Shown here in pieces: positions 1 to 29,636 of a DNA stretch of 29,636 nt (positions are counted from its first letter, which is position 1; every line of letters begins with the position of its first letter). The position numbers were made by a program, and so were the translations under genes. Below the pieces are notes generated by a model, which worked only from the letters and a program-made list of their open reading frames with translations, made no database searches and was not told where the DNA came from. The DNA is from a virus, in IMG/VR virus record IMGVR_UViG_3300031251_000082, positions 1 through 29,636 of that record; one strand, 5' to 3'.

Positions 1-41
1 AGGGCTACCCATATAATCGTCATAAATAAGAATAATTCCAT
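1..41 (-). CDS. Start of a small membrane protein, cut by the window edge
   Basis: An ATG at 41-39 is preceded by a clean AGGAG at 50-46 and opens a frame that runs off the left edge. The 13 visible residues begin MELFLFMTIIWV and are strongly hydrophobic, so this looks like the first membrane segment or signal anchor of a small protein. It lies just downstream of the intrinsic terminator at 53-81, with no separate promoter visible between them, so it would need read-through of that terminator. Function unknown; only the start is visible. Confidence 0.5.
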   Translation of the reverse strand, partial: MELFLFMTIIWVA

Positions 42-52
42 AAATCTCCTAA

Positions 53-81
53 TAAAAACGCCCAGTTGATTAGACTGGGCG
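53..81 (-). terminator. Intrinsic terminator
   Basis: A perfect 7-bp stem (CGCCCAG 59-65 with CTGGGCG 75-81, loop of 9) is followed on the minus strand by a T-run (TTTTTATT, 58-51). It lies about 70 bases downstream of the predicted start of transcription from the promoter at 159-187 and ahead of the partial gene at the window edge. Confidence 0.75.
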
Positions 82-152
82 TAGTGTTGCTGGGGAGGTA
101 ACTTTGGGGGTTCTCGCTTTTGGTAGGAAGGAACCCTCCGAACCTAACCTAT
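53..152 (-). ncRNA. Predicted small RNA of about 100 nt
   Basis: The promoter at 159-187 predicts a transcript starting near 152, and the intrinsic terminator ends it near 53. No start codon with a ribosome binding site opens a frame of useful length between them. A 5' hairpin can form from GGGTTC (131-136 complement) and GAACCC (108-113 complement). The stretch between the two hairpins contains ACCTCC (99-94), the complement of a Shine-Dalgarno core. I checked it as a tRNA: there is no cloverleaf or T-loop. It could instead be an attenuated leader of the partial gene at 41. This is inferred from sequence signals only. Confidence 0.4.
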
Positions 153-158
153 AATTTA

Positions 159-187
159 ACTATACTAGTAATCGTTACTTGTGTCAA
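159..187 (-). promoter_or_regulatory. Sigma70-type promoter
   Basis: TTGACA at 187-182, a 17-base spacer, and TATAGT at 164-159 (5 of 6 matches to TATAAT). It sits in the last codons of the zinc-ribbon gene ending at 165. This is one of a family of matching promoters in the window. Confidence 0.65.
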
Positions 188-365
188 TTTTTATTTCAAA
201 AGGTGGAGAACCTTGATAATAATCTATCTTATTCTCGTCTAAGTCTTTGAATTTTATGTGTTTATCTCCACATTTTTGACATTTAAGATCTTCTAAAGCA
301 GCCTTTATATAGACTTGCTTTTCCCATTTATGGCCACAATAATCGCAGATTATCTGAACGATCAT
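165..365 (-). CDS. Small zinc-ribbon protein
   Basis: A 66-residue protein. Cysteines at C7-x2-C10 and C29-x2-C32 form two knuckles of a treble-clef or zinc-ribbon fold, so it probably binds one zinc ion. The C-terminal half is acidic and has no known motif. I place the start at ATG 365, which overlaps the stop of the upstream gene as ATGA; a GTG four codons earlier is the alternative. It is the last gene of the left-hand small-gene cluster, and a promoter lies over its stop codon. Role unknown: phage zinc ribbons of this size can bind nucleic acid or host proteins. Confidence 0.7.
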   Translation of the reverse strand: MIVQIICDYCGHKWEKQVYIKAALEDLKCQKCGDKHIKFKDLDENKIDYYQGSPPFEIKIDTSNDY

Positions 366-589
366 ACTGCGCCACACTCTTTATTAGAGATGGCTATGGC
401 TTTGTTTCCTAGACCATCTTTCCCTTTAGGATTAATTTTAGCAAATACACACCCTACATAAGTTCGGGAGTTGTTATAATAATCTCCATCAACTTCTGGA
501 GTTAGATAGGCGTTATTAGCACCATCTATGAAGGCTACATGGCATTCGATCTCAGCCAATACAAATTTATCGTTCAAATGATACATCAT
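362..589 (-). CDS. Hypothetical small protein
   Basis: A 75-residue protein that I do not recognise. Start at ATG 589 is chosen because AGGAG lies 10 bases upstream, inside the end of the preceding gene; a TTG seven codons earlier is less likely. The protein has many aromatic residues, no cluster of hydrophobic residues long enough for a membrane segment, and three isolated cysteines. It ends in an ATGA overlap with the zinc-ribbon gene downstream, which suggests coupled translation. Confidence 0.6.
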   Translation of the reverse strand: MMYHLNDKFVLAEIECHVAFIDGANNAYLTPEVDGDYYNNSRTYVGCVFAKINPKGKDGLGNKAIAISNKECGAV

Positions 590-590
590 A

Positions 591-953
591 TTATTTATAC
601 TCCTGTTCAAAAACTAAGTCATAGCAAACTTCACATGTGCAGGTTACAGGATGACCTTTGCCGGCCCAGTTCACGTCCTTCATATCTCGATCTAACTTGG
701 CTTGTGCTTCATCCAACGTAATTCCATGGCTACAGTAAGTAATCATTGTAGATGAATCGAGATCGTCTAAAGTAATTGGTACTGATGGATCATGATTCCA
801 TTCTTCAAACAATCGATTTACTTCAGTCCAATCCACTTGTTCGTCTTGTTTTGATTCTAACAAAATCTCTTCTTTACACGTTCTGCAGTACCAAAAATCT
901 TTATGATTCGCTGTATTTAGAACTCCGCTATTTTTACATTTTTGACAAACCAT
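591..953 (-). CDS. Zinc-ribbon protein
   Basis: 120 residues. The N-terminus has C3-x2-C6 and C23-x2-C26 in a pattern (CQKC, WYCRTC) typical of a zinc ribbon. A second cysteine group near the C-terminus (CTCEVC) may hold another metal. The middle is acidic with no known domain. AAGGAG precedes the start with good spacing. It sits in a run of small genes with the lipoproteins to its right and another zinc ribbon to its left. Function unknown; DNA, RNA or protein binding are all possible. Confidence 0.7.
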   Translation of the reverse strand: MVCQKCKNSGVLNTANHKDFWYCRTCKEEILLESKQDEQVDWTEVNRLFEEWNHDPSVPITLDDLDSSTMITYCSHGITLDEAQAKLDRDMKDVNWAGKGHPVTCTCEVCYDLVFEQEYK

Positions 954-963
954 ATATCACTCC

Positions 964-1224
964 TTATATTAAATCGGTGTATATTACTAAACACCTACTA
1001 TTGGCATCTAACGAAAAACTTACTTCTTTTGCTGGTATATTATATAGCCAGCTTATAACACCTCGTTGATATGTAGATTCTGCCGGTTCTCCCCAAGTCG
1101 CTTGGATTTGCTGCATCTCAATGTTACAAGCTGATGTAATCCAGGTAGCACTAGGGTAAACTGGTATGAGTACTGGCGGTTGTCCACAAGCTGTTAAACT
1201 TAATAAGATTAATAATTTTTTCAT
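964..1224 (-). CDS. Small lipoprotein, distantly BamE/SmpA-like
   Basis: 86 residues with a short signal peptide (MKKLLILLSLTAC) and a lipobox ending at C13, so it should be exported and lipid-anchored. The middle reads IQATWGEPAES followed by a WLY motif, which resembles the 'lG.P...W.Y' core of the small BamE/SmpA fold; this resemblance is by eye and weak. It comes right after a 25-residue membrane ORF whose stop overlaps this gene's ribosome binding site. It could act in the outer membrane, for example in superinfection exclusion or lysis, but nothing in the sequence decides between these. Confidence 0.65.
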   Translation of the reverse strand: MKKLLILLSLTACGQPPVLIPVYPSATWITSACNIEMQQIQATWGEPAESTYQRGVISWLYNIPAKEVSFSLDANSRCLVIYTDLI

Positions 1225-1228
1225 TGAT

Positions 1229-1306
1229 TTACCTTCTCATCGCTTTAGTTATTAAGATTAAACCTTCAATAAAACTACATATTAAAAGCGTTAATAATAC
1301 CTTCAC
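1229..1306 (-). CDS. 25-residue membrane micro-protein (GTG start)
   Basis: A GTG start at 1306 lies just after AAAGGAG, and the frame runs to a TAA at 1231-1229. The product starts MKVLLTLLICSF and is one hydrophobic segment ending in a basic tail (KAMRR). It fills the gap between two membrane or lipoprotein genes, and its stop is embedded in the next gene's ribosome binding site. The close SD-to-start spacing and the short length keep confidence moderate. Confidence 0.45.
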   Translation of the reverse strand: MKVLLTLLICSFIEGLILITKAMRR

Positions 1307-1315
1307 ATTACTCCT

Positions 1316-1507
1316 TTAACTAAAAACTACAATTGCACCAACAAAAACAGTCATAATCAAGAAGATAAAACTAAACAATGCGGTCAGAGGGTTGCTACCT
1401 ATAAACACTGCGGTTTTAACTAATAATCTGCTTAGCATTGGTTTAAATATCGCAAACACATGGTATCCGAAGAAAAGAATCATTAATATTATTAAGATTT
1501 CCAACAT
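1316..1507 (-). CDS. Small two-pass membrane protein
   Basis: 63 residues with two hydrophobic stretches, roughly residues 2-22 and 42-62, separated by a short basic loop (SRLLVK). It is the first gene behind the promoter at 1527-1555, with AAGGAG well placed before the ATG. Size and topology fit a holin or a phage membrane-modifying protein, but no family motif is visible. The gene directly downstream is another tiny membrane ORF and then a lipoprotein, so this short operon appears dedicated to the cell envelope. Confidence 0.65.
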   Translation of the reverse strand: MLEILIILMILFFGYHVFAIFKPMLSRLLVKTAVFIGSNPLTALFSFIFLIMTVFVGAIVVFS

Positions 1508-1526
1508 ATTTTATCTCCTTGATTAA

Positions 1527-1555
1527 AGAATAGCAAATTACTGCAGTATTGTCAA
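1527..1555 (-). promoter_or_regulatory. Sigma70-type promoter
   Basis: TTGACA (1555-1550), 17-base spacer, TATTCT (1532-1527). The 15 bases TATTCTTTAATCAAG are identical to those at the promoter of the helicase gene (4844-4872). It lies in the gap between two genes and drives the membrane-protein and lipoprotein cluster. Confidence 0.75.
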
Positions 1556-1562
1556 CTTATAA

Positions 1563-1901
1563 TTAATCCTGAGATACCACGCAATTAGCTGCTACAGTAA
1601 GATTACACGTACAGTTTAAACCCGTGCTATTATAAGTACCGGGAGTAATTTTGGTCATGAAAGCATTAGGAATTGAATAAACTCCGTATAATTCATTATT
1701 TATGCAAAGACCTACTTCTGGAAATGTGCTTGGATACGTAGGTACGCAACTTGTACACAGTTGTACTACTGTAACTGGTGTTGCGTTAGTTCCTGGACTG
1801 CCCTGAGGTCCTGGACTGCCCTGAGGACCAGGTTGTCCTTGTGTTATGACATATTGCGGGCCACATCCTACAATTAATAAACAAAGTAGTATTTTTTTCA
1901 T
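1563..1901 (-). CDS. Lipoprotein with collagen-like G-x-y repeats
   Basis: 112 residues. A signal peptide ends in LLIVGC, so C13 should be lipidated. Residues 22-39 are six G-x-y triplets (GQP, GPQ, GSP, GPQ, GSP, GTN), the pattern of a collagen-like triple helix, which would make the protein a trimeric stalk on the membrane. The remaining 70 residues carry five cysteines (including CTSC and CTC), suggesting a disulfide-stabilised head outside the cytoplasm. The repeat is also visible in DNA as an 18-base tandem copy (1792-1827). AAGGTGG precedes the start. Such proteins would decorate the infected cell surface or periplasm; the exact role is unknown. Confidence 0.7.
   Translation of the reverse strand: MKKILLCLLIVGCGPQYVITQGQPGPQGSPGPQGSPGTNATPVTVVQLCTSCVPTYPSTFPEVGLCINNELYGVYSIPNAFMTKITPGTYNSTGLNCTCNLTVAANCVVSQD
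1792..1827 (-). repeat. 18-bp tandem repeat encoding GPQGSP
   Basis: Two adjacent 18-base units (1792-1809 and 1810-1827) differ at one base. They encode the collagen-like part of the lipoprotein and are a likely site of length change by slippage or unequal recombination. Confidence 0.8.
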
Positions 1902-1902
1902 A

Positions 1903-2109
1903 TTATGCCACCTTATTGTTAGAATTACGCATCTTTATCAACTGAAAGAATTTAATTCTATATTTTAAAGCTTTAAGGCCTGATAACTCATTGGACGCCA
2001 GTTTATAATTCATGTACTCAATAAGATCAATAGTTTCATGCTGTTCTATGGTTTCTTGATCTTTTTTAGTAACTTTTGATACGCCTACTGCTATTACATA
2101 CGGTTTCAT
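1903..2109 (-). CDS. Hypothetical small protein
   Basis: 68 residues, not recognised. I start it at ATG 2109 because GAGGAG lies directly upstream with ideal spacing; an ATG six codons earlier contains that ribosome binding site and is unlikely. The C-terminus is strongly basic (YRIKFFQLIKMRNSNNK), the middle is mixed and acidic. No membrane segment or cysteine. It directly precedes the collagen-like lipoprotein gene and follows a short frame-broken ORF. Confidence 0.55.
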   Translation of the reverse strand: MKPYVIAVGVSKVTKKDQETIEQHETIDLIEYMNYKLASNELSGLKALKYRIKFFQLIKMRNSNNKVA

Positions 2110-2111
2110 AA

Positions 2112-2206
2112 TTACTCCTCTTTCCAATCTAACATAAGTTGCTCGAATTCGGAAACTTTTAAAACATACTTTTTACTATTGCTTGTGAGACTGCGTCGTG
2201 GTCCAT
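2112..2206 (-). pseudogene. 31-codon ORF broken by one base at an A5 run
   Basis: An ATG at 2206 has a strong AGGAG and starts MDHDAVSQAIVK, but the frame stops after 14 codons. Shifting back one base at the five-A run (2174-2170) continues the reading as KYVLKVSEFEQLMLDWKEE and ends at a TAA (2114-2112) placed exactly after the ribosome binding site of the next gene. That fit suggests a real small gene that lost one A, a sequencing error in a homopolymer, or slippage on AAAAA. Confidence 0.45.
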
Positions 2207-2221
2207 ATTAGCTCCTAGACC

Positions 2222-2860
2222 TCATTTTGTGAGGAGAAACATAAGAAAATACATTGGCATTGATTGTTGTTGTGCTTTGTATTCTTTTTTAACTAAGCAT
2301 TCTATGCCTAGATTACTGTGGGAGTCGATTAAAACGCTCAATAGAGCCTCTTCGACGTCTTCTAGCGAGTTATCTGCATTTCTTTGATTGCCATCTACAA
2401 TGACCTTGCTCATGTAGTTGAGCATGTCTTCTGTCTGTCCTCGCATGCTTTTTGCTAAGGTTATAGCCAATATGAATTGTTTCTTAGGGTGCAAAATGTT
2501 GTCGTTGTTGATAAAAGCGTTGATGTCACCTATAACATTCATGTTTAGGAACGAGAAGTAGTCGAGGAATACTACGTCATGGTGGTTGGTTTTAAGGGTC
2601 TGAGAGTACACATATTGACGAATATCTGACTTGTAGCATTGCATGTTGAGGGTGTCTTGTATGATTTTAAAGTCTTTTTCGTCTCGCTCCACTCCTATGA
2701 TCGTTGAAGGTTTAAGATGCTTTTTAAACGTCTTTACACATAGGCCTTGCTTTGCAGGCAAGGTAAATATGGTTTTGGGGTTTAACTGTTTAGAATGCTT
2801 AACAATTAAATCTCGGCACTCTTGCTTTGGTCCTTGGTTGGTTTCAAATGCTTTAGTCAT
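2222..2860 (-). CDS. Possible SAM-dependent methyltransferase-like protein
   Basis: 212 residues from ATG 2860, which follows the helicase stop by one base; an earlier ATG lies within the helicase gene and is unlikely. The pattern is Rossmann-like: a strand plus loop near the start (IFTLPAKQG), an acidic residue after the second strand (IIGVERD), then KSDIRQY, then DVVFLDYFS in the position of the catalytic motif IV. This order matches class I methyltransferases, but the usual glycine-rich motif I is poorly kept, so it may be diverged or inactive. Substrate (DNA, RNA or protein) cannot be told. Probably co-transcribed with the helicase. Confidence 0.45.
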   Translation of the reverse strand: MTKAFETNQGPKQECRDLIVKHSKQLNPKTIFTLPAKQGLCVKTFKKHLKPSTIIGVERDEKDFKIIQDTLNMQCYKSDIRQYVYSQTLKTNHHDVVFLDYFSFLNMNVIGDINAFINNDNILHPKKQFILAITLAKSMRGQTEDMLNYMSKVIVDGNQRNADNSLEDVEEALLSVLIDSHSNLGIECLVKKEYKAQQQSMPMYFLMFLLTK

Positions 2861-2861
2861 A

Positions 2862-4823
2862 TCACTTAACTTTCTTCGGAAAATATTGATCGTGAAGTGC
2901 TTTAAATTCAGGATCAAAACAATGGGTTGACTTACTTAAATAATTTGCCATTAACGTACGAAGTCTTTTTTCTACAGGATCTTTAGAATGTCGGCTAGGT
3001 TTTTTACCTGATTTGAACCAGTCATTTATTAAGATTTGTTTTTTTGTCATTGAATTTTCAGGAAAATATTGATCGTGAAGTGCTTTAAAATCAGGATCAA
3101 AACAACTGCCTGATTTCCTTAAATAATTTGTCATTGACCTACAAAGTCTTTTTTCTACAGGATCTTTAGACAATTGGCTAGGTTTTTTACCTGATTTGAA
3201 CCAGTCATTTATTAATGTTTGTTTTTTTCCTTCTGTATCATAACTTCCTGTTTTTGTTTGAATTCCATCAAATAACATAAATGCGTTGATGTTTGTTTGA
3301 CTTGCAAAAGCATTTGACACCACGTACGCTGCAGTCACGATTGTAACCACTTTTTTGCTTGGTTCTTTAGGAAAGTTAAGGCTTGATTCCTCGTCAACTT
3401 TTTCTTCACTCTCCTCAAAAATCTGTTTAGTTTCGATGCTTCCACTCATGATTGGGCTGCCATCTGGGTCTTCAATAGTTTTCATGTCCCCAACCAAGTT
3501 CAGTACGTTTTTGGTCTGCGCAGCTATTGCATCGTCGAATGGAGCATCGACAGACAGAGCTGCTTCTTTAAATTGCTCAATTACTTCAGCATTAATGTCT
3601 TTCTTGACGCCTTTTTGGTCAATATAAAGACTTACTGTGTCTGGAATGTAATACCGGCCTAAACTCTTGCCCTCTGCAATTCTTAACAATCTGCCAGTCT
3701 TTTGCATAAATTGTCGCATGTTGTCGTATGAAGGCCGAAAGTCGAGCACTACCTCGAGTTCAGGGTAATCATAACCTTCTTTGGCCATGCCGCAGACGAT
3801 TAAAACTCTAAATTCATCTCGTTGAAACTTGGCTAATAGCTCTGCTGCTTCGAAATCATTGTCTTCTAGCCTGCTGTGGGCTATTTGAACAAAACCGTCT
3901 GGAACCTTACCAAAACGCTTAAGAAAGCGTTTACGCAGGTTTGACTGAAGGTTTGTTGCTGAAGTGGCATCCCCCTCAGCATCTACGCTGCTGGCAAACA
4001 CTAGGGTGGGAGGAATTGACTCAATTGACGTGGCTTCCTCATGAAAATAAGCTGCCAGTACGCTATTAGCTACCGACGTCTTAAGAATTTTGACGTTCAT
4101 AGGATCTTTTACATCAACTGCTTTGTTGATAATCTCGTCAGCCAATACCTCAGTATTACCCTTAACTTCTTCCGTCTTCTCGTCCTCGATGCGTTTAAGC
4201 TTGATGGTGTCTTCAGTTTGCACTGATTTAAACACGACATCACAGATGAATCCTAAGTCTTTAAGAGTTTGAAGCTGAGTAATGACAATCCTTGAAGATT
4301 TAAAAGTACCGTCTTTGTTCATCAAACCTTTAAACAATTCTTTATCTAGCTTCCAAGGAGTGGCGGATACATATAGTTGCGATTGAAAATGCTTGTTTTG
4401 TAACAACTTTTGAAACGTTTTGTGGTCAGTCTTCTGGTTAGCTGAACCCTGGTGAACTTCATCAACAATAAGCATGTCATATTTGGTGTTGTCAATCTTG
4501 TTTCTAGCAGACTGCCAAGTGATACAGTGAATGTAAACATCGTCTATAAGACCTATGTTGGGGTCTGAGGTCATTTGGATTCCCAACGCGTCAAAAGCTC
4601 TATCCATTGGCTGCTCAGATAGGTATTTTTGATGCGCCACCCAGAGCAAATGCTTATAGCCTTGGGCTTTTGCGTGGGCTATACCAATCATTAAGGAGGT
4701 GAGGGTTTTACCTGAGCCTGTTGGAGCTTGGTAAACCGCCCTCATGTCTTTAGGGTTATTCTTATAAATTGTTAAGATTTTGTCAAAAGCCTGTTGTTGA
4801 TAATCTCTAAGTTTAAAGTTCAT
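2862..4823 (-). CDS. SF2 DNA/RNA helicase with tandem C-terminal modules
   Basis: 653 residues. Helicase core: Walker A APTGSGKT (33-40), DEVH (121-124), SAT (153-155), motif V near KEGYDYP (348-354) and motif VI QKTGRLLR (374-381). This is the layout of the restriction-endonuclease/UvsW/SSL2-like branch of superfamily 2, which remodels branched DNA or translocates on duplex DNA. Two nearly identical 61-residue modules end the protein (about 532-592 and 593-653), each with INDWFKSGKKPS and DPVEKRL, resembling the helicase-associated domain repeats found in other helicases. Start chosen at ATG 4823 behind AGAGG; an upstream ATG spans the ribosome site. Driven by the promoter at 4844-4872. Likely works in replication or recombination. 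Confidence 0.9.
   Translation of the reverse strand: MNFKLRDYQQQAFDKILTIYKNNPKDMRAVYQAPTGSGKTLTSLMIGIAHAKAQGYKHLLWVAHQKYLSEQPMDRAFDALGIQMTSDPNIGLIDDVYIHCITWQSARNKIDNTKYDMLIVDEVHQGSANQKTDHKTFQKLLQNKHFQSQLYVSATPWKLDKELFKGLMNKDGTFKSSRIVITQLQTLKDLGFICDVVFKSVQTEDTIKLKRIEDEKTEEVKGNTEVLADEIINKAVDVKDPMNVKILKTSVANSVLAAYFHEEATSIESIPPTLVFASSVDAEGDATSATNLQSNLRKRFLKRFGKVPDGFVQIAHSRLEDNDFEAAELLAKFQRDEFRVLIVCGMAKEGYDYPELEVVLDFRPSYDNMRQFMQKTGRLLRIAEGKSLGRYYIPDTVSLYIDQKGVKKDINAEVIEQFKEAALSVDAPFDDAIAAQTKNVLNLVGDMKTIEDPDGSPIMSGSIETKQIFEESEEKVDEESSLNFPKEPSKKVVTIVTAAYVVSNAFASQTNINAFMLFDGIQTKTGSYDTEGKKQTLINDWFKSGKKPSQLSKDPVEKRLCRSMTNYLRKSGSCFDPDFKALHDQYFPENSMTKKQILINDWFKSGKKPSRHSKDPVEKRLRTLMANYLSKSTHCFDPEFKALHDQYFPKKVK
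2878..3231 (-). repeat. In-gene tandem duplication, period 183 bp
   Basis: The block beginning GGAAAATATTGATCG on the plus strand at 2878 recurs at 3061, exactly 183 bases (61 codons) later, with long stretches identical in DNA. The encoded modules share about four fifths of their residues over the core. The DNA-level similarity, including silent positions, points to a recent duplication. Confidence 0.85.
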
Positions 4824-4843
4824 AACTCTTACCTCTTGATTAA

Positions 4844-4872
4844 AGAATACCAAATCTATCTACTATTGTCAA
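4844..4872 (-). promoter_or_regulatory. Sigma70-type promoter of the helicase gene
   Basis: TTGACA (4872-4867), 17-base spacer, TATTCT (4849-4844), with TTAATCAAG directly after it as in the promoter at 1527-1555. The -35 box overlaps the stop codon of the gene ending at 4869. Confidence 0.75.
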
Positions 4873-5099
4873 GCTACAACTTCTGCATTATAAAACTTCA
4901 TCAAGTAATTTTGTTTATCTATCAAAGCTTGAGTCCTCCCGAATTCCTCCATCATATATTCCACAATAATGATTATAGGGCATCCAGTAGCCATTGCTAT
5001 AGCTGAAGCCTCTTTACATAGATCCGCATCAGGTTTCGTTATGAACCAGGCTTTTACTGCTGCTCTATTGATTTGATACCTAGATTTAGAGAGTTTCAT
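4869..5099 (-). CDS. Hypothetical small protein
   Basis: 76 residues, not recognised. The middle is rich in Ala, Met and Ile (ASAIAMATGCPIIIIVEYMMEEF) and probably helical; the pattern is too interrupted to claim a membrane span. The start at ATG 5099 has no visible Shine-Dalgarno sequence; instead TATTCT sits six bases upstream, which could be the -10 box of a leaderless transcript, although no -35 match is present. A TTGACA lies 110 bases further upstream. It is the first gene after the capsid terminator. Confidence 0.55.
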   Translation of the reverse strand: MKLSKSRYQINRAAVKAWFITKPDADLCKEASAIAMATGCPIIIIVEYMMEEFGRTQALIDKQNYLMKFYNAEVVA

Positions 5100-5189
5100 A
5101 CTTATAGAATATACTGGGTGGTTTAAAAATACTACTAAATCTCGACTAAAGGTTGATATTTGGGAACTTTAATAAACCGATACAATTGG

Positions 5190-5218
5190 ATATGAATAGA
5201 TATAGTTATAAATGTCAA
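5190..5218 (-). promoter_or_regulatory. Weak candidate promoter
   Basis: A perfect TTGACA (5218-5213) lies just after the capsid terminator in a gene-free stretch. The best hexamer 17 bases on is TCATAT (5195-5190), a poor -10 match. The -35 match and position are the only support, as a promoter is needed here for the gene at 5099. Confidence 0.3.
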
Positions 5219-5229
5219 TTTTAGTAAAA

Positions 5230-5254
5230 TTCCCCAATGTAAGCAACTGGGGAA
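5230..5254 (-). terminator. Second hairpin after the capsid gene
   Basis: A 7-bp stem, TTCCCCA (5254-5248 complement) with TGGGGAA (5236-5230 complement), loop of 11, followed on the minus strand by TTTTA. It is a weaker, tandem backup to the terminator at 5262-5292. Confidence 0.4.
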
Positions 5255-5261
5255 CCTAAAT

Positions 5262-5292
5262 AAAAAAGGCCTGAGATTTTTAGTCTCAGGCC
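5262..5292 (-). terminator. Strong intrinsic terminator of the head operon
   Basis: A perfect 9-bp GC-rich stem (GGCCTGAGA 5268-5276 with TCTCAGGCC 5284-5292, 7-base loop) is followed on the minus strand by six T residues (5267-5262). It lies 27 bases past the capsid stop codon and ends the packaging and head transcript. Confidence 0.9.
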
Positions 5293-5319
5293 TCAATATT
5301 TTAAGAGATAACTAGTTGA

Positions 5320-6603
5320 TTATGCTGATAATTGTACAACAGCATTCCACCCAGGGGCACTGCAAATGAGGTTACCATAGTAACCAATTCTGATTTCTAA
5401 TGCGTCAGCGTTTCCAACTCGGAGACCTTCAAGTCCTTCCATCCCGTAAGTGAGGATGTGAGGTACTTTTCCTAAGGATCTGAGTTTGAATGTAGACATG
5501 GTGAGTAAGTATGCAGTCTGAGGAGGGCAGCTTCTGTCAGCAAGAATGGTGACTCGGCCGTAAGCAGATTGAAAGGTAATCCCTTCGAAAGCTACTTCAA
5601 CTTCATCATGTTTTACTTGCACGTACTGAACTTTAGCTCCTAAGCTGTTCACAAGAGCAGCGTAAGAAGCGAAGTCCATGATACAGAGGTCAGGTTTTCC
5701 ACCTTCTCGGTTTAGAACTGCTAGAGCGTTGGTGATACCTTCTTCAATCGTTAACGATTGAGCATTGTATCTGATACCAGCTAAACGGGTCACGTCTGCT
5801 GATCGGTTAACACCCCAGAAACTGTCGCTGCTGGATGGAGCAGAGCTTGGAAGCCATGCTGCTAACCCTGACAATGCAAGGTTTGTTCCAGTTGCGATAG
5901 GTCCTGCAACGATGTCTCCGAATACTCCGAGTCCGTGTCCTGCTGCTGCCCATGAAGAGTCAGTAGCAGAAGCTAGAACGGTGATGATCCCGTTTGAACG
6001 GTCAACAGCTGTAATAGAAGCAGTTGAAGAGCTGATGGAGCTGATTGTTCCACCGCTGCTTACGAAGTTAACAAGAGTCATTCCAACTTCAAACTGAACG
6101 ATCTGTTGAGCGTTAGAAAGAGTGATGATGTAGGTAGGTGCAGATCCACTGTTTGTAGATCCGATATAACCACGTGTTGCTGATCCATCGCCGAATAATT
6201 CGAAAGCGATGTTGTTGGTGATCATTCTGAATCCACCGTCCATTTGCAGTTTAGCTGCATCGACGAAAGCTCCAGCGTTTGACTTAGTCTGTTCCATCAA
6301 CAAGTTGGTGATTGTGACTAATTGATAGTCTGAAATCACGTACACGAAGAAAGAAGCCAGCTGAGCTGCTGTCTGTTGGTTTTGAGCGTTAGAGAATGAG
6401 TGAGATCGTCCAGCAGGAACACCGAATTCGATGGGTACTGGAATGTATTTACCTGCGAACCCGTCTGGAGATTCGTTTTTAGGTACGAGAGCCAAGAAAG
6501 GGTTCTCTTTATAAACTAGATCCTTCATGTATTCTGAAGAATCGGTGTATAGCTCCTTAAGAGCTGCGATTTGGTTACTTGAACTTGCATATATTGCGGA
6601 CAT
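5320..6603 (-). CDS. Major capsid protein
   Basis: 427 residues. Assigned by position and character: it is last in the order terminase, portal, scaffold, capsid, has its own strong AAGGAAA ribosome site, and is followed by a strong terminator. The N-terminus is helical (IAALKELYTDSSEYMKDLVYKENPFLALVP), and the body has a Gly/Ser-rich surface-loop region near residues 145-245 and ends with the compact Gly-rich pattern seen in HK97-fold capsid proteins. The run 'YKENPFLALVPK' is a common start in phage capsid proteins with this order. It should form the icosahedral shell with the scaffold protein encoded just upstream. No protease gene sits nearby, so N-terminal cleavage is not indicated. Confidence 0.85.
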   Translation of the reverse strand: MSAIYASSSNQIAALKELYTDSSEYMKDLVYKENPFLALVPKNESPDGFAGKYIPVPIEFGVPAGRSHSFSNAQNQQTAAQLASFFVYVISDYQLVTITNLLMEQTKSNAGAFVDAAKLQMDGGFRMITNNIAFELFGDGSATRGYIGSTNSGSAPTYIITLSNAQQIVQFEVGMTLVNFVSSGGTISSISSSTASITAVDRSNGIITVLASATDSSWAAAGHGLGVFGDIVAGPIATGTNLALSGLAAWLPSSAPSSSDSFWGVNRSADVTRLAGIRYNAQSLTIEEGITNALAVLNREGGKPDLCIMDFASYAALVNSLGAKVQYVQVKHDEVEVAFEGITFQSAYGRVTILADRSCPPQTAYLLTMSTFKLRSLGKVPHILTYGMEGLEGLRVGNADALEIRIGYYGNLICSAPGWNAVVQLSA

Positions 6604-6683
6604 TTTATTTCCTTTTGACTTCGGTAATAGTGTGGATTAATACACCATGTTCCTAAGTCGATTGATTTGTAGGTTATAAGCTA

Positions 6684-6702
6684 CCATAACGACATGTTAT
6701 GG
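6684..6702. other. Hairpin between scaffold and capsid genes
   Basis: CCATAAC (6684-6690) pairs with GTTATGG (6696-6702) around a 5-base loop in the 116-base gap before the capsid gene. There is no T-run after it on either strand, so it is more likely an RNA processing or mRNA-stability element than a terminator. The surrounding gap has no gene and no promoter match. Confidence 0.4.
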
Positions 6703-6719
6703 TCGATTATAAACGACGG

Positions 6720-7727
6720 TTATTTATTAAGTTTTCCTTCAGCTGCCAATATGGCTCTTTCCCTAGCGCTTAGAGGTCGAGAACCTGATACTTGACTAGT
6801 TAAGGTACGTAGTTGATTCTGAGGTTGACCGTCTGTCTTCGTAGGTGCACTTGGGGCAACTGCCTTTGGTGCTAATCGTGACTGAACTTTCTTAAGTCTT
6901 GCGAGCTTAAGAGCTTCATCTAACAAGTAATCTTCTACTTGTTGGGCGGCTTCTTCGACGGTCAGAAGAATACCATCCTCGTCAAATGTCTTAGTAATCA
7001 ATTCGACCACGTCATTAACACTTCGAGTTTCTCTTATGGTCTCAAAGCTAGGGTCAGAACTGACTAATCGAGAAACATCTGCTTTAATCTGTCTTTCAGC
7101 TTGTGTTCTTTGCAGATTTTGATTCTCTTCAAAACTTTTCTTTGTACTCTCTGTTTCACCTTTTAATGCTTTAATTTCATCTTTTAATGATCTTAATTCA
7201 TTTTGTAGAGTTAAATTCTCTTGACTTGGTCCGTTGATTGCAGCTTCTGTTAGCTGATCATAAGTAAGTCCCATGTCTAAAAGTGCTTGAATTGGATTCT
7301 TCAAGATACTATCTTTAGAAATGAATTTAGACTCATCAATAGTAGGTGTTGAGGGATCAGCAGGCTTCGATCTAGAGGCTTCGAACGCAGCGCGTTCTTG
7401 CTTAAGTTGTTGATCTCTAAGGCGAAGTGCTTTTTCTTTACGCGCAAGTATGGCGTATTGAGAACTTAGCGGTTCCGACGAAGTCTTTGTTTCTGCAGCA
7501 ACTTCTGGAGCTGGGCTCTCATTCTTGTCTACTTGTCCCATCTCAGCAGGTCTAGAAGGGGCTCGGATAGCCGAAAGTTCTTCTGGAGCGACATTAGTAG
7601 GATTCTGGACGGGGGTAGATTGAGCTTGTACCATAGCGATAGCGCGTTCTCTTGCGCTGACTTGTGCTACAGATTTAGCTCCGGTTGGTTGGGTAATAGA
7701 GGGGGCACCAATTGGTTCGATTTTCAT
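6720..7727 (-). CDS. Capsid scaffolding protein
   Basis: 335 residues, between portal and capsid genes. The sequence is highly charged and helical with few aromatic residues: a Pro/Ala-rich disordered N-terminus (residues 1-90), a coiled coil near 90-120 (rich in K, R, E), and a second long coiled coil around 165-230 (ENLTLQNELRSLKDEIKAL). The C-terminus is basic with Pro and Gln. This profile and position fit internal scaffold proteins that guide capsid assembly and then leave. A near-repeat of the phrase 'RERAIAMVQAQ / RERAILAAEG' occurs at both ends. Start ATG 7727 follows AGGAG, just after the hairpin at 7742-7758. Confidence 0.8.
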   Translation of the reverse strand: MKIEPIGAPSITQPTGAKSVAQVSARERAIAMVQAQSTPVQNPTNVAPEELSAIRAPSRPAEMGQVDKNESPAPEVAAETKTSSEPLSSQYAILARKEKALRLRDQQLKQERAAFEASRSKPADPSTPTIDESKFISKDSILKNPIQALLDMGLTYDQLTEAAINGPSQENLTLQNELRSLKDEIKALKGETESTKKSFEENQNLQRTQAERQIKADVSRLVSSDPSFETIRETRSVNDVVELITKTFDEDGILLTVEEAAQQVEDYLLDEALKLARLKKVQSRLAPKAVAPSAPTKTDGQPQNQLRTLTSQVSGSRPLSARERAILAAEGKLNK

Positions 7728-7741
7728 ATAGTTTCTCCTAA

Positions 7742-7758
7742 GTAGTCATTTTGACTAC
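7742..7758 (-). promoter_or_regulatory. Hairpin directly upstream of the scaffold ribosome site
   Basis: A perfect 7-bp stem, GTAGTCA with TGACTAC, around a 3-base loop, ending four bases before AGGAG of the scaffold gene. No T-run follows. It could protect the mRNA 5' end after cleavage or tune scaffold translation. A second weaker stem (GTTGAT/ATCAAC, 7774-7791) precedes it. Confidence 0.45.
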
Positions 7759-7809
7759 AATTTCATTGCTTTAGTTGATAATTAAATCAACGGTTTTTGT
7801 AGTGGCTTC

Positions 7810-7974
7810 TTATATATGGAGCTTAGCTAGCTCTAAACTTAATAATACTATGATTCCAAGTAAAGTGACAATAGCTCTATGGTAGCCATTTATCTCTTTT
7901 TTGGGAGATTCAACCCGGGTAATACTCCCACATTCTTTACAATAGATGCGAGTATGCGGTTTGATAACTTCCAT
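7810..7974 (-). CDS. Small zinc-knuckle protein with a C-terminal membrane segment
   Basis: 54 residues. The start overlaps the portal stop codon as TAATG, and AGGAG (within the portal gene) is well placed. Residues C12 and C15 form one CxxC knuckle (YCKECG), followed by a charged linker and then a hydrophobic segment (about residues 35-50) that should span the membrane near the C-terminus. A tail-anchored protein with a cytoplasmic metal knuckle fits; a dimer could complete a four-cysteine site. Its place in the head operon hints at virion assembly or host membrane contact, but the function is unknown. Confidence 0.6.
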   Translation of the reverse strand: MEVIKPHTRIYCKECGSITRVESPKKEINGYHRAIVTLLGIIVLLSLELAKLHI

Positions 7975-9866
7975 TATTGTGCTCCAGCAGGATTACCATT
8001 GGGGACAAGGGGGGATTGAGGTAATGCTTGTGGCGCAGCAGCAGGAGCTCCAGGTGCAGGCATTGGAGGCTGTGCAGCTTGGGTCATTGTTTGAACTTGG
8101 GAGAAGAAGTCTCTTAACATTTGACATCTGTCTTCTTCGAGCTGTGATGCACTATATAAATTATAATACTGTACTGAAAGTTGGGATGCGAGACCTAAAT
8201 CCATGAATGGATCTGGGGGAGTGTATTCACCATCTTCAACGATTTTGTCTAAGATTTGGAATATGCGTTCTTCAGATGCATTAGCTAACTTTTCTACTTG
8301 TCCAAGATCTGGGAAATCAAGTAATCGACGTCCTTCTTTAATATCAATCATTCCAGCCTGAATCATTTCCGTTATCTTTTGCATTCTGCCGGCTGGTTCT
8401 TTAGGTAAACTAGATTGATTAAATACTTGAACTATGAAGGGATCTTGAATCATCTTAACATTCGGAAGATCTATTTGTTTGGTTCCGTCTTTGTTGGGGT
8501 AGACGGTTTGATAAGTGCCTTCACGCTCAGCAATGTCTTTTGCAAGGTCAGTAATCTGGTAAGCAAGCTCAACAAAGATATTGTCATATCGCTTTGAGAG
8601 CGCAGCCATTCGATCTGTGGAGATGTCATCGTAGGAGCGGATGGCTTCTCCTGAGTTAAGACCTGCGGGTTTTTGACTTGACGCTTGCATTGCAGACACA
8701 CCACATTGTTGGTATCCGTAATCAATGAGACGTTGCAACTGTGCATATAACTCCTGAGGTACTGCGGGGGCTACTTCATAGGTAGGCTTAATACCACGGT
8801 ACTCGATAATAGCGCCTACATCGTTATTAAAGGCTGCTTTAGAGACTTTAGATCCAGCTTCTACGAATACTCTGGGCACGCCGACTAATTTAATAGCTCT
8901 AGATATGGTGAATAATAGAGAATTGATCTCCATTTGGGTTCCCATTAGCTGTTCTGCTAGTCCTTGGCCCCAAAAACCTAATAAGCGAGGGGAGTAGTTT
9001 AAAAATATGAATGGAAATTTTTCTTTATTATAAGGTTCGTCTAATAAGATACCGGAGGAGCAAGCAATAACATGTCGTCCGTCTTTGGCATTCTTACCGC
9101 TGGGAAGGTGCCAAGATTCAACGATCATGACCTGATCAGTCACTGTCTTAGAGGATTCCGCAGAATTGTCTGGAAAGGCCGTTGCTGCCACTTCTACAAT
9201 AGATTTATATTTAGGAGACATCTCTTTTAGAACATCTCTATCAACTAATTTCATTTGAAATAGTTGTCTAGGATCTTCATATATACCGTCATTGGAATCA
9301 ACTAATAATTCGGTACGCAGTACTCTGTCTAATGCAACTTTATGATCTTCGGTTTCGTAGATCTTTAGGATACCTGTTCCGGTTACGCAAGCATCTCTAA
9401 GAGCTATAGCTGCTTTTTCATAAGCTTTAGTTTGGTAGAATTCCCCTAAAATAAAGTTATTTAGTTGTTTAGAGAGTCTTCGTTCTTTATAATCGCCGTT
9501 ATCAGTTAAGAATACAGGAGCAGGTCTATTTTGACTAAGTCTTGATACCAGGGTGTCAACGCAAGACTGAACTAAGTTAAAAGTAGGTCTATCTGCAGGA
9601 AGTCCAGTTTGTTGGTCCATTTTGGACATATTGGAGCCAATAAAACTGAATAAGCTTAAGTTACCGTATAATCGGGCATAGATAGCTGTTTGACGTTGTA
9701 GGTATTGTTGGCTTTCTTTTAGATAAGCCGCAGTTCCAAGAACTTGATTTGTAAGTTCTCTGTCATCCTTAGCTTTCCACCATTTGAAAACGCCTTTAAG
9801 TTGAGAATTGGGGTCCTTGGTGCTGAAAGTAACTGTATTTTTTGGAGTCGTTTTTGAGAGTTTCAT
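7974..9866 (-). CDS. Portal protein (head-tail connector)
   Basis: 630 residues. Position between terminase and scaffold, large size and features match phage portal proteins, which form the dodecameric ring through which DNA enters the head. Visible are the N-terminal region on bound-substrate residues (WKAKDDRELTNQVLGTAAYLK), a long helix-rich stem region (GLAEQLMGTQMEINSLLFTI), and a Pro/Ala/Gln-rich disordered C-terminus (residues 600-630). The length is close to that of podovirus-type portals. The start codon overlaps the preceding stop as TAATG. No frameshift. The genes around it overlap, so translation is coupled. Confidence 0.88.
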   Translation of the reverse strand: MKLSKTTPKNTVTFSTKDPNSQLKGVFKWWKAKDDRELTNQVLGTAAYLKESQQYLQRQTAIYARLYGNLSLFSFIGSNMSKMDQQTGLPADRPTFNLVQSCVDTLVSRLSQNRPAPVFLTDNGDYKERRLSKQLNNFILGEFYQTKAYEKAAIALRDACVTGTGILKIYETEDHKVALDRVLRTELLVDSNDGIYEDPRQLFQMKLVDRDVLKEMSPKYKSIVEVAATAFPDNSAESSKTVTDQVMIVESWHLPSGKNAKDGRHVIACSSGILLDEPYNKEKFPFIFLNYSPRLLGFWGQGLAEQLMGTQMEINSLLFTISRAIKLVGVPRVFVEAGSKVSKAAFNNDVGAIIEYRGIKPTYEVAPAVPQELYAQLQRLIDYGYQQCGVSAMQASSQKPAGLNSGEAIRSYDDISTDRMAALSKRYDNIFVELAYQITDLAKDIAEREGTYQTVYPNKDGTKQIDLPNVKMIQDPFIVQVFNQSSLPKEPAGRMQKITEMIQAGMIDIKEGRRLLDFPDLGQVEKLANASEERIFQILDKIVEDGEYTPPDPFMDLGLASQLSVQYYNLYSASQLEEDRCQMLRDFFSQVQTMTQAAQPPMPAPGAPAAAPQALPQSPLVPNGNPAGAQ

Positions 9867-10102
9867 TATTGTTCAGTCCCTTCACCAACGCTCCAATAAA
9901 GGAGTTCTTCATCTGACATTTGAGAATTCATTAAATCGCTAGGAGTAGCGACATCTTGTGTCAGAGGAGGTGCTGTACGCTTTTTGTAGTTAGAAACTGG
10001 AGCATCATCAGCTAACGTGAATTCAATATCCGCGTTCTTAAAATGCTTTATACCAGCCTTCCTACAGGCGTCTGCTAATTTTTTAAGATCTTTGGGATTC
10101 AT
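9866..10102 (-). CDS. Hypothetical head-operon protein
   Basis: 78 residues, not assigned. The first half (DLKKLADACRKAGIKHFKN) is helical and basic, and the second half is Pro-rich and then acidic (SDEELLYW). GAGGG precedes the ATG. It ends in a TAATG overlap with the portal gene, so production should be coupled to that of the portal. Small genes of this kind beside the portal often encode assembly or minor head proteins, but no motif shows that here. Confidence 0.65.
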   Translation of the reverse strand: MNPKDLKKLADACRKAGIKHFKNADIEFTLADDAPVSNYKKRTAPPLTQDVATPSDLMNSQMSDEELLYWSVGEGTEQ

Positions 10103-10113
10103 AGAACCCTCAA

Positions 10114-10989
10114 TTAACTACGTTTACGTCTCATTTTTGAACGTATCGCGCTGATCATGTCGTGTGAATCTTCATCTGAAAGTTCATCACCATGCTCATT
10201 GCTATCTTCAGGTTGAGCTGAGATTTGACTATCATCGTAATATGTCTTTTTGCGGGCAGCCTTAAAGCTTAAATCATCTTCTTCATTAAGATGTTCATCG
10301 CTATTGTCTTGAAGATCAACTTGTCCACCTTCAGCCATCATTCGTCTTTTTGCCATAATAGCGGATGCTATAGAAGCATGATGTTCTTCTTCGGCTTCAT
10401 CTTTTGGTTGCATTAATGAATCAACTTTTCCGCCTTTAGCATAACGAATGATACCATCTTTAGAGTAAGAGTCTTCATCGTTTTCTTGATGCATCATGTC
10501 CATTTCCATGGCATCATCAGAGTCTTCATCCACCATACTGGTTCCGGCTCTTTTTTCAGCTGCGTGCATTCGAGGCTTTCCAGAAATCATATCTTCGTCG
10601 CGCTCGTCAGCTGCATCATCGATGCCACTCATGCGTTCATCATGAAAACTGATTTCAGAACCATGACTTAACTTACGTCCACGAGACATTTCAAGTTCTC
10701 GTTCGTCTCTAGCTCCGTCAATTCCAGACATATGTTCATCTCGTGCATCGAGTTCAGGAGAATGTTCATCTTTTTTAGATGCCATCATGTTCAATTCACG
10801 TTCATCTCTATCATCTGCTGAAGGTTTATAAGCTGCTGCTTTGAGTTCTCCACCTTTAGCCATTTTCTTAGCGCGGCGTTGGGTACTGAAAGCGATAGCT
10901 AGAGCTTGTTTCTGAGGTTTCCCGGCATGCATTTCGGTTTCGATATTTTTAGAAAGAGCTTTTTTAGAAGCACGTTTGATTAATGGCAT
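10114..10989 (-). CDS. Acidic, repetitive head-associated protein
   Basis: 291 residues. The N-terminus is basic and helical (ASKKALSKNIETEMHAGKPQ, then KQALAIAFSTQRRAKK), a phrase I recognise from short proteins located near phage portal genes. The rest is Asp/Glu/His/Met-rich and repetitive, with variants such as DEHMSGID and DERMSGID, RDERELNM and RDERELEM. The C-terminus returns to basic (RSKMRRKRS). This suggests a largely disordered protein with basic ends that could bind DNA or capsid components. Its position between terminase and portal is consistent with a minor structural or internal protein. Function unproven. Confidence 0.7.
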   Translation of the reverse strand: MPLIKRASKKALSKNIETEMHAGKPQKQALAIAFSTQRRAKKMAKGGELKAAAYKPSADDRDERELNMMASKKDEHSPELDARDEHMSGIDGARDERELEMSRGRKLSHGSEISFHDERMSGIDDAADERDEDMISGKPRMHAAEKRAGTSMVDEDSDDAMEMDMMHQENDEDSYSKDGIIRYAKGGKVDSLMQPKDEAEEEHHASIASAIMAKRRMMAEGGQVDLQDNSDEHLNEEDDLSFKAARKKTYYDDSQISAQPEDSNEHGDELSDEDSHDMISAIRSKMRRKRS

Positions 10990-11014
10990 TTTATTGGTCC
11001 TTTAAATTAATTTA

Positions 11015-11251
11015 TTATTCTTGATCGTGTTCGATTTCGTCGTGAGGGGCGAGTTCTAAGAGGTCAAAAGCTGCTTGAAATGCTTTTGCCATCGCCTTGT
11101 AGTCTTTATGCTCGTGGGCGTTACAAAAGTCTTCCATGGCTATCTCTAAACCAGATAGTTCTTTATCCTCTGGTTTAGACTCATCTGGAGCCCTCATTTG
11201 AGTCATTACACCTGCGTCTTTAACTTGCTTATTCTTTAAAAATGGGAGCAT
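11015..11251 (-). CDS. Hypothetical head-operon protein
   Basis: 78 residues. The C-terminal half (about 35-70) has the heptad-like pattern of a short helical bundle (IAMEDFCNAHEHKDYKAMAK), ending in an acidic tail (HDEIEHDQE). GAGG lies before the start. Not recognised as a family. It is placed between the terminase and the repetitive acidic protein, so it is probably expressed late with the head genes. Confidence 0.6.
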   Translation of the reverse strand: MLPFLKNKQVKDAGVMTQMRAPDESKPEDKELSGLEIAMEDFCNAHEHKDYKAMAKAFQAAFDLLELAPHDEIEHDQE

Positions 11252-11305
11252 TAGAACCTCTAAACTTGTCTATTTGTCCTAAATTTTAACCTAAATCACA
11301 ACAAT

Positions 11306-12748
11306 TTAGTCGTTTTTCCACCAATTTTCAGCATCTGCTTGTTTTTGGAAGTGATCTACAGCTGAGTCAAACATATCAACTTCTTGCTGCTTAGCCCAGG
11401 CTTTAGAACCGTATTTAGGCTTTTCTGGTTCTTTTTGAAAGGTAAAGGCTGGAGATTCCCTAAAGGCATATAGTACCGCGTCTATAATGTCTGAGTGATA
11501 CTTGTCTGAAACTTTAATCTTATCTGATGTGGATTTATCCTGATCAATTTCAACAAGATAGGCATCTTGAGCAAATTTAGAGTTAGATTTAGCCTTAAAT
11601 TTACCGGTCCTTAGCGTATCATTTAAGAAAGCTATGTTTTCCATTTTACGGGCTTTATCTGCTGCTTCTACTGGTATGTGGTGTCGTCGTCGCATCTCTT
11701 CAGCGAGCTTCTTACCCAATCCACCTTGATCGATAACTAACTTATGAATATCATATTTATTTCTAAGCGATTGAATTTGTTCAACTAATTCTGTTAATCC
11801 TTGTTGAGGTACAACTTTTTCCTCTACGAGATACGTACTGGGGTCACCCTCGGACCATGCAATAATCGCAATAGCATCTGCGTCATCGAATCCTAAGTCA
11901 ATACCCATGATATAATTCCATTTATAAGGATGCTTAAGTTCCGGTAAATTGTTATAATTATTAATCTTTTCGTTGTATTTAAGTAAAAGAGAATCACTAT
12001 CTGTAACCCATCTACCAAAATACTCTCGTTGAATAGAGGGGTCGGTTACTGATACACCCCGGCGATTTAACTCTCTGTCTAACATCTGTTGGTGGGACAT
12101 CTTGGATTTATTCGTAATAAAGGGATTATTGAAGAATGTCCATTTATGCCTACTCCAATTAGAATTTTCTTGAGCACAATCATGGAAGTAACCTGTTGGT
12201 ATTGGACTTGGTGTCCCAATCAACACTAGGGTTCCTGCATAGTCCATAAGAGCCGGAGATAGCACGTCATTTATAAGTTCTCGAATATATTCTCGAAATG
12301 ATTGTGCTTCGTCGATATAAACAAGTTTTAAAGCAAGACCTCGGAACTTTTCGATTTCATTAGTGTCTTTAGCGCCAGATAGATAGATGATCGAATGATT
12401 AGGAAAGGTCATGGATAATTCAGAGAGGTTCTCTTCCCCCCCTAAATTATAATCTCGATTAATCTTTTTGATTTCTCTCCAAATGATTTTCTTGGCATTA
12501 TTTCTGCTCAACGTGATGTACAAACATACAACGCCGGGGTTCTTTAGAGCGGTGTCTATCAGGTCGGCAGAACAAGCTATGGTCTTACCAGACCGACGAG
12601 AACATACAGCTAACTTGTTGGGTGATGTATCCGTGATAAATGCATATTGTTCTGGAAACAAAAAGTCCTTTACAGAAAAGGCAGTGGATGCTATTTTCTT
12701 GCGTTTCTGTAGAGCTTTTCGAATAGCTTTCTCGGAAACTATACTCAT
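11306..12748 (-). CDS. terL: Terminase large subunit
   Basis: 480 residues, the ATP-driven DNA packaging motor. ATPase domain: Walker A-type CSRRSGKT (49-56), Walker B VYIDEA (143-148), and the coupling motif LVLIGTPS (175-181). Nuclease domain of the RNase H fold: IMGIDLGFDDADA with catalytic D284, then LVIDQGG (D340), and a final HSDIIDA near residue 420 as the third acidic site. All three acids are present, so it should cut concatemers and drive DNA into the portal. Start overlaps the upstream gene as ATGA. The final 50 residues are Lys-rich and may contact the portal. Confidence 0.96.
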   Translation of the reverse strand: MSIVSEKAIRKALQKRKKIASTAFSVKDFLFPEQYAFITDTSPNKLAVCSRRSGKTIACSADLIDTALKNPGVVCLYITLSRNNAKKIIWREIKKINRDYNLGGEENLSELSMTFPNHSIIYLSGAKDTNEIEKFRGLALKLVYIDEAQSFREYIRELINDVLSPALMDYAGTLVLIGTPSPIPTGYFHDCAQENSNWSRHKWTFFNNPFITNKSKMSHQQMLDRELNRRGVSVTDPSIQREYFGRWVTDSDSLLLKYNEKINNYNNLPELKHPYKWNYIMGIDLGFDDADAIAIIAWSEGDPSTYLVEEKVVPQQGLTELVEQIQSLRNKYDIHKLVIDQGGLGKKLAEEMRRRHHIPVEAADKARKMENIAFLNDTLRTGKFKAKSNSKFAQDAYLVEIDQDKSTSDKIKVSDKYHSDIIDAVLYAFRESPAFTFQKEPEKPKYGSKAWAKQQEVDMFDSAVDHFQKQADAENWWKND

Positions 12749-13071
12749 TTTGTCAATAATTTCTCTAGTTGTTCTTCACTAGCGTTACTTAAGTAATCAG
12801 ATTCTTCTTTTTTTAGATCCTTGAGCATCATTGAGCAATCTTTTAGCGCCCCGATAGTATCCCTATCAACACTACCCGCGGTGATATTCGCTAATAAGGT
12901 TTTTGTGGCGCGATTAAGAGCGGTTACAATCCTACGCCCTATATCATCTAAAGCCACGTCATCAACGGAAACTGGAACCTCAACTGGTTCCGGCTCCTTG
13001 GAAATAGGTAAATATGCGCCTTGAGCATCTTTCACACTAACTATTTTTCCGTCGATGATTTTCTTTGCCAT
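12745..13071 (-). CDS. Candidate terminase small subunit
   Basis: 108 residues, directly upstream of terL and overlapping it by four bases (ATGA). The C-terminal two thirds are helical (RRIVTALNRATKTLLANIT... LKDLKKEESDYL), which fits the oligomerising helices of small terminase proteins, and the N-terminus is basic (AKKIIDGK). No helix-turn-helix is clear, so DNA recognition cannot be seen directly. Position is the main argument; the HTH protein ending at 13900 is a rival candidate. Confidence 0.45.
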   Translation of the reverse strand: MAKKIIDGKIVSVKDAQGAYLPISKEPEPVEVPVSVDDVALDDIGRRIVTALNRATKTLLANITAGSVDRDTIGALKDCSMMLKDLKKEESDYLSNASEEQLEKLLTK

Positions 13072-13072
13072 A

Positions 13073-13324
13073 TTACTTTACTGCCTTAAGAGAAGCCTTT
13101 GGTGCTTCAACGATATATTCAAGTAAAGAAATGTTGGCCTTTGGAATACCAATTGATTTTTCTTGTCCTTTAAATACAAATGAAACCTGAAGCGTTTCCC
13201 CATCATCTAGCATAGATAAATGTTCTAAGGTTTTTCCTGCGGGGGGTAATACTACGCCTAAGTCTCCCACAGAGGGGATATGCGCGGGTGTTTGAAGTCG
13301 TACGTAACTAACCTTTTTACTCAT
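13073..13324 (-). CDS. Hypothetical protein
   Basis: 83 residues from ATG 13324, which overlaps the stop of the upstream ORF; an ATG three codons earlier (13333) is possible, but GGGA then lies too close. Predicted beta-rich with mixed strands (VSYVRLQTPAHIP, GETLQVSFVFKG) and no known motif. The pattern resembles small OB or SH3-like folds but cannot be assigned. It belongs to the same run as the terminase genes. Confidence 0.6.
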   Translation of the reverse strand: MSKKVSYVRLQTPAHIPSVGDLGVVLPPAGKTLEHLSMLDDGETLQVSFVFKGQEKSIGIPKANISLLEYIVEAPKASLKAVK

Positions 13325-13493
13325 GAGATTCATCCCGTTTAGATAAAGCTGCGGCTTCTAAATTAAGATCTTTTAACTTTAAGTTCAAAGCTTCTAGATC
13401 ACTGGTTAATACAGATATTTGATACTGTATGTGTCCAGCTTTAGCACATAAATCACCGTATTCTTTAGTAATTACTTCCATAGTTCTTTCCAT
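13317..13493 (-). CDS. Small coiled-coil protein
   Basis: 58 residues, missed by length filters. ATG 13493 has TAGGAG upstream with good spacing, and the stop overlaps the next gene (ATGAGTAA). From residue about 26 to 52 the sequence has leucines in heptad-like spacing (ISVLTSDLEALNLKLKDLNL), so a short coiled coil or helical hairpin is likely. No function visible. Confidence 0.6.
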   Translation of the reverse strand: MERTMEVITKEYGDLCAKAGHIQYQISVLTSDLEALNLKLKDLNLEAAALSKRDESHE

Positions 13494-13502
13494 CTTATTC
13501 TC

Positions 13503-13919
13503 CTATATTGCGAATGGGTTATATACCCAATTCTTACGTTTCATTATACTCATTCCTACTTTTGTAGAATGAGTTGCAGTCGTTAAATTGCTTGGAGTTA
13601 AATCTTTAGCTATGCCAATTTTTCTCCAATTTTTTTTAACAAATACCCAATGTATTGCTACATCAGACATTACTGCGTATCCTAGTATAACACTAGGGTC
13701 TTCCTGTAGACAAGCGATTTTTACGATAGTTGCTGGTTTTGCAAGTATAAAGTCAATTACTTTATGGTAGTGAGCCATGAAAATAGCTTTAGGTACTTCA
13801 GATAACCAACTATCACCATAGTATAAGCCTCTTAGCCAACTCGCAAAAATAAAATTGCGGTCTTCTTCAACCATACTTCTAATCGCTATTAAATTTGATT
13901 TAGTCACTTCTGATTGCAT
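13503..13919 (-). CDS. GNAT-like acetyltransferase-fold protein
   Basis: 138 residues. The acyl-CoA binding motif of the GNAT fold is visible as HWVFVKKNWRKIGIAKDL, with the R/Q-x-x-G-x-A-like pyrophosphate loop (WRKIGIA). The preceding strand (ILGYAVMSDVAIHW) and an N-terminal helix-strand region (DRNFIFASWLRGLYYG) fit a complete but short GNAT domain. Such small phage GNAT-like proteins are widespread; some modify host proteins or small molecules, others may only be structural. It overlaps the end of the upstream gene by 20 bases. Confidence 0.6.
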   Translation of the reverse strand: MQSEVTKSNLIAIRSMVEEDRNFIFASWLRGLYYGDSWLSEVPKAIFMAHYHKVIDFILAKPATIVKIACLQEDPSVILGYAVMSDVAIHWVFVKKNWRKIGIAKDLTPSNLTTATHSTKVGMSIMKRKNWVYNPFAI

Positions 13920-14298
13920 ATAATTTTAACATTTCTTTAACTAGCTGCCCAATTAACAAAGCTGCATGTGTTTTAGAAATAGATTTGGTTTTAGCTTCTA
14001 TTTCTCTAAATGATAAACCCTCAGCATGGAGCTGCCATATTTTTTCTTGTAATTTAGTCTTAAACTTATACTCATGTAAAAACTGACCTGCTAACGCAAA
14101 ATAATCTCGCTTACTAGAAAAACGTTGGTTAGTTAATTCAGGCGTATACTCTTCGGTCTTACCTTGATACAAGAGTTTGTTAAGATGAGTAACAGTCCAT
14201 TTTTTTAAACGACCTTTATCATCTTCAATATCTTCAAAACCATAAGACTTAAGTTTTTTAGTCCATTTATCTTGTAGTTTTTTACTCGGCTTTGACAT
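13900..14298 (-). CDS. Helix-turn-helix protein
   Basis: 132 residues from ATG 14298; a longer reading frame is excluded because it would cover most of the upstream gene. The N-terminus is very basic (MSKPSKKLQDKWTKKLK). Residues about 88-120 (KIWQLHAEGLSFREIEAKTK) form a helix-turn-helix of the sigma-region-4 or resolvase type, so it should bind DNA. It overlaps the upstream gene's stop. It could be a transcriptional regulator or the small terminase subunit; the sequence does not settle this. Confidence 0.55.
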   Translation of the reverse strand: MSKPSKKLQDKWTKKLKSYGFEDIEDDKGRLKKWTVTHLNKLLYQGKTEEYTPELTNQRFSSKRDYFALAGQFLHEYKFKTKLQEKIWQLHAEGLSFREIEAKTKSISKTHAALLIGQLVKEMLKLYAIRSD

Positions 14299-14602
14299 GT
14301 TTTGCGTTCTGTTCTGCCATTTGACGTGTTTTAATTTCGTGAAAAACAGAGCCGGCAACTTGTTTCGCACATCCAGCAACGATAGAGAGATAAAAATAAA
14401 ATTTAGACTTAAATGCGGCAGTAGGTCCTAGATTGATAATCATTGCAGCAACGGCAAATCTAATAGATTCTTTATCTGATGTAGGTAACTTATAGATAGT
14501 TTCAAACTCTGAAATCCATCTTTCAAATTCTTCCATACCTACAGGTAGTTTAGAGGGGAATAAAGCTCTGAATTGTTTAAATAAAATAGTCATTTTTGAC
14601 AT
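14282..14602 (-). CDS. Hypothetical protein
   Basis: 106 residues. Mostly helical, with a hydrophobic but amphipathic middle (FAVAAMIINLGPTAAF, FYFYLSIVAGCAKQVAG), Lys/Glu-rich at the end. No motif is recognised. It is first in the transcript from the promoter at 14622-14651. Its start codon is part of a 13-bp inverted repeat that spans the -10 box and the ribosome site (AAGGAG), which suggests that this gene is specially controlled. Confidence 0.65.
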   Translation of the reverse strand: MSKMTILFKQFRALFPSKLPVGMEEFERWISEFETIYKLPTSDKESIRFAVAAMIINLGPTAAFKSKFYFYLSIVAGCAKQVAGSVFHEIKTRQMAEQNAKHVKAE

Positions 14603-14641
14603 AGTAAGTCTCCTTAAACTTAATATACGTCAAAAATGACT
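14588..14641 (-). promoter_or_regulatory. 13-bp inverted repeat around promoter and start codon
   Basis: AGTCATTTTTGAC (14588-14600) and GTCAAAAATGACT (14629-14641) are perfect inverted copies 28 bases apart. On the minus strand one arm lies in the promoter spacer and the other in the first codons of the gene at 14602. It can act as a two-site operator, or, if transcribed from an upstream start, as a hairpin that hides the ribosome site. Confidence 0.7.
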
Positions 14642-14651
14642 CATGTGTCAA
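14622..14651 (-). promoter_or_regulatory. Sigma70-type promoter
   Basis: TTGACA (14651-14646), 18-base spacer, TATATT (14627-14622, 5 of 6 matches). A second TTGAC, in the context TTTTTGACG, lies inside the spacer as part of the inverted repeat. It drives the gene at 14602 and the small genes leading into the terminase operon. Confidence 0.6.
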
Positions 14652-14660
14652 CAATATTTG

Positions 14661-14771
14661 TTAAAAAATAAATGCTATTGTATATCCTAATGATTTCAAC
14701 ATGTTGATTGTTTCTGATGAAATAATAGATACTACAAACACAGTTTTTCCTACAGTATAATATGCACTCAT
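14661..14771 (-). CDS. 36-residue hydrophobic micro-protein
   Basis: ATG 14771 follows AGGAG by six bases and the frame runs to a TAA at 14663-14661. The product starts MSAYYTVGKTVFVV and is hydrophobic throughout, with one likely membrane segment (residues about 9-18, then 26-36). It begins a few bases after the polymerase stop. No function visible. Sequence support is the ribosome site and the snug placement. Confidence 0.5.
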   Translation of the reverse strand: MSAYYTVGKTVFVVSIISSETINMLKSLGYTIAFIF

Positions 14772-14779
14772 AAATTCTC

Positions 14780-16861
14780 CTATTTTAAGTCCGCTAAGTT
14801 AGATGATACTTTAGGTTCAGCTACTAAGTCAACACCGGGGAGAGTGACAGTCTTTTCCATACATTCTTTGAGTAAAATGCTAACAAATTCAGCATCTTCA
14901 GTCTTACATTCTAAAATAACCTCATCATGGACCTGCATAACTATATAACATCCTTCGAGTTTTGCTTCTTTAATAAGATGTGATAGGCGAATACAAGCTC
15001 GGTTAACTATACTGGCGCCGGTACTCTGTATCCTATGGTTCATTGCCAAGTTGAGCAAGGTTCGGGCCTCGTATGGTAGTTCACTATGAGCGGTGTGCCC
15101 ATATATCTTAGTGATGTTTTTAGCCTCAGGAATACGTCTTGGACGCCCATATAGGTTATAAACTACACCATCCGCCTTGGCTATCTCATGACTGGTAAGC
15201 ATCATTAATTCTACTTTGGGATAAGCTTGAAAATACTTATCCATCATGTCTTGAGCTTCATCTCTCCTTACACCCATCTCAGAGGCTGTAAATGAGGCTG
15301 TACGACCATATGGCGTGGCTAGTGCTATAACCTTAGCCTTATCTCTCAGGTTAGGAAATTTGGTTGCAAATGAGTTTTCCTGATCTTTTATAAGGCTTAA
15401 ATGTGTCTTATCAAACACAGGAGCACCAACTACTGAATAAAAATCTTTACCTTCTTTAAAGCAGTTCATGAGATTTTCATCTCCGGATAGTGAGGCAAAC
15501 ACTCTGGGTTCTAATTGAGCATAGTCGGCCCCTACAAACATCTTTCCGGGGCGGGCTATAATACAACTCTTGATACGCTTATCTTTTCTAGGTAGATTTT
15601 GAAAGTTAGGATTACGACTAGAATACCTCCCTGAAGTAGTCCCATGTTGTAGAAAAGAAGGGTGTATTATACCGTATCGGACGCGTTCTTGTATTCCGAT
15701 AACATATGTACTTAATAACTTCTTATTTTTATTAAGTTCTAATAACTTTTCAACCCATTTATACTTATCCGCAAGTAACTTAAGGCTTTTAGCATCCGTA
15801 CTAGTGTATTTCCAAGGATCTGCAATCTTTTTAGCTTTAACTATCTTCTTGGTTTTAGGATTGAACTCTTCATCCTTGTAGATTCTGCCTTTATTTTCTA
15901 TACACTCTTTCAAAAACTCCCTACGTGCTTTGGCATTATAGGGAAGCTTTAAGCCTAAGAATTTACAGATTTCTCTACCTGCATCTGTTAAAGTATTAAA
16001 ATCATTACCTAATTTAGCATACAATAACCAAGCTAATTGTTCGCTAGAATTAGGATTAAACTTTTTATATTTATCTTTAGTAAGGTTGTCCGTCTCGGCG
16101 TAAATAAAGGCTTGAGCTTCTAAACATTCTGCTTCTAACTGCCCCTTAACCTTTTCTAACTGCTGCATATCTACTTTTAAACCAACAGTATTTAAATCAT
16201 ACGTCGGACCTTTAAGAAGCGGCATAGACTCAGTAAAGAAGAAATCATCGAGTTTTTGTTCATAAAGCTGATCCATAAAAACATAAAATAGCTTAATTGT
16301 TAATATGGCATCCTTCGCGCCATAGTTGCCCAACAAGTCAGCATCAGCTTTGTAAAGTTCATAGTGATCCTTAGTCAATTGACCACCGTTAGCTGTAACA
16401 CTTGCCTTCATCGCAACTTGTTCAGCTTTAGACTCTTCCCCGAATATTGAGGTGGCCAACTCTTTCAGACCATTGGACCTATTTTCATCCAATAGATGGC
16501 CTAGAATCATGGTATCAGTATGTAAGTATTCAATAATATTGATCTTATAATTATTCGCTACCATAGCGCAATCAAAGATAGCATTGTGCATTATCAACTG
16601 TTTCCCTACTAATAAAGAAATTATCTCTTTAGCATAGGATTTTGTTTCTAAATCTATTAAGGTTTGAGATGCAACGTCCCAATATGATAATACGACATAA
16701 TACCCTATATCAGTGCTTGCACTAATTGAAAACCCGATAATTTTATCGTCTGATGTTACTCCAGTTGTCTCTGTGTCAAAGCTTAAGTACTCATTATTCT
16801 TGATGTATTCTCGTAGTTCCTGTAGTTCCGGTACTGTCTTTATTATCTTTAGTGTTTCCAT
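14780..16861 (-). CDS. polA: DNA polymerase I (family A) with 3'-5' exonuclease
   Basis: 693 residues, the phage replicative polymerase. Exonuclease: DTE (D29, E31), the NAIFD motif, and YGAKDA with the third metal ligand. Polymerase: TTSGRYSSRNPNFQNLP, motif A DYAQLEPRVFA, motif B RDKAKVIALATPYG, motif C VHDEV (HDE 645-647). All catalytic acids are present. In motif B the position equal to E. coli F762 is Leu; R754, K758 and Y766 equivalents are kept. There is no 5'-3' exonuclease domain. GGAGG precedes the start, which overlaps the primase-helicase gene by 68 bases. Confidence 0.97.
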   Translation of the reverse strand: METLKIIKTVPELQELREYIKNNEYLSFDTETTGVTSDDKIIGFSISASTDIGYYVVLSYWDVASQTLIDLETKSYAKEIISLLVGKQLIMHNAIFDCAMVANNYKINIIEYLHTDTMILGHLLDENRSNGLKELATSIFGEESKAEQVAMKASVTANGGQLTKDHYELYKADADLLGNYGAKDAILTIKLFYVFMDQLYEQKLDDFFFTESMPLLKGPTYDLNTVGLKVDMQQLEKVKGQLEAECLEAQAFIYAETDNLTKDKYKKFNPNSSEQLAWLLYAKLGNDFNTLTDAGREICKFLGLKLPYNAKARREFLKECIENKGRIYKDEEFNPKTKKIVKAKKIADPWKYTSTDAKSLKLLADKYKWVEKLLELNKNKKLLSTYVIGIQERVRYGIIHPSFLQHGTTSGRYSSRNPNFQNLPRKDKRIKSCIIARPGKMFVGADYAQLEPRVFASLSGDENLMNCFKEGKDFYSVVGAPVFDKTHLSLIKDQENSFATKFPNLRDKAKVIALATPYGRTASFTASEMGVRRDEAQDMMDKYFQAYPKVELMMLTSHEIAKADGVVYNLYGRPRRIPEAKNITKIYGHTAHSELPYEARTLLNLAMNHRIQSTGASIVNRACIRLSHLIKEAKLEGCYIVMQVHDEVILECKTEDAEFVSILLKECMEKTVTLPGVDLVAEPKVSSNLADLK

Positions 16862-18680
16862 CTAACCCTCCAAAGTCTGCAGCCACATATTCAACTAATT
16901 CAGTTTTACGATCTTGTCCTCGCTTAGTTGTCGCTTTCTTTAAGAAAAAGTTGAACGACTTCTCTTCGGCTTCTGTCATCGGCCGCAATTTTTGAGTATC
17001 TGCATCAAATTTAAGTCTATAACATTTGTCTTCTTTAATCACGTCTTTTTCCTGATTCTTATGTCGGATCTTACCGAATTTAAAAGCGGTTACAGTTGGA
17101 GCCCCTTCGCCATAACAACGTTTAACGGGCTGCCAGCAAGTAATCAAATAATCACAGTAACTTTCAAAGAATACAGTACCATATGCGGCATCTTTGTTAA
17201 GCTCTAGGTCGCCTATGCCTGCCTTTTCTCTAGGTGCTTGAGACTGTATTACAAGCATAGTAGCTGTTTTCATAGCAAAGGATTTAAGTTTGTGGCATAT
17301 GTCTTCGATGCTTTGTTTACCATCTTTTGAATTCTTTTTTAACACACCTATGTGGTCAATAACGACACATCCAAACTTTCTATTGGTAGTTTGTTGATAA
17401 TCTAAAATAAATTTTTCAATATCATCTAAAGCTAAATGTCTATAAGTTCCGTCATCAGTATAATTGCTTAATACTTGGACTCTATCGTGTAAATGCGTTC
17501 TTTCGCCGCATAATACTTGCCAACGCTCAGCTATCTCGTTTTCCGATTGCTCTAAGGTTACAAATAGATGGTCATAATTGGGGTTATTTCCGACAAAACC
17601 TTCAAACATATTTAATGCGATGGCTGTTTTACCTACTCCGACACCGGCGACAAGACCTATAACTTGCCCCAAACGAAAGCCATGTACTGTATTATCTATA
17701 TATGTATGACAAGGAAATCTAACTCCTTTAATATTATCACCGGCTTTGGTAAGAATGTCTCTAACACTTTTAGATAACAATTTGTTTGTGTTATCTATAG
17801 GTAATAGTTCGTAAGTCCATATTTTATCAATTATATTAGTAGCATAGCCTAGTCTATGTTGCGGAGTACGTGTTAACGCCTTAGCGCTATTGACTAATAC
17901 TGAGGTTGCTTCGCTCTTCGAGAATCCCGAAGCAAACATGATATGACCCAATCTGTAATCCGCTTTACTTCTATCATCATATTTGCCAGACCATATCTCT
18001 TTAACTTCTGGACTCTCATTAAGTAATATAGCGAATTTCTTTGGTAAAACTTCATCGATCTTAGTATTTTTAGATTCAATATTATAGGTTTTATCAAAAT
18101 GTTGTTTACAATATTGTTCATCTGCAAGGGTAATTGGGGCTAATACTTTATCTACTTGTTCACAAGTATACGTAAGCTCAGATTCAAAGATTACTTCACA
18201 GCATTTAAAATCATCTTTTTTCTTAGTATTCCAGGTCTTGGGCATACGCATTAATTGATAAATTTTACCAACTGCTTCATCGGTCTTAAAATGCCTCATT
18301 AGGCGTCTTTGTAAGTATAAGTAACTCTTAGCATTTAAATCTGTTAATCTCCAGTAAACATGAATACCATGTCCTGAGTCTACAATGCGGGTTGGAAGCA
18401 ACGGAAAGGCCCCTATAGACGCTATAAAATCATCTTTAGAAAGATATACTCCATCTTTAAGGTCCATGTCCACAAAAGTATAATCAAACGTGTCAATATG
18501 AAAGCCTTCAACGGTGCCTCCTTCGTATAAAGACGGATAATTAGGAAGATAATATATGTTATAACCTTGTTCGTTCAATGAGAAAACTTGATCATCTGAT
18601 AATTCACCTTCTACCACTTTTGGTAAGGTTGGATTTTCTTGTAGTAACCATTCTGAAGCTATACAACGGTAGATGATCAT
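16794..18680 (-). CDS. Primase-helicase fusion (AEP-like primase plus DnaB/RecA-type helicase)
   Basis: 628 residues. N-terminal part: DMD (D71, D73), then VDSGHGIHVYWRL (100-112) and LMRMPKTWNTK (143-153), the order of metal-binding acids, His motif and C-terminal basic motif seen in archaeo-eukaryotic primase/PrimPol domains. Middle: WSGKYDDRSKADYRLGHIMF, a short helical domain common in such fusions. C-terminal helicase: Walker A GVGVGKT (346-352), Walker B CVVIDHIG, and the conserved Gln in VIQSQAPREKAG. It should unwind the fork and prime the polymerase encoded next. A T7 gp4-like zinc domain is not seen. A hairpin (18696-18725) sits just before its AGGAGG ribosome site. Confidence 0.85.
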   Translation of the reverse strand: MIIYRCIASEWLLQENPTLPKVVEGELSDDQVFSLNEQGYNIYYLPNYPSLYEGGTVEGFHIDTFDYTFVDMDLKDGVYLSKDDFIASIGAFPLLPTRIVDSGHGIHVYWRLTDLNAKSYLYLQRRLMRHFKTDEAVGKIYQLMRMPKTWNTKKKDDFKCCEVIFESELTYTCEQVDKVLAPITLADEQYCKQHFDKTYNIESKNTKIDEVLPKKFAILLNESPEVKEIWSGKYDDRSKADYRLGHIMFASGFSKSEATSVLVNSAKALTRTPQHRLGYATNIIDKIWTYELLPIDNTNKLLSKSVRDILTKAGDNIKGVRFPCHTYIDNTVHGFRLGQVIGLVAGVGVGKTAIALNMFEGFVGNNPNYDHLFVTLEQSENEIAERWQVLCGERTHLHDRVQVLSNYTDDGTYRHLALDDIEKFILDYQQTTNRKFGCVVIDHIGVLKKNSKDGKQSIEDICHKLKSFAMKTATMLVIQSQAPREKAGIGDLELNKDAAYGTVFFESYCDYLITCWQPVKRCYGEGAPTVTAFKFGKIRHKNQEKDVIKEDKCYRLKFDADTQKLRPMTEAEEKSFNFFLKKATTKRGQDRKTELVEYVAADFGGLDGNTKDNKDSTGTTGTTRIHQE

Positions 18681-18690
18681 TATTCCTCCT

Positions 18691-18725
18691 GAAAATAGGG
18701 CCGTAAGTTACTTCCTACGGCCCTA
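18691..18725 (-). terminator. Terminator or attenuator between SSB-like and primase-helicase genes
   Basis: A 10-bp perfect stem, TAGGGCCGTA (18696-18705) with TACGGCCCTA (18716-18725), is followed on the minus strand by TTTTC and then by the AGGAGG of the helicase gene. Since genes on both sides belong to one replication block, partial termination that lowers helicase relative to SSB is likely. Confidence 0.6.
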
Positions 18726-18739
18726 CCTAGTGCGATGAC

Positions 18740-19216
18740 TTAGGATTTAGATCTGTTTAGCAATGCTTGGATGCGAGCTTGATTTGCAGCGCTAGGGGTT
18801 ACTGCTGGTGCTGAGGGCTTAGATGCTTTAACGGGAAGAACTTCATCTGTAAGGTCTTCATCAGGTTCACCTTCATCTGCTACTGGAGCAGAAGCGTCTG
18901 TATCGAGGTCTTCTGTGTCAAAGCTGACATCATAAACCTTCATGGTTTTACCACTCTTAAGTTTTTGCATTTTACCTGAAAAGGTAATCTCTACGTATGT
19001 ACCAGGTGTAATGTTGTTGTTTTTAATCTGATTAAGAATATTGGCTTGGCCTAATACTCCTACGATACCGGCTTCGGTTTTGTAGGTGTGTTCAATTGCT
19101 GGGCTACCATTGATAGTCTTTTGGACCTGTCCTTGATAGTATCCTTTAATTGAATCTCCAGCGCTCTGGAATTTAAATGGGGTCGCTCCGCCTTGATTTG
19201 CTTTTTGTAAAGCCAT
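18740..19216 (-). CDS. Single-stranded DNA binding protein-like (OB fold)
   Basis: 158 residues. The first 100 are beta-rich (DSIKGYYQGQVQKTI, EHTYKTEAGIVGVLG, GTYVEITFSGKMQKLKSGKT, MKVYDVSFDTED), which fits an OB fold binding single-stranded DNA. It is followed by an acidic, Pro-rich linker (ADEGEPDEDLTDEV) and a short helical end (ANQARIQALLNRS). Unlike bacterial SSB the acidic stretch is not at the very tip. AAGGAG precedes the ATG. The place next to primase-helicase and polymerase supports a replication role. The assignment rests on fold-like pattern and context. Confidence 0.6.
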   Translation of the reverse strand: MALQKANQGGATPFKFQSAGDSIKGYYQGQVQKTINGSPAIEHTYKTEAGIVGVLGQANILNQIKNNNITPGTYVEITFSGKMQKLKSGKTMKVYDVSFDTEDLDTDASAPVADEGEPDEDLTDEVLPVKASKPSAPAVTPSAANQARIQALLNRSKS

Positions 19217-19218
19217 AC

Positions 19219-19539
19219 TTACTCCTTTGATTTATACCTGTCGTCCAGGTGTTTATGAGTCACTTCGTGTTCTAATAAGAACATAACACATGCTCCTAGA
19301 TGACTCAAGTGTGAAAGACCGGTTTCAGGGTCTTTATCTTCTCCGCCTATGAAGGCAAAAAGATGTCTTAATGCGGCGCCTAGAAGGCGACTCCACGCAA
19401 AACCTTTTCTCCAGTTATGAGCTTCATACTTAATACTACCAAAGGTTAAAACTTTAGCAATTTCAGTTAAAGCTATTGGACTTAATAATTCCATTCGAAC
19501 TTTTCCAGAATCATTTTTTATAGCGACTTTATGTTCCAT
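19219..19539 (-). CDS. dATP/dGTP diphosphohydrolase-like protein
   Basis: 106 residues. The pattern GKVRMELLSPIALTEIAKVL, FGSIKYEAHNWRKGFAWSRL, LRHLFAFIGGEDKDPETGL, HLSHLGACVMFLLEHE matches the dATP/dGTP diphosphohydrolase N-terminal family, helical MazG-like proteins that use metal-binding Glu and His residues. It should cleave a purine dNTP to the monophosphate and pyrophosphate, changing nucleotide pools. In phages with aminoadenine genomes such enzymes remove dATP or dGTP, but no PurZ or other enzyme of that pathway lies in the window. GAGAGG precedes the start. It is in one run with SSB and replication genes. Confidence 0.75.
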   Translation of the reverse strand: MEHKVAIKNDSGKVRMELLSPIALTEIAKVLTFGSIKYEAHNWRKGFAWSRLLGAALRHLFAFIGGEDKDPETGLSHLSHLGACVMFLLEHEVTHKHLDDRYKSKE

Positions 19540-19540
19540 A

Positions 19541-19777
19541 CTACACCTCTCTTATAATTCGTTTTGGGATAGAAATAATCCCGTAGTGACAGTATACAAA
19601 TTCGTCTCTATCTTTATCGTGAAACTTGTTAGCAATATGATCTGTGACGTGGGAGGGTAAATAATGAGAATCTATTGGTCGTACAAATGTTCCAGCAGGT
19701 AATGTTTTATCATTCCACATATTATCCACTAAAAACTTAAAATCTTCTGAAGTTACAAAATTTGGTGTTTTAGCCAT
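19541..19777 (-). CDS. Hypothetical protein
   Basis: 78 residues. Mixed alpha/beta, with a Pro/Gly stretch (LPAGTFVRPIDSHYLPSHV) and a compact C-terminus (YCHYGIISIPKRIIREV). No motif is recognised. Ribosome site GGGAGG. It overlaps the metallopeptidase gene upstream by eight bases and is two bases from the diphosphohydrolase gene downstream, so it is part of a single transcript. Confidence 0.6.
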   Translation of the reverse strand: MAKTPNFVTSEDFKFLVDNMWNDKTLPAGTFVRPIDSHYLPSHVTDHIANKFHDKDRDEFVYCHYGIISIPKRIIREV

Positions 19778-20195
19778 TTTTCCTCCCGGCTCTATATACC
19801 GCTAAGCTTTCCTTCTGCTCTTTAGCATACCACTTTCCTAAACTAATCTTCAAGTTTTTTGCGATTATTCTTCCGATTCTCCAAGCTGCTCGTTCTTCAG
19901 CTAGTACCTTTTTACGCTGAGACCTAGTGTCTCGTCCTTCGTACCATGCTGTATAAGCTCTAGATACATCTTCTTGATTTAATCGTTCTACCCGGTATTC
20001 ATCAACAGCGTGTCCTAATTCATGTAACATTGATGCTATTTCTGACTCAGGATCTAATTCATCATCTATTGTAATACTATTATTGTCTGGTCGATAGTAT
20101 GCTTCATACGATCCTAACCGCTTCCATGTTACCGAGATACCTAAAGCTTTAGCAAAGGCGAGAAGTCTTGAGATGTATAAATCATACTTTTTCAT
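19770..20195 (-). CDS. HExxH zinc metallopeptidase
   Basis: 141 residues from ATG 20195; a longer frame starts at TTG inside the transglycosylase gene and is less likely. The catalytic zinc motif is HELGH (H58, E59, H62), and a downstream LAEERAAW (E100/E101) fits the third ligand of the minigluzincin/IrrE-like type. Substrate unknown. Positioned directly behind the transglycosylase, it could be a peptidoglycan endopeptidase helping lysis, or an ImmA/IrrE-like protease that cleaves a repressor. No signal peptide is seen, so a cytoplasmic role or holin-dependent export is implied. Confidence 0.7.
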   Translation of the reverse strand: MKKYDLYISRLLAFAKALGISVTWKRLGSYEAYYRPDNNSITIDDELDPESEIASMLHELGHAVDEYRVERLNQEDVSRAYTAWYEGRDTRSQRKKVLAEERAAWRIGRIIAKNLKISLGKWYAKEQKESLAVYRAGRKNG

Positions 20196-20199
20196 ATAA

Positions 20200-20754
20200 T
20201 TAGAACCTATGGTCAATCTTATATCGAGCGTATTGTTTAAGAACTTTGCTTACATATTCGTCATTAGCTTTAGTAGGATGACCTGCATTATATGCAGATA
20301 TAACCTTCACTGTATCGCCGTATCTATCATATAAATGTCTTAAAAGCTTTGCTGCATACCAAGCATTAACTTCGGGTTTTAGGAGATCTTTAGTGTGGTT
20401 AATGGTTTTAACGATGGTACGGCTTTTACCGTGTCGTAAGGTGGTTACTTTAACCTTTTCTATTACTTCAAAGCCTAAACCTTGAGCTGTAGAAGCTTTA
20501 ATCTGGAACAACCCGTAGGATTTATCTATGATCCCTAAAGCCTTTTGAGCGGGGGTTCCATCATCGTGGTTGATAGCTTTAGCTCTACAATTTGATTCTA
20601 CTCGGCAGAAGGCGTAGAGTAAGGCAACGTCAATTTTAAACTTGGTAGCAGCATTATAGATGTGGAAAGGAACTGTAGTTGTGTCGCTTTCTACAGACTT
20701 TGAACTTACTATCGCTACTATTAAACTTATTACTAACGCAATTGTTTTATTCAT
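20200..20754 (-). CDS. Secreted SLT-type lytic transglycosylase (endolysin)
   Basis: 184 residues. N-terminal hydrophobic segment (residues 5-17) gives a signal peptide or signal anchor. Transglycosylase SLT domain: AFCRVESNCR with catalytic E53, KSYGLFQI (78-85), and the later YNAG-type motif (SAYNAGHPTK). It should cut the glycan strands of peptidoglycan, for host lysis or entry. An insertion between motif 1 and 2 (INHDDGTPAQKALGI) and a Lys/Arg-rich part (KVKVTTLRHGKSRT) extend the domain. No Shine-Dalgarno sequence is visible; the start codon lies six bases after the TACTAT box of the promoter at 20761-20789, so the mRNA may be leaderless. Confidence 0.88.
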   Translation of the reverse strand: MNKTIALVISLIVAIVSSKSVESDTTTVPFHIYNAATKFKIDVALLYAFCRVESNCRAKAINHDDGTPAQKALGIIDKSYGLFQIKASTAQGLGFEVIEKVKVTTLRHGKSRTIVKTINHTKDLLKPEVNAWYAAKLLRHLYDRYGDTVKVISAYNAGHPTKANDEYVSKVLKQYARYKIDHRF

Positions 20755-20760
20755 ACTTTA

Positions 20761-20789
20761 ATAGTACCTTAAGTAAGTTCATATGTCAA
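20761..20789 (-). promoter_or_regulatory. Sigma70-type promoter of the lysis genes
   Basis: TTGACA (20789-20784), 17-base spacer, TACTAT (20766-20761). The expected start of transcription coincides with the A of the ATG at 20754, so the transcript would have almost no leader. Confidence 0.65.
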
Positions 20790-20810
20790 GTCTGTATAAG
20801 TAGTTGATAT

Positions 20811-21515
20811 TTATAACTTTCCAGTCCATCGTCCTTTGGAATTCAATACCATGGGTATTAACTCGGGGCGGCCATCTATAACCACACCACAACCGATGAC
20901 GGGGCGTTTAAGGTTATTCTTATTGTAAGCCATAGCTAATGACTTACCGTCTACAAGACATCCTACAGTCATGCCAAACAGTAAGGCATTCGGATTGCCC
21001 CAATAACAAATCTCAAAGGATTCATGATGGTGGCCTTGGATAAACGACATTCCCATTGCTTGAGAATTCTTCTTTACATTCGCACCCTTAGAATGGTGAA
21101 AATATATAGGTCCTAACTCTGTCTGAATCATTAACTCAAAGTGCCAATTCCAATCTTTAGGGGCCTTCAACATATCTCGTTGAGTTTTAAAAACAGATCT
21201 TGGTAAACCATTGGCTATCGCTTGACGTAATACCAGGGATCCGTGATTAGACTCTAGAATATCAGCCTTAGGAAATAACTTATAGATAGGAGATAAGGCT
21301 TTAATAGCTTTCTCTAATTCAACACCGGCGGAATCTAGATCGGGATCCGAATCGTGAAATGATAAATCATGACCATCAATCTCATCTCCTGATAATACGA
21401 CTCGATCGAAGCCTTTGTACTTCTTCTTAATAGCAGCCAAAAAAGGCACTGTATCTACGTGATTATATGGACAATGTAAGTCTGAAATTACGAGAATTTT
21501 CTTTGCCTTTTTCAT
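20811..21515 (-). CDS. Calcineurin-like metallophosphoesterase
   Basis: 234 residues. Metal-binding motifs in order: ISDLHCP (D12, H14), LSGDEIDGHD (D44, D47), ESNHG (N90, H91), then FHHSKG and GHHHESF for the last His ligands. All ligands of the dinuclear site are visible, so it is probably an active phosphoesterase. Unlike the SbcD homologue in this window it has no visible partner ATPase. Possible substrates include cyclic nucleotides, RNA ends or phosphoproteins. It follows a coiled-coil gene and precedes the lysis operon. Confidence 0.8.
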   Translation of the reverse strand: MKKAKKILVISDLHCPYNHVDTVPFLAAIKKKYKGFDRVVLSGDEIDGHDLSFHDSDPDLDSAGVELEKAIKALSPIYKLFPKADILESNHGSLVLRQAIANGLPRSVFKTQRDMLKAPKDWNWHFELMIQTELGPIYFHHSKGANVKKNSQAMGMSFIQGHHHESFEICYWGNPNALLFGMTVGCLVDGKSLAMAYNKNNLKRPVIGCGVVIDGRPELIPMVLNSKGRWTGKL

Positions 21516-21517
21516 GA

Positions 21518-21769
21518 TTATTCTGCCTTTGGTTCTTCTTTAGCTGTGTCATTTGGATTTCCAACGTAACTTTCAACTAAGTACTTTAATACCTCTTTTT
21601 GGCGAGTATTCATGAGATCCATTGTTTCTCTGATATACTTTTCAACTTCACTTAGACGGGCGTCGACATGATTTTTTAATTCTTGAAACATTTGTTCTTT
21701 TAGAACTTCTGGAAGAACTTCTTTTACGACTTGTCTCATTTGGCCTCGGATTAGCTTTGCATCTGACAT
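21518..21769 (-). CDS. Small coiled-coil protein
   Basis: 83 residues, charged and helical. Heptad-like repeats run through residues 8-66 (VLPEVLKEQMFQELKNHV, ARLSEVEKYIRETMDLM), followed by an acidic Lys/Glu tail. AAAAGGAG precedes the start. No known family. Its first 122 bases overlap the end of the HNH gene in another frame. Confidence 0.65.
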   Translation of the reverse strand: MSDAKLIRGQMRQVVKEVLPEVLKEQMFQELKNHVDARLSEVEKYIRETMDLMNTRQKEVLKYLVESYVGNPNDTAKEEPKAE

Positions 21770-22148
21770 TTGATTTCTCCTTTTTAAGAACTCTTCTTAT
21801 CTTATTCTCTTCTTTTGATTTTTGCAAGTGGTCTTCAGGACAGATTGGTTGTAAATTTGAAGGATCACACCATAATCTATCTAGAAACGTATCCATGGAC
21901 ATCTCTTCGAATGCTTGATCCAGTGGAACTAACGGTAATATATGATCTACGACTAAATAGGATTTAGGGGTAGGTTTTTTACAAACAGCGCAAAGCCCCC
22001 AGGATTTAACTCTAGGTCTACTTAAATCAGTGTGTGGTATTATAGCAGCTTCTATAATCGATCGTCTAAGATCAGATCTAGAAAATACTCTTCTTAGAGC
22101 ACCTTTTATTAAACCTAATTCTTTAGTTGTAATTCTTGGATTTTTCAT
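21648..22148 (-). CDS. HNH endonuclease
   Basis: 166 residues. Zinc-binding C53 and C56 (CAVCKK), DHI with D68-H69, C94 and N98 (WCDPSNLQ), C103 (PICPEDH), H107. The order CxxC - DH - NLQ - CxxDH is a full HNH nuclease with structural zinc. It may be a free-standing homing endonuclease or a DNA-processing enzyme. GAGG precedes the ATG, which overlaps the upstream stop (ATGA). Residues 127-166 lie over the start of the next gene and are Arg/Ser-rich (SRKRSSSRSSKRTN), probably because they read that gene in another frame. Confidence 0.75.
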   Translation of the reverse strand: MKNPRITTKELGLIKGALRRVFSRSDLRRSIIEAAIIPHTDLSRPRVKSWGLCAVCKKPTPKSYLVVDHILPLVPLDQAFEEMSMDTFLDRLWCDPSNLQPICPEDHLQKSKEENKIRRVLKKEKSNVRCKANPRPNETSRKRSSSRSSKRTNVSRIKKSCRRPSK

Positions 22149-23755
22149 AAAACCTCAGTAATTACACTATGATCTGATTCTAAACTGACATTAAAGCGAC
22201 GACTAAATAATGATTTAAGTTCCTCTGCATGATCTATAACCAAGATGTTTTCATAGGTATTTTCAAGTTCAGACAGTAAATTAAAAGCCTTTATTTTTAG
22301 GTCGGCATCCAATCCGTCTAAACCCTCATCTAGCATAATAGTATCAAAGTGGATACCTATTTTGTTAGAGGCTGCTTTCATAACAGAAAGTGAAAAACAT
22401 AATTTTAATAAACCTCTTTGTCCTTTAGATAATTGTTTATATGTTGCAGTATATCCACCTTTAACTATCTCTAAATCTAAAGAATCTGAGCCATTCGTGT
22501 CGAAAATAACGCGTATTTCGGACTCAAAGTACTTCTCTAAGTAAGTATTAGTCTGAGTTTCAATCTCTTTAACTGTCCGTTTCAAGAGGATAGCTCTTAA
22601 ATCACTAACTAAATCTATGAGGTGTAATAGAGCGTCTTTACGTTTTTCTAAATCGGCTTTAACCTTTGCTATTGCTGTACATTGATCGATACTCTTATCA
22701 TAATCAGATTTGGTACGTTCTAATAAGTTACTAAATGGATTCTGTTTATTCTTTTCAATTTCTAGCTGTTCTATATAAGGATCTGTACTCTGTCGAATAT
22801 TTTCTAATTCTATAGAGTGAGGATTATAGCTTTTTTCTTCAGAGGAGAGAATCTGCCTGTAAGTCTCCTCTAACTCTATTAACCCCATTTCATCCTTCTT
22901 TTGAATTACACCACAGGATTGGCAAGTCTTTTCAGCTACAAAATCTTTGATGTTTTGTGCCATCTTTTGTTTAAGATTTTCAGAATTCTTACGAGTCATT
23001 TCTTTGTATTGTGCTTCTTGAGCAGTGATCTTAGCGATTTTTTTGGCTTTTTCGGTCTCAAACGACGTGGACTTTCCGTATAACGAAGCAATAGTGGCAG
23101 CTCTGCCCACTCCCCAAGCACGATACTCGTAGTCGGCGCTGGCCACGGAGATTCTAAGCTGTTCGCTTTTTCCAGAAAGCTTTGCTTCTTCAGCGATTTT
23201 GATGGCGAGTTCGTGTTTCGTTTCTTTGCAGGCATGTGCTAATTTCTCCCTTAAAGCCGTAGAAAATTCTAACGGCGCTATCATTTCAAATAATTCCCTA
23301 CGATCTCGGGCATTATCTATAAAAAAAGATCCCGTAGGGCTAAATTCATTATAATAGGTGGCGGCTGCATACATCTCAGATGAAACACCAAGACGTTGTT
23401 CTAAAAGCTGTTGGGTTTCAGTTATGTCTTTACCTCTATAAATCTTATTCTTTTCACTCCAATATAAATCATTTTGTTGGCTTGTACCACGAATTCGTGT
23501 AATTGTTAAGATTGTGCTATTATGATCTAAAACAACTACACCAACTGTTGGTTCCTTAGATTGCCAGGATCGTATGTCATCGACATTACCACCTTTAGCA
23601 GTCTTACCATATAGAACCCAAAAAGCAGCATCCTGTAGTGTTGATTTACCAGAGCCTGTTGGCCCTGAGATTAAAGTTAGGCCCAATGAGGTATAATCAA
23701 ACTCTAAGTCTTTATAACTTCCGAAATTATGTACTTCAATTATTCGTAACTTCAT
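22145..23755 (-). CDS. SbcC/Rad50-like exonuclease ATPase subunit
   Basis: 536 residues, short for the family because the coiled coil is short. Walker A GPTGSGKST (31-39), a central CxxC zinc hook (C278, C281, CQSCG), ABC signature LSKGQRGLLKL and Walker B IMLDEGLDGLD. It should form a dimer clamp on DNA ends and partner the SbcD-like nuclease encoded just upstream (T4 gp46/gp47 type), acting in recombination-dependent replication and end processing. AAGGA precedes the start; it overlaps the SbcD-like gene by 20 bases. Confidence 0.92.
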   Translation of the reverse strand: MKLRIIEVHNFGSYKDLEFDYTSLGLTLISGPTGSGKSTLQDAAFWVLYGKTAKGGNVDDIRSWQSKEPTVGVVVLDHNSTILTITRIRGTSQQNDLYWSEKNKIYRGKDITETQQLLEQRLGVSSEMYAAATYYNEFSPTGSFFIDNARDRRELFEMIAPLEFSTALREKLAHACKETKHELAIKIAEEAKLSGKSEQLRISVASADYEYRAWGVGRAATIASLYGKSTSFETEKAKKIAKITAQEAQYKEMTRKNSENLKQKMAQNIKDFVAEKTCQSCGVIQKKDEMGLIELEETYRQILSSEEKSYNPHSIELENIRQSTDPYIEQLEIEKNKQNPFSNLLERTKSDYDKSIDQCTAIAKVKADLEKRKDALLHLIDLVSDLRAILLKRTVKEIETQTNTYLEKYFESEIRVIFDTNGSDSLDLEIVKGGYTATYKQLSKGQRGLLKLCFSLSVMKAASNKIGIHFDTIMLDEGLDGLDADLKIKAFNLLSELENTYENILVIDHAEELKSLFSRRFNVSLESDHSVITEVL

Positions 23756-24737
23756 GATAAGTCCTTTTAAGGTACTCTTTATAATCTAAACTATCGTTCA
23801 GATTATCTATAATACTATCAAAGATTTTATCATCTGTCATCTTTTCGTGCTGGATATGTAAGTCGGGGGCATCGATAGGTATCAAGTCTAATTTAAAGTT
23901 ATCTCGCTTTAATACAGCTTTACCAAATTCAACTTTATTAATTTTATCTAAGCAAGATTTAGGCCCTTTAATTTTAACCCAAACTAAGTCTTCCGGTTGC
24001 AACTCTTCAATCTTTGCCCACTCTAAGAGAAAGCCTTCTTCATCGCCAATGCCTTCAATTATCACATGTTTACGTAGCTTTAGGATTTTTCTATCATAGG
24101 AACCATCTGAATGTAGGACTAGATAACCTTTATCACCATCATTAGCTTCCCCAAACGTAATAGTGTATGGACTACCGATATAAGTTACAGTGCCGAGTGT
24201 TTGATGCTTGTGATAATGTCCTGTTATAACTTTTAGGTGTTCTACGGCGCTTAGGGGTAATGATGTTTTGTCTTGAATATAGTCACCCATCCATGCTCCT
24301 TGAAATCCTTGGTGCATGATAGTGATGGTTCCTTTGGGTATAACTTTAAGATATGTTTGTAGATAATCGAGGTCATGAAAATAAGGTAATAACTCTAAAT
24401 TAATTCCATTGATATTTATACCTGTGGAAGTATCAACTATATCAGCATAAGGGCGTAGATAATTTAATCCGTGTTCTTCATGCTTTTCACTGATACGATC
24501 ATGATTACCACTAATAATATAACAAGGTGTAGTGGTGTGTTTAAAAGTCTTACATAATACATTTGCAACCTCCGCCCTTACAATAGCCTTCGTATCGTGA
24601 AGATCTCCGGCTACAATTAAGGGAATATTGAGTTGCTCTGCCGTCGTTATAGCGTGTTCTAAAGCTTGTGTAGCAAGTTCTAAAGTGTTGATATTAAAGT
24701 GAATATCGCTAATAACGACGGCAATAGGCTTACTCAT
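23736..24737 (-). CDS. SbcD/Mre11-like exonuclease
   Basis: 333 residues. Metallophosphoesterase nuclease motifs: DIH (D11, H13), GDLHD (D45, D48), GNHD (N78-H79-D80) and GHYHKH. It resembles Mre11/SbcD and T4 gp47. I choose ATG 24737, which overlaps the preceding stop (ATGAGTAA); an ATG five codons earlier is also possible. Works with the SbcC-like ATPase to resect DNA ends for the RecA-like recombinase. Confidence 0.9.
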   Translation of the reverse strand: MSKPIAVVISDIHFNINTLELATQALEHAITTAEQLNIPLIVAGDLHDTKAIVRAEVANVLCKTFKHTTTPCYIISGNHDRISEKHEEHGLNYLRPYADIVDTSTGININGINLELLPYFHDLDYLQTYLKVIPKGTITIMHQGFQGAWMGDYIQDKTSLPLSAVEHLKVITGHYHKHQTLGTVTYIGSPYTITFGEANDGDKGYLVLHSDGSYDRKILKLRKHVIIEGIGDEEGFLLEWAKIEELQPEDLVWVKIKGPKSCLDKINKVEFGKAVLKRDNFKLDLIPIDAPDLHIQHEKMTDDKIFDSIIDNLNDSLDYKEYLKRTYHEVTNN

Positions 24738-24918
24738 TATCGACGTGCTCATCCGTTAGAGCTTCAAGTGATCGAATAACAGACGTAGGATGAAATCCCG
24801 CGGATAACATAAATTGATAAAAAGTAGCTACTAATTCATCAGCACTTACGTCATGACTGGATACTTGGCTACGCATTCCCATTTCTTCATCTTTCGCAAT
24901 AAATACATATTTGGTCAT
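24730..24918 (-). CDS. Hypothetical small protein
   Basis: 62 residues. Beta start (KYVFIAKDEE) and a helical C-terminal half (ELVATFYQFMLSAGFHPTSV). Ribosome site GGAG spans the end of the RecA-like gene. It overlaps the SbcD-like gene by eight bases, so it may be co-translated with the recombination proteins. No motif supports a function. Confidence 0.65.
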   Translation of the reverse strand: MTKYVFIAKDEEMGMRSQVSSHDVSADELVATFYQFMLSAGFHPTSVIRSLEALTDEHVDNE

Positions 24919-24919
24919 A

Positions 24920-25783
24920 TTATTCAGCTCCTATTACTGATATACCTTCGGACGTGATTCTCAGTGTAAATTCTTTCTGTTTTACTCCAGCGCGGTCTAG
25001 ATGATTCTTGAATAACTTCCAAGTAACATCGGCGCCTACTCTTACCTTTTTACCATTAATTTGCTTTTCATACCAGCCTTTTCTTGTTGTCTGGAAAGTT
25101 AAGGAGCTGAAGAAGTTAACACTTTTACCGCCGGCATTGGTTTTACCAGGGGATCCTAGATTATCATACGTGTAGTTTATAACCAACAAAGCAGCTTGAT
25201 CTTCATCTCGTTTTGAGATCATCTTAGAAATCGCAAGACGATTGATTTTACCCTTGCCACCAGGCTGGGAGTTTTGTTCCATGAGATCGATTTCGCTATC
25301 TCTTTGAGAGACAACGTTTCCGATTGAGTCAAAGACAACCAACAGCTTATTAGCCGGATAGCTTTTTTTGAAGCCATCCCATGCTGCGAACATAAGCTCA
25401 AAAGCCTCTTCAGCGATTGAGGATTGGATGAGGAGGATTCCTGACGGATCAACGCCCCAACTACGTAGGTCGGCCTCAGTCGTTTTGCCTTCTGTCTCCA
25501 CATATATAATACCTACTTCCTGTGCTTGTGCAGCCTTCATAGCTTCAATAGCGGCTGATGTTTTACCGGAATCAGAGTCTCCTGCTATCATAACTAATTT
25601 ACCAAAGGGGAGCCCTTTGACGCCTGTGCATTGCTCCCACCATTGTGGCATGATGATATAATCTTTATCTTCGAGTTTAGAAAGATTAGATCCAACACCG
25701 ATACGTTTAGCTAACTTAGGATTATCTTTAAAGTTTTTACGAACTTCATTAGCAAGCTCGTTCATATTGAATTTTGAACTCAT
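24920..25783 (-). CDS. RecA-like recombinase
   Basis: 287 residues, shorter than bacterial RecA and close to phage versions. Walker A GDSDSGKT (68-75), catalytic Glu region YVETEGK, Walker B LLVVFDSIG, and the L2-type loop near PGKTNAGGKS. It pairs homologous DNA strands and supports recombination-driven replication or repair. AAAGGAGG gives strong translation, and the ATG overlaps the endonuclease VII stop. Context with SbcC/SbcD-like proteins and endonuclease VII completes a T4-like recombination set. Confidence 0.92.
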   Translation of the reverse strand: MSSKFNMNELANEVRKNFKDNPKLAKRIGVGSNLSKLEDKDYIIMPQWWEQCTGVKGLPFGKLVMIAGDSDSGKTSAAIEAMKAAQAQEVGIIYVETEGKTTEADLRSWGVDPSGILLIQSSIAEEAFELMFAAWDGFKKSYPANKLLVVFDSIGNVVSQRDSEIDLMEQNSQPGGKGKINRLAISKMISKRDEDQAALLVINYTYDNLGSPGKTNAGGKSVNFFSSLTFQTTRKGWYEKQINGKKVRVGADVTWKLFKNHLDRAGVKQKEFTLRITSEGISVIGAE

Positions 25784-26232
25784 GCAGCCTCCTTTAAATA
25801 CATTAACGATTTTTCTAAGAGATCAATGTTGTCTTCAAATTGTCCTAAACCTTTATTGCATCTGTTGCACAGCAACCCTCTTACTTTACCAGTTTTATGG
25901 CAGTGATCTACAGATAATTTTCTTATTTTTGTACTATTAGAGGTCATAAATGTTTCAGGCTTATTACATATCTTACAAACGTTATTCTGCTTTTCTAACA
26001 TTATAAAGTATGCTTGTATAGCCTCTTTCCTATTCTTTTCAGGCCAGTAACGTTTAAGATACCAGCCCCATTTATCTAACCAATCGATAGTAGATTTATT
26101 TTCTACGTACCACTTACTGGACGCTGTTTGCGCACAAGGTTTACAATAATAAGAATGTCCATCTTTAGAAGTTTTATCTCTGGAAAACTCTCTAAATGGT
26201 TTATATTGCGTGCATTTTGTACAAGTTTTCAT
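25780..26232 (-). CDS. Endonuclease VII (Holliday junction resolvase)
   Basis: 150 residues. N-terminal zinc knuckle C4-C7/C30-C33, then the endonuclease VII core: C86-C89 (CKIC), VDHCHKTGKVRGLLC with D109-H110 and H112, C122-C125 (CNRC), and NKGLGQFEDN. The motif is nearly identical to T4 endonuclease VII family members. It cuts Holliday junctions and branched DNA before packaging. The start codon overlaps the previous gene. Confidence 0.93.
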   Translation of the reverse strand: MKTCTKCTQYKPFREFSRDKTSKDGHSYYCKPCAQTASSKWYVENKSTIDWLDKWGWYLKRYWPEKNRKEAIQAYFIMLEKQNNVCKICNKPETFMTSNSTKIRKLSVDHCHKTGKVRGLLCNRCNKGLGQFEDNIDLLEKSLMYLKEAA

Positions 26233-26612
26233 ACAATTTCGCCTCTAGACATTTGTCGATAAAACACCGCGGCATTTGTAAATATATCGTAGTAGGCTTT
26301 TAGATATACTAAATCATTATCTAGTGTTTCTAAAGCTTCTCTAGCATATACGTACGCTTCAGAGGCTTCCGCGGCAATCTTATCCTGCGTAACGGTCTTA
26401 CCCACCCCTTTAGCCATTTCTTGGGCATAGGTAGCTGTCTGCACTGTCAATAGTTTTACCTTTTCATTGGAAAGAATATGACGTATGTTCGTTATTTTGG
26501 CTAGCACCATTAGGAATTCTCCAGCTCTTCTCGTCGCTTCAGTATAAGAAACTGAAGTTCCTACTGGGAGTAGGGCAGAGTATTGTTCTATTATGCTCTT
26601 AAAGTCGTTCAT
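26229..26612 (-). CDS. Hypothetical helical protein
   Basis: 127 residues, mostly helical, with repeated Ala and Glu (QDKIAAEASEAYVYAREALE). No catalytic motif. It overlaps the endonuclease VII start. The arrangement suggests that it belongs to the recombination block, for example as an accessory DNA-binding or mediator protein, but nothing beyond position supports this. Confidence 0.65.
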   Translation of the reverse strand: MNDFKSIIEQYSALLPVGTSVSYTEATRRAGEFLMVLAKITNIRHILSNEKVKLLTVQTATYAQEMAKGVGKTVTQDKIAAEASEAYVYAREALETLDNDLVYLKAYYDIFTNAAVFYRQMSRGEIV

Positions 26613-26725
26613 TTATTCACCTTATCTAAGAATTCTCTAAGAATCTTTTCTTCTTTAGGCTTTAAGATCTTCTTTTTACCTAAAATGACAATCTTTCGAG
26701 CATAATGCTTTTTAAGTTTTTTCAT
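26609..26725 (-). CDS. 38-residue basic micro-protein
   Basis: Both ends overlap neighbours as ATGA (26725-26722 and 26612-26609), the signature of coupled coding. The product begins MKKLKKHYARKIVIL and is strongly basic (K/R-rich) with a short hydrophobic core; it could bind nucleic acid. Missed by length filters. Confidence 0.6.
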   Translation of the reverse strand: MKKLKKHYARKIVILGKKKILKPKEEKILREFLDKVNK

Positions 26726-26904
26726 TTACCTACTCCTTCTAACTTAGCAGCATCAATCTGAATTGATACCATCTTGATCTCTTGCTTTAAGAACTCATGA
26801 TAAGTTCTAGGATGATTCTTGTGTTTTGGAGGTACGGCTCCTTTAAGTTTATCTTCTAAGCCATCTCTATATTTAATTAAACTAATTAACTTGTCTTTAG
26901 TCAT
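26722..26904 (-). CDS. Hypothetical small protein
   Basis: 60 residues, helical and charged, with LISLIKYRDGLEDKLKGAV at the N-terminus and a basic Pro/His patch (PPKHKNHPRTYHEF). Ribosome site GGAAGG. No known motif. It is one of a tight chain of small genes joined by four-base overlaps. Confidence 0.6.
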   Translation of the reverse strand: MTKDKLISLIKYRDGLEDKLKGAVPPKHKNHPRTYHEFLKQEIKMVSIQIDAAKLEGVGK

Positions 26905-26907
26905 AAA

Positions 26908-26976
26908 TTACCTTCCTAATGCGTAACCGTGAAATAATCCTAATACATATATTGCTACAAAGGCTAGGATAATCAT
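26908..26976 (-). CDS. 22-residue membrane micro-protein
   Basis: ATG 26976 overlaps the stop of the upstream gene (ATGA) and the frame ends at TAA 26910-26908, inside the ribosome site of the gene that follows. The product begins MIILAFVAIYVLGLF and is one membrane helix with a short polar end. Very short, so confidence is moderate. Confidence 0.45.
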   Translation of the reverse strand: MIILAFVAIYVLGLFHGYALGR

Positions 26977-27251
26977 TTTTCACCTTTATCTTCTAAAAGG
27001 GAGAGATTATACCGAATCATAGCATTTTGTCGTTTCTTGACATCTCGAAGACCTTCAGACAATGCTTTAAGACTTTCTTTAATTTCTTGGTATTTAGGAT
27101 TTGCTTCTAATTCTCTCTGAGCTTCCATAATTGCGTGTTCTGAAGCAACAATATGATCTTTAAGCATTGAAACATCTAAAGCTTCCAATTCTGACATTGT
27201 TTCTTTACCTAAAATCTTTTCAATTTTTGCAAACAATTTATCACTTAGCAT
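26973..27251 (-). CDS. Coiled-coil small protein
   Basis: 92 residues. Charged helices run from about residue 10 to 85 (ISEIEKIL-like start, AIMEAQRELEANPKYQEIKE, LKALSEGLRDVKKRQ), which predicts a two-helix coiled coil. GGAG precedes the start, and its first codons overlap the membrane-protein gene. Function unknown. Confidence 0.6.
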   Translation of the reverse strand: MLSDKLFAKIEKILGKETMSELEALDVSMLKDHIVASEHAIMEAQRELEANPKYQEIKESLKALSEGLRDVKKRQNAMIRYNLSLLEDKGEK

Positions 27252-27489
27252 TTGTTTCTCCTATTTTTTTAGCGTATGACTTCCAAATTTCATTACATTG
27301 AGGATTAAATTTTAAAGTTACAATTTCTCCGCCGCCCCAACCATAATTAAAACCTGCAAGCCATGCAAGACTTGAGATTGCTAGAATCAATACTAAATCC
27401 CAAACATATCTCATAACATCTCCTACTAACGTTATTATCAACCAAACTGATAGAAATACTACGATTGCTGATACTACAATACTTATCAT
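27241..27489 (-). CDS. Small two-pass membrane protein
   Basis: 82 residues. Two hydrophobic segments, about residues 3-22 and 29-47, then a polar C-terminus with one cysteine. The start overlaps the lipoprotein gene upstream (ATGA). Size and topology fit a holin or antiholin; no charged motif proves it. It lies in a run with other envelope proteins. Confidence 0.6.
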   Translation of the reverse strand: MISIVVSAIVVFLSVWLIITLVGDVMRYVWDLVLILAISSLAWLAGFNYGWGGGEIVTLKFNPQCNEIWKSYAKKIGETNAK

Positions 27490-27635
27490 ATTCTATTTAT
27501 CCTGTATTCACAACCGCAAAAGTGACGTTCCTCAGTGTATGAATTATTATCAAAACAAATAGAAGAGCAAGGTCGTAGAGGTGTATAGGCACAGCTGGAC
27601 AAAAGTAATATGGATAAAATAAGTAAGTATTTCAT
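27486..27635 (-). CDS. Small lipoprotein (possible outer-membrane spanin)
   Basis: 49 residues. Signal peptide MKYLLILSILLLSSC with lipobox LSSC, so C15 should be lipidated. The mature part is only 35 residues with four more cysteines (PCSSIC, CGC) and no further hydrophobic segment. The size and placement just after a membrane-anchored protein fit an o-spanin, but Pro richness, common in Rz1 proteins, is missing. Its start follows the upstream stop with a TAATATG junction. Confidence 0.5.
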   Translation of the reverse strand: MKYLLILSILLLSSCAYTPLRPCSSICFDNNSYTEERHFCGCEYRINRI

Positions 27636-27636
27636 A

Positions 27637-28116
27637 TTAAAAAGTAACTCCTAAACTTAGACCACAGGAACCATTAGACAATCCAAAAACTCCTAAAGTT
27701 AAGGGTCCTGCAATTGGTTTAGTTGCAGAAACACCATAAATGGGTTTCATGGTAGTTAGATCTAAACCTCCAAGGGCGGATAAAGTGACCTTGCTGCTAC
27801 TATATGTGGTATCCTTCGATGATTCTTTATCTGTAGTAGTAGCATCAGAAGCGTGTGTTTTTTGATTTTCGGCAAACTGAACATCATCTGTAGTCGTAGT
27901 TGTTGTGGTTTTCTCTCCGCTAGGCTTAGTATCCTCAACTATTACTACTTTTTTATGTGTATTCTCAGTCTTTGAAGTACTGGTATTTGTTACTTTTTTC
28001 TCAACCGTAACGATCTTAGTTTCGACTTTAACTCTAGCTGGTAATGTATACCTACCGATAGCTACGGCCACAACCGTGTATCCTACAACGATTAAGATCT
28101 TATATCGTAATCTCAT
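27637..28116 (-). CDS. Membrane-anchored protein with Thr/Lys-rich stalk (possible inner-membrane spanin)
   Basis: 159 residues. N-terminal membrane anchor (residues 7-22) after a basic start (MRLRYK), then a long Lys/Thr/Glu-rich stalk (residues 30-105; runs of Thr), then a compact glycine-rich end (GPLTLGVFGLSNGSCGLSLG) closing with F. The topology, anchor then long periplasmic stalk, fits an i-spanin-like role next to the small lipoprotein; the glycine-rich end with final Phe also resembles a beta-strand membrane end. Overlaps the upstream gene by four bases. Confidence 0.55.
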   Translation of the reverse strand: MRLRYKILIVVGYTVVAVAIGRYTLPARVKVETKIVTVEKKVTNTSTSKTENTHKKVVIVEDTKPSGEKTTTTTTTDDVQFAENQKTHASDATTTDKESSKDTTYSSSKVTLSALGGLDLTTMKPIYGVSATKPIAGPLTLGVFGLSNGSCGLSLGVTF

Positions 28117-28343
28117 TTGTCACTCTTTACTTTTACGTAGCTGTGCGATGCTAAAGCCGGTCCAAGTAAGCTAATATAGACAGTCGCATCCAATTTAGAA
28201 AAGGTTATAAGATGTCCGAATAGATTTAACGTCATACCATCAACCAAAAATCTAAATACGACGGCTAGAGATACAAATATGGCTATTGTGACCGTTTCAT
28301 CTGGTTTACCGGTGTCTGGGTTATTTAAAAATGGAAAATTCAT
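28113..28343 (-). CDS. Holin-like small membrane protein
   Basis: 76 residues. Two hydrophobic segments (about 17-33 and 52-66) and a basic C-terminus (SYVKVKSDK); GGAG precedes the start. Size and topology match class II-type holins, and it lies directly upstream of the possible spanin genes. No signature motif, so the call is by analogy. The transglycosylase gene itself is 7 kb away. Confidence 0.5.
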   Translation of the reverse strand: MNFPFLNNPDTGKPDETVTIAIFVSLAVVFRFLVDGMTLNLFGHLITFSKLDATVYISLLGPALASHSYVKVKSDK

Positions 28344-28344
28344 A

Positions 28345-28782
28345 CTATTGCTCCAAGGATTTAGAACTTATTAAGTTTAATATTGAAGTTTCTTTAGAAG
28401 ATAGTTCGGCCATAATAGTCTTAATAGGCTTATTTAATAAAGGCCACATAGCAAGTCCCATATTAGACACTATTAATTCTAATGCTCTCTCTTCAGGAAC
28501 ACCAGTTGCGTATTTAAGGCGTTCAGTTTGAGATAACAAGCCATTACCATCAATACTAGATAAAACATCTAATAAACGAATACTGTTTACTAATTCATAT
28601 CCGCCGCCTGGACCTCGTATACTATTGAGTATATTACCTTTTCTTAGATTTCTGGCAACTTGGTATAGAAAACTTTCAGATAATCCAAGATTGGCAGCCG
28701 CAGTTTCTATGTTAGCTCGTCCCGCTCGAGCAATATACAGCGACAGTAATATGGCATACTGGGATTCTTTGGTTAATCTCAT
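28345..28782 (-). CDS. Rrf2-family transcription regulator
   Basis: 145 residues. MRLTKESQYAILLSLYIA and LGLSESFLYQVARNLRKG are the winged helix-turn-helix start, and SIRGPGGGYEL (54-64) is the hallmark wing of Rrf2/IscR proteins. After residue 64 the usual cysteine cluster for an iron-sulfur cluster is absent; the protein has no cysteine at all, so it should not sense iron-sulfur status in the IscR way. The dimerisation helix (residues 85-115) is present. Ribosome site AAGGAAA. Being early in the transcript from the right-end promoters, it could control phage genes or mimic a host regulator. Confidence 0.85.
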   Translation of the reverse strand: MRLTKESQYAILLSLYIARAGRANIETAAANLGLSESFLYQVARNLRKGNILNSIRGPGGGYELVNSIRLLDVLSSIDGNGLLSQTERLKYATGVPEERALELIVSNMGLAMWPLLNKPIKTIMAELSSKETSILNLISSKSLEQ

Positions 28783-28783
28783 A

Positions 28784-29134
28784 TTAAATAATTTCCTTAT
28801 TAACAGGGTTAGGGAATGGATTAATAATGCAATAATAATCCATCTTTTTACCTACAAATTGAATAAAAGCATCATCAAAAGCTTGAGCAATATTATCTTG
28901 TAGTTCATTTTTAAGCTCTAAGAAGTTAGCGTGTGTAATCTGATAAGCTTCCTCATCAGTTACATTTTTTCCGTATTTACGTAATAAGACATGTAGAATT
29001 ACTTTTTCAAGGTAGAATTTCAGAGATCTGCTGACGATTGGTATTGTAGGATCACTTCCTTCCTTCGGCAGACTCTTGATGATATTGAAAGTTTCAGCGG
29101 CAATTACTTTAGCTATTTCGTCAATTTCATTCAT
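28784..29134 (-). CDS. Hypothetical helical protein
   Basis: 116 residues, helical, with acid-basic alternation (MNEIDEIAKVIAAETFNIIK; HANFLELKNELQDNIAQAF) and two cysteine-free hydrophobic patches that do not reach membrane length. AAAAGGAAAT precedes the start. Not recognised; directly upstream of the Rrf2-type regulator, so they may be co-regulated. Confidence 0.6.
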   Translation of the reverse strand: MNEIDEIAKVIAAETFNIIKSLPKEGSDPTIPIVSRSLKFYLEKVILHVLLRKYGKNVTDEEAYQITHANFLELKNELQDNIAQAFDDAFIQFVGKKMDYYCIINPFPNPVNKEII

Positions 29135-29135
29135 T

Positions 29136-29258
29136 TTATTTCCTTTTCTTCTGTTGAAATCTATTAGCTATATAACCTAAAAATAAACTATAAGCTCTAT
29201 AGATAAAGGCAAAAACTAGGAGGGCATAGATTAAACCTATAACAATCGTTTCACTCAT
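29136..29258 (-). CDS. 40-residue single-pass membrane protein
   Basis: ATG 29258 with AGGAG eight bases upstream gives a 40-residue product (MSETIVIGLIYALLVFAFIY) with one membrane segment and a basic tail (RFQQKKRK). A longer frame upstream of this start would run through the terminator and promoter, so I reject it. First gene behind the promoter at 29275-29303. Confidence 0.65.
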   Translation of the reverse strand: MSETIVIGLIYALLVFAFIYRAYSLFLGYIANRFQQKKRK

Positions 29259-29274
29259 ATAATCTCCTATAAAT

Positions 29275-29303
29275 AGTGTATTAAGTATATATAGAAGAGT
29301 CAA
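29275..29303 (-). promoter_or_regulatory. Sigma70-type promoter
   Basis: TTGACT (29303-29298), 17-base spacer, TACACT (29280-29275). It directly follows the terminator at 29302-29361 and restarts transcription for the small early genes. Confidence 0.6.
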
Positions 29304-29361
29304 TATAAAAGAAGAAGGGCCTACAACTTTGATGTATCGACTGATACGTTGTAAGCCCTTC
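29302..29361 (-). terminator. Strong intrinsic terminator with an internal hairpin
   Basis: A 14-bp stem (GAAGGGCCTACAAC 29314-29327 with GTTGTAAGCCCTTC 29348-29361; one G-T pair on the minus-strand RNA) encloses a second hairpin, GTATC-GACT-GATAC (29334-29347). The minus strand continues TTCTTTTATATT. Confidence 0.75.
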
Positions 29362-29385
29362 GGGAGGTGGGAGTTATGAACTGAC
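29302..29385 (-). ncRNA. Predicted small RNA of about 84 nt
   Basis: The promoter at 29392-29420 predicts a start near 29385 and the terminator ends it near 29302. There is no start codon with a ribosome site inside. The 5' single-stranded part carries CCACCTCCC, including ACCTCC (29368-29363), just before the branched hairpin. It shares this feature and layout (promoter, short leader, strong terminator) with the predicted RNA at 53-152. Could be a leader with an attenuator instead. Confidence 0.4.
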
Positions 29386-29391
29386 AATTAC

Positions 29392-29420
29392 AGAATACAC
29401 GTATAACCTTAAAGAGTCAA
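29392..29420 (-). promoter_or_regulatory. Sigma70-type promoter with adjacent palindrome
   Basis: TTGACT (29420-29415), 17-base spacer, TATTCT (29397-29392). The palindrome AAGATT-A-AATCTT (29419-29431) begins two bases inside the -35 box, placing a possible operator at the upstream edge. Confidence 0.65.
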
Positions 29421-29431
29421 GATTAAATCTT
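29419..29431. promoter_or_regulatory. Candidate operator palindrome
   Basis: AAGATTAAATCTT has perfect six-base arms around one central base and touches the -35 box of the promoter at 29392-29420. Position is that of a regulator site; binding protein unknown. Confidence 0.4.
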
Positions 29432-29473
29432 CATATGTAATATTTATTTAGTTGGTGTGTATGAAAATAATAT

Positions 29474-29503
29474 TTGACTAAGTAACATAAAATTCGTTAG
29501 AAT
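29474..29503 (+). promoter_or_regulatory. Divergent plus-strand promoter
   Basis: TTGACT (29474-29479), 18-base spacer, TAGAAT (29498-29503, 5 of 6). It is the only promoter-like signal on the plus strand and faces out of the window. Confidence 0.4.
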
Positions 29504-29515
29504 TTTCGGGGTTTT

Positions 29516-29535
29516 AAAGGGGTGTTAACCCCTTT
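29516..29535 (+). terminator. Hairpin after the plus-strand promoter
   Basis: AAAGGGGT (29516-29523) pairs with ACCCCTTT (29528-29535) around GTTA. The plus strand continues ATTTAGTT, only a weak T-run, so this may be a leader hairpin or a weak terminator. It reads equally well from the minus strand, where no T-run follows. Confidence 0.35.
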
Positions 29536-29568
29536 ATTTAGTTAAGATGTAAGTAGTGAATTTGAATA

Positions 29569-29603
29569 GATAATCTGTATATCTACAGGATTATCATATT
29601 TTT
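29569..29603 (+). terminator. Plus-strand terminator-like hairpin
   Basis: GATAATC (29569-29575) pairs with GATTATC (29589-29595), with a second inner pairing TGTA/TACA around TATC, followed by ATATTTTT (29596-29603). With the promoter at 29474-29503 it would define a plus-strand RNA of about 90 nt. The rest of 29388-29636 shows no gene. Confidence 0.4.
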
Positions 29604-29636
29604 AAAGGAAAAGCAATAGTGTAATAAAATAAATAT

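Follow-up and report, generated by a model that had tools for sequence, protein, structure and literature searches.

The phage genome fragment analysed here (the window, a 29,636-nt record of IMG/VR) encodes a cysteine-free member of the Rrf2 family, which is probably a cluster-independent regulator that binds DNA and controls the phage's own promoters. The window also carries genes for terminase, portal and head proteins, a polymerase, a helicase, SbcCD-like and RecA-like proteins and endonuclease VII. The gene and those parts of its product that are relevant for the following are:

28345–28782, minus strand: gene for the Rrf2-family protein, 145 aa from an ATG start, free of cysteine; identified by PF02082, conservation and fold matches
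28639–28677, minus strand: recognition helix ESFLYQVARNLRK, residues 36–48; from the AlphaFold model, pLDDT about 90
28591–28617, minus strand: wing motif RGPGGGYEL, residues 56–64; RGPGGG is invariant in our alignment of Rrf2 proteins (A5)
28492–28542, minus strand: putative loop in place of the three-cysteine cluster loop, residues 81–97; from the columns of A5, with uncertain alignment
28435–28491, minus strand: hydrophobic helical segment at the place of the dimerisation helix, residues 98–116; from the Pfam coverage of the relatives, pLDDT about 50

The assignment of the N-terminal half to the Rrf2 DNA-binding domains, as made in the original prediction, is well supported. The Pfam model PF02082 matches residues 3–101 with 52.4 bits (cut-off 30, E 7.9e-14), and the corresponding proteins of all four relatives exceed this cut-off too, covering model positions 1–127 of 132. 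With the NCBIfam superfamily model TIGR00738 the score was 56.6 bits (E 2.4e-15) and stayed under the cut-off of 73.3; therefore, we regard the protein as a divergent Rrf2 protein and a clear homologue, and do not claim membership in the curated TIGR00738 set. Its top sequence match in the PDB is Escherichia coli IscR (E 1.3e-8, residues 1–80). The AlphaFold model, based on 65 sequences, reached a pLDDT of about 90 across the DNA-binding domain and of about 50 for the C-terminal half. IscR was also the first structural match of this model (Foldseek E 1.4e-6; VIA-align Z 14.0, 2.1 Å, 37% identity over 83 residues), followed by further IscR, CymR and RsrR structures. Sequence, model and fold matches agree on a winged helix-turn-helix with an RG-x-GGG wing, here RGPGGGY at residues 56–62.

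The window protein does not contain a single cysteine over its 145 aa, as originally stated, and the same is true for all five phage copies (the window and the related contigs L002–L005). The columns of IscR Cys92, Cys98 and Cys104 are occupied by Thr86, Val95 and Asn107 in A5, where the alignment is uncertain, and the position of Asn107 falls just beyond the replacement loop 81–97. In NsrR of Streptomyces coelicolor the fourth cluster ligand is Asp8, which is linked to Arg12 (PMC5411485); Gln8 and Leu12 take these positions in the phage proteins. Judged from the sequences, every known cluster ligand is absent from the phage Rrf2. The lack of cysteines as such, which had been considered unusual for the family, is already known from other members, since CymR is an Rrf2 protein without a cofactor (PMC5411485) and the closest full-length matches listed from Bdellovibrionota lack the cluster cysteines as well. 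Indeed, a large set of such Rrf2 proteins from Bdellovibrionota was among the matches listed (L160, L081 and others). These share with the phage proteins the loss of the cluster cysteines, but they have a YLEQ recognition helix in which the equivalent of IscR Glu43 is kept, and the tree does not join the phage copies to them.

A search with the RecA-like protein retrieved five related contigs. In four of them (L002–L005) the Rrf2 gene is found at the same place and with the same length, free of cysteine codons and with 58–61% identity of the products. Since L002, L003 and L004 are near-copies, there are three well-separated sequences overall (L002–L004, L005 and the window). Comparison of L003 with L005 gave a dN of 0.042–0.051 and a dS of 0.445, that is, a dN/dS of about 0.1 with both halves constrained; for residues 1–78 dN was 0.023. 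Between the window and its relatives synonymous sites are saturated. The replacement loop is kept across the family as ERL..A.GV.EER. Because a cysteine-free reading frame of the same length recurs in four other viral contigs and is under purifying selection, it must be more than a chance frame. These comparisons argue for a stable phage gene, kept intact in the relatives.

A recent capture of a host gene that is now decaying was named in the original prediction as a finding that would speak against it. We consider this extremely improbable in view of the five intact copies, their divergence and low dN/dS and the lack of a near cellular relative; not one supporting point was found. No close cellular relative of the window protein came up in a search of cellular genome contigs, where the matches listed reached at best 28–43% identity, mostly over the DNA-binding domain only, nor was a close gene present in 368 Bdellovibrionota genomes. 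The closest full-length cellular protein among the matches listed is L160 from Bdellovibrionota (35% over 127 aa), and the best match listed for the relative L003 is the NsrR-like L159 (45% over 67 aa). The phylogenetic analysis did not place the phage group among the Rrf2 proteins, as trees of both the full-length proteins and the DNA-binding domains left it on a long lone branch, and a grouping with NsrR received a p-AU of 0.41, which neither establishes nor rejects it. The Rrf2 matches listed had also suggested Bdellovibrionota as hosts. This assignment was not adopted: the porin of a relative matched only one of 240 Bdellovibrionota genomes, with 31% identity.

Rrf2 proteins had been described as not usual in phages. 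They are rare, but they recur. A search of IMG/VR with a single DNA pattern for RGPGGGY-x-L yielded 50 stretches; after removal of chance frames, 38 contigs with an Rrf2-like protein remained, of which 26 encode a cysteine-free one and only about four an intact cluster motif. Cysteine-free versions also exist in Citrobacter phage Chris1, where the gene is annotated as iron-sulfur cluster regulator and lies near cro, and in Klebsiella phage Kp4865-4; the version of Vibrio phage douglas 12A4 has three cysteines. Among the database matches labelled as phage, Listeria fragments, 500-kb Salmonella records and Acinetobacter contigs were left out of the count as likely bacterial DNA. The phage proteins from IMG/VR, Chris1 and Kp4865-4 resemble the one studied here in being phage-borne and mostly cysteine-free. 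They differ in that they are mostly shorter (86–129 aa), have no full dimerisation part, are not close in sequence and keep Glu43 in all those aligned. A separate family of 111-aa cysteine-free Rrf2-like proteins (beginning MKLTRKLEIGINAVNILK) was observed in six viral contigs of 45–177 kb (L034, L044, L047, L065, L069, L070). We found no description of a phage Rrf2 in the open-access literature searched, a scope which leaves aside most subscription journals.

Among the base-contacting residues of IscR, Glu43 distinguishes type 1 from type 2 sites, and the E. coli E43A variant binds type 1 sites in its cluster-free form (PMC5411485). At the equivalent position the window has Tyr40 and its relatives have His40, compared with Glu in 61 out of 61 other Rrf2 proteins of A5, other phage Rrf2 included; this sample was gathered via the RGPGGGY motif and is therefore biased towards that type. 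Other residues occur at this position in NsrR types, both in the sequences compared here and in the literature (PMC5411485). At the position of IscR Gln44 the window has Gln and the relatives have Lys, while RGPGGG stayed fixed. Altogether, the window protein departs from its own relatives at two of three base-contacting positions, and a site of its own for each phage fits this pattern better than a shared host site. For the same reason, we prefer control of the phage promoters to the other function originally proposed, the holding of host Rrf2 sites.

Such an action on the host would consist in a cluster-independent occupation of host operators, for instance of the NsrR or IscR type, by which iron-sulfur, NO or iron genes become fixed in one state. 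The recognition helix of the relatives, SKSFLHKVAHNL, does resemble that of NsrR types from Bdellovibrionota, SKNHLVKVVHNL, in agreement with the match of L003 to an NsrR-like protein, and the E43A variant illustrates that a cluster-free Rrf2 protein can occupy type 1 sites. Yet conserved host sites would disfavour the divergence at the base-contacting positions, unless the hosts differ, and cluster-free NsrR of S. coelicolor shows no high-affinity binding to its DNA (PMC5411485). We therefore regard an action on host operators as rather unlikely.

With E. coli IscR (PDB 4hf0, 4chu) the phage protein shares the winged helix-turn-helix, the RGPGGGY wing and the best fold match; it lacks the three cysteines and the equivalent of Glu43, is not encoded beside isc genes and scored 39 bits with the IscR equivalog model (cut-off 207.55). 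With NsrR (7b0c from S. coelicolor; the NsrR-like L183 and L188 from Bdellovibrionota) the shared features are the recognition helix L-x-K-V-x-H-N-L of the relatives and Tyr16 in helix 1. However, the three cysteines, the Asp8 ligand and Arg12 are missing and the wing is IscR-like rather than KGKGGG. Thus, the original label "Rrf2/IscR" holds for Rrf2 but not specifically for IscR, as the recognition helix of the relatives fits the NsrR type better.

CymR of Bacillus subtilis (2y75) is likewise cofactor-free and devoid of cluster cysteines. Similarity to it is low, with 29.7 bits in the CymR equivalog model (cut-off 195), and CymR is controlled via its partner CysK. The existence of cofactor-free members such as CymR (PMC5411485) nevertheless raises the question whether the phage protein senses something else, a protein partner or a small molecule, through loop 81–97 or the C-terminal helix. 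The conservation of the replacement loop would be in line with this, as would the selection on a full-length C-terminal part, compared with the mostly 86–129 aa of the phage Rrf2 from IMG/VR. Neither a ligand nor a partner is indicated, however, and given the low CymR score we consider a different sensor improbable. The dimerisation region lies within the conserved part, too, and Rrf2 proteins function as dimers, so that the protein might just poison host Rrf2 by forming inactive heterodimers with no productive DNA binding. But a pure poison would not need the wing and helix-turn-helix core, which are strongly selected (the dN for residues 1–78 given above), and this explanation appears very improbable to us.

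The genomic context points to the phage's own promoters. Rrf2 is the third gene of an operon that continues to the RecA, SbcCD and polymerase genes; this position and the adjoining non-coding control region fit the initial description of a location among early genes. Upstream of Rrf2 the following elements were found:

28784–29134, minus strand: operon gene directly preceding Rrf2, 116 aa, not assignable to a known family; conserved among the relatives
29136–29258, minus strand: small hydrophobic reading frame, first operon gene, with an internal ATG giving about 40 aa; the relatives lack it at this position
29275–29303, minus strand: predicted promoter P2, TTGACT-17-TACACT, ahead of the operon; TTGACT and the 17-nt spacing are kept in the relatives
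29314–29361, minus strand: conserved hairpin with a T-rich stretch behind it, just upstream of P2; from fold z and compensatory changes
29392–29420, minus strand: predicted promoter P1, TTGACT-17-TATTCT, ahead of the hairpin; recognisable in the relatives
29419–29431, no strand assigned: 13-bp palindrome AAGATTTAATCTT, candidate operator, overlapping the -35 element of P1; not above shuffled sequences

Two operons diverge from a non-coding stretch of about 0.7 kb in the relative L009, namely the Rrf2 operon and a leftward one (helicase, protease-like, lysozyme, an unknown gene and porin); in L010 this stretch measures about 0.5 kb. In the window the part matching this control region lies about 0.5 kb upstream of Rrf2 and extends to the contig end. 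Promoter-like matches overall are near chance (16 found, 13.7 expected), so that the support for P1 and P2 comes from their conservation. The palindrome at 29419–29431 does exist, as first reported, but its proposed link to Rrf2 finds no statistical support, as it is not above dinucleotide shuffles and its sequence is not conserved in the relatives. A search for operators by dyad symmetry gave nothing above dinucleotide shuffles in the control regions of the window, L009 and L010. Known sites of Rrf2 dimers span 23–26 bp and are longer than this 13-bp palindrome.

The hairpin has a fold z of -5.3 to -6.4 in three sequences, and two of its 19 pairs changed on both sides in a compensatory manner. 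It occurs in five other viral contigs; in four of them, all known members of this phage group, an Rrf2 gene follows downstream, and the fifth, a short contig, ends before it. No match was found in Rfam. We consider it a candidate terminator or small-RNA 3' end. The corresponding RNA candidate spans 29300–29386 (minus strand) in the window and 6273–6362 in L003. Its layout comprises P1, a segment of about 85 nt that includes a C-rich stretch, a stem of 13–14 bp and a U-rich tail. The C-rich stretch (CCACCUCCC or CCCUCCUC) is complementary to Shine-Dalgarno sequences, and the stem includes an invariant inner hairpin, GUAUC-ARUC-GAUAC. A further block of a G-run/C-run hairpin and a TTCTAACGAA hairpin is located at about 29488–29536 in the window and 9214–9269 in L009; by eye, it has opposite orientations in the window and the relatives, as if inverted.

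Several other genes deserve mention. At 4107–5384 (minus strand) L009 encodes an outer-membrane porin, a beta-barrel of the BBP2 type (PF07642, E 5e-35), which is adjoined by a trypsin-like lipoprotein and the lysozyme and might be a surface-altering phage gene. Directly downstream of Rrf2, L009 has a subtilase-like protease (11187–11879, plus strand; PF00082, E 6e-20), where the window has only small genes (26.7–28.3 kb). At 19219–19539 (minus strand) the window encodes the N-terminal domain of a dATP/dGTP diphosphohydrolase (PF18909, E 1e-33) beside replication genes, possibly with a role in the nucleotide pool or in base modification. An IrrE/ImmA-like metallopeptidase domain lies at 19770–20216 (minus strand; PF06114, 23.4 bits, cut-off 22); proteins of this kind cleave repressors in some mobile elements. 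The tRNA search found none.

Since the Rrf2 gene is beside the control region and no other recognisable transcription regulator, nor an integrase, was present among the phage proteins scanned, the regulator would most simply act there. For control of the phage's own promoters we envisage that the protein dimerises via its C-terminal helix and inserts the winged helix-turn-helix into DNA, with no need for a cofactor. Early in infection it would act on the promoters upstream of its operon, whereby its own leftward operon would be repressed or tuned, possibly together with the divergent operon seen in the layout of the relatives.

Rrf2 proteins have been studied as sensors. Tentatively, phages may have dismantled this sensor repeatedly into a constitutive regulator, and the lineage described here may in addition have rewritten the Glu43 gate, yielding a promoter switch whose specificity diverges between related phages as that of phage repressors does in immunity. 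The set of sensor-free phage Rrf2 proteins, with one lineage in which the specificity residue is changed, provides natural experiments on how this family functions without a cluster. A role at the phage's own promoters would put Rrf2 on the short list of folds that serve phages as transcription switches.
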